A stretch of 64,000 nt of DNA, taken from NCBI RefSeq assembly GCF_003075455.1, contig NZ_QDAE01000008.1:1-64000 (forward strand). Direction: 5' to 3'. Below, piece after piece: positions 1 to 64,000 of the stretch. The translations under genes and the position numbers were made by a program. The notes under the pieces were generated by a model. The model was not told the origin of the DNA, made no database searches, and was given only the letters and a program-made list of their open reading frames with translations. Position 1 is the stretch's first letter. Every line of letters starts with the position of its first letter. This stretch comes from Arthrobacter sp. Bz4 (GTDB taxonomy: Bacteria > Actinomycetota > Actinomycetes > Actinomycetales > Micrococcaceae).

Positions 1-12
1 TGGGTGGTCGGG

Positions 13-864
13 TTAGGCGCCGGTGGCGACCGGCAGGTCCGAGCGGGATGACCATTGGGACCAGGACCCCGGATAAAGCGCCGCCGGGTAGCCAGCGATT
101 TCCAGGGCAGCGATCTGGTGGGCGGCGGTAATGCCCGATCCGCAGTACACTGCGACGTCGACGGCGTCGTTGACGCCAAAGGCTTCGAAGCGCCGGCGCA
201 GATCGGCGGGTGTCTTGAACCTTTGGTCGGGGGCAAGATTCTCGCTGGTGGGCGCACTCACCGCACCCGGAATGTGGCCGGCTTTGGGGTCGAGTGGTTC
301 CACCTCGCCGCGGAAACGCTCTCCGGCACGCGCGTCCAGCAGCACACCGTGCTCGGCGATGCCCTGCACACCATCGATGTCGGTGACCGGCATTGCACCA
401 CTGCCGCCCTCTTCGTCGAGGCCCAGCTCCACCTCGCCGAGGCAGTGCTGTTCCTCGCCCCCTTCAGTCTCGTACCCGGCGTCGACCCAGGCAGCGAGGC
501 CGCCGTCGAGCAGCTGTACCGTGTCGAGACCCGCCCACCGCAGCAACCACCAGAGCCGGGCGGCGGAGGTATTACCTGAATTGTCATAGGCCACCACCAC
601 GTCGCCGTCGTTGATGCCCCACTGCCGGGCGGCTTCCTGCAGTTGCTCGAGGCCAGGCAGCGGGTGCCTGCCCTCCCGCGCCGACGGTTCACCGCTCAGT
701 GTGGCTTCGAGGTCAACGTACACGGCGCCGGGGATGTGGGCTGATTGGTAATGACCGTGGCCGTGGGGATCGCCCAACGCCCAGCGGACATCCAGCAGAA
801 CCGTCTGCAGGCCGGAGGTCATCCGGTCCCGCAGGGTCTGCACGTCCATCAGAGTCTTCATCAA
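13..864 (-). CDS. sseA: 3-mercaptopyruvate/thiosulfate sulfurtransferase (tandem rhodanese)
   Basis: A 283-residue protein with two rhodanese domains, an inactive N-terminal one (about 1-140) and a catalytic C-terminal one (about 155-283). The catalytic Cys is near residue 241 in the loop CGSGIT. In this family CGSGVT-type loops point to 3-mercaptopyruvate as sulfur donor, whereas CRxGVT loops favour thiosulfate, so mercaptopyruvate is the better guess. The enzyme transfers sulfane sulfur to thiols or cyanide in the cytoplasm. The ATG at 864 is preceded by AGGAGA with six-base spacing; a second ATG follows directly. It diverges from a cysteine desulfhydrase-like gene, which suggests a shared role in cysteine and sulfide metabolism (inference). 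Family assignment is secure; the exact substrate is not. Confidence 0.93.
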   Translation of the reverse strand: MMKTLMDVQTLRDRMTSGLQTVLLDVRWALGDPHGHGHYQSAHIPGAVYVDLEATLSGEPSAREGRHPLPGLEQLQEAARQWGINDGDVVVAYDNSGNTSAARLWWLLRWAGLDTVQLLDGGLAAWVDAGYETEGGEEQHCLGEVELGLDEEGGSGAMPVTDIDGVQGIAEHGVLLDARAGERFRGEVEPLDPKAGHIPGAVSAPTSENLAPDQRFKTPADLRRRFEAFGVNDAVDVAVYCGSGITAAHQIAALEIAGYPAALYPGSWSQWSSRSDLPVATGA

Positions 865-985
865 GATCTCCTTTTAATGTGACCGGCAACACTGCCGGAC
901 CTGATGCAATCCAGTCCACCACAGCCCGGGCCGGTACTCCAATCTCGCCGCCAACGACTTTCCGCCCCTCCGTTGGGCGGCCCGG

Positions 986-1000
986 TAGGCTGAACCAGTG
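986..1000 (+). promoter_or_regulatory. Leaderless-type promoter -10 and start of the cysteine desulfhydrase-like gene
   Basis: TAGGCT (986-991) fits the actinobacterial -10 pattern TAnnnT. It lies six bases before the GTG at 998, with no Shine-Dalgarno sequence between. Transcription would start at or near the start codon, giving a leaderless mRNA. The spacer GAACCA is identical to the one at 59926-59931. Confidence 0.55.
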
Positions 1001-2092
1001 AACATCCCGAGCCCCCTCTCCAACCGGTCCTGGGCTGCTGAGGCCATCCGCCGGATCGAGGCTGAAAACAACCGGTCAGCCGACACTCATCTCTACGCGG
1101 TCCCCCTGCCTGAACACTGGGGAGTCGACCTGTTCCTGAAGGACGAGTCGACCCACCGGACAGGCAGCCTCAAACACCGATTGGCTCGGTCGCTCTTCCT
1201 GTTCGGACTGGTCAACGGCTGGATCAACGAGCATACGACGGTCGTTGAGGCGTCCAGCGGGTCGACGGCGGTTTCCGAAGCGTACTTCGCGCAGCTTCTG
1301 GACCTGCCGTTCATCGCTGTGATGACCCGCACCACGAGCAAGGAAAAGATCGACCAGATCGAACAGTATGGCGGCGCCTGCCACTTCGTTGACCACGCCT
1401 CCGAGGTTTACGCCGCCGCAGCAGGCCTTGCCGCCACGACTGGCGGCCACTACATGGATCAATTCACTTACGCTGAGCGGGCAACGGACTGGCGTGGCAA
1501 CAACAACATCGCCGAGTCGATTTTCGGGCAGCTGGCCCTGGAGCAGCATCCGGTTCCCGACTGGATCGTGGTGGGCGCCGGGACGGGCGGCACCAGCGCC
1601 ACCATCGGGCGTTACATCAGGTACCAGCGCCACCACACCCGGCTGGCCGTGGTCGACCCGGAGAACTCGGCTTTTTATCCGGCCTGGCGTACCCCCGGCA
1701 CCGCGGCGGCGGGGAGTCCTTCCCGGATTGAGGGCATCGGACGGCCGCGGCTGGAACCAAGTTTTGTACCCGGCGTCATTGACCACATGATTCAGGTCCC
1801 CGACGCCGCGTCGGTCGCGGCGATGCGCCACCTACGCCAGCTCACCGGACTGCATGCGGGCCCGTCAACCGGCACCAACCTGTGGGGAGTCTGGGGGCTG
1901 ATCGCGGACATGGTCGGCCAGGGTCGCCGCGGCAGTATTGTCTCGCTGATGTGCGACGCCGGCACCAGATACACCGGGTCCTACGACGACGACGCCTGGC
2001 TGGCAGCGCGGGACCTGGATCCAGCCCCCTACCTGGCAGTGCTGGAGCGCTTCTTTGTCACCGGGAGTTGGCCCGGTGATCCTGCCAGATAG
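998..2092 (+). CDS. cds1: PLP-dependent cysteine synthase-fold enzyme, L-cysteine desulfhydrase-like (Cds1 type)
   Basis: A 364-residue fold-type II PLP enzyme. The Schiff-base lysine is near residue 59 in TGSLKHR, followed by the substrate loop EASSGSTA and the phosphate-binding glycine stretch GAGTGGTSA. The N-terminal segment beginning [10 protein letters not shown] matches the actinobacterial group that includes Mycobacterium tuberculosis Cds1 (Rv3684), which converts cysteine to pyruvate, ammonia and sulfide. This naming rests on recalled similarity and was not computed; a cysteine synthase role cannot be excluded. The start is GTG with a leaderless -10 just upstream. The divergent neighbour is a sulfurtransferase, supporting a function in cysteine breakdown or sulfide supply. 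Confidence 0.82.
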
Positions 2093-2124
2093 CGGCGGTC
2101 TCGGGAACCGGGTAGAACTGAATA

Positions 2125-3783
2125 ATGACTGATTCCCTGGTACTTGGCCCCATGATGCGCTACGTCGATCTGACCTCGGCCAGCATCTGGGTGGAAACCC
2201 GCCAGACTGCACGGGTCACGGTGACGGCCGGTGACCAGTCCTGGACTGCCCGGACGTTCGGTGTGCATGGCCACCACTACGCCCTGGTGGAGGCTAACGG
2301 TCTGGAACCGGGAAGCGTCACCGCCTACACGGTGTCGATTGATGGGGAGCAGGTGTGGCCCGTGGAAGGGTCAGCGTACCCGCCGTCAATGATTGCGACG
2401 CTGACCCCTGACAAGCCCATCAAAATGGCGTTCGGTTCGTGCCGGACCAGTGTCCCCCACAACGAAGCGAGAAACAGTAAACACGGTGTCGATTCGATGC
2501 GTGCCTACGCCCTGCAGATGGCCGCGGGAGTGGACGACGTCGCCTGGCCCGATCTGGTGGTGTTCCTGGGCGACCAGGTGTACGCGGATGTGACGAGTGA
2601 CGCGATGCAGGAGTTCATTAGGGCGCGCCGGGACATTGACGAGGAGCCCGGGGAGGAGCTCAAGGACTATGAGGAGTACGCCCACCTGTACAACCTGGCG
2701 TGGTCCGACGACGCCAACCGCTGGCTCCTGTCCACCCTGCCCAGCGCAATGATTTTCGACGACCACGACATTCGGGACGACTGGAACACCTCCCTGGCCT
2801 GGAAGCACGCGATGGAGGCTACCTCCTGGTGGCAGGGCCGGATCGTCTCGGGGCTGGCTTCCTACTGGGTGCACCAGCACCTGGGCAATCTTTCACCCGA
2901 GCACCGGGACCAGGACGAGATCTGGCAGTTGATCAGCTCGCACGACGGCGAGACGGAACTGGACATCAGCAACGTGCTGGACCAGTTCGCTGACCGGGCC
3001 AATCAGGAGCCGTCCACCTACCGGTGGAGCTTTGCCAGGGAAATTGGTGACGTCCGACTGGTGGTCCTGGACTCCCGTGCGGGCCGGGTACTCGACCCCG
3101 CCCAGCGGTCAATCCTCGACGACCGGGAAATGAAGTGGCTGGATGGACAAATGCAGGGCGGCTTCCGGCATCTGCTGATCGCCACCTCGCTGCCGTTCCT
3201 GCTCCCTGCGGGTTTGCACCACATCGAAGCCTGGAACGAGGCACTCGCCGACGGCGCCTGGGGCAGGTTTGGGGCGAAGATCGGCGAAAAGATGCGGCGC
3301 ACTGTGGATCTGGAGCACTGGGGTGCGTTCCAGCGAAGCTTCCGACAAGTGGCGACGATGGCGGTTGAGGTGGCAGATGGGAAGCGTGGCAAGGCACCCG
3401 AAACCGTCACCTTCCTGTCGGGGGACGTGCACTTCTCGTATGTCTCCGAGGTGGAGCGCACCTCCGGGAGCCGGATCATCCAGGCGGTCTGTTCGCCGAT
3501 CCGCAACCCGCTCCCCCGCGCCATGCGTTTTGCTACCGCCATCCTGTCCTACGGCGTCGCAAGCCCGGTGGGGGCACTGGTGGCCCGGTCGGCGAAGGTG
3601 CCGAGTCCGCCCTTCCGCTGGTCCGGGCTGAAAGGCCCCTGGTTCGACAACAACCTGGCCGGCCTCGAAGACGGCCCAGCCGGTCTGCGGTTCTGGTGGG
3701 AGCGCGGGGTGGTGGTCGACGGCGACCACCTCTCACCCCGGTTGGAAGAGGTCTCCACGGTGACCGTCTCACCGCGGAACTAG
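2125..3783 (+). CDS. PhoD-like metallophosphatase (alkaline phosphatase D family)
   Basis: A 552-residue protein with a beta-rich N-terminal domain (about 1-95) followed by a PhoD-type metallophosphatase domain. Metal-ligand motifs visible are FGSCR, VVFLGDQVYAD, FDDHDIRDDWN and, near the C-terminus, LSGDVHFSYV. Classical PhoD is a Tat-exported phosphodiesterase, but no twin-arginine or Sec signal is present here, so this member is probably cytoplasmic, as in many Actinobacteria. The substrate is unknown. The ATG at 2125 follows the cysteine desulfhydrase gene by 32 bases, so cotranscription is possible, though AT-rich bases ahead of the start could also be a separate promoter. Confidence 0.88.
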   Translation: MTDSLVLGPMMRYVDLTSASIWVETRQTARVTVTAGDQSWTARTFGVHGHHYALVEANGLEPGSVTAYTVSIDGEQVWPVEGSAYPPSMIATLTPDKPIKMAFGSCRTSVPHNEARNSKHGVDSMRAYALQMAAGVDDVAWPDLVVFLGDQVYADVTSDAMQEFIRARRDIDEEPGEELKDYEEYAHLYNLAWSDDANRWLLSTLPSAMIFDDHDIRDDWNTSLAWKHAMEATSWWQGRIVSGLASYWVHQHLGNLSPEHRDQDEIWQLISSHDGETELDISNVLDQFADRANQEPSTYRWSFAREIGDVRLVVLDSRAGRVLDPAQRSILDDREMKWLDGQMQGGFRHLLIATSLPFLLPAGLHHIEAWNEALADGAWGRFGAKIGEKMRRTVDLEHWGAFQRSFRQVATMAVEVADGKRGKAPETVTFLSGDVHFSYVSEVERTSGSRIIQAVCSPIRNPLPRAMRFATAILSYGVASPVGALVARSAKVPSPPFRWSGLKGPWFDNNLAGLEDGPAGLRFWWERGVVVDGDHLSPRLEEVSTVTVSPRN

Positions 3784-3848
3784 CTCATCACGGAGTTTGA
3801 ATCCGTCACTGCGTTGGATGTACTGACCGGAGCGGCTGATTGAGTGAC

Positions 3849-4547
3849 TCACCCGCTCCGAGCGTGCACCGGTCTGGCGTTCGCTGGGGGTTCTCCGACC
3901 TCGTGGATGGTATGGCCGACGCAAGCCGTCCTGGTTACGCTGGCTCGTTCGATGCGAGACACAGTGAACCATCGCATTGCGTTGCGCAGTCGGCACCACC
4001 CCACCAGGTAGCACTGGCCGTTCGTGGCGGCGAACAGCACTGGCTCAGCGTCGCGGGTGGTCGTGGTCTCGTCTCCCGATGTGTAGGAAATGCGGAGTAC
4101 CCGCTGCTCGGCCATCGCCTCCTCCAGCGCCGACTTGGTTGCGCGCGAAGAGGAGGGAAGCGCGTTGACCCAGACGCGGTGAGCGAGTTCGTCGGCTCGG
4201 GCTCGGGTTTTAGGATCTAGGACGTCCATAATCTTCTGGATACCTGCTGCCGCCAGATCGGCGTAGGGGGCATCGGGTGCAGCGGATACGGCTGCCATGA
4301 GGGCCACGGCCTGGGCTGGGGACAGGCTGACCGGCGGCAGGGACCCTTCTACAGCCAATCCGTAGCCACCGCCCGGACCTGGGCGGGACCATATCGGCGC
4401 ACCGCTGTTCTCTAACGCATCGAGGTCTCTCTTGATGGTGCGCACGGATACCTCAAACTCTCTCGCCAACCGCTCAGCGGAAACGCCGCGCGCACCGCTG
4501 CGGCGCAACATCTCGGATAATGCGTGGAGCCGTTCGACTCGTCTCAC
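3849..4547 (-). CDS. HTH/WYL-domain transcriptional regulator (YafY/DeoR-like)
   Basis: A 232-residue regulator. An N-terminal winged helix-turn-helix (about 1-60, including RLAREFEVSVRTIKRDLDAL) is followed by a WYL-type ligand-sensing domain (about 130-215). The usual W-Y-L triad is only loosely kept, with CYLVGWCRLRNAMRWF in the matching place. Family members bind DNA and respond to small ligands or nucleic acids. It diverges from the alpha/beta hydrolase at 4621 across about 70 bp, the usual arrangement of a local regulator with its target (inference). A TGACA direct repeat with seven-base spacing (near 4570-4586) between the genes is a candidate operator. Confidence 0.87.
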   Translation of the reverse strand: MRRVERLHALSEMLRRSGARGVSAERLAREFEVSVRTIKRDLDALENSGAPIWSRPGPGGGYGLAVEGSLPPVSLSPAQAVALMAAVSAAPDAPYADLAAAGIQKIMDVLDPKTRARADELAHRVWVNALPSSSRATKSALEEAMAEQRVLRISYTSGDETTTTRDAEPVLFAATNGQCYLVGWCRLRNAMRWFTVSRIERASVTRTACVGHTIHEVGEPPANARPVHARSG

Positions 4548-4620
4548 AGTTCAGCACCCGACAAATTCATGACATAAATAGTGACACACCGTTGTCTTGG
4601 GTGCCTGCGATGGTTGAGGC

Positions 4621-5418
4621 ATGACAACTACTACAAGCAATCCGATCATCATTCTCATCGCCGGCCACTGGCTGGGGGCCTGGGCGTGGGATGAAGTCCT
4701 TGAACACCTGACCACCGACCACTTTCGTGCAATCGCGGTGACACTGCCCGGTCTTGACGGGGACGATCCCGAGCGTGCGGCGAAGACTCTCGACGATCAG
4801 GCCGCAGCGGTCCTGGATGTCATCACCCAACTCGGGATTTCCGAGGATCAGCCCGCAACTCTCGTCGCTCACAGTGGGGCGAACGCCCCCGTCAGCCTCG
4901 TCCTTGACCGACACCCTGAGTTGGTTCATCGAGTAGTGTGGGTCGACTCCGGCCCGGTGGCGACGGGAACCGCCTTCGCCCCAGACATCCCCGAGGAGTT
5001 GAAGGAACTTCCGCTGCCACCCCTCGACGTCCTCGCACAGCAGGCGAGCCTCGAGGGCCTGAGCGCAGAGGTCCTCGAGCGTTTCCGGGCCCGGGCCGTC
5101 CCCGAACCCGGCCCCGTGCTTCGTCAGCCCGTCGATCTCACGAACGATGCCCGCCGCAAGGTCCGGACCACCCTGGTGTGCTGCTCGATCCCGAGCGCGC
5201 AGGTGCTCGAGCTTGCCCGCGCGGGCCATCCCATGTTTGCCGAAGTCCCGACCATCGAGCACCTCGACGTCATTGACCTTCCGACGGGGCATTGGCCTAT
5301 GTGGAGCCGTCCCCGCGATCTCGCCAGGGCCATTCAGTCAGCGGCTTCTCAACCCGACGCTGCCCTAGATCGTCACGCTCTCACCGGGGGCAAGATGACG
5401 GAACTCGGTGCCATATAG
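4621..5418 (+). CDS. Alpha/beta hydrolase
   Basis: A 265-residue alpha/beta-hydrolase-fold protein. The oxyanion-hole region reads AGHWLGAWAWDEV near residue 15. The nucleophile elbow is VAHSGAN near residue 82, where the usual G-x-S-x-G is altered to A-H-S-G-A. The probable catalytic His is in GHWPMWSRP near residue 224. It is probably a cytoplasmic esterase or a related hydrolase of unknown substrate. The last 54 bp overlap, convergently, the 3' end of the MBL-fold gene, and the C-terminal tail after about residue 237 is unlike the core, so the true end may be earlier or a late frameshift may exist. The divergent WYL regulator likely controls it. Confidence 0.85.
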   Translation: MTTTTSNPIIILIAGHWLGAWAWDEVLEHLTTDHFRAIAVTLPGLDGDDPERAAKTLDDQAAAVLDVITQLGISEDQPATLVAHSGANAPVSLVLDRHPELVHRVVWVDSGPVATGTAFAPDIPEELKELPLPPLDVLAQQASLEGLSAEVLERFRARAVPEPGPVLRQPVDLTNDARRKVRTTLVCCSIPSAQVLELARAGHPMFAEVPTIEHLDVIDLPTGHWPMWSRPRDLARAIQSAASQPDAALDRHALTGGKMTELGAI

Positions 5419-6024
5419 GCCTCCGATCCGCGCCAGATGGCCTTCGACCAGCTGCAGACCGGTTTCGTTGAGGAGCGCATCGTGGATCTGGAACGCCCGG
5501 GCCGCCCGCACTGAAGTGACGAAATCGATCACTTCGGCTGTCTTGGACCACGGCGCGTGCACCGGCACCAGAACCGTCGACACGTCAACGCCATGCGGGA
5601 CAATGAACGAATCGCCCGGGTGGTAGAGAGAACCATCGATGAGGTACCCAATATTGGCCACCATCGGAATATGCGGGTGGATCAGCGCATGCTGACCACC
5701 GAAGGTCTGCACCTCAAAACCTGCAACACTGTACCGCTGCTCGGGCTCGGCCGTATGCACCCGGTCCAGGCCATCGGCGTCGAGCCGCTCGGCCAACATA
5801 CCGGCCACCTTCGCTGGTGCATAGATCAGCAGTGACTGGTCCCGTTGCAACGCCGCCACCACCTTCTCCTCGTCGAAGTGGTCGGCATGCTGATGGGTGA
5901 TCAGCACCGCGTGTGCCCCCGCCAGTGCCGTCTCGGCCTCCGAGAATGTTCCCGGGTCGATCACGAGCACGGCACCGTCCTTCTCCAACCGGACACAGGC
6001 ATGAGTGAATTTGGTGAGCTTCAT
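5365..6024 (-). CDS. MBL-fold metallo-hydrolase (UPF0173/UlaG-like)
   Basis: A 219-residue metallo-beta-lactamase-fold protein. It starts with MKLTKFTHACVRLE and carries the metal motif THQHADHF near residues 43-50, plus later His and Asp ligands in HPGDSF and IHDALLN. Proteins of this shape are putative metal-dependent hydrolases with unknown substrates. It is transcribed away from zur. Its 3' end overlaps the convergent hydrolase gene by 54 bp. Function beyond the fold cannot be stated. Confidence 0.86.
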   Translation of the reverse strand: MKLTKFTHACVRLEKDGAVLVIDPGTFSEAETALAGAHAVLITHQHADHFDEEKVVAALQRDQSLLIYAPAKVAGMLAERLDADGLDRVHTAEPEQRYSVAGFEVQTFGGQHALIHPHIPMVANIGYLIDGSLYHPGDSFIVPHGVDVSTVLVPVHAPWSKTAEVIDFVTSVRAARAFQIHDALLNETGLQLVEGHLARIGGLYGTEFRHLAPGESVTI

Positions 6025-6135
6025 CGCGTCAGCCTACCGCCGACCACCCCGGCAGCAACAGGACCGGCAGCTGAGCGCTGGTAACCTTATTCGCGACAGT
6101 CAGTAACACCCGAGCCGTCAGGAGGCGATCCGTCA

Positions 6136-6570
6136 GTGCCACCAACAGCAGAACCGACAGCACGCAAGGGACCGGAACAACGGGTCACCAAGCAGCGGCT
6201 GGCGGTAGGCGCGGCGCTGGATAAGCTCGACGATTTCGTCAGCACCCAGGAGCTTCACCGGCGCCTGCACGAAGCCGGCAACGCGGTGTCACTGGCCACC
6301 ACCTACCGGATTCTCCAGTCGATGTCCGAAGACGGGTTGGTTGACGTGCTGCGCAACGGCGAAGGCGAAGCCGTCTATCGCCGGTGCGACGCCCCACATC
6401 ACCATCACCATCTGCTCTGTCGGAGTTGCGGGCGCGCTGTCGAGATCGAAGCGCCGGCCGTTGAGAAATGGGCTGCACGGATTGCTGAAGAGTATGGCTA
6501 CACCGAGGTGGCCCACACCGTTGAAATTTACGGCCTCTGCCCCGCCTGCACTGCCGGCGCTGCGGGTTAG
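6136..6570 (+). CDS. zur: Fur-family zinc regulator, probably Zur
   Basis: A 144-residue Fur-superfamily repressor. The winged helix (about 20-85) contains SLATTYRILQSM. The metal-binding half has the run PHHHHHLLCRSCG and a second CPAC pair at the C-terminus, the structural-zinc cysteines. The adjacent convergent gene set encodes a ZnuABC-type importer, so zinc-dependent repression of that set is the best reading; iron or manganese sensing is less likely. The start GTG at 6136 follows AGGAGG (6120-6125). The stop codon overlaps the stop of znuB on the other strand by four bases. A candidate operator lies upstream of znuA at 9457-9469. Confidence 0.9.
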   Translation: MPPTAEPTARKGPEQRVTKQRLAVGAALDKLDDFVSTQELHRRLHEAGNAVSLATTYRILQSMSEDGLVDVLRNGEGEAVYRRCDAPHHHHHLLCRSCGRAVEIEAPAVEKWAARIAEEYGYTEVAHTVEIYGLCPACTAGAAG

Positions 6571-7454
6571 GCCGGGCGCACCACTGCTGGTGTTGAAGTG
6601 GTCAACGCGGTGCGTCTTCCGCGCTGCCAGCTAATTCCCCGGCAGACGAGGTAGATCACGAAGGAAATTGTGGTCACGTAGGGACTGATGGGGATCCGGC
6701 CACCCAGGGCCAGAAGGATCCCGCCGACCACTGACACACAGGCAAAAATCACGCTGAGCAACACCACGATTCGTGGCGACGACGTCACCTTCAGCGCCGC
6801 TGCTGCCGGGGTGATGAGCAGGGCCAGGACGAGCAGCGCTCCCACCACCTGAATGGACAGCGCAACCGACACGCCCAGCAGGAACATGAACATGATGGAG
6901 AGCCCCCGCACCGGCACGCCGCGAGCCTCGGCGAGGTCGGCGTCGGCGCTGGCAAAGGTGAGCGGCCGCCAAATGGCGAGCAGCGCCACCATCACCGCCA
7001 CTGCGCAACCCGCCAGCAGGGACAGCTGGACATCATCGACCGAGACAATCTGCCCAGTCAGCAGGCCAAACTTGTTGGCAGCGCGGCCTTCGTACAACGC
7101 CAGGAACAGGATGCCCAGGCCGAGACCGAAGGGCATAATCACACCGATGATCGAGTTCCGGTCCCTCGCTCTGATCCCCATGACGCCGAGGACCACCGCT
7201 GCGAGCACTGAACCCACCAGGGATCCGTAGATCACATTCGCCCCGATGAGGAGGGCAAACGCTGCGCCGGCAAACGACAGCTCGGCGATGCCGTGGACGG
7301 CGAAAGCGAGATCGCGCATCATCACGAACGTGCCGATCAACCCGCCGAGAAGCCCCAGCACTGCGCCCGCCCAGAGCGAGTTCTGCACCAGAGGAAGCAG
7401 ATCCGAGTAGTTGTCGAAGTTGAAGATTGCGGTCAGGATCTCCTGCAGGTCCAC
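6567..7454 (-). CDS. znuB: Zinc ABC transporter permease
   Basis: A 295-residue polytopic protein of the metal ABC-3 permease family. About eight hydrophobic segments are visible. The N-terminal part has LLGGLIGTFVMMRDLAFAVHG, followed by the helix that includes HGIAELSFAGAAFALL. It would form the membrane channel for zinc entering from ZnuA. It is the last gene of the znuA-znuC-znuB unit, two bases after znuC. The zinc assignment comes from the Zur and His-rich ZnuA neighbours, since the permease alone does not separate zinc from manganese. Confidence 0.9.
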   Translation of the reverse strand: MDLQEILTAIFNFDNYSDLLPLVQNSLWAGAVLGLLGGLIGTFVMMRDLAFAVHGIAELSFAGAAFALLIGANVIYGSLVGSVLAAVVLGVMGIRARDRNSIIGVIMPFGLGLGILFLALYEGRAANKFGLLTGQIVSVDDVQLSLLAGCAVAVMVALLAIWRPLTFASADADLAEARGVPVRGLSIMFMFLLGVSVALSIQVVGALLVLALLITPAAAALKVTSSPRIVVLLSVIFACVSVVGGILLALGGRIPISPYVTTISFVIYLVCRGISWQRGRRTALTTSTPAVVRPA

Positions 7455-7456
7455 TG

Positions 7457-8302
7457 TCAGTGTCCTTCCGCGTGATGGTGGGTGGTGTCATCGGGCAGCC
7501 CGACGACGATGATCCGGCCCTTGCTGTGCAGGACCTCGACGTTGCTTTTGTAGAGCTCGGACAACACTTCACTGGTCATTACCTCGTGCGGTGCGCCGAC
7601 CCTGAACTGGCCTTCGGCAAGATAAAGCACCCGGTCGACGTAGTCGATGATCGGGTTGATCTCATGCGTCACGAAAACCACTGCCGACTCGTTGACCCGG
7701 CACTGCGAGTTGATCAACCCGCTCACTGCCTGCTGGTGGTGGAGATCAAGGGAGAGCAGCGGTTCATCGCAGAGAAGCACCTGCGGATTGGTCGCGAGGG
7801 CCTGGGCTGCGCGCAGCCGCTGTTGCTCTCCCCCGGAAAGCCGCCCGACCGGCGCGTCGGCATAGGAGGATGCACCCACCTTTTCCAGCAGGGCATCGAC
7901 CGTGGCGTTGTAGTCCCGGCCCCTCCATCTGAGCCCCCACCGGTGACCGTCGACGCCGAGGCCCACCAGGTCACGGGCCCGCAGCGGGGTTTCCGGCGGA
8001 AAGGACTTCTGCTGGGGGATGTACCCGATGTCGCGGCTGCCGCGACGCACCGCCGAGCCGTTGACGGTCGCCGAGCCGGAGTCAAGTTGCTGAAGGCCCA
8101 GGAGGACCTTCAGGAGACTGGTTTTCCCTGAACCGTTGGGGCCGAGGACAGCGAAAAACTCGCCCTTACCGATATCGAGGTCAAGATTCTGCCAGAGGAC
8201 ACGGTCGCCGAAGGAGAGCGACGCCGATCGGAGCCGAACCATAGGTGCTGTTTCCGGCCGCTCGGCCGTGCGGTGGTCTTGGGTCAAAGCCAGTAGGTTC
8301 AT
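7457..8302 (-). CDS. znuC: Zinc ABC transporter ATP-binding protein
   Basis: A 281-residue ABC ATPase. Walker A is GPNGSGKTS near residue 55, the signature is LSGGEQQR, Walker B is VLLCDEPLLSLD and the switch His is in VFVTHEI. The C-terminus is His-rich (DDTTHHHAEGH), which fits a zinc-handling protein. It powers uptake through the permease encoded two bases downstream. The first 20 or so residues precede the ABC domain, and a later start near MVRLRSASLSFG is possible. Confidence 0.91.
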   Translation of the reverse strand: MNLLALTQDHRTAERPETAPMVRLRSASLSFGDRVLWQNLDLDIGKGEFFAVLGPNGSGKTSLLKVLLGLQQLDSGSATVNGSAVRRGSRDIGYIPQQKSFPPETPLRARDLVGLGVDGHRWGLRWRGRDYNATVDALLEKVGASSYADAPVGRLSGGEQQRLRAAQALATNPQVLLCDEPLLSLDLHHQQAVSGLINSQCRVNESAVVFVTHEINPIIDYVDRVLYLAEGQFRVGAPHEVMTSEVLSELYKSNVEVLHSKGRIIVVGLPDDTTHHHAEGH

Positions 8303-8347
8303 CTCCAGCGAAAAGGTAGGTGGCGTGGCGTTTCCACCATCAGTTGA

Positions 8348-9391
8348 TCAGGGGGCGAGGACGCTCTCGATACCGTCCACATTGGAAGTCATCCAACTCA
8401 GGAAGTCTTCCCCCTCAGGCACTGTCTCCGTGAAGTTGACGATTTCCACCCCGGCCTCGTCCGCGGCGTCACGAACGGTCTGGGTCTGGGGACTTTCAGT
8501 TTGCTCATTATAGGCAAGGAACGCCAGCGATTCGTCCTCCATGAGGCTCATCATTTCGTTCAGAACGGCAATTGAGACATCCGATCCCTCTTCAATCGCC
8601 TCACTGTAGCCATTCGGCGTGACGTTCTCCAACCCTGCCGCTTCGAGCAGGTAGACGGGGACCGGTTCGGTGATTGCGACAGTTTGGCCTGCGGAGGCCT
8701 CACCCAGTTCCGAGAGCCGCTCGGTCAGGGCGGTGATGCCCGCGTCAAACTCCTCAACATTGGCGCTGTACACCCCGGCGTTGTCGGGATCCAGCGCGGT
8801 CAGCTTCTCGCCAATCGCAGCGGCCACGGCCCGCATGGTGTTCAGGTCATACCAGACGTGCTCATTCGCCGAGCCGTGGGCATGTTCCTCTGCCGACTCA
8901 CCGGCATGTTCCTCTGCCGACTCACCGGCATGTTCCTCTGCTGACTCGCCGGCATGCTCGTCCTCACCAGCATGCTCGCCCTCATCCTCGTGCTCCTCCT
9001 CGAAGCCCTCGAAGCCTGACTCGCTGACTGCAGAAATCAGGTAGTCATGGTCCATCTCCACCTCGTCGGCCAGCAGGTGCAGGAACGGGTCGTACCCACC
9101 ACCATTCTCGATCAGCAGGTCGGCCTCGGAAACCGCCAGCTTGTCCTGAACGGTCGCCTCATAGGAGTGCGGGTCCTGCGCCAGGCTGTCAACAATCGAG
9201 TTCACCGAGACGTTCTCTCCACCGATGGTCTGCGCGATGTCTCCGTAGACATTGGTGGAGGCAACCACCTGGATCCCATCCTCGGAGGTGTCTGCTGCAG
9301 TATTGCCGCTGTCCGCCTGACCACAGCCGGTCAGGGCCAGCGCCATCGCTGCTACTCCGAGGAGGCCGGTTGAGGTGGAAAGACGTTGCAT
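8348..9391 (-). CDS. znuA: Zinc ABC transporter substrate-binding lipoprotein with His-rich loop
   Basis: A 347-residue cluster-9 solute-binding protein. The lipobox is ALTGC with lipidated Cys near residue 23, so it is anchored outside the membrane. Typical metal-binding regions are visible (DPHSYEATVQD, then NEHVWYDLNTM). Between them lies a charged His/Glu loop (about 130-185) containing three copies of HAGESAEE, encoded by a 24-bp tandem repeat at 8881-8952. Such loops in ZnuA proteins bind or funnel zinc. It is the first gene of the operon, and a Zur-like palindrome lies upstream. Confidence 0.92.
   Translation of the reverse strand: MQRLSTSTGLLGVAAMALALTGCGQADSGNTAADTSEDGIQVVASTNVYGDIAQTIGGENVSVNSIVDSLAQDPHSYEATVQDKLAVSEADLLIENGGGYDPFLHLLADEVEMDHDYLISAVSESGFEGFEEEHEDEGEHAGEDEHAGESAEEHAGESAEEHAGESAEEHAHGSANEHVWYDLNTMRAVAAAIGEKLTALDPDNAGVYSANVEEFDAGITALTERLSELGEASAGQTVAITEPVPVYLLEAAGLENVTPNGYSEAIEEGSDVSIAVLNEMMSLMEDESLAFLAYNEQTESPQTQTVRDAADEAGVEIVNFTETVPEGEDFLSWMTSNVDGIESVLAP
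8881..8952. repeat. Three tandem 24-bp repeats inside znuA
   Basis: Units 8881-8904, 8905-8928 and 8929-8952. The first two are identical and the third differs at two positions. On the minus strand each encodes the eight residues HAGESAEE. The unit is a multiple of three, so copy-number change would keep the frame. Confidence 0.9.
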
Positions 9392-9442
9392 GTATCCCTC
9401 GATCTACGTGATTGGAACTTGGATCAATAACTCCTGACCTTG

Positions 9443-9475
9443 AGTCTAACGCAAACGCGAATCATTCGCATATCG
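9443..9475 (-). promoter_or_regulatory. znuA promoter with probable Zur operator
   Basis: A perfect 6-1-6 palindrome, GCGAATcATTCGC, lies at 9457-9469. Its minus-strand core AATGATT resembles actinobacterial Zur boxes. On the minus strand a -10-like TAGACT (9443-9448) sits just downstream, so the palindrome falls in the -35/spacer region, where a bound repressor would block polymerase. Operator identity is inferred from the motif and the Zur/Znu context. Confidence 0.72.
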
Positions 9476-9501
9476 AGGGATACGCTGTCGAAGCCGGGTG
9501 C

Positions 9502-10596
9502 CTAGCTAATGCTGCGGTCGAGGCCGAGCTCGTCCACACTGGAGCCAGTCCGCCGGTGTCCCTGATTTTGCGTGGCATCCCGGATCTCTCCGATCAGCTG
9601 CTCAATAACATCCTCGAGGAAAAGGACTCCGTGGGTTGCGCCGTCGGGACCCAGTACCCGAGCCAGGTGGGACCCGGTGCGTTGCATGGTGGTCAACGCC
9701 GTCTCGATCTCATCATCCATTCTCAGGTTCGCAAGGGTGCGGACCTTGTTTTCAGTAATCGGTTTGGAGTACATCTCCTCGGAAATCGACATGATGTCCT
9801 TGAGGTGCATGTACCCGGTGAGGACGTCGTTCTCATCCATCAACACGAACCGCGAGAATCCGGTTCGCCCCACAGTCTTCTCGAACTCTGCTGGGGTGGA
9901 GTCCGTCCTGACGCTCACCAGCTCATCCAGCGGCACCATGACCGTCCCGGCAGTCTGGCCCGAGAACTCGAGGGCGCCGGAAATCAGACCGGAGCCGTCG
10001 TCAACGAGCCCGTGGCGAGTGGATTCCTGAACGATCGACTGCACTTCCTCAAGGGTGAACGAAGAGGTCACCTCGTCCTTCGGCTCAACGCGCATAGCCC
10101 GAAGAATATGGTTCGCCAGCCAGTTCAGCGACCCAATAATGGGATTCACCACCCGCGCAATCATCACGAGCGGTGGTGCCAGCAGAAGCGCAGCCTTATC
10201 GGCGACGGATACCGAAATGTTCTTCGGGACCATTTCGCCGAACGTGACGTGCAGGAAGGTCACGATCAGCAAGGCGATGGCGAAAGCGATGATGTCAGCG
10301 GGTCCCGCAGGGATCCCCACTGATTCAAACGGAACCACCAGGAGGTGATGGATCGCGGGTTCGGCGACCTGCAGGATCAGCAGCGAGCACACGGTGATGC
10401 CCAGCTGCGCGCAGGCGAGCATCAACGAGACGTGCTCCATCGCCCAGAGCGTAGTTTTGGCACGCTTGGAACCCTGGTCGGCCAGAGGTTCAATCTGGCT
10501 GCGGCGCGCCGACATGACAGCGAATTCGGCGCCAACGAAGAAGGCGTTTCCGATCAACAGGACAATCAGCCATACGATTCCGGCCCAGTCGCTCAT
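9502..10596 (-). CDS. CNNM/CorC (HlyC)-family membrane protein with CBS pair
   Basis: A 364-residue protein with an N-terminal CNNM-type transmembrane domain (about 1-190, three to four helices, including FGEMVPKNISV) followed by two CBS domains (about 205-335, including GLVDDGSGLI and FLEDVIEQLIGEI). Relatives are implicated in magnesium or cobalt transport and efflux. The usual C-terminal CorC_HlyC domain is absent or reduced. Its ATG overlaps the restored stop codon of the upstream paralogue as ATGA, indicating translational coupling. Substrate is unknown. Confidence 0.88.
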   Translation of the reverse strand: MSDWAGIVWLIVLLIGNAFFVGAEFAVMSARRSQIEPLADQGSKRAKTTLWAMEHVSLMLACAQLGITVCSLLILQVAEPAIHHLLVVPFESVGIPAGPADIIAFAIALLIVTFLHVTFGEMVPKNISVSVADKAALLLAPPLVMIARVVNPIIGSLNWLANHILRAMRVEPKDEVTSSFTLEEVQSIVQESTRHGLVDDGSGLISGALEFSGQTAGTVMVPLDELVSVRTDSTPAEFEKTVGRTGFSRFVLMDENDVLTGYMHLKDIMSISEEMYSKPITENKVRTLANLRMDDEIETALTTMQRTGSHLARVLGPDGATHGVLFLEDVIEQLIGEIRDATQNQGHRRTGSSVDELGLDRSIS

Positions 10597-11938
10597 CGCT
10601 GACCTTCCATTGCGGCGTTTGATACTCCGCCAGTTTCATCTTCAGGGGGCAGCGGGATGAAGCTGACCCGGTCGATTCGACGACCATCCATACGTTCCAC
10701 CTCAAGGATCCCCTCGGGGACATCGACCCGGTCACCTGGGGCAGCAATCCGGCCCAGCTGGGCATGATGTACCCGGCGACGGTTTCATAACCAGCCTCGT
10801 CGGGTACCGAGAGGTGCGGAATCTGCTCGGTGACCTCGTCCGGACGCATCAGGCCCGGAAAGAACCAGTTACCCGAAGCGCTCTGCAGCACCCCAGGTTT
10901 CAGCTTGTCGTGTTCGTCCGAGACCTCGCCGACAATCTCCTCGACCAGATCCTCGAGGGTGACGACGCCGGCAGTGCCGCCGTACTCGTCGAGCACCACC
11001 GCCAGCTGAAGATTCGCTTCACGCAGCTCTGCCAGGAGGGAATCCAGGTGTACCGTCTCGGGCACTCGTAGTACCTCGGTCATGATGGTCCCGGCTGGCA
11101 GCCCCGCACGCTTGCTGCGGGGAACCGCCACTGCCTTCTTGACGTGGACCACGCCGCGAATGTCGTCGGGTGAGTCAGCGATCAGCGGGAACCGGGAAAA
11201 GCCGGTCCGACGGGCCAGGTCGACGACGTCGGCCACGGTTTGATCCGAATCGATCGTTTCCATCCGGATCCGCGGGGTCATAACATCGGCGGCGGTCCGT
11301 TCGGAGAAGCTGAACGTCCGGGCCAGGAAGTTGGCGGTGCCAGCGTCAAGGGTGCCCATCTCAGCCGACCGGCGGACCAGGGAGGACAGTTCCGAGGGGG
11401 TGCGGGCGCCGGAGATTTCCTCTTTCGCTTCCAGTCCAAAGAGGTTCAGGACACGGTTGGAAAAACCGTTCAGCACCACAATCGCTGGCTTGAACACCCC
11501 GGTGAAGATCAGCTGAGGCCGCGCCAGCAGCTTGCCGATCTTGAACGGAAGGGCGATCGCCAGGTTTTTCGGAACCAGCTCGCCGATCAGCATTGAAAGC
11601 AGGGTGGCAAGTGTCATCGCGATCACCAGCGAGACCGTGCCGAGGATCGCGGCGGGGATACCGATCGCGCTCAGCGGGCCCTGGATCAGGCGGCCGACGG
11701 ACGGTTCCATGACGTAACCGGTCAGCAGCGTGGTGAGGGTAATTCCCAACTGGCAACTGGAGAGCTGGGTGGAGAGCGACTTCAGACATTTGAGGAGGGG
11801 CACAGCCCCCTTGTCGCCATTGTCAACGGCCCGTTGAACGTAGGTCTGATCCAGCGCCACGAGCGAGAACTCGACCGCGACGAAAAAACCAGTACCGAGG
11901 ATCAGCAGCAGGCCCGCTATCAGGAAATAGATTTCCAC
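10593..11938 (-). CDS. CNNM/CorC (HlyC)-family membrane protein, frameshifted near the 3' end
   Basis: CNNM transmembrane domain (about 1-190, with GELVPKNLAIAL), CBS pair (about 215-340, with LDEYGGTAGVVTLEDLVEEI) and the start of a CorC_HlyC C-terminal domain. As read, translation leaves the conserved frame after GYIM (near 10763) and runs on to 10490, deep inside the next gene. Adding one base near 10762-10764 restores a typical tail and ends it at a TGA (10593-10595) that overlaps the next gene's ATG; the restored protein is 448 residues. The one-base loss is probably a sequencing or assembly indel. The GTG start at 11938 has a weak GGTGAG ahead of it. Confidence 0.85.
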
Positions 11939-12253
11939 GGTGCACTCACCGCCAGCCGGAATTGATCGTGTAAATCACCCTGGTGGCATCGAAAAGACCC
12001 GGGCTCAACCGGTCTAGAAGGCTCCGATAAAGACTCCACTGAGCTGGCACCGGAAACGCTTGGTCCGTTGGGATCTGGTTCGATGGGGCTCAATACTGCC
12101 TGGAGTTGGCGATGGGCATTAATGCGGGGTCTGCCGGCGCAAGTCGACCGTTTTGCGGGAAAATGCCGCGAACGCATCGAGGGCCAGCCCCTAGAGGAAC
12201 TGTCCATAAGAGCTTCAGTTTACATTAGGGACCGGCCCGCGCCAGTTCTGTTT
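11939..12253. other. Intergenic region upstream of the corC-like pair, no feature recognised
   Basis: About 315 bp between guaB1 (ending at 12254) and the corC-like gene (starting at 11938), both on the minus strand. It must carry the promoter of the corC-like pair and probably the guaB1 3' UTR. I looked for an M-box magnesium riboswitch and for conserved small ORFs and saw neither. Confidence 0.5.
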
Positions 12254-13882
<1,629 letters not shown>

Positions 13883-13914
13883 TCAGGGCAACTTACGGAA
13901 GAGGCGTATTACTA

Positions 13915-16900
13915 GTGCCAGAACAACCCAACCACCGTTTACCTGAAGAATTCGGCGGAAACGAGTGGCTTGTCGACGAGTTATACGAAAAGTTCCAGCA
14001 GGACCGGAACTCGGTGGACAAGAAGTGGTGGACCCTGTTCGATTCCTTCGCGGCCGACGACTCAAAGTCCGAGAACGGCCGCCACACCGCCCCCCGCGCC
14101 GCGACAGCCAGCGCCAACACCAGCAGTGTCGATAACAGCAGTGTCAATAACGGCAGTGTCGCTAACAGCAGTGGCGATCTAGGCCACAACCCCGCCACCC
14201 GCGAGTTGCCCGTGGTGAACGCCGAATCCAACTCCCCCAAGTCGTCTGGCGAGTCTCCGGCCAGCTTCGAGGAGTCGGCAAAACCGCCGGTTCCCAAAGA
14301 GACCCATTCTAAGGCCGAGGTCAGAGCCGAAGACAACGCTGATCGGGCGATCGAAAAGGCAGCCCAGGAAAGAGCCGAGAAGCCCGTGTCCAGGCAGTCC
14401 GACAACGCCAAGGCCGAGAAGCCCTCGACGACGCCGATTCCCGCCCAGCTGCCCAAGTCGGACCGGACCACAGAGATGGACGAGGACACCGTCAAGGTGC
14501 TGCGCGGCCCGGCCAAGGCCATTGCCACGAATATGGACGCCAGCCTGACCGTTCCCACCGCCACGAGTGTTCGTGCCATTCCCGCCAAGCTCCTGATCGA
14601 CAACCGGGTGGTCATCAACAACCACCTGGCCCGGGCCCGCGGCGGCAAGGTGTCATTCACCCACATCATCGGGTACGCCATCATCCGGGCGCTGGCCCAG
14701 TTCCCGTCCCAGAACGTGTACTACGACGTCGTCGACGGCAAGCCCGCAGCGGTGCAGCCGGCGCACGTAAACTTCGGCCTGGCCATCGACATGCCGAAGC
14801 CTGACGGGACCCGCCTGCTGGTGGTGCCCAACATCAAAAAGGCCGAGACAATGAACTTCTCGGACTTCTGGCACGCCTACGAGGAGCTGGTCAAGAAGGC
14901 CCGCGGCGGAAAGCTCGGCGCCGACGACTACGCAGGGACAACGGTTTCGCTGACCAACCCGGGCGGGATCGGTACCGTCCACTCGGTGCCGCGCCTCTCC
15001 AAGGGCCAAGCCTGCATCATTGGTGCCGGCGCCCTCGAATACCCGGCCGAGTTCCAGGGCTCCAGCGAAAAGACACTCGCTCAGCACGCGATCAGCAAGA
15101 CCATCACCCTGACCTCAACCTACGACCACCGTGTCATTCAGGGTGCCGGTAGCGGCGAGTTCCTGCGGATCATCCACCAGTTGCTGCTCGGTGAGCAGAA
15201 CTTCTACGACGAAATCTTCGAAGCCCTGCGGATTCCCTACGAGCCGGTGCGGTGGAGCGCCGACATCCAGGTTGATCCGATGGATGAGATCAACAAGGTT
15301 GCCCGCATCCAGCAGCTGATCCACGCGTACCGGGTGCGCGGCCATCTGATGGCCGACACCAACCCGCTGGAGTACGTGCAGCGCAAGCACGCCGACCTCG
15401 ATGTACGGACCCACGGGTTGACCCTGTGGGATCTGGACCGTGAATGGCCCACCGGCGGGTTCGGTGGCAAGCCGATGCTCAAGTTCCGCACCATCCTCGG
15501 TGTGCTGCGTGACGCCTACTGCCGCACGACCGGCATCGAGTACATGCACATCCAGGATCCCGAGGAGCGTCAATGGTTCCAGGATGAGCTGGAGCACTCA
15601 TACTCCAAGCCCAGCCGCGAAGAACAGATGCGGGTGCTGCACCAGCTCAACGCTGCTGAAGCGTTCGAGACCTTCCTCCAGACCAAGTTCGTCGGTCAGA
15701 AGCGTTTCTCCCTTGAGGGCGGCGAGTCGCTGATTCCGCTGCTCGATTCGATCATCTCCAACGCAGCCGACGACGGCCTCGACGAGGTAGCGATCGGTAT
15801 GGCCCACCGCGGCCGGTTGAACGTGCTGACGAACATTGCCGGAAAAACCTACGGTCAGGTCTTCCGCGAATTCGAAGGCACCCAGGATCCCCGCTCGGTG
15901 CAGGGATCGGGCGATGTGAAGTACCACCTCGGCACAGAGGGCACCTTCACCTCGGACAGCGGCAATGAGACCAAGATCTATCTGGCCGCGAACCCGTCCC
16001 ACCTTGAGGCAGTCGATTCCGTGCTGGAGGGGATTGTCCGGGCAAAGCAGGACCGCCTCGACCTGGGCGATGCGTTCCCGGTCCTCCCGATCCAGATCCA
16101 CGGCGACGCGGCTTTCGCGGGCCAGGGTGTTGTTGCCGAGACCCTGAACCTGTCACAGCTTCGTGGCTACCGCACCGGCGGCACCATCCACATCATCGTG
16201 AACAACCAGGTTGGTTTCACCACCTCCCCCACTTCGTCACGGTCCTCGGTGTACTCCACCGACGTCGCGAAGATGGTCCAGGCCCCGATCTTCCACGTCA
16301 ACGGAGACGACCCTGAGGCAGTGGTTCGGGTAGGCCAGCTTGCTTACCAGTTCCGGCAGAAGTTCAACAAGGACGTTGTGATCGACATGGTGTGCTACCG
16401 CCGTCGTGGTCACAATGAGGGCGACGATCCGTCGATGACCCAGCCCATGATGTACAACCTCATCGAAGCGAAGCGTTCGGTGCGCAAGCTGTACACCGAG
16501 GCGCTGATCGGTCGCGGCGATATCAGCCAGGACGAGGCGGAGCAGGCACTGCGGGATTACCAGGAGCGCCTGGAGCGGGTCTTCGCTGAAACGCATGCTG
16601 CCCAGACCTCCCCTATCCCGATCGTCACCAAGGACGCCGCAGCAGTATCGGACATCGAACGCCCCCTGTCGCAGCAGTCCGACACGGGGGTCGGCGTACC
16701 TGCCAGCACAGCGATCACCCCGGAAACCCTCGCCCACATCGGCAAGGTTCACACCGCAGTCCCCGAGAACTTCACCGTTCACCCGAAGCTGAAGGCGCTG
16801 CTCGACAAGCGCGAGCAGATGTCCCGCGAGGGCGGCATCGACTGGGGCTTCGGCGAACTGGCAGCGTTCGGCTCGCTCCTCATGGAAGGTGTCCCAGTCC

Positions 16901-17859
16901 GGCTGGCAGGCCAGGACTCACGCCGTGGAACCTTCGTGCAGCGCCACGCGGTCTTCCACGACCGGGCGACCGGCGAGGAATGGTTGCCGCTCGACGACCT
17001 CAGCGACGCCCAGGCGAAGTTCTGGATCTACGACTCGCTATTGTCGGAATATGCTGCCATGGGGTTCGAGTACGGCTACTCGGTGGAACGCCCTGATGCC
17101 CTGGTGCTCTGGGAGGCCCAGTTCGGCGACTTCGTCAACGGCGCCCAGACCATCATTGACGAGTTCATCAGTTCGGCAGAACAGAAGTGGGGTCAACGCT
17201 CCTCACTGGTGCTAATGCTGCCGCACGGTTATGAAGGGCAGGGGCCCGACCACTCGTCGGCCCGCATTGAGCGCTTCCTGCAGATGTGCGCCGAAGACAA
17301 CATGGTCGTGGCCAACCCCACGTCCGCGGCATCCCACTTCCACCTGCTGCGGCGCCAGGCCTACACCCGGCCGCGGAAACCGCTGATCATCTTCACGCCA
17401 AAGCAATTGCTCCGGTTGAAGGCGGCGGCCAGCTCTGTCGAGGACTTCACCAACGGCACCTTCCTCCCGGTCATCCCGGACAAGCAGGAACCCAATGCCA
17501 AGGACGTCGACCACGTCATCCTGGTCTCCGGTCGCCTGTACTACGATCTGCTGGCATCGCGCCAGAAGACCGAAGACCAGAAGAGCGCGATTATCAGGGT
17601 GGAACAGCTCGCACCCCTCCCGGTCGAGGACATCAAGGCGGCCGTCGGCAAGTACCCCAATGCCGACCTGGTATGGGCTCAGGACGAACCGGCGAATCAG
17701 GGACCGTGGCCGTTCATCGGTCTGAACCTGCCGGAACACCTTGACCGGCCATTGCACCTGGCGTCGCGTCCAGCCTCGGCTTCGACTGCCACCGGCTCGG
17801 CCAAACGCCACGCAGTGGAGCAGGAGATCCTGGTGAAGAAGGCATTCGAACGGCAATAA
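13915..17859 (+). CDS. kgd: Multifunctional 2-oxoglutarate decarboxylase / dehydrogenase E1 with E2 domain
   Basis: A 1314-residue actinobacterial Kgd. A short N-terminal segment (to about 45, NEWLVDELYEKFQQD) is followed by a low-complexity Ser/Asn/Lys/Glu linker (about 50-190). Next is a succinyltransferase-like domain with the catalytic motif DHRVIQGAGSGEF (about 403-415), then the thiamine-diphosphate E1 region (from about 470, with GMAHRGRLNVL, HGDAAFAGQG and CYRRRGHNEGDDPS). There is no lipoyl domain, as expected in this family. The enzyme decarboxylates 2-oxoglutarate in the TCA cycle and, with E2/E3 partners encoded elsewhere, yields succinyl-CoA. GTG start with GGAAGAGG upstream. A strong terminator follows. 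Confidence 0.96.
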   Translation: MPEQPNHRLPEEFGGNEWLVDELYEKFQQDRNSVDKKWWTLFDSFAADDSKSENGRHTAPRAATASANTSSVDNSSVNNGSVANSSGDLGHNPATRELPVVNAESNSPKSSGESPASFEESAKPPVPKETHSKAEVRAEDNADRAIEKAAQERAEKPVSRQSDNAKAEKPSTTPIPAQLPKSDRTTEMDEDTVKVLRGPAKAIATNMDASLTVPTATSVRAIPAKLLIDNRVVINNHLARARGGKVSFTHIIGYAIIRALAQFPSQNVYYDVVDGKPAAVQPAHVNFGLAIDMPKPDGTRLLVVPNIKKAETMNFSDFWHAYEELVKKARGGKLGADDYAGTTVSLTNPGGIGTVHSVPRLSKGQACIIGAGALEYPAEFQGSSEKTLAQHAISKTITLTSTYDHRVIQGAGSGEFLRIIHQLLLGEQNFYDEIFEALRIPYEPVRWSADIQVDPMDEINKVARIQQLIHAYRVRGHLMADTNPLEYVQRKHADLDVRTHGLTLWDLDREWPTGGFGGKPMLKFRTILGVLRDAYCRTTGIEYMHIQDPEERQWFQDELEHSYSKPSREEQMRVLHQLNAAEAFETFLQTKFVGQKRFSLEGGESLIPLLDSIISNAADDGLDEVAIGMAHRGRLNVLTNIAGKTYGQVFREFEGTQDPRSVQGSGDVKYHLGTEGTFTSDSGNETKIYLAANPSHLEAVDSVLEGIVRAKQDRLDLGDAFPVLPIQIHGDAAFAGQGVVAETLNLSQLRGYRTGGTIHIIVNNQVGFTTSPTSSRSSVYSTDVAKMVQAPIFHVNGDDPEAVVRVGQLAYQFRQKFNKDVVIDMVCYRRRGHNEGDDPSMTQPMMYNLIEAKRSVRKLYTEALIGRGDISQDEAEQALRDYQERLERVFAETHAAQTSPIPIVTKDAAAVSDIERPLSQQSDTGVGVPASTAITPETLAHIGKVHTAVPENFTVHPKLKALLDKREQMSREGGIDWGFGELAAFGSLLMEGVPVRLAGQDSRRGTFVQRHAVFHDRATGEEWLPLDDLSDAQAKFWIYDSLLSEYAAMGFEYGYSVERPDALVLWEAQFGDFVNGAQTIIDEFISSAEQKWGQRSSLVLMLPHGYEGQGPDHSSARIERFLQMCAEDNMVVANPTSAASHFHLLRRQAYTRPRKPLIIFTPKQLLRLKAAASSVEDFTNGTFLPVIPDKQEPNAKDVDHVILVSGRLYYDLLASRQKTEDQKSAIIRVEQLAPLPVEDIKAAVGKYPNADLVWAQDEPANQGPWPFIGLNLPEHLDRPLHLASRPASASTATGSAKRHAVEQEILVKKAFERQ
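14122..14178. repeat. 15-bp tandem repeats in the kgd linker
   Basis: Three near-identical 15-bp units (14122-14136, 14137-14151, 14152-14166) and a partial fourth encode a five-residue Ser-Ser/Gly-Val-x-Asn pattern in the flexible linker between the N-terminal segment and the acyltransferase domain. The unit keeps the frame. Confidence 0.85.
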
Positions 17860-17887
17860 CAACCGGCCCATAGGTAGTTACGTATGA

Positions 17888-17928
17888 TGTTGGGTGGGGT
17901 GCCGTGCACCCCACCCAACAGTTTTTTT
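17888..17928 (+). terminator. Intrinsic terminator after kgd
   Basis: A perfect 15-bp stem (17888-17902 with 17906-17920) closed by a three-base CGT loop, followed by seven T residues (17922-17928). It lies 28 bases after the kgd stop and should end the transcript before the next gene. Confidence 0.93.
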
Positions 17929-18003
17929 GAGCTCGGTTCGAAACCCGGATCGCAGTGGCGCAACCAAGTGATAAAACGATGAGCGGACAAAGGTAACCAA
18001 CCA

Positions 18004-18603
18004 GTGGAACAACGCAGAATCCGGCTCGCAGCCGTAGGTGACGAACTGCTCGCAGGCCTGGGCGATCCTCGAGCCCTTGGCTGGTTTGGCCGCGTCCTCG
18101 CCCGGACAGCCCCCGACGGCGTCTCCCTGCAGGCGTTCACCCTCGCCGCCCCGCAGGAGGGCACTGAGGCACTCGCGAACCGGTGGCTGCAGGAAACCGG
18201 ACGCCGTTTCGATGACGGATTCGAGAACAGGCTCGTCATTGGCCTCTCCGATCGGGACCTCGATCTGGATCTGTCAACGGCGCGCAGCCGGCTCAACCTC
18301 GCCAACATCCTCGACGGTGCCGCGCAGATGAGCGTCAAGGTACTGGTGGTGGGGCCTCCCCCCGGTCTGGATGCCGAGCGTAACCGGAGACTGGCTGACC
18401 TTTCGGCGGCCTTCGCCGATGTCACCACGCGTCGGAAACATGTCTACGTGGACACGTTCACTCCCCTGCAAGCCCATGAGCAGTGGCGGAGCGATCTCGC
18501 GGCGAATGGTGGCGGGCCTGGTCAGGCTGGCTACGGTCTGATGGCCTGGCTGGTTCTCCATCGTGGCTGGTTTCAGTGGCTCGACGTGCCCGCACCGGAG
18601 TAG
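18004..18603 (+). CDS. SGNH/GDSL-like protein lacking the catalytic residues
   Basis: A 199-residue protein with an SGNH-hydrolase layout. The block I position reads VGDELLAGLGDP where active enzymes have GDS, so the nucleophilic Ser is Glu. The block III position reads GLSDRDL instead of GxND. The block V position reads NGGGPGQAGY instead of DGxHP, so the catalytic Asp and His are missing too. It is therefore probably a pseudoenzyme or binding protein, or has a changed chemistry. It has no signal peptide. The GTG start is supported by the conserved beginning RIRLAAVGDE; the upstream RBS is weak. Confidence is good for the fold and low for any function. Confidence 0.75.
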   Translation: MEQRRIRLAAVGDELLAGLGDPRALGWFGRVLARTAPDGVSLQAFTLAAPQEGTEALANRWLQETGRRFDDGFENRLVIGLSDRDLDLDLSTARSRLNLANILDGAAQMSVKVLVVGPPPGLDAERNRRLADLSAAFADVTTRRKHVYVDTFTPLQAHEQWRSDLAANGGGPGQAGYGLMAWLVLHRGWFQWLDVPAPE

Positions 18604-18623
18604 GGCCACTTCCTGATGGGGCC

Positions 18624-19067
18624 CTACGTTCCGTGACTCCGCCGCGCCCACTCCCGGTCCGTCGCGGAATCGGGTTCGCCACCGAAATACTGGTCCAGAG
18701 CGTCACGGAATAGTCCGCCGTCGGGGTCTGCCAGGCTGAACAGGGTCATCGAAGAGCGGAGCTTCTGCGCGTCTACTGTGCCGAAGATCTGCTCCGCACT
18801 CCCGGGCTGCAGGGTCCTGAGAATTCCGGTGACGTTCAGCAGCCGTGGCCCCAGGACCGGATGTCTGAGATACTCCCTCGCCTCCTCGGGCGACGAAATG
18901 GCGTACCGCCTCGCGGTGGCGCTGCGACCCAACCCGGCAATCTGCGGGAAGACGAACCACATCCAGTGGGATTCTTTTCGGCCGTCCGCAAGTTCCTTCA
19001 GTGCGGCATCGTAGGCCCCGCCGGCATCCTGGGCGGACACAAAACGCTGCAGATCATAGGTGTCCAT
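18624..19067 (-). CDS. DUF1810 family protein
   Basis: A 147-residue protein matching the DUF1810 pattern: an opening YDLQRFVSAQ, a Tyr/Ala-rich helix, ELADGRKESHWMWFVFPQIAG and LGPRLLNVTGILRTL. The family is cytoplasmic, small and without established biochemistry. It lies 36 bases downstream of, and on the same strand as, the zinc-type dehydrogenase, so the two may be cotranscribed. No function is proposed. Confidence 0.88.
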   Translation of the reverse strand: MDTYDLQRFVSAQDAGGAYDAALKELADGRKESHWMWFVFPQIAGLGRSATARRYAISSPEEAREYLRHPVLGPRLLNVTGILRTLQPGSAEQIFGTVDAQKLRSSMTLFSLADPDGGLFRDALDQYFGGEPDSATDREWARRSHGT

Positions 19068-19103
19068 GGTTTTGGCCTCCTGCGGGTGTCCAGGTACTGG
19101 GAC

Positions 19104-20072
19104 CTAGTGAGTGAAGACGATCTTCCCGAATACCTCGCCCTCAAGCATTTTCCTGAAGCCCTTCTCGGCCTGCTCGAGGGGAAACACCTCGTCGATTTCA
19201 GGGCGCACCCCCGTGGCAACCAGGAAGCGGGTGAGCCTGATCAGTTCTTCACGGGTCCCCATGGTGGACCCCAGGACCTTCAGCTGGAGAAAGAACACCC
19301 GGTTGAGGTCGGCCCCTGGCGCGGCGCCGCTCGTGGCACCACAAGTTACCACCGCACCGCCGGGCTTCAACGATTTCAGTGAGTGGGACCAGGTGGCCTC
19401 GCCGACTGAATCGAAGACAACGTCAACCCGCTCAGGCAGGCGCGCGCCGTCGTCGAACACTGCGGCAGCGCCCAGTTCCAGCGCGCGCTGCTGCTTGGCC
19501 TTACTCCGGCTGGTCACCCAGACCCGGAAACCTGCCGCGCTGGCCAACGAGATGACAGAGGTGGAAACCCCTCCCCCCGCCCCCTGCACCAGGATGGTGG
19601 ACCCGGGCGCGGCGGGTGAGACGGTGAACAGCATCCGATAGGCGGTCAGCCATGAGGTGGGCAGGCAGGCGGCCTCCTCAAAGCTCAGCTCGGGAGGCTT
19701 GGGAATCAGGTTGCGTTCCGGGACCCAAACGACGTCGGCCATCGCGCCGGGCAGCTTCTCGGAGAGAAGCGAACGCCGCGGGTCAAGGGTCTCATCCCCC
19801 TCCCAACCGGGTGAGGAAATCACCCCGTGAACCAGCACCTCGTTGCCGTCGTCGTCAACTCCCGCCGCATCACACCCGAGGACCATCGGAAGTTTGTCGG
19901 CGCTCAGGCCCACACCGCGGAGCGACCACAGGTCGTGGTGGTTCAACGCAGAGACCCTGACCGTGACCCGGCGGTACCCCTCGGGCGGATCGCTGGCTGT
20001 CAGCTCGCCAATCACCAGACCATCCAATGGGTCCTCGGTGGAAAATGAGTCAACGTATACGGCGCGGGTCAC
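19104..20072 (-). CDS. Zinc-type alcohol dehydrogenase-like / quinone oxidoreductase family protein
   Basis: A 322-residue medium-chain dehydrogenase/reductase. The N-terminal GroES-like domain has SALNHHDLWSLRGVG and GCDAAG; the Rossmann part has the nucleotide-binding stretch VQGAGGGVSTSVISLASAAG near residue 162. The catalytic-zinc Cys is not evident, and the structural four-Cys lobe is missing, so it resembles zinc-independent quinone oxidoreductases that use NADPH. Substrate is unknown. It diverges from the bL37 gene. Confidence 0.87.
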   Translation of the reverse strand: MTRAVYVDSFSTEDPLDGLVIGELTASDPPEGYRRVTVRVSALNHHDLWSLRGVGLSADKLPMVLGCDAAGVDDDGNEVLVHGVISSPGWEGDETLDPRRSLLSEKLPGAMADVVWVPERNLIPKPPELSFEEAACLPTSWLTAYRMLFTVSPAAPGSTILVQGAGGGVSTSVISLASAAGFRVWVTSRSKAKQQRALELGAAAVFDDGARLPERVDVVFDSVGEATWSHSLKSLKPGGAVVTCGATSGAAPGADLNRVFFLQLKVLGSTMGTREELIRLTRFLVATGVRPEIDEVFPLEQAEKGFRKMLEGEVFGKIVFTH

Positions 20073-20212
20073 GTGGTGCTCCTTCGGTTCGACTGTCCTA
20101 CCATCCTAGGACCGCTGGACCCTGCCAACGACGATCCCCGGTTGACGGCTGAGACGACGAAGTGTGGGAGACTGGATGGTAGTCCAAATACTTTAGAAGC
20201 AAGGAGGCAGCC

Positions 20213-20287
20213 ATGAGCAAGCGAGCACGCAAGAAGCGCGACCGCAAGAAGGGCGGCGCTAACCACGGTAAGCGCCCCAACGCCTGA
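20213..20287 (+). CDS. Small ribosomal large-subunit protein bL37 (24 residues)
   Basis: A 24-codon gene encoding a very basic peptide that starts MSKRARKKRDRKK and ends ANHGKRPNA. A strong AAGGAGG (20201-20206 region) lies six bases before the ATG. Sequence and size match actinobacterial bL37, a peptide first seen in mycobacterial ribosome structures and often located near the sigR/rsrA/aroA region, as here. A terminator hairpin follows 22 bases after the stop. It is too short for routine gene finders. The name rests on recalled similarity. Confidence 0.88.
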   Translation: MSKRARKKRDRKKGGANHGKRPNA

Positions 20288-20308
20288 GCAGTCGGGCTAA
20301 TAGCAAAG

Positions 20309-20350
20309 AGGAGCCCCCGCGCCGATTATCGGCAGCGGGGGCTCCTTTTT
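20309..20350. terminator. Terminator between bL37 and rsrA (convergent)
   Basis: A 12-bp stem (20309-20320 with 20335-20346) is extended inward by a second short stem and followed on the plus strand by five T residues (20346-20350). It serves bL37; on the minus strand a shorter T run (CTCTTT) could also end the sigR-rsrA message. Confidence 0.88.
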
Positions 20351-20372
20351 GCTGGGCTCAGTTTTGCCGGGT

Positions 20373-20633
20373 CTAATGCTCGGCTGTCTTGATCTGGCTG
20401 ATCCGGTCCAGGATGCTTGTCTTCAGAGTAGTGGGAGCTACCTCGGTGCAGGATCGCTTGACCACCGAGCGAATGACGCACTCGAGGTCGTGCTCCTCGG
20501 CACACTCGGGGCAATCCTCGAGATGGTTCTTGATCTCCACCAGGTCGTCGTGGGACAACGCCCCGTCCAGATAGTCGTACAGGCGCTCGATTCGGGAATC
20601 GGCGCAGTCGCCAAGGCTCTGACAGTCGCTCAT
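20373..20633 (-). CDS. rsrA: Mycothiol-system anti-sigma factor RsrA (ZAS family)
   Basis: An 86-residue zinc-binding anti-sigma factor. The ZAS motif is HLEDCPEC with His37, Cys41 and Cys44, and further cysteines lie near positions 4, 10, 52 and 62, close to the redox Cys positions of Streptomyces RsrA. In the family, thiol oxidation expels zinc, forms disulfides and releases SigR. The start overlaps the stop of sigR by four bases (ATGA), so the two are translationally coupled and kept in balance. Confidence 0.95.
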
Positions 20634-21409
20634 TTGCCACCCTCCTGTGTCTTCGCCGTGCCGCTACCCGCTACAGCCTTCGCGGCGCCAAGGCCCCGAT
20701 CGTGAGCATATTCGGCGAGCAGTTCACGCAACAGCTTGCGCCCCCGGTGCAGCCGCGACATTACGGTGCCGATCGGGGTGTTCATGATCTCGGAAATTTC
20801 TTTGTAGGCGTACCCCTCCACATCGGAGAAGTAGACGGCCAGCCGGAATTCCTCCGGAATGGCCTGCAGCGCCTGCTTCACATCTGAATCAGGAAGATGA
20901 TCCAGTGCCTCTACCTCGGCCGACCGGAGGCCGGCGGGGGTGTGTTCCGCCGCTTTGGCGAGCTGCCAATCCTCGATCGTGTCCGAATGGGACTGCAACG
21001 GCTCGCGCTGCCGCTTGCGGTACAGGTTGATATAGGTGTTCGTGAGAATGCGGTATAGCCAGGCCTTCAGATTGGTGCCCGGTTTGTACTGATGGAACGC
21101 CGAGAAAGCTTTGGTGTAGGCCTCCTGCACCAGGTCTTCAGCATCGGCCGGGTTCCGTGCCATCCTCATGGCAGCCGAATATAGCTGATCCACATACTGC
21201 ATGGCGTCCCGTTCGAAGCGGATCTTCCGATCTGCATCCGATTCCGTTGACACATCCAGTTGATCGTCTTCGGCTGGGGCACTACCCGCCGCGGCTGTTG
21301 TATTCATTGAGGAAAAGTCTACGCGCCCACGCCCTGGGGGACGCACTGGCGCCACCGTCAGCTGGAAATCGGGCGTCTCACTGACTGTTGCGGCGATCGC
21401 CGTCATCAT
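20630..21409 (-). CDS. sigR: Thiol-oxidative-stress sigma factor SigR (SigH in mycobacteria)
   Basis: A 259-residue ECF sigma factor. Region 2 (about 68-140) includes [12 protein letters not shown] and [15 protein letters not shown]; region 4 (about 180-235) includes [26 protein letters not shown]. It directs RNA polymerase to genes for mycothiol, thioredoxin and protein quality control under disulfide stress. The first ATG pair (21409/21406) is supported by GAGAGG just upstream and by a SigR promoter at 21448-21473. A shorter form starting at MNTTAAAG (near 21304) is possible, as long and short SigR forms occur in Streptomyces. Followed by coupled rsrA. Confidence 0.95.
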
Positions 21410-21447
21410 CCGCCTCTCATTAGTTCGGTTGGTTGTCTACTGCTCAT

Positions 21448-21473
21448 AACCGACGGCGCTGGTTGGTTATTCC
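21448..21473 (-). promoter_or_regulatory. SigR-type promoter of sigR (autoregulation)
   Basis: On the minus strand GGAAT (21469-21473) and GTT (21448-21450) are separated by exactly 18 bases, the consensus for SigR/SigH promoters. It lies about 40 bases before the long-form sigR start, as expected for positive autoregulation. Confidence 0.88.
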
Positions 21474-21606
21474 ACTGCTGCATGTCAACCGGCCCCAACC
21501 GGACACCCCGGGATGGGCTCGCCAGAGATACCCGTGTCGCCTTACCAATTTAAAAGTGCAAAACTAGGACTCAAGTGCCCGATCAGTCAATAGCCAGGAG
21601 GCAATC

Positions 21607-22185
21607 ATGACCCTTGTTCGCGTAGTAGCCCGCCCAATGCTTGCAAGTTCGTTCGTGGTGGCCGGGATCGACCGGCTGCGTAACGCCGAAGCCGCCGGCG
21701 CACAGCTTCGCCCCACCCTCGACCGGCTCAACAAAGCGGTACCCTCGGCGGCATCGGTCACCGCCAACGAGAAAGTCGTTGCCCAGGCCCTCGGCGCCGC
21801 TCAGGTAGGCGCCGCAGCCCTACTCGGCATCGGACGTTTCTCGCGGGTCGCCGCACTGGTGCTGGTCGGCACGGCGGGGCTCAACACCCTAGTCGATTTC
21901 AAGTCCGCGGATTCCTCGACGGCCGAGGCACGCAAGAACCGGCGCAACCAGCTCCTGAAGAACGTCTCGCTGATCGGTGCAGTTCTGTTGGCATCGGTGG
22001 ACACCAATGGCCGCCCGGGCCTCGCGTGGCGTGCCGAGCACTTCGCGTCCGACGCAAAGCGCAACGCCAAGGCCCTTGGGAACGACACCCGCAAGAACGC
22101 CAAGACCATTGCCAAAGACACTGAGAAGCAGCTGAAGAAGGCCAACAAGTCGGTCCGCAAGACTGCATCCGAGCTGGTGGGTTAG
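21607..22185 (+). CDS. DoxX-like membrane protein
   Basis: A 192-residue protein with about three to four hydrophobic segments (roughly 5-25, 58-78, 80-97 and 118-134) in the DoxX pattern, followed by a highly basic C-terminal tail (about 145-190, rich in Lys, Asn and Thr). DoxX relatives are linked to thiol and oxidative stress in mycobacteria, which would suit the sigR neighbourhood, but that is inference. The ATG has AGGAGG six bases upstream. aroA follows seven bases after the stop, so they are probably in one operon. Confidence 0.85.
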   Translation: MTLVRVVARPMLASSFVVAGIDRLRNAEAAGAQLRPTLDRLNKAVPSAASVTANEKVVAQALGAAQVGAAALLGIGRFSRVAALVLVGTAGLNTLVDFKSADSSTAEARKNRRNQLLKNVSLIGAVLLASVDTNGRPGLAWRAEHFASDAKRNAKALGNDTRKNAKTIAKDTEKQLKKANKSVRKTASELVG

Positions 22186-22192
22186 CAGGTCA

Positions 22193-23520
22193 ATGACCCC
22201 CGTGGAACTGTCGCATTGGCCAGCACCCTACGCAACCTCGTCCGTCAATGCGACAGTTCAGGTGCCCGGCTCCAAGTCGCTCACCAACCGTTTCCTGATC
22301 CTCGCGGCCCTCGCTGACGGGCAATCGAGGTTACGGGCCCCACTGATCTCCCGGGATTCCATCCTGATGGTGGAAGCTCTTCGGGCCCTTGGCGCCGAGG
22401 TGACCGAAATTGCCGGCGACGGCGCATTCGGTCCCGATCTGCTGGTGACGCCCATAGACCTCTCAGTAGGCGGTGACGCCGCCATCGACTGCGGCCTTGC
22501 CGGCACCGTGATGAGGTTTGTGCCTCCGCTCGCAGCCCTGCGGCAGGGAACTACTTCCTTCGACGGTGATCCTCACGCCCGCCAACGCCCCATGGGCGCC
22601 GTCATCTCCGCACTCCGCGGGCTCGGGGTGGACGTGGATGACGACGACGACGGGCTGTTGCCATTCACCCTCACCGGTACGGGCTCCGTCCCCGGCGGCA
22701 GACTAGTCGTCGACGCCAGTGCCTCCTCCCAGTTCGTCTCGGCGCTCCTCCTGGTCGGCGCACGCTTCACTGATGGGCTCCAGCTGGAACACGTCGGCCC
22801 ACCCGTGCCCAGCCTCGACCACATCGCCATGACCGTCGACGTCCTACGGGGGGTCGGCGTCGATGTCGACGATTCAGTACCCAACCAGTGGCGAGTATCC
22901 TCCGGGCGGATCAGCGCCTTTGACCTACGGATTGAACAGGACCTCTCCAACGCAGGACCATTCCTCGCCGCAGCCCTGGTAACAGCCGGCACCGTACACA
23001 TCCCGAATTGGCCCGCCGGCACTTCACAGGTTGGCGACCAGTGGCGTCAGATCCTCACGCAGCTCGGAGCGACGTCACCCTCGCCCGGGGAACATTGACC
23101 GTCACCGGCGGCCCGACCATCCGCGGCGCCAACCTCGCAGACACCAGCGAACTTGCGCCGACCGTGGCGGCGCTGTGCGCCCTGGCTGATACCCCCTCAG
23201 TCCTCACCGGAATCGCCCACCTGCGCGGCCACGAGACGGACCGGCTGAAAGCCCTCGCCACCGAGATCAACCGGCTTGGCGGTGACGTCACCGAAACCGC
23301 TGATGGGCTGTCCATCAAACCAGCCCCCCTGCACGGCGGCGTGTTCAGGACCTACGAGGATCATCGGATGGCGACAGCGGGCGCCATCATCGGCCTGGCC
23401 GTCCCTGGGGTGGAGGTCGAGAACATCGGCACCACCGCCAAAACCATGCCCCAGTTCCCCCAGCTCTGGGCTGACCTCGCCGCTACCGGAAATCCAGCTG
23501 ACGCCGGGTCCGGTCTCTGA
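22193..23520 (+). pseudogene. aroA: 3-phosphoshikimate 1-carboxyvinyltransferase (EPSP synthase), frameshifted as read
   Basis: Together the two frames give a complete EPSP synthase of the shikimate pathway (shikimate-3-phosphate plus PEP). Motifs: PGSKSLTNR near residue 22, CGLAGTVMRF, DGDPHARQRPMG, ASSQFVSALLL in the first frame, and [13 protein letters not shown] and [13 protein letters not shown] in the second. The first frame ends at 23098 after leaving the conserved sequence at about 23069; the second resumes at [11 protein letters not shown] (from 23071). One base is missing between 23068 and 23071, for example in a GCC. Since aroA is needed for aromatic amino acid synthesis and all other motifs are intact, a sequencing indel is likelier than a real null. 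rsgA starts two bases after. Confidence 0.9.
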
Positions 23521-23521
23521 C

Positions 23522-24655
23522 GTGGCAACCGGAGGAAACCGCGGCGGGGCTCGGTCCTGGGACGAATCCGATATCAGGGTGCGGCCCAACAAGAAGGGCA
23601 CCCGGCCCCGCACCAAAGACCGGCCAGCCTATGACGATGCAGTCACCGGGCGGATTGTCACAGTGGACCGCGGACGGTACACCGCGGTCGTCGATGAGGA
23701 CGGCGACGGCGAGCGGGTAGTCATCGCGGCCCGGGCCCGAGAACTCCGTCGAACTCCGGTGGTTGCCGGTGACCTGGTCGCCCTGGTGGGCGACCTTTCG
23801 GGCGGCCCGGACGCACTGGCACGGCTGGTCCGTGTTCAGGAGCGCCGGACTTTGCTGCGTCGGAGCGCCGATGACACCGATCCGGTGGAGCGCGCCGTCG
23901 TCGCCAATGCGGACCAGCTGGTGATCGTGGTGGCCGCTGCGAACCCTGAACCTCGCACCGGTTTCATCGATCGCGCTCTGGTGGCAGCCTACGACGCCGG
24001 CATCCAGCCCATCCTCTGCGTCACCAAGGCAGACCTGAAAGACCCCACCGAGTTGCTCGACAACTACCGGCACCTCGATCTTCCGGTCATCATCAGCCGA
24101 ACAGCCACCGCCGATGAAGGAGTGGAGAGCACCTCGGACGACGGCCTGTCCGCCCGGCTCCTCGGTGACGCCGTCAACCAGTTGCGGTCCCATCTCGATG
24201 GGAAAGTCAGCGTGCTGCTGGGACACTCGGGCGTGGGTAAATCGACTATGGTCAACGCGCTCACCGGATCCAACCGGGCAACCGGCGGAGTGAACGCGGT
24301 GACAGGCAGGGGAAGGCACACGTCGTCGTCGGCGGTTGCCTTGAAAGCCGGAGATTCCCTGCCGGGGACCTGGATTATCGACACCCCGGGTATCCGCTCG
24401 TTCGGTCTGGCCCATGTTGACCCGGATCGAATTCTTCAGGCCTTCCCCGACCTTGAACCAGGTACAGCTGAATGCGCCAGAGGATGCCGCCATGACCGGC
24501 TAGCGGTGAAGTGCGGCCTGGACCCGTGGGTGAGCGAGGGGCGGGCAGGCGTTTCGGGCCCAGTCCGGCTGGCCTCCCTACGGCGGCTGCTCGGCTCCAG
24601 CGTCCCCGAGCCCAAGGGAAATACGCAAGAAGCTAAAGAGCTCGGCGAACAGTAG
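23522..24655 (+). CDS. rsgA: Ribosome small-subunit-dependent GTPase A
   Basis: A 377-residue circularly permuted GTPase that assists late 30S maturation. An N-terminal OB-fold (about 40-110) precedes the GTPase domain in permuted order: VTKADL (G4), then GHSGVGKSTMVNAL (G1) and IDTPGIRSFG (G3). The C-terminal zinc-binding element is CARGCRHDRLAVKC. The GTG at 23522, directly after the aroA stop, is preferred over upstream in-frame starts, which would read through aroA. Likely cotranscribed with aroA. Confidence 0.94.
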   Translation: MATGGNRGGARSWDESDIRVRPNKKGTRPRTKDRPAYDDAVTGRIVTVDRGRYTAVVDEDGDGERVVIAARARELRRTPVVAGDLVALVGDLSGGPDALARLVRVQERRTLLRRSADDTDPVERAVVANADQLVIVVAAANPEPRTGFIDRALVAAYDAGIQPILCVTKADLKDPTELLDNYRHLDLPVIISRTATADEGVESTSDDGLSARLLGDAVNQLRSHLDGKVSVLLGHSGVGKSTMVNALTGSNRATGGVNAVTGRGRHTSSSAVALKAGDSLPGTWIIDTPGIRSFGLAHVDPDRILQAFPDLEPGTAECARGCRHDRLAVKCGLDPWVSEGRAGVSGPVRLASLRRLLGSSVPEPKGNTQEAKELGEQ

Positions 24656-24708
24656 ACCTGATAGGCTTAAAGCAGTTGTGGTGTTAAGCACTAATTTTCG
24701 CCTCAACG

Positions 24709-24735
24709 AGAACCCCGAAGCACGGGGGGATTCTC
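24709..24735 (+). promoter_or_regulatory. Hairpin in the cspA leader
   Basis: GAGAA and CCCC on the left pair with GGGG and TTCTC on the right around a short GAAGCA loop, just before the ribosome binding site. Long structured leaders are usual for cold-shock genes. Whether it senses temperature is unknown. Confidence 0.5.
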
Positions 24736-24757
24736 ACACACAAGGAATATGAAAAAA

Positions 24758-24961
24758 ATGGCAACAGGTACAGTCAAATGGTTCAACGCTGAAAAGGGCT
24801 TTGGATTCATTGCTCCTGATGACGGCGGCGCGGATGTATTCGCCCACTTCTCAGCAATCAACTCCAGCGGATTCCGCGCCCTCGAAGAGAACCAGAAGGT
24901 CAACTTCGAGACCACGCAGGGCCCCAAGGGACCGCAGGCCGAGAACATCACCGTTATCTAA
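24758..24961 (+). CDS. cspA: Cold-shock protein, CspA family
   Basis: A 67-residue single cold-shock domain with RNA-binding motifs KGFGFI and DVFAHFS. It acts as an RNA chaperone. The ATG at 24758 gives the standard family start [10 protein letters not shown]; an ATG at 24749 would add three residues but sits only two bases after AAGGA, and the chosen start has about eleven. The leader contains an inverted repeat (24709-24735) and a promoter-like TAGGCT near 24663, so a structured 5' UTR of the cold-shock type is likely. Confidence 0.94.
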
Positions 24962-24998
24962 TAACCCAGATACGTAGCCCGTCCCACTGGACGGCTCC

Positions 24999-25041
24999 CC
25001 ACAGGACACCGAAGCGGCTCACCGCCGCCGGTGTCCTGTGG
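24999..25041 (+). terminator. Probable terminator after cspA
   Basis: A 13-bp perfect stem (24999-25011 with 25029-25041) whose 17-base loop holds a further GCGG/CCGC stem. Only a weak CGTTTAA follows instead of a long T run, so termination efficiency is uncertain. Confidence 0.65.
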
Positions 25042-25240
25042 CGTTTAAGGTGCCTCCTGCCCACCGTGTCCGGGTAATCGATGGGCAGCTACGGAACTCT
25101 CCACCGAACCGGGCCATACAGTGGGCAAGCGAGTGGGCAAGCGAGCAAACTCCGGAAAACCTGGACCTGGTGATGGCCCGTTGGTGCAGGGCTGGTGCCA
25201 CGGGGCCGGGCACATCCCGCACTATCGCGGGGTTAGGCGA

Positions 25241-25255
25241 TAGGTTGAAGGTATG
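25241..25255 (+). promoter_or_regulatory. Leaderless-type -10 of hisN
   Basis: TAGGTT (25241-25246) lies six bases before the ATG at 25253, the leaderless spacing. The intervening GAAGGT could also act as a poor Shine-Dalgarno sequence. Confidence 0.45.
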
Positions 25256-26062
25256 AACCACCGCCAAAGCTATAACGATGATCTGCGCCTTGCCCACGTC
25301 ATGGCCGATTCTGTAGACGACCAGACCATGTCGCGATTCAAGGCCCAGGACCTGGTGGTGGAGACCAAGCCAGACCTGACCCCGGTAACCGATGCCGATA
25401 AGGCTGCCGAGGAGTCGATTCGTGGCCAGCTCTCCCGCGCCCGCCCCCGTGACGCGGTGCTCGGCGAAGAGTTCGGAAGCAGTGGTGCCGGCTCGCGTCG
25501 CTGGATCATCGATCCCATCGACGGCACCAAGAGTTTTGTGCGGGGCGTCCCGGTCTGGGCCACCCTGATCGCGCTGATTGACGAGGGGCAACCGGTGGTC
25601 GGGTTGGTCAGCGCTCCGGCTCTGGGCAAACGCTGGTGGGCCGCCACCGGGACCGGCGCCTACATGGGCAAGTCCCTCGCGGCGGCAAGCCGGCTCAAGG
25701 TATCCAACGTGTCCCGGCTCGAGGATGCCTCGATGTCTTATTCCAGCCTCTCGGGCTGGAAGGAACGCGGGAACCTGCCGGAATTCCTGACGCTGACCGA
25801 CTCGGTGTGGCGCAGCAGGGCCTACGGCGACTTCTGGTCCTACTGTCTGGTTGCGGAGGGCGCAGTCGACATCGCCTGCGAGCCCGAGTTGAACCTGTAT
25901 GACATGGCGGCCCTGGTGCCGATCATCACCGAGGCCGGCGGGCGCTTCACCTCGCTGGAAGGCACCGACGGACCGTTTGGCGGGAATGCTTTGGCCACCA
26001 ACAGCACCCTCCACAATGACGTGCTGCAGATCCTCAACCCTGATGTTGATGACTTGCTTTAA
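25253..26062 (+). CDS. hisN: Histidinol-phosphatase (inositol monophosphatase family)
   Basis: A 269-residue IMPase-fold phosphatase. Metal-binding motifs are GEEFG near residue 73, DPIDGTKSF near residue 86 and the C-terminal NLYDMAALVPIITEAGG. The opening segment and the SYSSLSGW loop match the actinobacterial HisN group that dephosphorylates histidinol phosphate in histidine synthesis; action on inositol phosphate is the alternative. It stands alone, ended by a clear terminator at 26074. Confidence 0.9.
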   Translation: MNHRQSYNDDLRLAHVMADSVDDQTMSRFKAQDLVVETKPDLTPVTDADKAAEESIRGQLSRARPRDAVLGEEFGSSGAGSRRWIIDPIDGTKSFVRGVPVWATLIALIDEGQPVVGLVSAPALGKRWWAATGTGAYMGKSLAAASRLKVSNVSRLEDASMSYSSLSGWKERGNLPEFLTLTDSVWRSRAYGDFWSYCLVAEGAVDIACEPELNLYDMAALVPIITEAGGRFTSLEGTDGPFGGNALATNSTLHNDVLQILNPDVDDLL

Positions 26063-26073
26063 GAAGCCGTAAT

Positions 26074-26110
26074 AAAAAGCCTGGGGCGCCTGCCGTGCCC
26101 TAGGCTTTTT
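26074..26110. terminator. Bidirectional-looking terminator after hisN
   Basis: A 14-bp stem (26074-26087 with 26097-26110) with one G-U pair; the A5 and T5 ends form the lower stem and give a T run on either strand. It separates hisN from the SAM-IV riboswitch that starts six bases later. Confidence 0.88.
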
Positions 26111-26115
26111 CTATT

Positions 26116-26228
26116 GGTCACGAGTGTCAGCGCTAAACCCCGGTTTGCTGGCCGGCAACCCTCCTCTTCGCGGCGGGGTGCCCCGGGTGACGACCAGGCC
26201 GTCCCTGACTGGGATGGCAAGCGCGGAC
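26116..26228 (+). ncRNA. SAM-IV riboswitch
   Basis: About 113 nt match the SAM-IV class of Actinobacteria. Visible parts: the closing helix GGTCA/TGACGACC (26116 and about 26193), the helix AAAC-CCCG-GTTT, the invariant core GCTGGCCGGCAACCCTCC, the GGGGTGCCCCGGGTGA strand, and the 3' pseudoknot arm GGCAAGCGCGG (26216-26226). Compared with the recalled M. tuberculosis SAM-IV sequence, helix bases change in compensating pairs (AAGC/GCTT to AAAC/GTTT). It ends about 38 bases before the desulfurase ATG. A GGACACCC/GGGGTCC hairpin overlaps its 3' end and may be part of the expression platform. High SAM would lower expression. Confidence 0.9.
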
Positions 26229-26265
26229 ACCCTGCTGCGGGGTCCACCACCGTTGGAGATCCAGC

Positions 26266-27630
26266 ATGACTATTGCAACCATCGAGCCGTTCCACCATTC
26301 CACCTCAACCGTGAATCAGTTGGCGAAGGTGGTGGGAGATGACCTGTTGGTGCCGCTGCTTGGGGGCAGCGAGGTACGCTACGTCAATCTCGACTACGCC
26401 GCGTCCGCTCCGGCGCTGGTCGAGGTCCTCGACTTCGTCAATACGGTTATCCCCTTCTACGCCAGCGTCCACCGCGGCGCCGGCTACACCTCCCAGGTTT
26501 CCACCTCACTGTACGAAAATGCCAGGACAACAGTCCGGCGTTTTGTGGGTGGACGCAGCGACGACTTAGTGATCTTTACCCGCAACACCACCGACTCGCT
26601 GAACCTACTGGCCGGCTGTGTGCCCTCCACAGGGGAGGTGTTGTACCTGGATGTTGAACATCATGCCAACCTGTTGCCCTGGCAGCAGCTCCCCCACCGA
26701 AGCCTCACGGCCGGCGTGACGCTCGCCGACACCCTTGAGCGGGTCCGCGCCGAGCTATCCACGGGTGGGGTCAGTCTGCTGGCGGTCACCGGGGCATCCA
26801 ATGTCACCGGCGAGCTTCTACCGATCAGCGAGTTGGCTGAATTGGCGCACGCCCACGGGGCGCGAATCGTGGTGGATGCCGCCCAGCTCGCACCCCATCG
26901 TCGGATCGACATCAGCCGCGATGGTATCGACTATGTGGCATTCTCGGGTCACAAGCTATACGCGCCGTTCGGTGCTGGCGTGCTCGTGGGCCGTCCGGAC
27001 TGGCTGGACGCTGGCACCCCGTACCTGCCCGGCGGTGGAGCAGTGCGGAGGGTCAAAGTCGATTCAGTCTCCTGGGCCACCGGACCGGCCCGCCATGAGG
27101 GTGGCTCGCCCAACGTGGTGGGCGCCGCTGCCCTCGCGCATGCTGTCGAGGTGCTCGCGTCGCTGGACGAGGATGCCTGGCTGACCCATGAACAGGCCCT
27201 CCGGTCTGCGTTGACTTCCGGACTCGAAACGCTACCGGGGGTCACAGTGCACCAGCTTTTCCCGGACAGTGCCGACCCCATCGGGGTGGTGAACTTTTCG
27301 GTGTCCGGTTACGACGCCGGACTTGTCGCCGCGTATTTGTCTGCCGAACACGGGGTGGGCCTCCGCGATGGCAAGTTCTGCGCTCATCCCCTACTCAAAC
27401 GGCTCGGGCTGCCGTCGGGTTCGTTGCGGGCCAGCGTGGGTCTGGGATCCCAGCTCGCGGACGTCGAGCGGCTGCTGAGCGGCCTCCGGTCCCTCCTGGC
27501 CGATGGTCTCACCGCAGATTATGTAGTGGACGAGGAACGCTGGGTACCGGCCGCCGAGACACGAACCTTTCCGGTGTGGGCTCCCCACACTCCGGGGACG
27601 GCGGGCGCTGCGCCGTGCTCGAGGGACTAG
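26266..27630 (+). CDS. Aminotransferase class V protein, SufS-like cysteine desulfurase homologue
   Basis: A 454-residue fold-type I PLP enzyme. The Schiff-base lysine is in AFSGHKLYAPFGAG near residue 229, with VVDAAQLAPHRRID before it. A Cys in DGKFCAHPLL sits where the sulfur-accepting Cys of SufS enzymes lies, so cysteine desulfurase or a related C-S lyase activity is plausible. It is not within a suf operon and is preceded by a SAM-IV riboswitch, which ties it to SAM or methionine status. The ATG has GGAG about ten bases upstream. A methyltransferase follows 82 bases later. The precise substrate is unknown. Confidence 0.87.
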   Translation: MTIATIEPFHHSTSTVNQLAKVVGDDLLVPLLGGSEVRYVNLDYAASAPALVEVLDFVNTVIPFYASVHRGAGYTSQVSTSLYENARTTVRRFVGGRSDDLVIFTRNTTDSLNLLAGCVPSTGEVLYLDVEHHANLLPWQQLPHRSLTAGVTLADTLERVRAELSTGGVSLLAVTGASNVTGELLPISELAELAHAHGARIVVDAAQLAPHRRIDISRDGIDYVAFSGHKLYAPFGAGVLVGRPDWLDAGTPYLPGGGAVRRVKVDSVSWATGPARHEGGSPNVVGAAALAHAVEVLASLDEDAWLTHEQALRSALTSGLETLPGVTVHQLFPDSADPIGVVNFSVSGYDAGLVAAYLSAEHGVGLRDGKFCAHPLLKRLGLPSGSLRASVGLGSQLADVERLLSGLRSLLADGLTADYVVDEERWVPAAETRTFPVWAPHTPGTAGAAPCSRD

Positions 27631-27712
27631 CCTCAGCAGCTGGTGGGCCAGGAGGCGATTGACCGGTGCGGGATAGGCTTGGATCCCACCCATCGACAAC
27701 AGGAGCGCACAG

Positions 27713-28471
27713 ATGCCCCGCGGCGGCCCACGTCTGCACGACACCCGGCGAGTCCACCTCGCCGGCGGCTACCTGGACGGTGGTGCGCAGTACGACCGGG
27801 TCCGGCCCGGGTATCCCACCGACATTGTTGACTGGCTGATTCCCACCGGCGCGTCCGCCGCAGCCGACGTCGGCGCGGGCACCGGAATCTTCACCGCAGA
27901 ACTCGTGAGGTGTGGGCTGAAGGTGACCGCCGTCGACCCCTCGGCGGACATGCTGGGGGTCCTTAGCACCAAGCTCCCCGCTGTGGTCGCTGTCGTCGGG
28001 ACCGCCGAGGCCACCGGCCTGCCAGCTTCCTCGGTCAATCTGGTAACCATGGCGCAAGCCTGGCACTGGGTTGATCCGGTGGCAGCCACCACGGAGGCTG
28101 CACGGATCCTCACACCGGGAGGCCGCCTGGGACTGATCTGGAATCAGTTGGATGTTTCTTTGCCGTGGGTGCACCGGCTTAGCCGGATCATGCATGCCGG
28201 AGATGTCTACAAACCGGATCATCGGCCGGCGATTGGACGGGAGTTCGGGGCGCTTGAACAGCGATCGGCGCGGTGGGCGCAGCCGCTGGGCACCTCAGAT
28301 ATCGTCGACCTCGCCAAATCCAGAAGTTACTACCGTCGGGCGGGTCCAGAGATTCGGGCCAGGGTCGAGGCCAACCTCGACTGGTACCTCCACGAACATC
28401 TGGGATTCGCCGCCGATGCTCAGGTGGAGTTGCCGTACTTCACCCATTCCTGGCGGGCAGACCGCTTGTAA
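27713..28471 (+). CDS. Class I SAM-dependent methyltransferase
   Basis: A 252-residue methyltransferase. Motif I is ADVGAGTGIFTAEL near residue 55, acidic motif II is VTAVDPSADML, and a motif IV-like region reads MAQAWHWVDP. The layout (DGGAQYDRVRPGYP near the start) is common to a broad group with untested substrates. AGGAG lies nine bases before the ATG and a -10-like TAGGCT near 27673. Placement after a SAM-IV-controlled gene suggests, without proof, that both respond to SAM economy. Confidence 0.87.
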   Translation: MPRGGPRLHDTRRVHLAGGYLDGGAQYDRVRPGYPTDIVDWLIPTGASAAADVGAGTGIFTAELVRCGLKVTAVDPSADMLGVLSTKLPAVVAVVGTAEATGLPASSVNLVTMAQAWHWVDPVAATTEAARILTPGGRLGLIWNQLDVSLPWVHRLSRIMHAGDVYKPDHRPAIGREFGALEQRSARWAQPLGTSDIVDLAKSRSYYRRAGPEIRARVEANLDWYLHEHLGFAADAQVELPYFTHSWRADRL

Positions 28472-28496
28472 GAAGACCGGAACACTGTTGCTAAGG

Positions 28497-28521
28497 CATG
28501 CCAATGAGTTAGATTTAGGTA
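28497..28521 (+). promoter_or_regulatory. Promoter and possible MntR operator of the manganese-type ABC operon
   Basis: TAGATT (28510-28515) lies five bases before the ATG at 28521, a leaderless spacing. Immediately upstream, GGCATGCC (about 28496-28503) is an 8-bp perfect palindrome with AT-rich flanks. A DtxR-family regulator ends this operon, so an autoregulatory site is plausible, but the match to a known MntR box was not established. Confidence 0.4.
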
Positions 28522-29429
28522 TGCCGAAACTTTTCGTTCCGTTGGTTCTTCTTCTCGTACTGGCACTCACCGGCTGCGGTGCCAGCCCGGCCGTGCAGGC
28601 GAGGCCAGCCGACGACGATGACCGCCCGCTGGTGCTGACCACCTTCACTGTGCTCGCGGATCTGGCAGATCAGGTGGGCGGCGGGCACGTCAGGGTTGAT
28701 TCCATCACCAAAATCGGCGCTGAAATCCACGGCTACGACCCGACGCCGTCGGACCTGGTCAACGCTCAGGACGCCGATCTGATTCTCGACAACGGTCTGG
28801 GCCTTGAGCGCTGGTTTGAACGCTTCCTGCTTTCGGTGGATGCCCCGCGCGCGGTCCTCTCCGACGGCGTCGAGCCGGTCGACATTCGCTCTGGCGCCTA
28901 CAACGGACTGCCTAACCCCCATGCCTGGATGTCCCCCGCCGCTGCGCAGATCTACGTTGACAACATCGTGGTGGCCCTGACGGACCTGAGCCCACCGCAT
29001 GCCAACGATTTTGAAGCCAACGGATCCCGTATCAAGGCCGAACTGCAGTCCATGCTTGACGAGCTACGCGCTGCCTTCGCCGACACCTCAACCCCTGCCC
29101 TGGTCACCTGTGAGGGGGCCTTCTCCTATCTGGCGCGGGACGCGGGACTCGACGAGTCATTCATCTGGCCGGTCAACTCTGACGCTGAGGGCACACCGCG
29201 GCAGATCAGAGAGGTGATCGGTTTTGTCCAAACCAACGAGGTCCCGACCGTCTTCTGCGAATCGACTGTCAATCCGTCGGCGCAGGAGCAGGTTGCGTTG
29301 GCCACGGGCGCGGAACTGGCCGGGCCGCTGTACGTCGACTCGCTGTCCGGTCCGCAAGGCCCGGTTCCCACCTTCCTCGACCTCCTCCGGTACGACATCA
29401 AAGTAATTACTGAAGGGCTGGCCCCATGA
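28521..29429 (+). CDS. Manganese/zinc ABC transporter substrate-binding lipoprotein
   Basis: A 302-residue cluster-9 binding protein. The lipobox is ALTGC near residue 16-20. Metal ligands are suggested by EIHGYDPTPSDL, NPHAWMSPA and CEGAFSYLARD, the last resembling the EGAF Glu region of manganese binders such as PsaA/MntC. Unlike ZnuA in this window it has no His-rich loop. With a DtxR/MntR-type regulator in the operon, manganese is the favoured metal; zinc or iron remain possible. The ATG at 28521 is chosen because the long in-frame upstream extension overlaps the methyltransferase. Confidence 0.88.
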   Translation: MPKLFVPLVLLLVLALTGCGASPAVQARPADDDDRPLVLTTFTVLADLADQVGGGHVRVDSITKIGAEIHGYDPTPSDLVNAQDADLILDNGLGLERWFERFLLSVDAPRAVLSDGVEPVDIRSGAYNGLPNPHAWMSPAAAQIYVDNIVVALTDLSPPHANDFEANGSRIKAELQSMLDELRAAFADTSTPALVTCEGAFSYLARDAGLDESFIWPVNSDAEGTPRQIREVIGFVQTNEVPTVFCESTVNPSAQEQVALATGAELAGPLYVDSLSGPQGPVPTFLDLLRYDIKVITEGLAP

Positions 29430-30247
29430 CCTCATCCGTTCCACCGCAGGCCGTCACGCCGGGAACCGAGGCGGTTGCGGCCATCTCTGTCTCCGGCCTC
29501 ACCGTCAGCTACAACGAGGTGCGGGCACTGAGCGACGTCGACCTCAATCTGGCGAAAGCGCGCATCTGCGGGCTGATCGGCGTCAACGGGTCAGGCAAGT
29601 CAACCCTGTTCAAATGCCTGATGGGGCTGGTCCAGCCGCAGTCCGGCGCCGTTGCGATTTTCGGCAAAGACCAGCGCACCGCCCGGCGTAGCAACCTCGT
29701 GGCCTATGTCCCCCAATCCGAGGACGTCGACTGGACCTTCCCCCTCTCGGTGGGCGACGTCGTCCTGATGGGCCGCTACGGCCGAATGCCGCCGTCCCGC
29801 CGCGCCAGCCGTGCGGACCGCGACGCGGTCGACGCCGCACTGGAGCGGGTCGGCCTGACCCAGCAACGCAACCGGCAGATCGGCGAATTGTCCGGCGGGC
29901 AGAAGAAGCGCGCCTTTGTTGCCCGCAGCATCGCCCAGGACGCGCAGCTACTGCTCCTCGATGAACCGTTCGCGGGAGTGGACAGGACCAGCGAAGCCAC
30001 GCTGGTCAGTCTGCTCCAGGAACTCAGGGACGAGGGACGGACCGCTCTCATCTCCACCCACGACCTCGCCGGGATCCCCGAGCTCTGCGACGAAGCGGTA
30101 CTGCTGCACAACCGGGTCCTCGCGCATGGGCCGCCCTCCGAGGTGCTGACCCATGAGTTGTTGGCTCTCGCGTTCGGGCCGCTACCCACGGCAGGTGGCG
30201 CCTCTCGTCCCCGACCCGCACCCGCACCCGCACCCGAAGAAAGTTAG
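29426..30247 (+). CDS. Manganese-type ABC transporter ATP-binding protein
   Basis: A 273-residue ABC ATPase. Walker A is GVNGSGKST near residue 52, the signature LSGGQKKR, Walker B LLLLDEPFAGVD and the switch His ISTHDL. It has a Pro/Ala-rich C-terminal tail (PRPAPAPAPEES). The start overlaps the binding-protein gene by four bases (ATGA). It powers metal import with the next gene's permease. Confidence 0.92.
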   Translation: MTSSVPPQAVTPGTEAVAAISVSGLTVSYNEVRALSDVDLNLAKARICGLIGVNGSGKSTLFKCLMGLVQPQSGAVAIFGKDQRTARRSNLVAYVPQSEDVDWTFPLSVGDVVLMGRYGRMPPSRRASRADRDAVDAALERVGLTQQRNRQIGELSGGQKKRAFVARSIAQDAQLLLLDEPFAGVDRTSEATLVSLLQELRDEGRTALISTHDLAGIPELCDEAVLLHNRVLAHGPPSEVLTHELLALAFGPLPTAGGASRPRPAPAPAPEES

Positions 30248-30255
30248 ACCACGCC

Positions 30256-31185
30256 ATGGAAGTCCTCAATTTCCTCACCGAGCCGCTGCAATACGGCTTC
30301 CTGACCCGCGCCCTGATCGTCACTGTCTGCGCGGCGGTCGTCGCGTCGGTGCTGTCCTGCTGGCTCATCCTGATGGGCTGGTCGCTGATGGGCGACGCCG
30401 TTTCCCACGCGGTGCTGCCAGGCGTCGCCCTGGCCTACATCATCGGCATCCCCTTCTCCATCGGCGCCTTCGTGTTCGGGGCCGGGGCGGTTGCGCTGAT
30501 CGGGCTGGTGAAGTCGACCACCAAGCTCAAGTCGGACACCGTCATTGGGGTGGTTTTCACCGGACTTTTCGCCTTGGGGCTCGCAATTGTGTCCCGTACT
30601 CCCTCCCAGGTTGACCTGATGCATATTCTGTTTGGGAACGTGCTGGGTGTAACCAACGGGGAACTGTGGCAGGTGGTCGTCCTTGGCGTGCTGACCCTCG
30701 CCATCGTCCTGTACAAACGCCGCGACCTCACACTCTTTGCCTTTGACCGCACGCATGCGCACGTGATCGGGCTGAATACCCGGGCGCTCTCCACCCTGCT
30801 GCTGGGTCTCCTGGCGCTGAGCGTCGTCGTCGGCCTGCAGGCGGTGGGAATCATCCTGGTGGTGGCCATGCTCATCACCCCCGGCGCCACAGCCTTCCTG
30901 CTGACCCGCAGCTTCGACCGGATGCTGATTATCGCCTCGAGCCTCACCGCGGCCGCGTCGGTCGCCGGCATCTACGCCAGCTATTACCTGGACATCTCGA
31001 CCGGTGCTGCCGTGGTGCTGTCCCAGTCGCTGGTCTTCGTCCTGGTGTATCTCTTTGCCCGGCGAACCGGGGTCCTCTGGCAGGCGGCAAGCCGGCGTCG
31101 GTTGCGCCGCTACTCCTCACAGGAAAACCACACCCGGACTCGGAGAATCAACACCACTGGCGTCCCCACGAGAAGTGAGACCTGA
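30256..31185 (+). CDS. Manganese-type ABC transporter permease
   Basis: A 309-residue ABC-3 family permease with about eight to nine membrane segments. Visible are CWLILMGWSLMGDAVSHAVLPG, the conserved early loop, and LQAVGIILVVAMLITPGATAFLL near residue 200. The tail (about 280-309) is basic and hydrophilic. It lies eight bases after the ATPase gene and one base ahead of the regulator gene, all apparently one operon. Confidence 0.91.
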   Translation: MEVLNFLTEPLQYGFLTRALIVTVCAAVVASVLSCWLILMGWSLMGDAVSHAVLPGVALAYIIGIPFSIGAFVFGAGAVALIGLVKSTTKLKSDTVIGVVFTGLFALGLAIVSRTPSQVDLMHILFGNVLGVTNGELWQVVVLGVLTLAIVLYKRRDLTLFAFDRTHAHVIGLNTRALSTLLLGLLALSVVVGLQAVGIILVVAMLITPGATAFLLTRSFDRMLIIASSLTAAASVAGIYASYYLDISTGAAVVLSQSLVFVLVYLFARRTGVLWQAASRRRLRRYSSQENHTRTRRINTTGVPTRSET

Positions 31186-31186
31186 G

Positions 31187-31927
31187 ATGGCACAACGGAC
31201 AGCTTCGGCGCTTAGCGCCGGGTCAACGAGCGTTCAGGACTATGTGAAGGTCATCTATACCTTCACTGAATGGCAGGATCGGCCAATAACCGCCTCGCAG
31301 CTTGCGGCCCGACTGTCGGTAGCCAATTCCTCGGCATCGGAAATGGTCCGCAAGCTGATGGATCTGGGCCTGGTGAGCCATGAGCCCTACAGCTCAGTCG
31401 AGCTGACCGCAGATGGGCTGCATCTGGCGTTGACGATGGTACGCCGTCACCGTCTTCTGGAGACCTTCCTGGTGAACGAACTGGGCTATCAGTGGGACGA
31501 GGTTCATGACGAGGCGGAACTGTTGGAGCACACTGTCTCCGACACGTTCATCGAACGCCTCGACCGGAAGCTTGGGCATCCCGGGAGAGACCCGCACGGG
31601 GATCCGATCCCCACCGCCGACGGGAAGATCACCCTGCCGAACGCCCATGCGCTGGAGGAGCTCGACGACGGGCACCGCGGCCGTATCACCCGGATCAGCG
31701 ACGCAAATCCGGAGCTGCTCCGGTTCCTCGCCGCTGAATCCATTGCCCTTGACTCTCCCGTGCAGGTCCTCCAGCGGAAACCGTTCGGAGGCCCCTTGGT
31801 GGTCAGCGTCGGCGATACGGGCACCGCAAGGACTTTCGATTTCGGCGAAGAGCTGACGACTTCGCTGTGGATTGAGACTGATCAGGTTCATGCCGGATGC
31901 CGCCTGCCCGAAGCGGCGGTCCGCTAG
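31187..31927 (+). CDS. mntR: DtxR/MntR-family metal-dependent regulator
   Basis: A 246-residue regulator. The N-terminal winged helix (about 15-75) includes SQLAARLSVANSSASEMVRKL; the dimerisation/metal domain (about 76-150) includes MVRRHRLLETFLV; an SH3-like FeoA domain makes the C-terminus. In the family, bound Mn2+ or Fe2+ activates repression. Being the last gene of a manganese-type ABC operon suggests a manganese sensor, though an IdeR-like iron role is not excluded. The ATG at 31187 lies one base after the permease stop. Its own stop overlaps the convergent crcB stop by four bases. Confidence 0.88.
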   Translation: MAQRTASALSAGSTSVQDYVKVIYTFTEWQDRPITASQLAARLSVANSSASEMVRKLMDLGLVSHEPYSSVELTADGLHLALTMVRRHRLLETFLVNELGYQWDEVHDEAELLEHTVSDTFIERLDRKLGHPGRDPHGDPIPTADGKITLPNAHALEELDDGHRGRITRISDANPELLRFLAAESIALDSPVQVLQRKPFGGPLVVSVGDTGTARTFDFGEELTTSLWIETDQVHAGCRLPEAAVR

Positions 31928-32309
31928 CCCCCGACTAGGAGCGCACCGATGGCGACGCCAGCCGCAGCGGCAAGGAGCGCCAACGTGGCTGTCCCCAGCC
32001 CGTTGACGACGGCACTCCTCAACTGGCCGCTCTGGATCAGCCTGGCCGTTTCGACACTCGCGGTGCTGAACGTGGTGAAGCCGCCGAGAAATCCGACGCC
32101 CACGATGAGCTCTGCTGCCAGGGGGACCTGCTCGCCGAGGGCCAGCCCGCCCAGCAGCCCCAGCAACCCCGAGCCCAGGATGTTGATGGCCACGGTGCTC
32201 CAGGGGATCGCCGTCGCGAACCGGGCCCGGATGGTGCCGTCGAGCATGAACCGCGCGACGCACCGGTGCCGCCTGCAACACCAACCAGCAGGATCAAAAG
32301 TACACTCAC
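31924..32309 (-). pseudogene. crcB: Fluoride channel CrcB (Fluc), second copy, frameshifted as read
   Basis: The restored protein is about 128 residues, four-helix Fluc family, with GTIRARF, TLxxN-like AINILGSGLLG and GFCTT-like VGFLGGFTTFSTAS. It starts at GTG 32309 (MSVLLILLVGVAGGTGA), then leaves the frame near 32260; the rest lies in another frame to 31924. One missing base at about 32259-32261 repairs it (GGTGC to GGTGCC, for example). Fluc channels export fluoride as dual-topology dimers, and paired genes often form heterodimers, so both copies may be needed. Start overlaps the stop of the first copy by four bases. A sequencing indel is likely. Confidence 0.85.
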
Positions 32310-32797
32310 GGGAGGTCCATCTCCGACCTGGTGTCAGGCCGGCCCTGTCTACCTCTGGCAACCGCTGCACCCACGCCAATCCCGGCGAAACTCAGCAGGA
32401 CTCCCCCCAGGAGACTGACTGCGACGTACGCGGCGGCGAACCCGCTGGCGCCGTCTGCGGCCAAGACGATGGCTTCCAGGGCAAACGCACTGTAGGTGGT
32501 GAATCCCCCAAGGAACCCTGTTCCCAACAGAAGCCGCACCATCAGGTACCCGCCACGGTCCGGACCGGTACGTAGCAGGCCCTCCAGTAACAGGCCCAGC
32601 AGGAATGACCCGCCCAGATTGATTGCCAGGGTGGGTAGCGGCAGGTCCTGCGGGGATGGAACCACCCCATTCAGCCAGACTCGGCACAGCGTACCCGCCA
32701 CACCTCCGGCGAACACCAGGGCAATGAATGTCACGCGCCGGTGGGGCGGCCGGTCCATGACGACCGCGGACGGCTCACCCTGATCTGGTTTGGACAC
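32306..32797 (-). CDS. crcB: Fluoride channel CrcB (Fluc), first copy
   Basis: A 163-residue, four-helix Fluc protein with an N-terminal cytoplasmic extension. Family motifs: GGVAGTLCRVWLN, LAINLGGSFLLG and LLGTGFLGGFTTYSAF. It lets fluoride leave the cell. The GTG at 32797 (MSKPDQ) is preferred over a TTG at 32824 because AGGT lies eight bases upstream and because the earlier start would fall in the riboswitch hairpin. A fluoride riboswitch lies directly upstream. Confidence 0.92.
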   Translation of the reverse strand: MSKPDQGEPSAVVMDRPPHRRVTFIALVFAGGVAGTLCRVWLNGVVPSPQDLPLPTLAINLGGSFLLGLLLEGLLRTGPDRGGYLMVRLLLGTGFLGGFTTYSAFALEAIVLAADGASGFAAAYVAVSLLGGVLLSFAGIGVGAAVARGRQGRPDTRSEMDLP

Positions 32798-32803
32798 AGC
32801 GCA

Positions 32804-32833
32804 CCTGCCTCTATCGAGTGTCAAAGGCAGGAA
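32804..32833 (-). promoter_or_regulatory. Expression platform of the fluoride riboswitch
   Basis: The last aptamer strand, CCTGCCT, can instead pair with AGGCAGG, which overlaps the Shine-Dalgarno region of crcB about 8 bases before GTG 32797. The two structures exclude each other, so fluoride binding would free the ribosome site: a translational ON switch. This is read from complementarity only. Confidence 0.7.
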
Positions 32834-32890
32834 CCATCAGCCATGGTGGCGGTTCGGGCAGCGCCCCGGCGGGATCCATCGCCGTAGCCT
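32825..32890 (-). ncRNA. Fluoride riboswitch (crcB motif)
   Basis: On the minus strand the aptamer shows GGCGATGGATCCCGCC, then GAACCGCC, a GCC-accat-GGC hairpin, and GGCTGATGGTTCCTGCC, matching the crcB motif in order. P1 pairs GGAUCC with GGUUCC (five of six), and the GGCG/CGCC pseudoknot is possible. It lies directly upstream of the two crcB genes. Fluoride binding should raise expression. Confidence 0.9.
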
Positions 32891-33025
32891 CGACTATATC
32901 GGATTGCCAGTTGGACCCGGTAGGCGGTCCAGCATTAGCCGTCAGCAATTCGAGGATGCAATGATCACTATCAGCACAAGTTGTTCCACCCCATCTACCC
33001 GCACCCATCTAGCCAAAGGTTCCAC

Positions 33026-34126
33026 ATGACAACGCTGGGGATCGAAGAAGAGTACCTCCTGCTGGACCCGGCCTCGGGGTTGCCGGTGTACCGGGCCAAC
33101 GAGGTGCAAGCCCTTTTGGAACAGTCGCCCACGATAGAGGCGGAGGACGTTCAGCGTGAACTCCTCAGTTGCCAGATCGAGACTGCCACCCCTGTCTGTC
33201 ATACCCTGACCGAGGCCGAAGAGTCCTTGCTGCACTTCCGCCGCCGGATCTCGGCCGCCGCCCGGAAGGCTGGCGTGCGGGCCACCGGCTCGGCCACCGC
33301 TCCACGCATTGAATCGGCGTACCCCACCCTGACCGATAACCAGCGCTACCACCAGCTGCGTGAAAGCGCCCGAGGCATTGTGGCGGATCAGTTTGTCAAC
33401 GGGCTTCATGTGCACGTGGGAATCCCTGACAAGGAGAGCGGCGTGCAGGCGCTCAACCGGATCCGGCCATGGCTGCCGGTCATCACCGCCCTCAGCACCA
33501 ATTCGCCGTATTGGCTGGACCGGGACAGCGGCTTCGCCAGTTGGCGGGTGATCCATTACCGTAGGTGGCCGATTCAGGGATGCCCACCAGTCTTCGCCGA
33601 CGCGGCCGACTATGAACGTCGCATCGAACGACTGGTGGCGACCGGGGTGATCATCGACCGCGGGGTGCTGACCTGGATGGCCCGCCTGTCGGATGCGTAT
33701 CCCACCCTGGAGGTCCGGACCGGCGACGCCCAGCTGGAGGCCCAGGACTCGGTGCTGCTGGCTGCCCTGGTCAGGGGTCTCGTGTCGACGGCGGTCCGCG
33801 ACGCCGAAGCCGGACTACCTTTCCTGGATCCCGACCCGGAGCTGCTCGACGCCGCCATGTGGCAGGCGGCCAGGCACGGGCTCGCCGCAGACCTGGTCGA
33901 TCTGGGAACCGGAACCTTGATTCCTGCACGCGAACAGATGGGCCGGCTGCTAGCCTACACGGCGGATGCTATCGAGACGGAGGGCGATACCGAGTGGGTT
34001 GCCGCGGGACTGGACACGGTCTGGGCACGCGGTACGGGGGCCGAGCGCCAACGCCAGGCGATGGAAACCGGCGGCATGGCGTCCCTGTTGGAACTCTACA
34101 GCTCGGCGTTGACCGCCGAACGCTAA
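33026..34126 (+). CDS. YbdK-type carboxylate-amine ligase (glutamate-cysteine ligase 2 family)
   Basis: A 366-residue ATP-grasp-like ligase of the GCS2/YbdK family. Motifs: LGIEEEYLLLDP at the N-terminus, VNGLHVHVGIPD near residue 125 and LSTNSPYW near residue 155. YbdK has weak glutamate-cysteine ligase activity; true substrates of most members are unknown. The ATG at 33026 gives the typical start; an upstream TTG would add 15 atypical residues. A second paralogue lies at 42596-43726. Its stop overlaps the convergent YdeI-like gene by four bases. Confidence 0.9.
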   Translation: MTTLGIEEEYLLLDPASGLPVYRANEVQALLEQSPTIEAEDVQRELLSCQIETATPVCHTLTEAEESLLHFRRRISAAARKAGVRATGSATAPRIESAYPTLTDNQRYHQLRESARGIVADQFVNGLHVHVGIPDKESGVQALNRIRPWLPVITALSTNSPYWLDRDSGFASWRVIHYRRWPIQGCPPVFADAADYERRIERLVATGVIIDRGVLTWMARLSDAYPTLEVRTGDAQLEAQDSVLLAALVRGLVSTAVRDAEAGLPFLDPDPELLDAAMWQAARHGLAADLVDLGTGTLIPAREQMGRLLAYTADAIETEGDTEWVAAGLDTVWARGTGAERQRQAMETGGMASLLELYSSALTAER

Positions 34127-34614
34127 CCCGGCTTCTGGTTTGCCCTGCCCTCGGCCAACCGTTGCAGTGTCCTGTTGATCCGCGCCTCACGGGTGGCCTG
34201 ACGTTTCGCTGACGCGATCCACAGCGCATACTCGCGCTGACGTGAATAGGAGAGGGCTCGAAATGCATCCTCTGCGCCGCCAGCCGTGAGGGCTGCCGAC
34301 ACATCATCGGCAAGTTCAACGACCCGTTCGCTGGTGTCGAGTGTCAGCGACACCCTCACCGTATCGCCCGTGGTTTTGCCGATTTCCGTTTGCACATCCG
34401 ATCGGACCAGGAGCAGATGGCCGTCACTGTAGGTGACCAGCGAACCGCGGTAACCGATGCCGTCGAACGCGGCCCTGACCGGGATCCTCCCGCTCGCACC
34501 GAACGTTTCGGGCACGCTATGGGGGAACTGAACAAACGATGCCGACCCAGCTACGGTTGAGCGCTGGATGACGGCATCGAACTCGATGGGGCCAGGATCT
34601 CGAAAGTGGGCCAT
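34123..34614 (-). CDS. DUF1905 / YdeI-like (OmpD-associated) protein
   Basis: A 163-residue protein. The first part (about 10-95) is a DUF1905-type beta barrel (FDAVIQRS, IPVRAAFDGIGYRGSLV), and the second (about 105-155) is the YdeI/OmpD-associated helix region with FRALSYSRQREYALWIASAKR. Family members are widespread, small and cytoplasmic, and their function is not established. Its stop codon overlaps the YbdK gene's stop. Confidence 0.87.
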   Translation of the reverse strand: MAHFRDPGPIEFDAVIQRSTVAGSASFVQFPHSVPETFGASGRIPVRAAFDGIGYRGSLVTYSDGHLLLVRSDVQTEIGKTTGDTVRVSLTLDTSERVVELADDVSAALTAGGAEDAFRALSYSRQREYALWIASAKRQATREARINRTLQRLAEGRANQKPG

Positions 34615-34636
34615 TCCAGAAGCTTAGCGAACTCGT

Positions 34637-36364
<1,728 letters not shown>

Positions 36365-36368
36365 GGGG

Positions 36369-36593
36369 TTAGCGCCCTTCGTTCCGGCGGACCATTCCAA
36401 CAATGAGGCAGATCAATCCCACTGCCAATGGAATCAGGGTGTACAGGGTGTGGGTTCCGCCGACAAAGCTCATGTAGAAAATGAAAATGAAGGATCCGAT
36501 CACCAGAATCAGCCCGGTGTTGACCAGGAAGCGACCTCGATTGGGCGGCGGCAGGGGGGGAAGCCAGGGTGGTGGATCGTCCGTCCAGTTCAT
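36369..36593 (-). CDS. Small two-helix membrane protein
   Basis: A 74-residue protein with a Pro-rich cytoplasmic start (PPPWLPPLPPPN), two hydrophobic helices (about 24-44 and 48-66) and a basic end (VRRNEGR). It is four bases ahead of the alpha-glucosidase gene, so they are probably cotranscribed. I do not recognise a named family, and no function is proposed. Confidence 0.75.
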   Translation of the reverse strand: MNWTDDPPPWLPPLPPPNRGRFLVNTGLILVIGSFIFIFYMSFVGGTHTLYTLIPLAVGLICLIVGMVRRNEGR

Positions 36594-36648
36594 ACCGTCA
36601 GTCTACGTCCGGCTGGCGGTGACCCAGCGCGACTGCCGGTGTTAACGA

Positions 36649-36682
36649 CAAAACGTCCCTCCCCCAAAGGGTAGGGACGTTT
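36649..36682 (-). terminator. Terminator downstream of ssrA
   Basis: A 10-bp stem (36651-36660 with 36673-36682) with an inner CCC/GGG pairing; on the minus strand it ends in ACGTTTTGTC. It lies about 19 bases after the mature tmRNA 3' end. Confidence 0.8.
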
Positions 36683-36700
36683 AGCCGTCGGGCTGTTTCG

Positions 36701-37068
36701 TGGAGATGGCGGGAATTGAACCCGCGTCCGATGCAGTGTAGTCAGGGCTTCTCCGGGCGCAGTTTGCGTCGGTTTTTCTCAGCTTCAGCAGTTCTGCAAA
36801 CAGACTGCTGCCAAGCTCAGTTACATAAGAGTCCCCCGGAAACCTGTAACAAGTTTCAGGAGCAGTGGCCCTCTAAATGACGCCAGGATCCGGGACGAGA
36901 GCATTCCCGGGCTGACGGACTTGGTCTTACTGCTTAGGCAGCGAGAGCGAAGTCAGTGCGTTTTTGTTCGGCACTTATATTTTAACAAGGAGCGTTAACG
37001 AGATAGCCTTGTAAATCCTCGGCCCGCTTCCCCTGTCGCGACTAACATCGTCGAAACCTGTCATCCCC
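36701..37068 (-). ncRNA. ssrA: Transfer-messenger RNA (tmRNA)
   Basis: The tRNA-like ends are clear: 5' GGGGATG pairs with 3' CATCTCC (one G-U pair), followed by encoded CCA at 36701-36703, and the T arm GGGTTCAATTCCC is intact. The tag reading frame encodes AEQKRTDFALAA followed by TAA, the typical hydrophobic LAA degradation end. Pseudoknot regions lie after the tag. tmRNA with SmpB frees stalled ribosomes and marks the truncated proteins for proteolysis. smpB is a short distance upstream on the same strand. Length is about 368 nt. Confidence 0.97.
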
Positions 37069-37168
37069 GTGTGTAGTTATCAATGTACTTCTCCCCGAAT
37101 TGCTTCGGGTCTACCAGTATAACGCACCCTCCCCAGCGATGTATTCCCGGGTCGGCCCCACGTCTGGA

Positions 37169-37540
37169 CTAGAGGGTAATCCCGAACATGACAATGGGCG
37201 ACTGCCACAGGGTGACTACCACAAACGACACGGCCACGAAGGCGAGGCCCAGCGCGGCGAGGGCGGTTGTCGCTGCCTGCTTGCGCTTGAAACTCCACCA
37301 GAACACCAGGATGTTCATGAGTACCAGCAACGGCGCCACCCAGATGATCAGTTGGGCCAGGTACAGGTAGATCAGGAAGAAGAACGGGATCAATGCGAAA
37401 ATGCCCACCGGAACGATTGCCAGCAAAAGCAGCAGATCGATCAGGGCGACCAGCGTGACCCACCAGGGTCGACGGTAGCGCAGTTCTGATACGTCGGGAT
37501 CCTCCCTGGGTTCCTGCGCATCCCAGAAAACGTCGCTCAT
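37169..37540 (-). CDS. Small polytopic membrane protein between smpB and ssrA
   Basis: A 123-residue protein with a polar N-terminus (about 1-24) and three to four hydrophobic segments (about 27-48, 50-80, and 90-120). No family is recognised. It starts three bases after the smpB stop, so it should be on the same message, immediately before the ssrA gene. The location may be structural rather than functional; no role in trans-translation is claimed. Confidence 0.75.
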   Translation of the reverse strand: MSDVFWDAQEPREDPDVSELRYRRPWWVTLVALIDLLLLLAIVPVGIFALIPFFFLIYLYLAQLIIWVAPLLVLMNILVFWWSFKRKQAATTALAALGLAFVAVSFVVVTLWQSPIVMFGITL

Positions 37541-37543
37541 ACC

Positions 37544-38017
37544 TTAGCTGCCCCGGTTCTTGTCGCGCATGTCCCGCAGAGCTTCACGGTTGTCTTGTTT
37601 TTCCCGCAGGGTCTGACGCTTGTCGTAATCCCGTTTGCCGCGTGCGACAGCAATTTCGACCTTCGCGCGTCCATTCAGGAAGTACAACTGAAGCGGCACC
37701 AGGGTGAATCCGCTTTCCCTGATGCGCTGGGAGATCCGGGTCAGCTCGTCCCGGTGCAGCAATAGCTTGCGACGACGGCGGGCTGCGTGATTGGTCCAAC
37801 TGCCCTGCGTGTACTCGGGAATGTGGATGCCCTCGAGCCATAGTTCGTCATTGTAAAAAATGGCGAACCCGTCCACCAGGGACGCCCGCCCGGCCCGGAG
37901 CGACTTCACCTCGGTGCCCATCAGGGCGATGCCGGCCTCGTAGGTATCCAGCACCTCGTAATCGTGCCGGGCCTTCCGATTGGTGGCCACTACCTGTCGG
38001 CCACTTTCCTTGGGCAC
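37544..38017 (-). CDS. smpB: SsrA-binding protein SmpB
   Basis: A 157-residue protein with the SmpB beta-barrel. Motifs: [39 protein letters not shown] and the basic C-terminal tail ([18 protein letters not shown]) that enters the ribosome mRNA channel. It delivers tmRNA to stalled ribosomes. It lies close upstream of ssrA on the same strand. The ATG at 38017 has AAGGAG upstream. Confidence 0.96.
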
Positions 38018-38104
38018 GGTACAACTCCTTCATGTCTGGGGGTCTTGCTCCTGGCTCACGCCTAGGGGCCGATTTGCTGTCCCCTCAGTCTACGGCGTCG
38101 GTGA

Positions 38105-39616
38105 CTACAGCAGGCCCAGCGGGTCGACCAGGCTGCCGTTGAGCACCGTTTCAAAATGCAGGTGACAGCCGGAAGAGTTGCCGGTGGTTCCAGTGCGGCC
38201 GATCAGCTGACCGGCGCTGACCTTTTGCCCCGGTGAGACGTCGAAGCTGGAGAGGTGGTAGTAGTTGGTCGCCAGCGCGTTGCCCTGGACCACACCATGG
38301 TTCAGGACAATACGGTTTCCGGCGCCGGAGAGCGCGTTGGAATCAGCAAACCAGACTTCGCCTGCTGCGGGAGCGTAGAGCGGGGTACCGCAGCCCACAC
38401 CGTAGTCGAGGCCCGTATGGGTGTACCCGCCCGACCCGTTGAAGTCGATGGTGCCGACCGGAGTTGCACGCCAGCCGAATCCTGAGGAGATGGGACCGCT
38501 GACAGGTGCCCGGAGACCGAACGCTGAAGGACTGCCGGATTGAATCGGCGCGATTGGCCTGACCGTGGCCGGGACGATTGGTTCAGGCGCGACTGGCTTG
38601 GGCGCCGGTCGTTGCGCGGCTGCGGCCGCTGCAGCCGCAGCGGCGTTGGCTGCTTCGGCAGCTGCTGCTGCCTCCGCTGCGCGGCGTTCATTTTCGATGC
38701 GGGCCCGCTCTTCAGCCTCAGCCTTGAGCCGCGCTTCCTCCCGCTTCCGCGCCTCTTCAATCAGACGTGCCTGGCGTGCGGCGATATCGGCGGTGACCTG
38801 CTCGTGGGCGGATTCCACCTCGGCGAGCTGAGCCTCAATGACCGGCTTCTGTTCTTTAAGCTCATCGGACAACGCCGAGGTGTCGGCGACCAGGGTGTCA
38901 ACCTTGCTTTTCTCGGCCGCTGCATCATCACGGGCTATCTGCTCGGCCGCGAGAGCCTGTTCCGCCTGGGCTTTCAGGTCGAGGATTTCCGCCTCGACCG
39001 CCTCAAGACGTGCCTCCGAATTCACATTGGTCGCGTTCTGCTGCGACAACTGGTCCATGGCAGCGTTCTGGCTCCGTAGTGCCTGGTCCACCATGTCGAT
39101 GGAATTGGTGAGACTTTCAGTGCCCTCAGAGCCGAAGAGCAGGGACAGGTTTGAGGGTACTCCCCCATTTTTGTAGGCCTGGGTGGCAATCTGCCCGATC
39201 ATCTCCCGGGTCTCTCCCATCGCTTCCTGGTCGAGATCCATCTGTTCGCTGATCTTGTTTCTGGTCTCCTGGGCCAAATCGACCCGTTGAGTGAGTGCAG
39301 TGACCTGGCCGGTGGCGGTTTCGACCCGGCCCTGTGCGTCGGCGAGGGCCTGCTGGGCGCCGGGCAGCTGGCCCTGGAAGACACGGAGCTGCGCAATCGT
39401 TTCGGAAATATCGGCGTCGAGGTATTCGATTGATTGCTGGACGTCCTCGATTTCCTGCTCGAGGGCGTTCTGGCGGTTATCCAATTCATCGGCGAATACC
39501 GGCGCGCTGAACCCGAGGGCGAGCGCGACAATCACCGCAATCGACGTGCCAGCGACGGTCTTGGTCACGACTGATTGTTTGGCCGACTTGGTCGACCAAG
39601 GATTTACAGCAGGCAT
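38105..39616 (-). CDS. LytM/M23-type peptidoglycan hydrolase-like protein with coiled coil
   Basis: A 503-residue secreted protein. An N-terminal signal/anchor helix (about 15-40) is followed by long coiled-coil stretches (about 45-290), an Ala-rich linker and a C-terminal M23 domain with HTGLDYGVGCGTPLYA and CHLHFET, the zinc-ligand motifs. It closely follows ftsE-ftsX; in other bacteria FtsEX controls coiled-coil peptidoglycan hydrolases or their activators, so it is a likely FtsEX partner at the division site. Start 39616 (MPAVNPW) is preferred over 39640 because of the better upstream AGAGAG. Confidence 0.9.
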   Translation of the reverse strand: MPAVNPWSTKSAKQSVVTKTVAGTSIAVIVALALGFSAPVFADELDNRQNALEQEIEDVQQSIEYLDADISETIAQLRVFQGQLPGAQQALADAQGRVETATGQVTALTQRVDLAQETRNKISEQMDLDQEAMGETREMIGQIATQAYKNGGVPSNLSLLFGSEGTESLTNSIDMVDQALRSQNAAMDQLSQQNATNVNSEARLEAVEAEILDLKAQAEQALAAEQIARDDAAAEKSKVDTLVADTSALSDELKEQKPVIEAQLAEVESAHEQVTADIAARQARLIEEARKREEARLKAEAEERARIENERRAAEAAAAAEAANAAAAAAAAAAQRPAPKPVAPEPIVPATVRPIAPIQSGSPSAFGLRAPVSGPISSGFGWRATPVGTIDFNGSGGYTHTGLDYGVGCGTPLYAPAAGEVWFADSNALSGAGNRIVLNHGVVQGNALATNYYHLSSFDVSPGQKVSAGQLIGRTGTTGNSSGCHLHFETVLNGSLVDPLGLL

Positions 39617-39644
39617 ATGCTCTCTTTCGTTCCTGGTCATTACT

Positions 39645-40559
39645 CTAAACCCTCAAGTAACGTCGGAGGGTCAGGAGTGATGACACCCCAGCCAGCACTC
39701 CACCCAGCAAGATGAGCAGGGGCGCAAGGAGCAGTACCTCAGTCGAGGAGATGAAGGCCGTTTCCGGGTACATCTCGGCGAGTACGCCGTTGAGGGCGAA
39801 GTGGGCTACCGCCCACAGCGTGCCGGTTGCCAACAGGCCGCCGACCACCGCCGCGATGACTCCCTCCAGGACGAACGGGAGTTGGATGACCGCTTTGCTG
39901 GCGCCGACCAACCGCATGATTCCGGTTTCCCGCCGGCGGCTAAACGCAGAAAGCCTGATCGTGGTTGCCACCAGCAACACGGCGCAGAGCAACATCACCC
40001 CCGCTATGGTCAGGGCGATCGCCGACGCGACATTCATATAGGTGAAGAGGCGTTCCAGTAACTCCCGCTGGTCGCTCACGACGTCAACACCTGGGGTCGA
40101 AGAGAAGGCTTCGTTGATGACCTCGTACTTTTCCGGGTCAACCAGATTCACCCTGAATGATTCGGGGAGCTGGTCGGCTGTCACCGAATCGACAATTGGA
40201 GAATTCGCGAACTGGTCCTGGAAATGGCCCAGGGCTTCTTCCTGGGACTCGTATTCGACCGTCGAAACATACTCACTGAAGGAATCGGATTCGAGGATGG
40301 CCTGGATATCATCCCGTTGCTCGTCGGACACGGGTCCCGCCGCGCAGCTCGGTGAGGTGGAGTTATCCACGCAGAGGAATACGGCCACCTGAACGCGGTC
40401 GTACCAATACCCCTTCATCTGGTTGATCTGTAGCTGAAGGAGTCCCGCAGCCCCAACGAAGGTGAGGGAAATGAAGGTGACCAGAACGATGGAGATCACC
40501 ATGGCAAGGTTCCGGCGGAGACCAGACCCTAACTCACCGAGGACAAACGCGAACCTCAT
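39645..40559 (-). CDS. ftsX: Cell-division ABC transporter permease FtsX
   Basis: A 304-residue protein. An N-terminal helix (about 20-40), a large extracellular domain (about 45-175) and three C-terminal helices with [14 protein letters not shown] between them are typical of FtsX. It transmits FtsE ATP hydrolysis to peptidoglycan hydrolases outside. It overlaps ftsE by four bases. Confidence 0.95.
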
Positions 40560-41260
40560 TGCGCCGACACCTCGGTCTCGCCAATGTAGATGCCCTGTGC
40601 GTCGTCACGCACCACTGAACCGTTGCGAAGCTCGACCACTCTTTTGCGCATGGTGTTCACGATGTCGTCATCGTGGGTTGCCATCACCACTGTGGTGCCG
40701 TTCGAGTTGATGCGGTCCAGTACTTTCATAATTCCCATCGACGTGGTGGGGTCCAGGTTGCCGGTGGGCTCGTCGGCCAGCAGGATTCCGGGCCGGTTCA
40801 CGATGGCGCGGGCAATGGCCACGCGCTGCTGCTCGCCACCTGAGAGTTCATGGGGCATCCTGTTGTTTTTACCCTCCAGGCCCACTGTCTGCAGTACGTC
40901 GGGCACTGTCTCCCGGATCACTGCACGGCTCTTGCCAATCACCTGCATGGCAAAGGCGACATTTGCGAAGACGGTCTTGTTGGGTAGCAGCCGGAAGTCC
41001 TGAAACACCACACCGATGCCGCGGCGCAGCTTGGGCACCCGCCAGCTTGGGATGTTGGCAACGTTTTGCCCTGCGACGTAGACGGCACCCCGGGACACCC
41101 GGTCCTCTTTGAGGACCAGCCGGATGAACGTTGATTTACCGGAGCCCGAGGCCCCGACCAGGAAGACAAATTCTCCACGATCGACTTCGAGGCTTACGGC
41201 GTCGAGGGCGGGTCGAGAGTTGTTGTCGTAGACCTTGGTGACAGTGTCGAATCTAATCAT
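40556..41260 (-). CDS. ftsE: Cell-division ABC ATPase FtsE
   Basis: A 234-residue ABC ATPase. Walker [14 protein letters not shown], signature [14 protein letters not shown], Walker [14 protein letters not shown] and switch His MATHDD. The ATG at 41260 gives the conserved start [12 protein letters not shown]; the longer in-frame reading begins upstream without support. It forms the FtsEX complex with the next gene. Confidence 0.96.
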
Positions 41261-41419
41261 GACTACTTTGCGCCCATATGAAACTGCCAGTGCACGGGCA
41301 TTTGCTGGGGGGAAGAAAGTACCGGCCACTAGACTATAGCCACGCCGCTGCGCCTTGCTGGCTCACCGTCGCGGTGTGTCGCAGAGCGTTTGGTGGGCCG
41401 GCAGGCCGCCCAAATCCGC

Positions 41420-42538
41420 CTACTCGGCCGGTGCAGCCCTGTTGTTGGCCCGCCACCTGATGCCAGCGTCGATAAAGTCGTCGATCTCGCCGTCGAACAC
41501 TGCCGAGGTGTTACCGACCTCGTGGTCGGTGCGTAGATCCTTGACCATCTGGTACGGGTTGAGCACATAGGAGCGCATCTGGTCGCCCCAGGATGCCTTC
41601 ACATCGCCGGCCATTGCCTTCTTCTCGGCGTTCTCCTGTTCCTGCATCTGAAGCAGGAGTCGGGATTGGAGGACCCTGAGCGCAGCCGCCCGGTTCTGGA
41701 GCTGGGATTTTTCGTTCTGCATGGACACGACAATCCCGGTGGGGATATGGGTCAGCCGCACCGCCGAGTCGGTGGTGTTCACCGATTGGCCGCCGGGCCC
41801 GGATGACCGGAAAACATCGACTTTGATCTCGTTGTCGGGGATCTCCACCGAGTCGGTTTGCTCAATCAGCGGAATCACCTCGACGGCCGCGAAAGAGGTC
41901 TGGCGGCGACCCTGGTTGTCAAAGGGGCTGATCCGGACCAGGCGGTGCGTTCCGGCTTCCACCGACAGGGTGCCGAAGGCGTACGGCGCCTTTACCTCGA
42001 ACGTGGCGGACTTCAGTCCGGCCTCTTCGGCATAGGAAGTGTCAAGGACCTGGGTGGGGTACCCGTGGCGTTCGGCCCACCGCAGGTACATGCGGAGCAA
42101 CATTTCCGCGAAGTCGGCGGCGTCCACTCCGCCCGCGCCGGAACGGATGCTCACTACCGCCTCCCGCTCGTCGTACTCGCCTGCCAGCAGGGTCACTACT
42201 TCGAGCCGGTCCAGGGAGGCGCTCAGGGACGAAAGTTCCTTCACTGATTCTTCTCTGGACGCCTCATCATCCTCGTCCTGGGCCAGTTCCACCAGCACTT
42301 CGAGGTCTTCGATCCGCGAGTAGAGGGTCTCGAGGCGTTCAAGCGCCGACTGGCGGTGGGAAAGTTTCGACGTGATCTTCTGTGCGGCGGCAGGATCATC
42401 CCACAGGTTGGGTTCACCGGCCTGTTCGCTCAGCTCCGCGATGTCGGTGCGGATCGCTTCAACATCAGCAACCTGCTCGATGTTGGCGTATTTGGTGCGG
42501 AGCGCGCGGATTTCTGCGGGAAAATCGATGTTTGCCAT
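41420..42538 (-). CDS. prfB: Peptide chain release factor 2
   Basis: A 372-residue class I release factor. The GGQ catalytic motif is in [13 protein letters not shown] near residue 245, and the stop-codon-reading tripeptide SPF is in [12 protein letters not shown] near residue 200, which fits UAA/UGA recognition. It is one uninterrupted frame; the programmed +1 frameshift known in E. coli prfB is absent, as in many Actinobacteria. It sits just upstream of ftsE, a common actinobacterial order. Confidence 0.96.
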
Positions 42539-42595
42539 GATTGAACCAGCCTACGTCATGGCGCTGACGGCGGCCGCTGGCTGATGGCGCCGCTG

Positions 42596-43726
42596 CTAGT
42601 CAAGCGGGCCCTGCTGGGTCCGCTCCACTGCATCGGTGATGAGGGCATCGGCACCTTCGCGCATCATGGCACGCTGATAGTCGGCGCCGGTGCCCCGGCG
42701 CTCGATCTGGTGCAGAAGCCGAAGCACGGTCGCTTCGTCGTCGTAGTCGCGCAGTACCGGAAGCACCCGCTCAATGAGGAGGTGCACGGCGTCGGCCGCC
42801 TCGCACAGCCCGCCCAGGACTGGGTTCACCAGAGGTCCACCCAACCCGTACCTGCTCGCCGTCCAACTCGCCGCCCGGAGATCGGCGGACGTGGCGCCGG
42901 GTGCTGGTTCACCGGTCCGCCAGGCTCTGGCACTTTCCTCCACGAGGGCCCTCGCCAGGGCGGCAACCAGAACGGCGTCGGCACTGAAAAGGCAGACATC
43001 GCAGACCCTGATCTCGACCGTTGGGTGCCGCTGGGCGAGCCTCGCATCCAGGTAGACCATTCCTTCGTCGAGGATGACCCCGTCTTTCAGCCGGGCGCGG
43101 ATCATCTTCTCGTACGAGGACACGGATCCAAACGCTTCATAGGTCCCCGAGGTGGGCCAGCGCAAATTCAGGGGGTACCGGTAGCTGGCGTAGCCGCTGT
43201 CCGCTCCGTTCCAATAAGGAGAGTTGGTGCTGAGTGCCAGCAGGACGGGCAGCCACAGCCGGATCCGGTCCAGAACGGCAACCCCCTCGTCGGGGGATTC
43301 AATCGAGACGTGGATATGAAATCCGCAGGTCAGGTGTTCGGCGAGCGCAAGCCCATAGAGGTCCCTCATCCGGGCGTACCGGTTGTCTGGTGCCAGCCGG
43401 AGGGCCGTCGGGTGGATGCTGGTGGCCAGCGCCGCGACCCGCGCGCCGACCTGTTGGGCCGCGCGGTCGGCCTGGCGTCGGCCCGCCTGAATTGCTGCCG
43501 CCAGGTCCCCCAGAGCGGAATAAGGCTTGCTGATGACCTCCAGTTGTTGTTGCTGCAGTTCCAGCGTCAGTTCGCTGACGTCGTCGGCGGCGGGTACAAC
43601 GCCGGACAACACCAGCGGCGCGAGCGGCGCCGGCCGGCCGGTGTGTTCATCCAGGAGCAGCAGTTCCTCTTCCACACCGAAGGTTCTTACCGCGGGACCG
43701 GTGGAGTTGATGTCTGCTGGCTGCAC
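42596..43726 (-). CDS. YbdK-type carboxylate-amine ligase, second paralogue
   Basis: A 376-residue GCS2/YbdK-family ligase with RTFGVEEELLLLDEH, CGFHIHVSIESPDEG and ALSTNSPYWNGADSG. It differs clearly from the copy at 33026-34126, so a recent duplication is unlikely. The GTG at 43726 has AAGGGGG upstream and is preferred over a TTG at 43759. Substrates are unknown; gamma-glutamyl transfer to an amine or amino acid is the family chemistry. Confidence 0.88.
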   Translation of the reverse strand: MQPADINSTGPAVRTFGVEEELLLLDEHTGRPAPLAPLVLSGVVPAADDVSELTLELQQQQLEVISKPYSALGDLAAAIQAGRRQADRAAQQVGARVAALATSIHPTALRLAPDNRYARMRDLYGLALAEHLTCGFHIHVSIESPDEGVAVLDRIRLWLPVLLALSTNSPYWNGADSGYASYRYPLNLRWPTSGTYEAFGSVSSYEKMIRARLKDGVILDEGMVYLDARLAQRHPTVEIRVCDVCLFSADAVLVAALARALVEESARAWRTGEPAPGATSADLRAASWTASRYGLGGPLVNPVLGGLCEAADAVHLLIERVLPVLRDYDDEATVLRLLHQIERRGTGADYQRAMMREGADALITDAVERTQQGPLD

Positions 43727-43881
43727 TGCCTGCCCCCTTCTGGGCGTCAGCTCTGCCAATCATCATCGGATTCGAAGATGAGAGCTTAGTCAGAAGGTTC
43801 CTCAAATCTGAAAATGGTGTCAAGGGTCAATCGCGGCCACGGCACCTGACGCCCCTTGAGCCATTTGGTGTGGATGGGGGT

Positions 43882-43907
43882 GGAATAAGCGAGGCCTGAG
43901 GTCAGTT
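43882..43907 (+). promoter_or_regulatory. SigR-type promoter of the flavoprotein gene
   Basis: GGAAT (43882-43886) and GTT (43905-43907) are separated by exactly 18 bases, the SigR consensus also seen upstream of sigR in this window. It lies 39 bases before the ATG at 43947. Confidence 0.75.
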
Positions 43908-43946
43908 TTAGCGGTGGAAGACTACGCGCACGAGTGAGAGGGCAGA

Positions 43947-45086
43947 ATGCTGAGGACGGTCGTGATCGGAGCCGGGCAAGCTGGCCTGTCCGCGGCATAC
44001 TATCTGCGGCGGCAAGGGCTTGAACCCGATGAGGACTTCGTGGTCCTGGACGCCAATGACGGCCCCGGTGGCGCCTGGCGTCACCGCTGGCCGTCACTCA
44101 CCTTCGGCACTGCCCACAATATTCACGACCTGCCGGGCCTTGAGGTTGGCATCCCCGACCCGACCGAGCCCGCGTCGTCGGTGGTCAGTCGCTACTACGG
44201 CGACTATGAAAGGCAATTCGACCTCCCGGTACACCGCCCCGAGGCGGTCACCGAGGTGGTGTCCCCCTCCCCAGCCGGTCCATTGCGAGTAGTTACCCAG
44301 TCAGGCAGCTGGGATGCCGAGCTAATCATCAATGGCACCGGGACCTGGGACCGGCCCTATTGGCCGTTTTACCCCGGCCGGGAGCTGTTCCTGGGGAGCC
44401 AGCTTCATACCCACGATTTCCAATCTGCGCAGCACTTCCGTGGCCTGCACGTGGTGGTGGTGGGGGCGGGGACGTCAGCGGTCCAGTTCCTTCTCCAACT
44501 TGCCGGCGCCGGCGCCACAACGTCCTGGGTCACTCGCCGTCCGCCGTCCTTCACCGGGCGGGAGTTCAATGCCGAATGGGGCAGGGAAGTCGAAGCCCGG
44601 GTCAACGAACGGACGGCGGCCGGACTCCCTCCTGCGAGCGTGGTGTCGACCACTGGTCTGCCACTGACCCGCCAATATCAAGACGGGATAGCTGCAGGGA
44701 ACCTCGTCTCGGTGGGTCCGATGCGGGCTGTCACCCCAGAGGGCGTCCTGTTGGCAGACGGGACAGAAGTCCGCGCGGATGTCATCCTGTGGGCCACCGG
44801 GTTCCGTCCGGCACTGGACCACCTCGCTCCGCTGAAATTACGGGAGGCCGGGGGCGGAATCCGGATGAAAGGGGTGCATGTGCTCAAGGATCCACGCGTG
44901 CTGTTGGTGGGGTACGGTGCCTCGGCCTCAACACTTGGCGCTACCCGCGCGGGCAGGGCGGCCGCCGTCGCCGCTGTGAAGCGACTGCGGGAGGTGGGGA
45001 GCGTGAGGGCTGGCGTGGCATCAGAAGATCAGGTTCAGTCCATTCCACCCAGTGCCCACCTGCACTCGGGGCAGCCAGCCCCCTGA
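43947..45086 (+). CDS. FAD-dependent NAD(P)-binding oxidoreductase
   Basis: A 379-residue flavoprotein. The FAD-binding GxGxxG is VVIGAGQAGLSAAYYL at the N-terminus and the second dinucleotide site is VVVVGAGTSAVQFLLQL near residue 170; DVILWATGFRPAL near residue 277 is the usual ATG motif. It resembles flavin monooxygenase-like and bacillithiol-disulfide-reductase-like (YpdA) proteins. The redox CxxC of thioredoxin reductase is missing. A SigR promoter upstream suggests a role in thiol or oxidative stress (inference). RBS GAGAGGG. The last 66 bases overlap, convergently, the secreted FG-GAP gene. Confidence 0.87.
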   Translation: MLRTVVIGAGQAGLSAAYYLRRQGLEPDEDFVVLDANDGPGGAWRHRWPSLTFGTAHNIHDLPGLEVGIPDPTEPASSVVSRYYGDYERQFDLPVHRPEAVTEVVSPSPAGPLRVVTQSGSWDAELIINGTGTWDRPYWPFYPGRELFLGSQLHTHDFQSAQHFRGLHVVVVGAGTSAVQFLLQLAGAGATTSWVTRRPPSFTGREFNAEWGREVEARVNERTAAGLPPASVVSTTGLPLTRQYQDGIAAGNLVSVGPMRAVTPEGVLLADGTEVRADVILWATGFRPALDHLAPLKLREAGGGIRMKGVHVLKDPRVLLVGYGASASTLGATRAGRAAAVAAVKRLREVGSVRAGVASEDQVQSIPPSAHLHSGQPAP

Positions 45087-46610
45087 GCCGTTGCCCGGAT
45101 ACAGCCACAGAATCCCCCGGCTGTCACGAGCAAGGACATCGGCGGTGCGATCCCCGTTAAAGTCGCCGGGGCTCATCACCGCTGTCATCGAGTTCCAGCC
45201 GTGCCCCACCCTCGAGCGAGGCAGCCAGCCCCCTGTGCCGTTGCCCGGATACAGCCACAAATAGCCGTTCGCTTTGTCGCGGGCCAGCAGATCAACCCGG
45301 CCATCGCCATTGAAATCACCGGGACCCACAATGGTGTTGAAGGCATTCCAGCCACTACCAACCCGGACCCGCGGCAGCCACCCCCCGGACCCATTTCCCC
45401 GATACAGCCAGAGGTACCCGGTGGTCCGTTCCCGGGCGAGAACATCCACAAACTGGTCTCCGTTGAAATCCCCTGGCCCAAGGATGCTGTTGAAAATGTT
45501 CCAGCCACTACCAACCCGGACCCTCGGCAGCCACCCTCCTTTGCCGTTGCCCCGGTACAGCCACAGATATCCGGTAGCCGCCTCGCGGGCCAGCAAATCA
45601 GCGGGACCGTCGCCATTGAAGTCACCCGGTGTCTCGAGAACGTCAAATCCGTTCCAGCCCGACCCGATCCGGACACCACTCCACGCAGTGCCATCTCCCT
45701 TTCCGCGGTACATCCGGAGATCACCGGTCGCTGTGACGCGAGCCAGGATGTCGTTGTTCCAGTCACCGTTGAAGTCGGCGGTGGAACGGGACAGCGTCGA
45801 TGCTGGAATGGCCAGGGGTGTGAAGGCGTAGGGCTCGCAGGTCAGGTTGTAGTCCCGGGTGTCGTCGTACCACTGGGAGAGATAGACGCGCCCGCCGGAG
45901 AAACTCGGCTGCCGGCAGCGGTCCAGGGCCTCGGTGGGATAGTCCAGCCTCCCGGCCGTCGCCCACACCGGCACCCCGGGAAGTCGCCAGGATCCGGTGA
46001 TCTCCGCCCACCCCGAGGCATAGGAGTAGAGGCCGTAGGAGAAGCCCGCATCGCGGAGCCCGCGCATCAGTCCCTCGATGATGAGCCGGTTGTCGCGTTG
46101 CTGCGCCGTGGTGCTGGTGGGCCACGGCTGGGCTGGCCGGGGTTCGACGTCGATCCACACCACCGGTGGCCGGAACCCTATCCGGTTCATGCTGGCGACG
46201 GCGAACCGCGCTTCCGAGTACCCCACGTTCGATAGCCGACCCGCACGGGTACTGCTCGCCCACGGCCCTCGTGCACCATAGGTATTCAACTGGGCAGCAG
46301 TGGGAAACCCTGCCATTGCGTAGCCGTGGGTCGACTTGTTATTGGTTTTGGTCCAGGTGACCTGACTTGCCAGGCATGGGTTTTCGGTGAAGGGCAGACC
46401 CTTGGTGAGTCCGATAACGACGAACTGGGTTGAAGTCGGCGGCATAGGCAGGCCGAAACCGCCGGCCGCTGGTGGGCATTGGGGCCAGGAGATATCGTGA
46501 CCGTAAAGGGGGGCGGCCTGCGCAGGGGGTGCAACTGTCACGAAGCCGAAGAGAAGCGCCAGCGACGTTCCAATCGCCATTGCCATCCGTCTGAGCGAGC
46601 GAGCCATCAT
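45021..46610 (-). CDS. Secreted GH25-like / DUF1906-like protein with FG-GAP-type repeats
   Basis: A 529-residue protein. Signal peptide (about 1-34, ending PAQA-AP). A TIM-barrel-like domain (about 38-240) shows LYGHDISWPQC, VVWIDVEPRPAQP and VYLSQWYDD, echoing the acidic residues of GH25-type lysozymes. The remainder (about 255-529) is five to six tandem FG-GAP/VCBS-type units of about 50 residues, each with PGDFNGDxxxDxLAR and LWLYRGNGxGGWLPR, likely a calcium-binding beta-propeller. It follows the Tad gene set on the same strand and is probably exported with it. Muramidase activity is not shown. Start 46610 has GAGGTGG upstream. Confidence 0.85.
   Translation of the reverse strand: MMARSLRRMAMAIGTSLALLFGFVTVAPPAQAAPLYGHDISWPQCPPAAGGFGLPMPPTSTQFVVIGLTKGLPFTENPCLASQVTWTKTNNKSTHGYAMAGFPTAAQLNTYGARGPWASSTRAGRLSNVGYSEARFAVASMNRIGFRPPVVWIDVEPRPAQPWPTSTTAQQRDNRLIIEGLMRGLRDAGFSYGLYSYASGWAEITGSWRLPGVPVWATAGRLDYPTEALDRCRQPSFSGGRVYLSQWYDDTRDYNLTCEPYAFTPLAIPASTLSRSTADFNGDWNNDILARVTATGDLRMYRGKGDGTAWSGVRIGSGWNGFDVLETPGDFNGDGPADLLAREAATGYLWLYRGNGKGGWLPRVRVGSGWNIFNSILGPGDFNGDQFVDVLARERTTGYLWLYRGNGSGGWLPRVRVGSGWNAFNTIVGPGDFNGDGRVDLLARDKANGYLWLYPGNGTGGWLPRSRVGHGWNSMTAVMSPGDFNGDRTADVLARDSRGILWLYPGNGSGGWLPRVQVGTGWNGLNLIF
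45050..45780. repeat. Imperfect ~150-156-bp coding repeats (FG-GAP units)
   Basis: Five repeated blocks share near-identical stretches such as CCCGGATACAGCCACA and TTGAAATCACC, about 150-156 bp apart. They encode the FG-GAP-type units of the secreted protein. High identity between some blocks suggests recent expansion or conversion. Confidence 0.82.
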
Positions 46611-46699
46611 GTGAACCACCTCATCCAACTAGATCATTTTACCGCCGATCAGGGGTTTGGGATGGGTCAAATTCCCGCCAATTTGATCGTTCCGAAGTC

Positions 46700-47176
46700 T
46701 CAGCGGGTCAACACGGAGCGGGCCTCGGCGGTCACGGCGATGGGGATCCCCCCCGGTACGAGAAAGTTCACGACGGGTGGATGGACAACCGCAGTCAACA
46801 CCACCTGGGCTGTCCTGTTGTCAGGTGCTCCGGTCCCCGGATCCATCGTCAGCCCGTCGAAGCGTGCGCTGGCACCGGTCAGGTAAAGGTACTCCTGCAC
46901 CGTTGTCCGGACCAGCGTGGCATCCAGTGCTGGCAGGGGGGCCTCCGCACCCGGAGGTGGCTCGGCCAGTCTGAAGGTGTCGGCGGCGGTCAGGGCCGCG
47001 CCGTCGGCAACTGACAATAGCTTTTGCCGGTCGAGGTAAACAGCCGATGCGGCGAGCACCACGGTCAGAACTAACAGGGATAAAAACAGGTATCCGATCA
47101 CCATGACTATGACCTGTCCCTCCTCGGGTCCGGACGTATGAATCTCCCGGATCGAAGGGAACTTGGGGCGAGTCAT
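46700..47176 (-). CDS. TadG-like pilus-assembly protein
   Basis: A 158-residue protein with one N-terminal membrane helix (about 24-45) preceded by GPEEGQVIVMVIG, the TadG-N pattern, and LDRQKLLSVADGAALTAADTF after it. The rest is extracytoplasmic. It is the last gene of the Tad cluster. The ATG at 47176 overlaps the upstream TadE-like stop by four bases, so longer upstream starts are rejected. Confidence 0.8.
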   Translation of the reverse strand: MTRPKFPSIREIHTSGPEEGQVIVMVIGYLFLSLLVLTVVLAASAVYLDRQKLLSVADGAALTAADTFRLAEPPPGAEAPLPALDATLVRTTVQEYLYLTGASARFDGLTMDPGTGAPDNRTAQVVLTAVVHPPVVNFLVPGGIPIAVTAEARSVLTR

Positions 47177-47616
47177 CTGAACCGTTCCACCAGTTGTGTC
47201 GCCGACGAGTCGACGACCACTACCGAATCGTCGACGCTGTGTCCGGGCGGCATGAACGGCAAGTTGATGCCGAGTCGGACACCGACCGTCACTCCTGAAC
47301 CGGGGGTGAGGCATTCGCCGTTGCAGTTCACCTCGATCTCCGCTTCCGACGCGTCGAACCCGAAATCGTTCAGGACGAGGATCGCTGCCTGATGCGCCTG
47401 AGAGGTCGCCTCAGGCAGCGATTCCTCGGTGACGTAAATTTTGGCTGCCTGATCAGCGGCCCCGACCACGGCGAAGGAACCCGCCTGCAACCGACCAATG
47501 GTCAGGACAAAGTAGATCACCGGCACCAGCAAAACGAGTCCGAGGAAGACAAATTCGACGACGGCGCTCCCCCTCTCCTGTTCAGCTGTCGGTGGGCTCG
47601 CGTGGAAGCACCGCAT
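47173..47616 (-). CDS. TadE-family pilus-assembly protein
   Basis: A 147-residue TadE-like minor pilin. A short cytoplasmic start, then ERGSAVVEFVFLGLVLLVPVIY, the typical Glu followed by a hydrophobic helix, then an extracellular part with a CNGEC pair that may form a disulfide. A good GGAGGTG lies seven bases before the ATG. It overlaps the preceding TadE-like gene by 35 bases. Confidence 0.85.
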   Translation of the reverse strand: MRCFHASPPTAEQERGSAVVEFVFLGLVLLVPVIYFVLTIGRLQAGSFAVVGAADQAAKIYVTEESLPEATSQAHQAAILVLNDFGFDASEAEIEVNCNGECLTPGSGVTVGVRLGINLPFMPPGHSVDDSVVVVDSSATQLVERFR

Positions 47617-47992
47617 GACCAGTCACCTCCAACACTCCCGCGGGACCGATCAGGCCGATCACTGGCAGTGGCGCCCGGACGGTCACCGCCAGCAGCGACA
47701 ATCCGTTCTGGTTGATTTCGTCGACGGAGATTTCCTCGGCGTATCCATCGCTGAGTGCGGTGGAGATGATGACTCCAGTTCGCTGTTGCGCGTCGGCTGC
47801 GGTCCGATCAGCCAGCGTTCCGTAGCGTGCCCCTGACGACGCCGCATCAATCAGGGTGTTCCGGACGTGAAGCACCAGGGTGAGCTGGATGACCGCAACG
47901 AAAATGACGGTCAGGAGTCCCCCGATCAGTGCGAAGTCCACCACCGCTGCCCCACGCTCGTGGCTGGTATTGCCGTCCGGTTCTCTCCTCAC
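47582..47992 (-). CDS. TadE-family pilus-assembly protein
   Basis: A 136-residue TadE-like protein with HERGAAVVDFALIGGLLTVIF (about 11-31), where Asp stands in place of the usual Glu, and a short extracellular domain. It neighbours a second TadE-like gene. Paired TadE/TadF-type proteins are usual in Tad systems. Confidence 0.84.
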   Translation of the reverse strand: MRREPDGNTSHERGAAVVDFALIGGLLTVIFVAVIQLTLVLHVRNTLIDAASSGARYGTLADRTAADAQQRTGVIISTALSDGYAEEISVDEINQNGLSLLAVTVRAPLPVIGLIGPAGVLEVTGHAVLPREPTDS

Positions 47993-48002
47993 CGCTGGCC
48001 GA

Positions 48003-48266
48003 TCAGGGGCTGACGCGACTGATCGCGTCGTTGAAGAGGTTCTCCAATGCGGGACCGGCCAGAGCGAGCAGCGCTGCTACCAGTACCGCGGACATTAGGG
48101 TGATCATCACCCAGCCGGGAACATCTCCTCGCTCGGGCGGGTCATCCGCTGCGTTGTTCACCGTTCTCACCAGCCGGGTGAGCGCGAGCGCCAGGTACAG
48201 GTGAAGAGCTTGCAGGATCCGGTAAATGATTCGGTTCAGTTTCACTTTTTCCTCTTCCGTCGACAC
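48003..48266 (-). CDS. Small membrane protein in the Flp-pilin position of the Tad locus
   Basis: An 87-residue protein with a polar N-terminus (about 1-48) and one hydrophobic segment near the C-terminus (VPGWVMITLMSAVLVAALLALAGP). It occupies the slot between tadC and tadE where an Flp pilin is expected. It lacks the classical G-x4-E-Y prepilin cleavage motif, though G-W after DVP is a possible processing site. It could be a diverged pilin or an anchor protein. Confidence 0.68.
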   Translation of the reverse strand: MSTEEEKVKLNRIIYRILQALHLYLALALTRLVRTVNNAADDPPERGDVPGWVMITLMSAVLVAALLALAGPALENLFNDAISRVSP

Positions 48267-48277
48267 TGGTGGGTGGA

Positions 48278-49219
48278 TTACAGGCCAAGGCTGATGAGTG
48301 CGATGCCTGGGTACACGGCAAAAAGGACCGTCAGGGGAAGCACCCCAAAAACCAGGGGGATCATCATGGCGATCTCCTTCTTCCCGGCTGCTTCCATCAA
48401 CTCGCGTTTGGATACATCACGGACGTCCTGCGCCTGCGCCCGGAGAACATCGGCGAGCGGAGTTCCACGCTGCACAGCGACAGTGATGCCATCCACAAAA
48501 CGCACCAGTGGTGTCAGCCTGGTCCGGTTCGAAAAATCCTGCAGAGCAGTCATTAGCGGCGACCCTGCTCGGGTTTCCGCGAGCACCCGCTCGAACTCCC
48601 GGGAAAGCTCCCCGTTAGATGTTCGACAGATCCGCTCGAGGGCACCCGTCGCGCTTTCGCCTGCGCTGACCGCGAGGGCCATTAGCTCGGCCAGGCTCGG
48701 GAACTCGGCCAGCATCCTAGCTTCCCTTCTCCGAATCTGGACCGACAGGAAGTAGTCCCGCAACACGTAGCCTCCCACCGTGCACCCGATCACGATGGCT
48801 ACAGCGGGAAGCGGGCCGATGCTGCCCGACATTGCCAGGGATACCATCAGGAAAGTGGATGTGCCAAGGCCGAAAGCTGCCCACAGTATTTGCTCGGCCC
48901 GAAAGTCGGCCACCTGTTGTTCCTGACCCGCCTGCGATAGGCGTCTCGCGAGGGCTGCGGACGCCGGGTTGAACCGGCCCAGCCAGCGGACGACGTCGTC
49001 CAGTACCGGCCGTGCGATGCGCTCGATTGGCCCAAATGGGCTCACTGATGACGGCGGTCCATCCAGTAGCCGGGAACGAACGTCCACTGATTTCAGCTGC
49101 GGTGCTACACGGTCAACGAATCGTGCTGGTCTAAAGAAGGGGACCCGCACCAGAATGAGCCAAAGACCAGCCCCGAGGGAGCCGCCCATCAGGATGGCCA
49201 GTGCCTGGTGGTCCATCAT
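48278..49219 (-). CDS. tadC: TadC-like type II secretion F-family protein
   Basis: A 313-residue membrane protein with hydrophobic segments at the N-terminus, about 115-155 and at the C-terminus, and the T2SF domain (about 170-290: EFPSLAELMALAVSAGES). With TadB it forms the inner-membrane platform of Tad pili. It overlaps tadB by four bases. Confidence 0.88.
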   Translation of the reverse strand: MMDHQALAILMGGSLGAGLWLILVRVPFFRPARFVDRVAPQLKSVDVRSRLLDGPPSSVSPFGPIERIARPVLDDVVRWLGRFNPASAALARRLSQAGQEQQVADFRAEQILWAAFGLGTSTFLMVSLAMSGSIGPLPAVAIVIGCTVGGYVLRDYFLSVQIRRREARMLAEFPSLAELMALAVSAGESATGALERICRTSNGELSREFERVLAETRAGSPLMTALQDFSNRTRLTPLVRFVDGITVAVQRGTPLADVLRAQAQDVRDVSKRELMEAAGKKEIAMMIPLVFGVLPLTVLFAVYPGIALISLGL

Positions 49220-50073
49220 CGCAGTACCCGTTCGTCCTGGGGCAAGGCGCCGATCCGGAGCATAATCCGGTAGCAGACCACCGAAACCACCAGACCGCCA
49301 ATTAGCACTCCGGCACCCGTGGCGGTGTTATAGGCTCTTACCGCTTCCGGGCGGGTAGCGAGCAGCATCAGCACGAGCCAGGGGGCAGCAACAGCCAGCC
49401 GCGCAGCATTGATGGTCCAGGACTGGCGGGCTTCCAGTTCGCTTCGCGTCCGGGCGCTATCCCGCAGAAATTCCGCGAGCGTACCCAACAGCCGTCCAAG
49501 GTCGGAGCCACCTACATCCCGAGTCATTCTCAGCGCCTCGATAATGCGATCTGCGACTGGATCAGCGAGTCTGGCTTTCAATCGCTCCAGGGCATCATCG
49601 AACCGGGCGCCCGCGCGGTAGTCGTCGCTGAACGCGGTGAAGGCATGACGCAGCTCTGTAGGACCCTTCTCGCCCAGTTGGCTGATGGCTTCGGGCAGGG
49701 ACAGCCCTGCGCGGATGGCTGATCGCAGGTGATCGACGACGTCGGGCCAGAGTTCTCTGAGTGAAGCCGCCCGACGACGCGCGCGCCACCTGACGACGCC
49801 CACGGGTAGCAGCGAACCGAACAGACCGAAGCAGGCCGCGATCGGAGGAGACCCGGTGAGGACGAGCACCGCCAGGAAGACCACCCCTCCGATGCCCAGT
49901 GACGTGGCAATCAGGCCTCCCGCTGAGACAGCTTCGATACCCGCGCGCAGCAGCAGGTCGTCAACTCGGCGGTTTCGGCGAGTAGTCTGCTGACTTTTGC
50001 GGGGTTCAGCCCAGAAGGACCACCAGATCATGAACAGACCCGTTCCGAGTCCTGCCCCGATGACCGTAATCAT
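49216..50073 (-). CDS. tadB: TadB-like type II secretion F-family protein
   Basis: A 285-residue membrane protein with segments near 5-20, 50-90 and 230-275, and a T2SF domain (about 115-220: LWPDVVDHLRSAIRAGLSLPEAI). Platform protein of the Tad pilus machine. It overlaps tadA and tadC by four bases each, so the set is tightly coupled. Confidence 0.88.
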   Translation of the reverse strand: MITVIGAGLGTGLFMIWWSFWAEPRKSQQTTRRNRRVDDLLLRAGIEAVSAGGLIATSLGIGGVVFLAVLVLTGSPPIAACFGLFGSLLPVGVVRWRARRRAASLRELWPDVVDHLRSAIRAGLSLPEAISQLGEKGPTELRHAFTAFSDDYRAGARFDDALERLKARLADPVADRIIEALRMTRDVGGSDLGRLLGTLAEFLRDSARTRSELEARQSWTINAARLAVAAPWLVLMLLATRPEAVRAYNTATGAGVLIGGLVVSVVCYRIMLRIGALPQDERVLR

Positions 50074-51296
50074 GTCGCTGGTCCCAGGAGGCGGGCAATC
50101 TGGAAACCTGCACTGGCGAATTTTTCTTCGGAGGGCATGGCGGACGCTGTGACAACGAGGTCACCGTCGACTCTTTGAAACACGGCCGATGATTCGATGA
50201 TGCCGTTTTCCACCCGCCTGCCGAGGGACAGAATTTCAGTGACCCTCCTGCGTCCGTCTCGAAAGCGTTCGCAGTGAACCACGAGATCGATGCATGACGC
50301 CACCGTGGGCACCACAAAAGCACTAGAGATGTTGTCCCCAGCCAGCAAGGGAAGAGTGCAGATCTTAGTCACTGCATCATGGGCGCTGTTGGCATGCACG
50401 CTACACATCCCCGGCAGCCCGGAATTAAGGGCGACCAGCATGTCAAGGCTTTCCGCCTCCCGAACCTCACCCACGATCAGCCGGTCGGGGCGCATCCGAA
50501 GTGCTTCCTTGACCAGTCTCCGGAGCGGAATCTCCCCCTGTCCCTCCAAATTGGGTGGTCGGCATTGCATCCCCACCACGTCTCGCAGCGGAAGCTTGAG
50601 TTCGAAGATCTCCTCGACCGTCACCACCCGCTCCCGGGAACCGATACTTGAACCAAGACAGTTCAGCAGGGTTGTTTTACCGGCCTGGGTGGCACCCGAC
50701 ACCAGGATGTTCAGCCCGCTCACTACCGCTGCGTCCAGGAATCGGGCAGCTTGCGGCGACAGGGTCCCCAACCCGACGAGGTGTTCCAGCCGGGTCGCTT
50801 TGGCAATGAACTTTCGAATATTGACTGACCAATGACGGCGCGTCACATCCGGGATGACCACATGGAGGCGTGATCCATCAGGCAGTGCCGCATCCACAAA
50901 CGGAGAGGATAGGTCGAGCCGTCTGCCCGATGATTTGAGCATACGTTCGACCAGGTCGTGGATTTGCTGCTCGCTCAAAACCAGCGAGGTCAACTCTGAT
51001 TCACCGGACCGTGCAACGAAAATCTCGGTCGGTGAGTTGATCCAGACCTCTTCGACTGTCGGATCATCGAAGAACGGCTGCAAGGCGCCAAAACCGGCGA
51101 CTGCGTCGAACACGAACTTCTGCGCCACGTCGCGCTGCCCGAGTTGCGGGAGTGTACCGAGCATGGTGCGCTCGTCGTAATCGTCAACGGCGGCCTGCAC
51201 CAGCCGCAACACCTCATCACTCTGCCGGGCCGGGTCTAGCCCACGACGGCGGATGAGCTCACGAACCTCATCCTCGATAATGCGTACGGCGTCCAT
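50070..51296 (-). CDS. tadA: TadA/CpaF-family secretion ATPase
   Basis: A 408-residue hexameric ATPase. Walker A is GATQAGKTTLLN near residue 205, the Asp box EEIFELKLP follows, and Walker B/His box lies in RPDRLIVGEVREAESLDMLVALN. It powers assembly of Flp-type pili or secretion. No TadZ, prepilin peptidase or outer components appear here, so those must be elsewhere or absent. It diverges from the secreted GH25-like gene. Confidence 0.92.
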   Translation of the reverse strand: MDAVRIIEDEVRELIRRRGLDPARQSDEVLRLVQAAVDDYDERTMLGTLPQLGQRDVAQKFVFDAVAGFGALQPFFDDPTVEEVWINSPTEIFVARSGESELTSLVLSEQQIHDLVERMLKSSGRRLDLSSPFVDAALPDGSRLHVVIPDVTRRHWSVNIRKFIAKATRLEHLVGLGTLSPQAARFLDAAVVSGLNILVSGATQAGKTTLLNCLGSSIGSRERVVTVEEIFELKLPLRDVVGMQCRPPNLEGQGEIPLRRLVKEALRMRPDRLIVGEVREAESLDMLVALNSGLPGMCSVHANSAHDAVTKICTLPLLAGDNISSAFVVPTVASCIDLVVHCERFRDGRRRVTEILSLGRRVENGIIESSAVFQRVDGDLVVTASAMPSEEKFASAGFQIARLLGPAT

Positions 51297-51543
51297 AGGA
51301 GTCCCTTGAAACAGGGCAGCCCGGCCTCTGGGGCCGGAACGCCCGAGACCGTGGGTGTAACCGGTGAATGCACTACAGGATAAGGGAAACAGGGGTCTTC
51401 GCCCACCCCCTGGTCAGGCGCTGTGGATAACGATCACCCTTGCCGAAACAGCTGCATCTGTAGTCACATCAGTCACAGTGGGCTATCCTCGAGGGGACGA
51501 CGCCCTCTCTCGCCTCGGGCTCGCATTACTCGGAGACTTTTCT

Positions 51544-53447
51544 GTGAACCACTCTCGCGCCTCTACTGTCCTTGCCGCCGCATTCCTTACCGCAGCGCTA
51601 GCTGCGGGGTCCGTGCCAGCCATCGCCACCCCGCAACCCGTCCCACCAGAACCGACCATTTCGGCGCCGGCTGACGCAACGCCACCCGAATTGACACCTG
51701 CTGGTCCTCCCGATGGCCCCACGACGCCGGCTCCTGCCGAGGTGGCGACCGTCGACCCTGAGATCGTTGATCCGGCGGCTGAGACTCCGGTGCCCGCTGA
51801 GGTGGCGCCCGCCGAGGTTGCACCGGAAGAACTTACCGCTGCCGAATTAGCCGCGGATCCTGAAGCACTTGCGAAACTGATCGGTCCCCATGGTGCGAGC
51901 CTGGGGCAAGGCGCCGAGCGGATCGCCGAGTCCGGTGATCCGCAGATCCCAACCGCCCGGGAACTTCAGAACCAGTCAACTTTGAGCGACGCGCCTGCAG
52001 CAGCTACCGATCCTGCGGCGGTGAACCTGTGGCGCCCCCAAGGCACATTGGGCGTTGACGTCAGCAGCTACCAGGCAACGTCAACTGGTCGGCGGCGTGG
52101 AATCAGGGTTCCAGGTTCGCCTACACCAAGGCAACCGAGGCGACGAGTTACAAGAACCCCTACTACAGCCAGCAGTACACGGGTTCGGCAAGCGCTGGCA
52201 TGGTCCGCGGCGCCTACCACTTCGCCATTCCAAGCATCTCCTCGGGAGCCGCGCAGGCCAACTACTTCATTAACAACGGTGGCGGTTGGTCGGCCGACGG
52301 TAAGACCCTTCCCCCGCTGCTCGACGTCGAGTACAACCCCTATTCCTCGCTCGGCAACTCCTGCTACAACATGAGTCCCTCGCAGATGGTGAACTGGATC
52401 CGGGACTTCTCGAACACCATGCTGGACCGCACCGGTCGCGTACCCATGATCTACACCACCACCGACTGGTGGAACAGGTGCACGGGAAACTCGACAGCCT
52501 TCGCCAACCACCCGCTGCACATCGCCTCCTACAACAATGTGGGCGCGGGCACCCTCCCCTCCGGCTGGAACAAGTACAGCCTCTGGCAGTACACCAGCGA
52601 AGGTCCAGTGGTCGGCGACTGGAACGTCTGGAACGGCACGTCCGCCGCCCTTCAACGCTTCGTCCGGAACGAGGCAGCGCCAGCTCCGGCACCTCAGCGG
52701 CCCTCAATCCGTTCAACAGCCGACGTGATAGCAATCGACAGCTTTGGCAAGCTCTTCAACTATCCGAGCACCGGGCGCGGCTCACTCGGGACCAGGGCAC
52801 AGATCGGGTCTGGTTGGGGATCCGCCAAATCAATTCACCAGGTGGATTGGAACGACGACGGAGTCCTCGACATCCTTGCCCAGTGGAATAACGGCCGGCT
52901 GAGCGTCTACTACGGGCAGCCAGCAGGAGGATTCCAGTCGGCCATAATTCTGGCAGCGTCAGGATGGGGCGGCATGCAGCTCTCCGTTGGCGATTGGATT
53001 AGTGGCGCCCGCCCATCCATCACAGGCGTCCGCACAGACGGATCACTCCATTACTGGGCACAGACCCGCAGCGGATCCTTGGCTGCTCCCCGCCAGGTCG
53101 GCCACGGGTTTAATGGAATGCAGATAGTGATGACCGATTACGACACGAACGGCACCCAGGATCTGCTCGCTCGCAACGGCCAGTCACAGCTGGTGTTGTA
53201 CAAAGGCAACGGCGACGGTCGCTTCGCTCCTGCGTCGAGGCCGGTAGTTGGCTCAGGGTGGGGAAAGATGGTGACTCTCAACGCGGTGTCGGGCTTCAAG
53301 GGCAGCGGCACCCAGGGCATTATTGCCAAACGCAACGACGGCAATCTGTATTACTATTCGATCGTGGACGGGGCCCGGTGGGGTACCTCAGGGCAGATCG
53401 GCCACGGCTGGTCGTCCATGAGGATCACTGGCGCTCAAATCAACTAA
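51544..53447 (+). pseudogene. Secreted GH25-family lysozyme-like protein with FG-GAP repeats, frameshifted as read
   Basis: The restored protein is about 634 residues. Signal peptide (1-28, ending SVPAIA), a Pro/Ala/Glu-rich spacer (about 30-150), a GH25 domain (GVDVSSYQ, then [33 protein letters not shown]) and a C-terminal FG-GAP-type propeller (about 420-634). The first frame is left after SSYQ near 52074; the other frame continues from 52077 to 53447. One missing G in CAGGGC (52074-52075) repairs it. GH25 enzymes cleave MurNAc-GlcNAc bonds. It diverges from tadA. A sequencing indel is likely. The GTG at 51544 gives the signal peptide start; the longer ORF upstream is not supported. Confidence 0.87.
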
Positions 53448-53456
53448 GCGGTAACC

Positions 53457-53498
53457 AGCACCCGACCGTGCGCCCGGCCGGCGCCGCGTTCGGGTGCT
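53457..53498. terminator. Possible hairpin between convergent genes
   Basis: AGCACCCGA (53457-53465) pairs with TCGGGTGCT (53490-53498). There is no T run on the plus strand. Its position between convergent genes supports a terminating role but it is weak. Confidence 0.4.
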
Positions 53499-54499
53499 TA
53501 CCTGCGGGAGCCGCGTTGTTCGATCACGGCCGAGTACAGGTCAAGGAGGGTCGCCACACCGACCTTTGCGTCATGTACCCGCCCGATAAACCCCGGCCCG
53601 TCCTGGACGGAAGCAGCTCCCCGAACGTCGTCAATAACTGAGAAGACGCTGGCGGCGACTGCTGCTGGCCCGGCGGCGCCCAACAACTGGAGCAGCGGAT
53701 AATACTCAGGATTGGCGCTGCTCACGACTGGTACGCCGGTGGCTAACGCCTCAAGTTCGCTGACGCTGAGGACGTCAGTCATTTGCCCAATGACCACCGA
53801 CGCCGTCGCCAGCCACTCACGGTAGTCATCGTGTGGCATTTTCGGGACGAGGGTGACGCCCACGTTCCGGGCTTCTTCCGTCTCGGACCCCCAGTCCAGT
53901 CCTAACAGTTCAAGGTCCGGTCGTTCCCGCTTCAGGCGTGCGGCTACCTCAATCTGGGCTTCAGCACCCTTCACCGGATCCCAGCGGGAGGCGAAGATCA
54001 CGCGGCCCGTCACTGGTCGCCACAGCGGGGCTCGGTCCAATCGCACCGTCACGGGAAGGTACACCGCCCGGTCTGTGAGATTCTCGACGTGTTCCCTCAG
54101 ATCAGGGGTCGAGTAGAGAACCCGATCGGCGTGTTCAGTGCCATAACGCAGCTTCGGAGTCCAGTCCTCTTCGTACTGGCGGGTCCGCACGTCAGTACCG
54201 TGAAGGTGAAGGACCCATGGTGACCGCAGCCAGCGCGCGTGGGGAGCCAGTCCGCCAGTGTGAATATGAACGACGTCCGAACGCGCACTTTCCAACGCTA
54301 ACGTCGCATCCCAGGCAACCGGACGCGTTCGTTTCACGATGTGTCCCAGCGGGCCCGACCACTTGCGCCTGTAATACCAGGGAATGCCGGTCATCCTCCA
54401 GGGTTGGCCCATTTCGTTGGCCATATCCACCAGGTTCCGGCCCACCATTGCCGCATCATGAACGTGGAGGGCTCGTATGTGATTCGGGTATCCGCACAC
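53498..54499 (-). CDS. Glycosyltransferase, GT4-like
   Basis: A 333-residue GT-B-fold glycosyltransferase. The donor-binding half has IFASRWDPVKGAEAQIEVAARL and, later, DVLSVSELEALATGVPVVSSAN, the E-x7-E-like motif of GT4. HLHGTDVR lies in the acceptor half. Substrates are unknown. Its GTG start overlaps the TAG stop of the preceding glycosyltransferase by one base (TAGTG), so the two are coupled. Confidence 0.85.
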   Translation of the reverse strand: MCGYPNHIRALHVHDAAMVGRNLVDMANEMGQPWRMTGIPWYYRRKWSGPLGHIVKRTRPVAWDATLALESARSDVVHIHTGGLAPHARWLRSPWVLHLHGTDVRTRQYEEDWTPKLRYGTEHADRVLYSTPDLREHVENLTDRAVYLPVTVRLDRAPLWRPVTGRVIFASRWDPVKGAEAQIEVAARLKRERPDLELLGLDWGSETEEARNVGVTLVPKMPHDDYREWLATASVVIGQMTDVLSVSELEALATGVPVVSSANPEYYPLLQLLGAAGPAAVAASVFSVIDDVRGAASVQDGPGFIGRVHDAKVGVATLLDLYSAVIEQRGSRR

Positions 54500-55683
54500 T
54501 ATGCGATACCGCTCAGCTTCTTGACTGCCTTGGCCCAGATGATCGATTCATTCGCCGCACCAAGGATCTCGGCGTTCTCGTGGGAAGCCTGTTTCATGGC
54601 CGCAATTTCCTCGGCTGTGGCAGCCACGAGCAGTTTCGCTGACGTCTCGGCGTCAAAATCCTCCGCAACAATGCCGATTCCGTATTGGTTCACTATCCCA
54701 GCCATCTCTGTCGATGGGCCGATGAGGAGAGCAAGACGGGCCTGGACGAATTCGAAGAGCTTATTCGGCAAAGCGTGCCGCATGTTGAAGTTTAGTGGCG
54801 GGCACAGGTAGAAACCTACGTCGTAACCGTGCAGGAAAGGCACAATCTGATCGAAACTCACTGGGGGCAGTACCCGGACTGCGTTGTTGGGTATGGAATC
54901 TGCCAATGCTGTGAGCTCGTCAATATACTTCTGCTCCCCGGGAACGAGCACCACGTCGAAGGTGGCAGTTCCAGGTTTGATCTCGTTCGCCCGCTTGACG
55001 GCTTCCATCATTACTTCGATTCTGCGGCTTCGCCCAGCAGCCCCAGCGTGGACCAGGCGTAACGGCAGCTTCACTGGCGTCGGGGAGAACCGCGGATCAT
55101 ATGGAGAGGCATTCTTGACAACTCCCGGCTCTGGAATTCCGTATACCTTTGCGTACTCCTCAGCGATGCCTTTAGCGACAGTTGTCACGGAATCGGCTTT
55201 CGTCACATACTTGCGGCAGGCCCACTTCATCATGGGGCCGATAAGCAGGCGCCAGACGATCTTGTCCTCTCCCTGCCGGGGTGCGTACTCATGCAGATCG
55301 GCATGAACACCCAGGCGGGGGCGCAGAGCGACCGCCAAGGGCACGGCCAGTGCGTCGTTAGCCACGACGACGTCAACGCTGCCTGCGGGCACAAGCCGAC
55401 GAACCAATTTCACACGTTCCGAATCGAAATACAGCCGTTCATGGAAGCGGGCGCCCAACAATAGACCGAGGCTGACCGACCCAGTCCTCAGCCGCTCAAG
55501 GTTCCTCGGTACCTCAAAATGCTCCACGGCCCCTTCCACCGCTTTCCCATAACCGCAAGTCACGACGTCTGCGAACTCACTGAACAACCGAATCTGGCGT
55601 AGAACACGCGGATCCCTTTGGATCTCGGAAAACGATAGAACAAGAATTCGCGGTCGAACCGCCGGGGCAACTGCTTCGGTCAT
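54499..55683 (-). CDS. Glycosyltransferase, GT4-like (paralogue A)
   Basis: A 394-residue GT-B-fold protein. It begins RPRILVLSFSEIQRDPRVLRQ and contains DLHEYAPRQGED, VKNASPYDPRF, RLVHAGAAGRSRR and ALPNKLFEFVQARLALLIGPS. It is clearly related to the proteins at 55729-56916 and 59967-61112, so this locus holds a small expanded group. It probably adds a sugar to a cell-surface glycan at the cytoplasmic face; donor and acceptor are unknown. Confidence 0.86.
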   Translation of the reverse strand: MTEAVAPAVRPRILVLSFSEIQRDPRVLRQIRLFSEFADVVTCGYGKAVEGAVEHFEVPRNLERLRTGSVSLGLLLGARFHERLYFDSERVKLVRRLVPAGSVDVVVANDALAVPLAVALRPRLGVHADLHEYAPRQGEDKIVWRLLIGPMMKWACRKYVTKADSVTTVAKGIAEEYAKVYGIPEPGVVKNASPYDPRFSPTPVKLPLRLVHAGAAGRSRRIEVMMEAVKRANEIKPGTATFDVVLVPGEQKYIDELTALADSIPNNAVRVLPPVSFDQIVPFLHGYDVGFYLCPPLNFNMRHALPNKLFEFVQARLALLIGPSTEMAGIVNQYGIGIVAEDFDAETSAKLLVAATAEEIAAMKQASHENAEILGAANESIIWAKAVKKLSGIA

Positions 55684-55728
55684 TTCTTCACTTTCATTGT
55701 CGGTGCGTGGGTCGGTGTACCGTTCTAG

Positions 55729-56916
55729 CTATTGTCCTCGGTCCAGGAGCGCCTTGACCGCATCAGTCCAGGGTGCCGACAGGGTTTCTGCGCCCAATTC
55801 CTTCGATGCGCCGTGCGATGCTCGCTTCTTCTCCGATACCTCGTCGGCCGTCAGTCGAAGCAACAAGTTGGCTGTCGACTCAGCGTCGAACCCCTCGGCC
55901 ACCCACCCGACACCGTGCCTGATCACCACCTGCTCCATTTCGGGCGACGGCCCGATGACCACGGCGAGTCGAGCCTGAATGTATTCAAACAGCTTGTTTG
56001 GGAGTGCGTATTTCAGATTGAACGTGGTCGGCGGACAGATAAACAGCCCCACGTCGTAGCGATGCAGCAGCGTGACTATTTGGTCGAATCTGACGGGTGG
56101 TATTACCCGGATGGCCTCACCCGGGACAGCCTTCGCCCGTTCAATGAGCTCAGCTATGTAAAGCTTCTCCCCGGGGACCAATACCAGGTCCAACGTAGCT
56201 GTCCCAGGCACTTGGCGGTTTGCCTCCGCCACCGCGTCGATCATCACTTCTACCCGCCTGCTTCGTCCGGCCGCGCCGGTATGAACGATACGGAGCGGGC
56301 TTTCCACCGGGGTCGGGCTGAGCTGGCTCTCATAGGGTGCGGCGTTGGGAACAAACGATGGTTCCGGAAAACCGTAGACCTTGTTGTATTCCCGTGCAAT
56401 CCCCTTCGCGACAGTCGACGTGGACGATGCTTTGCTCACGTACCGCCGGCACGCCCAATCCATGAAGGGTCCCACGAGGAGTCGCCACCGACGTCGGTCC
56501 TCACCCTGGCGGGGTGCGTACTCGTGAAGATCCACATGCACGCCCTTGACCGGCCGTAAGGCGAACGCCAGAGGCGCCGCTATCGCATCGTTGGCGATGA
56601 TCACGTCAAAACTGCCTTCAGGAACCCTCTGCCTGACGTAACGCACTTTTCCCGACCCAAAGTACAAACGCCGATACATTCTCAGGATGCTGAGCGAGAC
56701 CACCAACTTGTAGTTCAGGCGCCAGGGCTCGAGGCTCTGCGGTATTTCAATATGATCAGTTACACCCGATGGAGCACCCCCATATCCACACGAAACGACA
56801 TCGGCGGAACCGCGGAACAGGCTGATCTGCCGAAGAACCCGGGGGTCGCGTTCGATCTTGGAAAAAGATAAGACGAGGATGCGCGGACGCACGGTAGGTT
56901 CGCGGGTATCGGTCAT
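55729..56916 (-). CDS. Glycosyltransferase, GT4-like (paralogue B)
   Basis: A 395-residue protein that parallels paralogue A almost motif by motif: RILVLSFSKIERDPRVLRQ, DLHEYAPRQGEDRRRW, FVPNAAPYESQ, RIVHTGAAGRSRRVEVMIDA and ALPNKLFEYIQARLAVVIGPS. The 45-bp gap to paralogue A and the high similarity suggest tandem duplication. It probably acts on the same glycan at a different step. Confidence 0.86.
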   Translation of the reverse strand: MTDTREPTVRPRILVLSFSKIERDPRVLRQISLFRGSADVVSCGYGGAPSGVTDHIEIPQSLEPWRLNYKLVVSLSILRMYRRLYFGSGKVRYVRQRVPEGSFDVIIANDAIAAPLAFALRPVKGVHVDLHEYAPRQGEDRRRWRLLVGPFMDWACRRYVSKASSTSTVAKGIAREYNKVYGFPEPSFVPNAAPYESQLSPTPVESPLRIVHTGAAGRSRRVEVMIDAVAEANRQVPGTATLDLVLVPGEKLYIAELIERAKAVPGEAIRVIPPVRFDQIVTLLHRYDVGLFICPPTTFNLKYALPNKLFEYIQARLAVVIGPSPEMEQVVIRHGVGWVAEGFDAESTANLLLRLTADEVSEKKRASHGASKELGAETLSAPWTDAVKALLDRGQ

Positions 56917-56975
56917 ATCAATTCACTTTCAGCGCCCCATCAGGATCGCGGATCGCAGGTTTAAGGTGCTTCGGA

Positions 56976-58775
56976 TCAAGCCAGACCTGCAAGAGCCGCT
57001 TGCTCGGCAAAGTCGGGCATTTGCGCGACCACCTCGGAGAAGGTTCCCTGGGCTGCGAGACGACCATCGGCGAAGAAGAAGACAATGTCGCTGTCCCGGA
57101 TCGTTGAGAGCCGGTGTGCGACGGTGATCGTTGTGACGCTCCCGGCCAGGTTCCTGATGGCCTTGGTTACGGCAGCCTCAGTGGTTGTGTCGAGGGCGCT
57201 TGTCGCTTCATCCAGCACGAGGATTGCCGGGTCGGCGTAAAGGCCACGGGCAATACCGAGGCGCTGCCGCTGTCCACCGGACAGTGCCATTCCCCGCTCG
57301 CCGGCGGCACCGAGGATGCCGTCGGGCCGAGCCTCAACAGCGTCGAGCATCTGTGCGCGCTTCAGTGCCCGTCGAACGCGGTCCGGATCGACCTGGTCCG
57401 GATCCCAAGTGAGGGCCACGTTTTGGGCGATCGATGCGTCGAACAGGGATACTTCCTGCGGTACGTAGCCAACCCGAGACCTCCAGGAGTGAAGGACCTT
57501 ACGCATTGGAATGCCGCCGATCAATACCTCGCCGGAGCTCGGTAGCAGCAGGCCAAGTAGCAGGTCGATCAGAGTGGACTTTCCTGCACCCGATGCACCG
57601 ACGACAGCGACGCGCGAGCCGGCGGGGATGGTCAGGCTGAGCTCGGAGAGTGCCGGAGCTTCAGTATTGGGATAGCTGAAGTTGACGTTCTTGAGGACAA
57701 TGTCCGGCACGCCTACTGGAAGTTCAGCCTGATCGGGTTCGTCCTGCTCTTTCGCACGGGCTTCCGACTCCCGGATGTCGGTGAGCACCTGCTCGGCGAA
57801 GGGTGTACTTGAGTGAACCATCGACAGGATCGCTTGAAACCGTGTCAGTGACGGAATAATCCGAAAACCTGCCACACCAAATAGCGCAACCGCAGCCAAT
57901 GCGTTGGTCACCGGGTCTATCCCTGCTGGGCTGGTGAGCATACCGATTGCGCCTACCAGCATGAACCCGCCGATCAGTGCTGATTCGAGGACAAACCGTG
58001 GCACCTGGCTCAGAAAGGATGCCATGGCCCTCGCCTTGGAGGAGTGAATCCGGTTGCTGTGAACAGCGCGTTCGACGTCGTCAGTGGCGCCTTTGAGGGT
58101 GACTTCCTTAAGCGCGCCAACTGCCTCAGTCAGCAGTCTGACAGTCTTGAAGGAGAACTGCCGGTTGCGGCGGCCATTGGCTACTGCCCTGCGGGAAATA
58201 ACGCGGGACAGCAGGACCGCTACCAGCCCCAGGTAAATGACTGCAGTGGTGGCCGTGATCCAATTGCTTACGAAGAGCACCACAAGCACGGCAAGCACCG
58301 AGACGATTTCTCCAGCCAGGGTCATAGAGGGCATCAGGACACCAGATACCGTGATTGACACTCCGGAGTCGACTGAACGCACCAACTCGGCCGAGTTGCG
58401 CTTCAAACGGTCAACCCATGGAGCTCTCATGTAAGCGGCGAGCAGCCGGTCGCCTATCGCCACCTCATGGGAGGCAAAACGGGAGGTGGCGAACCGAAGG
58501 AGTAGGACGTTCAATGCACTCTTAATGATGACCAGCGTGCAGAAGATCGCCAGAACCGTGATGTAGTCGGGCACGGAATCGATGGTGCCGAAGGGGCCCA
58601 GCTGGACCGAATTACCGGTGATGATGCTCGACATGACGATGGCAATCAACCCGAGCGCGACGACGTCTATGAGCGACAGCAAAGAGGAGAGGATAGCGAA
58701 CCGGATGAGGAATTGCCTGGCAGAATCCGGGAGTACAGCCAAAAGCTGCTTGTTAATCTGTATCAGTGATTTCAT
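56976..58775 (-). CDS. ABC transporter, fused permease-ATPase (lipid-linked glycan flippase type)
   Basis: A 599-residue half-transporter. Six predicted helices (about 20-320) are followed by an ATPase domain (about 355-590) with Walker A GASGAGKSTLIDLLL, signature LSGGQRQRLGIARG and Walker B ILVLDEATSALD. The architecture is that of MsbA/PglK exporters, which flip lipid-linked oligosaccharides. The glycosyltransferase neighbours on both sides fit that role (inference). Confidence 0.87.
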   Translation of the reverse strand: MKSLIQINKQLLAVLPDSARQFLIRFAILSSLLSLIDVVALGLIAIVMSSIITGNSVQLGPFGTIDSVPDYITVLAIFCTLVIIKSALNVLLLRFATSRFASHEVAIGDRLLAAYMRAPWVDRLKRNSAELVRSVDSGVSITVSGVLMPSMTLAGEIVSVLAVLVVLFVSNWITATTAVIYLGLVAVLLSRVISRRAVANGRRNRQFSFKTVRLLTEAVGALKEVTLKGATDDVERAVHSNRIHSSKARAMASFLSQVPRFVLESALIGGFMLVGAIGMLTSPAGIDPVTNALAAVALFGVAGFRIIPSLTRFQAILSMVHSSTPFAEQVLTDIRESEARAKEQDEPDQAELPVGVPDIVLKNVNFSYPNTEAPALSELSLTIPAGSRVAVVGASGAGKSTLIDLLLGLLLPSSGEVLIGGIPMRKVLHSWRSRVGYVPQEVSLFDASIAQNVALTWDPDQVDPDRVRRALKRAQMLDAVEARPDGILGAAGERGMALSGGQRQRLGIARGLYADPAILVLDEATSALDTTTEAAVTKAIRNLAGSVTTITVAHRLSTIRDSDIVFFFADGRLAAQGTFSEVVAQMPDFAEQAALAGLA

Positions 58776-58793
58776 ATCTTTTGGAACCTTAGC

Positions 58794-59195
58794 CTAGTTG
58801 CCGTCGTGAGGATTCCCGGAACGGGTTCCCTGCGCCTCGGGTGGCTGAGTCCCGGTCTCCCAGATCCTCGGGGTCTCGTCTAGAGCGATCCGACGGGCTA
58901 GCTTGGTCATGGACTCTTCCATCCTGCGGTAACGCTGTGCTGTCGATGCCATGAATACCAGGAAGCACACGATGAGGGCGTACAGAACAAGGTCTGTGCC
59001 CCGACCAATTCCAAACGCTTGCGCCACGCGGGTCAATACGACGGGAAAGAAGATCGACAACGCTGCGACAAGGGCAAATCCGAGCAGCAGAATACGGCGG
59101 ATCGCCAGGTGATGGGCATTAGCTCCCCCACGCATCAAAACGAGAGAGCCTAGAATCACGGCAAGCACGAGGACGATCTGAACGATGAACAGCAT
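58794..59195 (-). CDS. DUF2304 membrane protein
   Basis: A 133-residue protein with three hydrophobic helices (about 3-20, 33-53 and 65-84), the RRILLLGFALVAALSIFFPVV stretch, and a charged C-terminus. DUF2304 proteins are commonly found beside GT2 dolichyl-phosphate-sugar synthase-like enzymes, as here (five bases away), and may anchor or assist them. Confidence 0.86.
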   Translation of the reverse strand: MLFIVQIVLVLAVILGSLVLMRGGANAHHLAIRRILLLGFALVAALSIFFPVVLTRVAQAFGIGRGTDLVLYALIVCFLVFMASTAQRYRRMEESMTKLARRIALDETPRIWETGTQPPEAQGTRSGNPHDGN

Positions 59196-59200
59196 GAAGG

Positions 59201-59869
59201 TTACCTAAGGAAGAGGTCGGCCAAAATATTCACGCCGTTCAGGAGTGATTGGCCTTTGGACTTCGAATATTCTGTATACACGATCTCCACCGGGTGTTCC
59301 ACGATCGTGGGCTTCAGCTCGGCGAGCTGATGGATCAACTCCGACGCGTGAGCCATTCTATTTTGTCTCAGATGGATCCGACGGAGGGTGGCGGCATTGA
59401 TGACGCGAAGACCATTGTGCGCGTCAGTTAGTTCGATACCCGTCGAGGCACTCGATTGCCAGGCAACCAGCCGCAGGACTACACGTTTGAGTGGTGAAAT
59501 CTTGGTTCTGTCGTCGAGGAAGCGCGACCCTAGCACCACATCGGCTTCACCAGCGGTGAGTCGAGCCAACATATCTGTAGCATCCTGCACTCGGTGCTGA
59601 CTATCAGCATCGAAAGTAATAACCGCATGCAGCTCCGGGTCCTGCAATGCGTATTCAAAGCCGGTCTGTAGTGCGGCGCCTTGGCCCAGATTCACCGGGT
59701 GCCGCACGACTACTGCACCCGCTTCGATGGCCACTTGTGGCGAGCCGTCGGTGCTTCCGTCGTCGATGCAGACGATATGAGGAAAGTGGGGAAGGAGCCC
59801 CTTAATAACGTCGCCGACGACAGTGGCTTCGTTATACATTGGCACTACAACCCAGGAACGGCTCATCAA
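59201..59869 (-). CDS. Glycosyltransferase family 2 (polyprenyl-phosphate sugar synthase type)
   Basis: A 222-residue GT-A-fold enzyme. VVVPMYNEATVVGDVI at the start, the nucleotide-binding DDGSTDGS, and FDADSQH with the metal-binding DxD match the dolichyl/polyprenyl-phosphate mannose or glucose synthase group. It lacks membrane helices, which the coupled DUF2304 protein may supply. It would make a lipid-phosphate sugar donor for glycan assembly outside the cytoplasm. Confidence 0.88.
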   Translation of the reverse strand: MMSRSWVVVPMYNEATVVGDVIKGLLPHFPHIVCIDDGSTDGSPQVAIEAGAVVVRHPVNLGQGAALQTGFEYALQDPELHAVITFDADSQHRVQDATDMLARLTAGEADVVLGSRFLDDRTKISPLKRVVLRLVAWQSSASTGIELTDAHNGLRVINAATLRRIHLRQNRMAHASELIHQLAELKPTIVEHPVEIVYTEYSKSKGQSLLNGVNILADLFLR

Positions 59870-59919
59870 TTCAGTATCGCATAGCTACTGTCGAGGACCT
59901 GCCGTGGACGGGTCGCGTC

Positions 59920-59934
59920 TAAGCTGAACCAATG
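59920..59934 (+). promoter_or_regulatory. Leaderless promoter of an 11-codon leader ORF
   Basis: TAAGCT (59920-59925) fits TAnnnT and is followed by GAACCA and ATG at 59932, exactly six bases later. The GAACCA spacer is the same as in the promoter at 986-1000. No Shine-Dalgarno sequence precedes the ATG. Confidence 0.55.
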
Positions 59935-59967
59935 AGCTTTCCACCTGAAGACGACGGCGGCCAATAA
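59932..59967 (+). CDS. Leaderless leader peptide MSFPPEDDGGQ upstream of a glycosyltransferase
   Basis: An 11-codon ORF beginning at ATG 59932 and ending in TAA at 59965-59967, which overlaps the glycosyltransferase ATG (59967) as TAATG. The glycosyltransferase has no clear ribosome binding site of its own, so ribosomes ending on the leader would restart on it. No enrichment for one amino acid (no Cys, His or aromatic run) hints at an attenuator. The peptide itself may have no function. Confidence 0.5.
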   Translation: MSFPPEDDGGQ

Positions 59968-61112
59968 TGAGGCCACAGATACTCTGCATTTCCTTCTCCG
60001 ACATTGATTCGGATTCGCGGGTGCTGCGGCAGTTAAGGCTGCTACGCGAGGCAGGCGACGTAACAACAGTCGGTTATGGCTCTGCCCCAGCCGGAGTCAG
60101 GGAACACCTCAACATCGATTCCGCCCGCCCCTCGCTCCCACAGACCGTGCCGGGGGTAGCCAAACTCGCGCTCCGTCTGCACAAAGCGGTCGAGCTGCGT
60201 TCACCGGCCGAACAGGATGCCCTGAAGCTGTTGTCCGGGCGGAAGTTCGATCTGGTAGTTGCCAACGAGGCGCGCGCGCTCCCCCTAGCTCATGCAGTCG
60301 CCGCTGGAGCACCCGTGTGGGGCGACATGCATGAGTGGGCGCCCGAGGAACGCACCCAGGTGCTCTCCTGGCGGCTGCTCGTCGCTCCCTATATGACGCA
60401 CGTCTGCCGCCAGTATCTTCCAACTGTCAGTGCAGTGACTACTGTCAATCACTCGATCGCCGATCTCTATAGGAATCGGTTCGGAGTACCGGTAGAAGTT
60501 GTCCGTAACTCCCTGCCTTTCACCCAGCTGGAGCCGTCGCCCATGGAGCCCGGCACCATCCGTTTGGTACACAGCGGGGGCGCCGTGCCCGGACGCAACC
60601 TGGAGAGCCTCATTAGCGCCGTCGCTCAGCTCGATGACCGGTTCACCCTCGACTTTTACCTCGTGGAAGCGCGCGACGGCGGCAAGTACCTCCGCGCACT
60701 GAAGGGCCTGGCTGACGATGACAGCAGGATCCGATTCCATCCCCCGGTGAAGCCCGAAGAGCTGGCCCGCACCCTCAACGCCTACGACGTCGGCGTCTAC
60801 CAGCTGCCCCCAGCCACCACCAACCAGCGTCTCGCCTTGCCGAACAAGTTCTTCGATTTTGTCCAGGCACGCCTGGCATTGGTTTTTGGTCCCTCCATCG
60901 AGATCTCGCAGCTGGTCCGGCAGCACGACCTTGGTTGGGTGACTGATGATTTTGATACCGAGTCCCTGGTCAAAACCCTGAGAGAGCTCACTCCCGAGAA
61001 CGTGCAGCGATATAAGCACAACTCTCACGCCGCTGCGGCAGTGCTCAGCTCCACCGAAGACGAAAAAACTTCCCGAGCCATCATCGACCGCCTACTCAGA
61101 GCCAGTAGCTAA
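59967..61112 (+). CDS. Glycosyltransferase, GT4-like (paralogue C)
   Basis: A 381-residue GT-B-fold protein sharing the opening RPQILCISFSDIDSDSRVLRQ, the WGDMHEWAPEE loop, RLVHSGGAVPGRN and LALPNKFFDFVQARLALVFGPS with paralogues A and B, but on the opposite strand and more diverged. The start follows the 11-codon leader ORF. Function is probably a surface-glycan step. Confidence 0.86.
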   Translation: MRPQILCISFSDIDSDSRVLRQLRLLREAGDVTTVGYGSAPAGVREHLNIDSARPSLPQTVPGVAKLALRLHKAVELRSPAEQDALKLLSGRKFDLVVANEARALPLAHAVAAGAPVWGDMHEWAPEERTQVLSWRLLVAPYMTHVCRQYLPTVSAVTTVNHSIADLYRNRFGVPVEVVRNSLPFTQLEPSPMEPGTIRLVHSGGAVPGRNLESLISAVAQLDDRFTLDFYLVEARDGGKYLRALKGLADDDSRIRFHPPVKPEELARTLNAYDVGVYQLPPATTNQRLALPNKFFDFVQARLALVFGPSIEISQLVRQHDLGWVTDDFDTESLVKTLRELTPENVQRYKHNSHAAAAVLSSTEDEKTSRAIIDRLLRASS

Positions 61113-61191
61113 TCCGCCGGTGGACTCGGATTCTCTCAGCCTTCTGAAGTATGGTGGCTACTGTTCCAAAATCGATGACCCAGGAGAATAG

Positions 61192-63219
61192 ATGACGTGG
61201 TGGCAAGCTGCTCCCACAATCCTCAGTGCCCTGGCATTGATGTTTATCCCCGGCTACCTCATTGCCCGCTCCTGCGGCAGTAGGGGAATCACCGCAGGGG
61301 CGCTGGCCTCCCCACTCACCATCAGCGTCATCGCGCTGGGAGCAATTGCAGCGGACCTGGTCGGAGTAACGTGGAGCCTCTGGGTATTGATCGTACCCGT
61401 CCTCCTCCTCAGCGTGGGTGGACTAACCGTCCGCCTCCTGTGGCGCCATACTCATCCCACTGCTCATTCCGCCCGCCCTGCAGCACAACAGCACTCGGTC
61501 CAGCGGTCGATCGCGTTTGGATCGGCATTGGCCCTTGCAGCCGTGTTGATCGGGTGGCGGCTGATCGAAATCATCATCTCCCCGGACAATGTCTCGCAGA
61601 CTTACGACGCCGGATTCCACCTCAACGCGCTGCAGTTCATCAGCGACACAGGCTCGGCTTCTTCCCTCACGTTGGGTGGCCTGACAACCAACGGCGCTGA
61701 CCCTTATTTCTACCCGGCCGCCTGGCACGGTTTCGTCTCACTGCTCACCCAGCTGACCCAGCTGACCCAGCTGACCCAGCTGACCCAGCTGACCCAGCTG
61801 ACCCAGGCGAGCATACCGGTGGCTGTCACAGCCTCAAGCCTGGTGATTTCGGCAGTGGTCTGGCCGATTGGCTGCATGTTCTTGTGTACCCGGATCACGG
61901 GCAACCGTCCCATTCCGCTTCTGGTCACCGGTGCACTCTCTGCAGCGTTCGGCGCCTTCCCTTACCTGATGCTTGATTTTGGCGTTCTCTACCCGAATTT
62001 GCTTTCCATAGCGCTGCTCCCAACCTCGATTGGCCTCGCAGCCATGGTCCTGCGCCTGAGCGCCGATAACCACGAAAAATGGGCAGTGAGTCTTCTGGGG
62101 TTCTTCGGCACGCTTCCCGGGCTCGCTTTGGCGCACCCGAGCACTCTGATGGCTCTTCTCGCCCTCATGTTGCCGATGGGCGCCGTCGCCCTTGTCCGGC
62201 ATTGGCGTCACCTGCACCACACGCAGTCGAAGGCGTGGAGATATCTCCCCTCAGTTGCCTCGCTGATCGTCTACGCGGTGGCTGTGTACTTGTTGTGGCT
62301 GCGGCTTCGGCCCGGAGAGGCCGCCTCCGACTGGAAGCCATTCCAAACCCCGGCACAAGCGTTCGGCGAGGTGCTCACATCAGCACCTCAAAGTCGACCC
62401 ATCGCCCTCATGCTGACCATCCTCGTGCTGGCAGGAATTCTTCATGTCCTCCAGCGGAAGGGCGGCTGGTGGGGATTGAGCCTATTCGTCGTGACCGGCT
62501 ACCTCTTTGTGGTGGCGACAGCCTTCCCCCAGGACGACTACCGGGCGCTACTGACCGGTGTCTGGTACAACGACAGCTTCCGCCTTGCAGCACTGCTCCC
62601 GGTGACCACCATCGTTATTGCTGTGATCGGCGGTTCCTGGCTCGTCACGACTTTCGTGTCTCGGATCCAATCCTCGGCAACGGGCGCGCATCGATCCGGA
62701 TACAGAGCGTCACTGCCAGCGGTTGCTGCGTTGGTGATTGCCATAGCTGTCATCACTGTCGGCTCCCAGGGCAAGCAGATGCGGGAAACAGTCACCACGG
62801 CTCAAGAGAGCTACGAGCTCACCGAAGATTCCGATTTCCTGTCCATCGATGAACGGGCACTCATTGAGCGGTTGCCGGGCCAGTTGCCCGACGACGCGGT
62901 CATCGCTGGCAATCCCTGGACAGGCACCCTCTACGCGTACGCACTGGCTGGCATACCAACGCTGACTCCTCACGTTGGCTCGACCGGAGGCGACGAGAAT
63001 CTGACCATCCTGAACCGTCTTCACCTAGCTGGCTCCGACCCTGACATATGTCAGCTAGTCGAAACACTCAATAGCTACTACGTGCTCGATTTTGGGGACA
63101 CAGAGTTACACCTAGGCGACCATAACTACCCCGGTGTCGAGGACCTGGCGATCAAACCTGGTTTCCGGCTACTGGATTCGGAGGGCGATGCCGCCCTCTA
63201 CGAAGTAACTGCCTGTTAG
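61192..63219 (+). CDS. Large polytopic membrane protein, DUF6541-like
   Basis: A 675-residue protein with about twelve hydrophobic segments and a C-terminal extracytoplasmic domain (about 520-675, with PDDAVIAGNPWTGTLYAYA). The arrangement recalls actinobacterial DUF6541 proteins and GT-C glycosyltransferases that use lipid-phosphate sugars outside the membrane. The neighbouring GT2 would supply such a donor (inference). An (LTQ)7 repeat lies at about residues 185-205. RBS AGGAGAA. Confidence 0.8.
   Translation: MTWWQAAPTILSALALMFIPGYLIARSCGSRGITAGALASPLTISVIALGAIAADLVGVTWSLWVLIVPVLLLSVGGLTVRLLWRHTHPTAHSARPAAQQHSVQRSIAFGSALALAAVLIGWRLIEIIISPDNVSQTYDAGFHLNALQFISDTGSASSLTLGGLTTNGADPYFYPAAWHGFVSLLTQLTQLTQLTQLTQLTQLTQASIPVAVTASSLVISAVVWPIGCMFLCTRITGNRPIPLLVTGALSAAFGAFPYLMLDFGVLYPNLLSIALLPTSIGLAAMVLRLSADNHEKWAVSLLGFFGTLPGLALAHPSTLMALLALMLPMGAVALVRHWRHLHHTQSKAWRYLPSVASLIVYAVAVYLLWLRLRPGEAASDWKPFQTPAQAFGEVLTSAPQSRPIALMLTILVLAGILHVLQRKGGWWGLSLFVVTGYLFVVATAFPQDDYRALLTGVWYNDSFRLAALLPVTTIVIAVIGGSWLVTTFVSRIQSSATGAHRSGYRASLPAVAALVIAIAVITVGSQGKQMRETVTTAQESYELTEDSDFLSIDERALIERLPGQLPDDAVIAGNPWTGTLYAYALAGIPTLTPHVGSTGGDENLTILNRLHLAGSDPDICQLVETLNSYYVLDFGDTELHLGDHNYPGVEDLAIKPGFRLLDSEGDAALYEVTAC
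61744..61806. repeat. Seven tandem 9-bp repeats encoding Leu-Thr-Gln
   Basis: Unit CTGACCCAG, first copy CTCACCCAG, seven copies in 63 bp. All keep the frame. They fall between two hydrophobic parts of the DUF6541-like protein, in a short loop. Confidence 0.95.
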
Positions 63220-63241
63220 GTACTGGCTCCCCCGGTAGCCG

Positions 63242-63982
63242 CTAAATCGAGCCGCCGCGGAGATGGGCGACGGCGTCGTGAACTGGCCCGTCGAAGATAA
63301 TCTTGCCGTGGGCAAGAATGACTCCCCGTTCGCAGACCTGAGCAACGAGGTCCAGATCATGGCTGACAACCACAAGTGTCTTCCCAGCCGCTGCCAACTC
63401 CATGATCTTGGCGATGCACTTCCGCTGGAACGGTTCATCCCCCACGGCAAGGATTTCGTCGACAAGGAAGACTTCCGGATTGGTGTGCACTGCGACGGAA
63501 AAGGCCAGGCGAAGGTACATACCCGAGGAGTAAAACTTCACCTCCGTGTCGATGAACTGACCGATCTCCGAGAAATCCACGATGGATTCGAACAGGTCAT
63601 CGATCTGTTGCTCCGTCATGCCCAGGATGGCTCCGTTCAGATAAACGTTGTCCCGACCGCTCAGGTCCGGGTGGAAACCCGCCCCTACCTCAATCAGCCC
63701 GGCGACTCTTCCCCTGGTCCGCACTGTGCCGTCGTCCGGCAGCATGACGCCCGAGATGTGTTTCAGGAGCGTCGACTTCCCCGAGCCATTGAGCCCCAGC
63801 AGGGCCACCGACTCTCCCTGCCTAACATCCAGCGATACATCGTCCAGCGCGTGAAACTTCTTCGACAGGTCGCCTTTGCGGCCCTTGACGAGCCAGACGA
63901 ACGCCTCCTTGATGGAACGGGTATGTCGCAACACGAACTGTTTGGAAATGCCGCGTACTTCAATTGCAGTCGTCATTGTCAC
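63242..63982 (-). CDS. Polysaccharide export ABC ATPase (Wzt/TagH type)
   Basis: A 246-residue ABC ATPase. Walker A is LLGLNGSGKSTLLKHI, the insertion GFHPDLSGRDNVYLNG and VFLVDEILAVGDEPF (Walker B) mark the Wzt/TagH/RfbE group that exports O-antigen-type or teichoic-acid-type polymers. It has no C-terminal carbohydrate-binding domain. Its permease partner would lie beyond 64000. It ends the surface-glycan locus within this window. Confidence 0.9.
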   Translation of the reverse strand: MTMTTAIEVRGISKQFVLRHTRSIKEAFVWLVKGRKGDLSKKFHALDDVSLDVRQGESVALLGLNGSGKSTLLKHISGVMLPDDGTVRTRGRVAGLIEVGAGFHPDLSGRDNVYLNGAILGMTEQQIDDLFESIVDFSEIGQFIDTEVKFYSSGMYLRLAFSVAVHTNPEVFLVDEILAVGDEPFQRKCIAKIMELAAAGKTLVVVSHDLDLVAQVCERGVILAHGKIIFDGPVHDAVAHLRGGSI

Positions 63983-64000
63983 AACTCCTGGGCGAAGCGG

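Follow-up and report, generated by a model that had tools for sequence, protein, structure and literature searches.

SAM-IV riboswitches and desulfurase-like genes in actinobacteria

The closest described counterparts of the locus analysed here come from two streptomycetes. In the entries consulted for S. lividans TK24, a SAM-IV riboswitch is placed before SLIV_26975, annotated as a cysteine desulfurase (PMC8079986), and the relevant passage on S. clavuligerus places one before the class-V PLP gene CRV15_21540 (PMC8269248). The pairing of a SAM-IV leader with a gene of this kind is partly known, being in print, in these portions of the two reports, as annotation for two Streptomyces. Existing annotations of the family include cysteine desulfurase, class-V aminotransferase and thiamine-related protein. 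A search of the open-licence PubMed Central literature by titles and the beginnings of abstracts found no study of the role of the enzyme. What is new here is the breadth of the pairing, the separation of the enzyme from SufS and a hint of a connection with rhodanese and MetZ.

Sequences, samples and thresholds

The window, that is, the whole 64,000-nucleotide stretch of DNA analysed, comprises positions 1–64,000 of the forward strand of contig NZ_QDAE01000008.1 of Arthrobacter sp. Bz4 (GCF_003075455.1). DES is used as a working name for the gene of a class-V PLP enzyme located behind the SAM-IV leader (Table 1). The close-relative set consists of the best 80 of 589 relatives and covers Micrococcaceae, Jiangella, Nocardia, Rhodococcus, Prescottella and Gordonia, as well as two oddly labelled records. 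The class sample included 197 genomes, in which DES was accepted at E 1e-110 or better; MetZ was counted as present at E 1e-180 or better. The model used for the leader search at DES loci was built from 18 SAM-IV sequences, the window's among them. Protein motifs were counted in 147 proteins, comprising the 80 close relatives (best 80 of 589) and 67 class-set proteins, which partly overlap. For the DES phylogeny, 95 rows (78 DES, 12 SufS/CsdA, three TIGR01976-like and two IscS) were placed in a quick maximum-likelihood tree. The gathering score of the SAM-IV model RF00634 is 38 bits, and the curated cut-off of the SufS model TIGR01979 is 475.1 bits.

Table 1. Features of the DES locus in the window (positions are those of the window).
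Feature	Position	Strand	Evidence or remark
hisN-like histidinol-phosphatase gene	25253..26062	+	NCBIfam TIGR02067, 300.2 bits (cut-off 275.15); context, outside the unit
Terminator-like hairpin and T tail after hisN	26088..26105	+	3' arm overlaps the -10-like hexamer
-10-like hexamer TAGGCT	26101..26106	+	15 bases 5' of the aptamer start
Predicted SAM-IV riboswitch aptamer	26116..26229	+	RF00634, 105.1 bits, E 2.7e-18
Possible expression-platform hairpin GGACACCC/GGGGTCC	26225..26245	+	5' arm overlaps the aptamer 3' end
Shine-Dalgarno-like GGAGA	26255..26259	+	sequence; precedes ATG at 26266
DES, SufS-like class-V PLP enzyme, 454 aa	26266..27630	+	K230 and C372 present; cysteine near the C terminus
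Class-I methyltransferase-like gene	27713..28471	+	Methyltransf_11, E 3.9e-17; 82 bases after the DES stop

The SAM-IV leader and its surroundings

The original prediction assigned the leader to the SAM-IV class, and the Infernal search (cmscan of the whole 64-kb window) bears this out: RF00634 was matched over its full length (model positions 1–116) with a score exceeding the gathering score (Table 1). The Bz4 genome has four SAM-IV leaders in all, this one included. The predicted riboswitch would bind SAM and control the expression of the gene behind it.

Of 80 related loci (best 80 of 589), 59 have a hisN-like gene upstream of DES. The hairpin behind hisN was the one terminator-like site found within 25900–28700, and it is weak taken alone because shuffled sequences average 1.6 such sites. 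In 63 of 81 leaders a TANNNT hexamer precedes GGTCA, the aptamer start, by 13–17 bases; the remaining 18 belong without exception to Nocardia, Rhodococcus, Prescottella and Gordonia and, as judged by eye, carry TTGACA some 37 bases ahead of that point. Both hexamers are taken here to be promoter elements. A strict sigma-70 scan of 25900–28700 returned no promoter. It seems that the DES leader probably has its own promoter directly behind hisN.

How the switch may operate is suggested by a hairpin that uses the last bases of the aptamer. In 50 of the 78 leaders (of 81) that could be analysed, such a hairpin was better than shuffled sequences at p 0.05 or less (median p 0.0275; the sequences are related), and its two arms vary together across leaders, as judged by eye. 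The window's own hairpin reached p 0.105. It is inferred that this hairpin competes with the 3' end of the aptamer. Hiding of the Shine-Dalgarno sequence was rejected as a mode of control, the best stem reaching p 0.05 or less in just 3 of 78 leaders. No terminator-like site was found between the aptamer and DES in the window. Plain folding gave the leader a z of -1.65 and failed to recover the aptamer, the pseudoknot of which it cannot model. In the RNA-seq data of S. clavuligerus, as far as the passage on this leader goes, a premature transcript was recorded at the SAM-IV leader of the class-V PLP gene, and the drop into the gene was among the most extreme (PMC8269248); the premature transcript favours termination in that species.

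The original prediction also allowed for a methyltransferase controlled together with DES. As was found by tblastn, such a gene follows DES in 60 of the 80 close loci (best 80 of 589), all of Micrococcaceae-type and two of them oddly labelled, with a gap of 30–188 bases in 57 loci and of 276, 297 (L080) and 1,509 bases in the others. It was not found within the fetched flanks of the 20 loci of Jiangella, Nocardia, Rhodococcus, Prescottella and Gordonia in the same set. This part of the prediction was not supported; the methyltransferase accompanies DES only at loci of the Micrococcaceae type.

Several other features of the window were recorded. A metal uptake cluster lies downstream of DES (28521–31924, +) and encodes a ZnuA-type binding protein, an ABC ATPase and an iron-dependent-repressor-type regulator. 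A Fluoride riboswitch (32821–32892, -; 43.5 bits, gathering 34) precedes two ORFs on the same strand that look CrcB-like by eye, and a tmRNA gene is located at 36698–37068 (-; 163.7 bits).

Conservation of the leader and DES pair

Comparison of the genes downstream of SAM-IV leaders in other genomes, proposed together with the prediction, revealed that the pairing recurs. A SAM-IV leader is located directly upstream of DES in all 80 close relatives (best 80 of 589). In the class sample, DES was found in 68 of 197 genomes, the window's included, and a leader was present at 63 of these 68 loci, the window counted; two of the 63 (the window and G050) belonged to the search model's own sequences. 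The five loci without a leader were L227, L229, L230, L232 and L265, the stretch of the last of which may end short. At one locus (L216), two SAM-IV leaders stand back to back, at 1956–2073 (-) and 2175–2293 (+), the former preceding DES. Within the genus of the window, DES was detected in 9 of 38 genomes and not found in the other 29, so there appears to be no general need for it even inside the genus. The recurrence of a SAM-IV leader with DES in many actinobacteria points to an unstudied sulfur-handling step in methionine supply. A riboswitch labels the pathway that its gene serves, and a SAM-IV leader that accompanies a single desulfurase-like clade in many actinobacterial families suggests that the enzyme serves the methionine or sulfur economy.

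Genes behind other SAM-IV leaders

The remaining three SAM-IV leaders of Bz4 stand before other genes. One leads into a gene of an AmiS/UreI channel (PF02293), after which comes an SfnB-like oxidoreductase (271.3 bits against a cut-off of 430.9). Behind another lies metX (456.1 bits on NF001209, cut-off 331), and behind the last are genes that look like MetQ/N/I-type by eye; some kilobases beyond these come an AmiS-like gene (also by eye) and a formamidase (694.5 bits, cut-off 500). Two oddities were seen in these loci: the AmiS/UreI and SfnB-like pair (L123, contig C37, 6064–8008, -) is odd for methionine control, and the MetQ-like protein at L125 (contig C30, 8012–9072, -) seems to be split over two frames in the assembly as deposited, being in one frame in a relative (L274).

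Forty further SAM-IV loci of relatives (one of them, L296, just 332 bases long) were translated and their genes recognised by eye, with HMM checks for a part. The genes at these loci include metY, metX, methionine transporters and luciferase-type monooxygenases, as well as a CysD-like gene and an amino acid permease; DES itself appears three more times. No Fe-S assembly gene was noticed among the translated genes behind other SAM-IV leaders. One leader (genome G048, C76:4909–5014, -) precedes a NifH-type ORF (L301:1756–2736, -; TIGR01287, 401 bits, cut-off 394.35), the product of which may belong to a nitrogenase-like methylthio-alkane reductase. In M. avium, as stated in the portion of the report consulted, an O-acetylhomoserine sulfhydrylase lies behind a SAM-IV riboswitch (PMC3774663). 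As the other leaders precede metX, metY, methionine-uptake and organosulfur genes, DES is most likely a member of a methionine and sulfur-acquisition regulon, in line with the link to SAM and methionine made by the original prediction.

The DES protein and its probable function

DES belongs to the Aminotran_5 family (E 4.6e-82), and its best NCBIfam match is SufS TIGR01979, at 273.9 bits, under the cut-off, compared with 561.4 bits for the housekeeping SufS of the Bz4 genome (contig C9). The amino acid sequence is 33% identical to E. coli SufS, 31% to CsdA and 34% to the SufS of Bz4. DES lines up with all three at the lysine of the GHK motif (K230), across the EHHA stretch, at the arginines and at C372 of RDGKFCAHP, so that the original description of DES as a SufS-like protein with a PLP lysine and a cysteine in the SufS catalytic position stands. 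In 28 aligned sequences, including that of the window, R367, D368, G369, F371, C372, A373, H374 and P375 are invariant. GHK is present in all 147 DES proteins and RxGxFCA in 145 of 147; the exceptions are L261, which keeps the cysteine in RHDRFCAHP, and L080 (Arthrobacter nitrophenolicus SJCon), whose deposited sequence carries a DES frameshift ahead of the catalytic loop. A cysteine within the last ten residues was found in 120 of 147 proteins, with L080 counted only via its frameshifted end. An either/or pattern of the loop and C-terminal cysteines was considered and rejected: where a loop could be defined (145 proteins), both cysteines occur in 11 and neither in 12.

The protein was expected to fall outside housekeeping SufS. 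In the tree, which gave long-branch warnings, a branch with an SH-aLRT of 99 separates the 78 DES rows from the 12 SufS/CsdA, three TIGR01976-like and two IscS rows, and no clustering inside SufS was seen. DES is indeed far from the suf genes, with SufB/D-type genes on contig C1, SufS on C9 and DES on C8. This distance is weak evidence because the housekeeping SufS itself is not beside sufB/D. Six window proteins around DES were scanned, and none proved to be SufE- or SufU-like.

Taken together, the riboswitch match, the conserved pairing with DES, the catalytic residues and the genes behind the other leaders are best explained by a SAM-IV-controlled enzyme that moves cysteine sulfur into methionine-related metabolism and not into housekeeping Fe-S assembly, a reading with a probability of roughly 0.6. 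When SAM is plentiful, the riboswitch would lower DES expression, presumably via the hairpin competing with the end of the aptamer, and when methionine or SAM is short, DES would be made. The enzyme would then take sulfur off L-cysteine by PLP chemistry, hold it as a persulfide on C372, as in SufS, and hand it to an acceptor in methionine-related metabolism. The sulfur route that the original prediction called not well described is a reasonable suggestion; the pairing itself is in print.

By sequence alone, DES might also act as a C-S lyase or a selenocysteine lyase. Methionine-type regulation would suit a beta-lyase equally well, and the PDB matches of DES include a class-V cystine C-S lyase (1elq, E 9.8e-10). 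DES might be a methionine-pathway C-S lyase, acting on cystathionine or another cysteine conjugate and releasing homocysteine, sulfide or a thiol with no persulfide involved. This is unlikely, given that 146 of the 147 proteins retain the catalytic-loop cysteine, a residue that desulfurases require and beta-lyases do not, and that the Bz4 genome already has a cystathionine-gamma-synthase-type enzyme (over the cut-off) and a cystathionine-gamma-lyase-like one. The simple idea of DES as a replacement for missing transsulfuration was rejected because, among 14 genomes of the genus searched, the seven with DES all retain cystathionine-type and MetY-type enzymes (the types in genomes other than Bz4 being judged by score group).

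The identities to SufS and CsdA and the aligned key residues could also mean that DES is an extra Fe-S desulfurase, a SufS paralogue placed under SAM control since SAM-using and methionine enzymes need clusters. However, the score under the SufS cut-off, the separate clade and the methionine and organosulfur genes behind the other leaders, among which no Fe-S assembly gene was noticed, make this distinctly improbable. A selenocysteine lyase, or an enzyme for another sulfur product (thiamine, ergothioneine-like) merely placed in the SAM-IV regulon, is very improbable: the label 'Cysteine desulfurase (Thiamine metabolism)' in the S. lividans table, as far as that table goes (PMC8079986), and weak matches to SclA (NF040779, 125 bits, cut-off 525) and EgtE (TIGR04343, 55.6 bits, cut-off 400) favour it, but both scores are far under the cut-offs and SAM regulation points to methionine.

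Rhodanese and MetZ as possible partners

For the preferred reading, in which cysteine sulfur goes to methionine-related metabolism, a possible acceptor is suggested by sister species, in which a rhodanese gene (PF00581, 27.1 bits, cut-off 22.2) and then metZ (NF005870, 754.2 bits, cut-off 618) come after a SAM-IV leader. Among the 38 genomes of the genus, MetZ was found in eight of the nine that have DES and in none of the 29 in which DES was not found (Fisher p 1.8e-7, kinship ignored; the species are related and the points are not independent). The window's genome is the sole DES genome of the genus in which MetZ was not found, and a rhodanese search of it, run without a positive control, gave no match. 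Rhodanese adjoins MetZ in all 16 loci looked at by tblastn (L323 in part only), eight from the window's genus and eight from among the 20 class matches, the latter all belonging to one other genus. A SAM-IV leader precedes the rhodanese-MetZ pair in 7 of 8 loci of the window's genus and in none of the eight of the other genus.

A class-wide link was tried and rejected: DES occurs in 10 of 20 MetZ genomes and in 58 of 177 others (Fisher p 0.14, not significant). Nine of the ten MetZ genomes without DES come from one genus. The co-occurrence with rhodanese-metZ suggests a persulfide route from cysteine to homocysteine, which the lack of metZ in the window's genome and in 58 of the 68 DES genomes of the class keeps hypothetical; these gaps would confine a DES-rhodanese-MetZ relay to some lineages at most. 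In the portion of the Rhodococcus qingshengii proteomics report consulted, MetZ abundance did not change significantly between two sulfur sources (PMC8557817).

A bolder version, tentative and rather unlikely, sees the whole DES clade as a SAM-controlled persulfide donor. Cysteine sulfur would pass via a DES persulfide and rhodanese to an acyl-homoserine sulfhydrylase and give homocysteine, with no free sulfide or cystathionine; the C-terminal cysteine of DES would perhaps be used too, and the sulfhydrylase would perhaps be MetZ, or MetY where MetZ is missing. If this is true, sulfur would be carried from cysteine to homocysteine on proteins. The conserved SAM-IV leader gives a widespread enzyme family a testable role and, with the rhodanese-metZ pair of sister species, a concrete hypothesis for protein-borne sulfur.

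Comparison with known systems

The leader shares with SAM-IV (RF00634) the full-length model match, the conserved core and the 3' CAAGCGCGG, and no essential difference was seen; the sequence of the 3' hairpin is variable, as it likewise is among the 18 aligned leaders. With the loci of SLIV_26975 and CRV15_21540, as annotated in the portions of the reports consulted, the locus has in common a SAM-IV riboswitch ahead of a gene annotated as a cysteine desulfurase or class-V PLP enzyme. The rows of the class set designated f37 have a longer loop after the catalytic cysteine, and their kinship with these two Streptomyces genes would be a guess.

In Wolinella, homocysteine is reportedly formed by a protein-thiocarboxylate route. 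The idea common to both is that protein-bound sulfur, not free sulfide, feeds homocysteine synthase, whereas the carrier suggested here is the rhodanese beside metZ in sister species. SufS and CsdA share with DES the Aminotran_5 family, the GHK lysine, the EHHA stretch, the loop cysteine and the flanking arginines. DES differs from them in the loop, which reads RDGxFCAHP instead of RxGxHCAxP, in the score under the SufS cut-off, in forming a separate clade, and in having a SAM-IV leader and, in many rows, a C-terminal extension.
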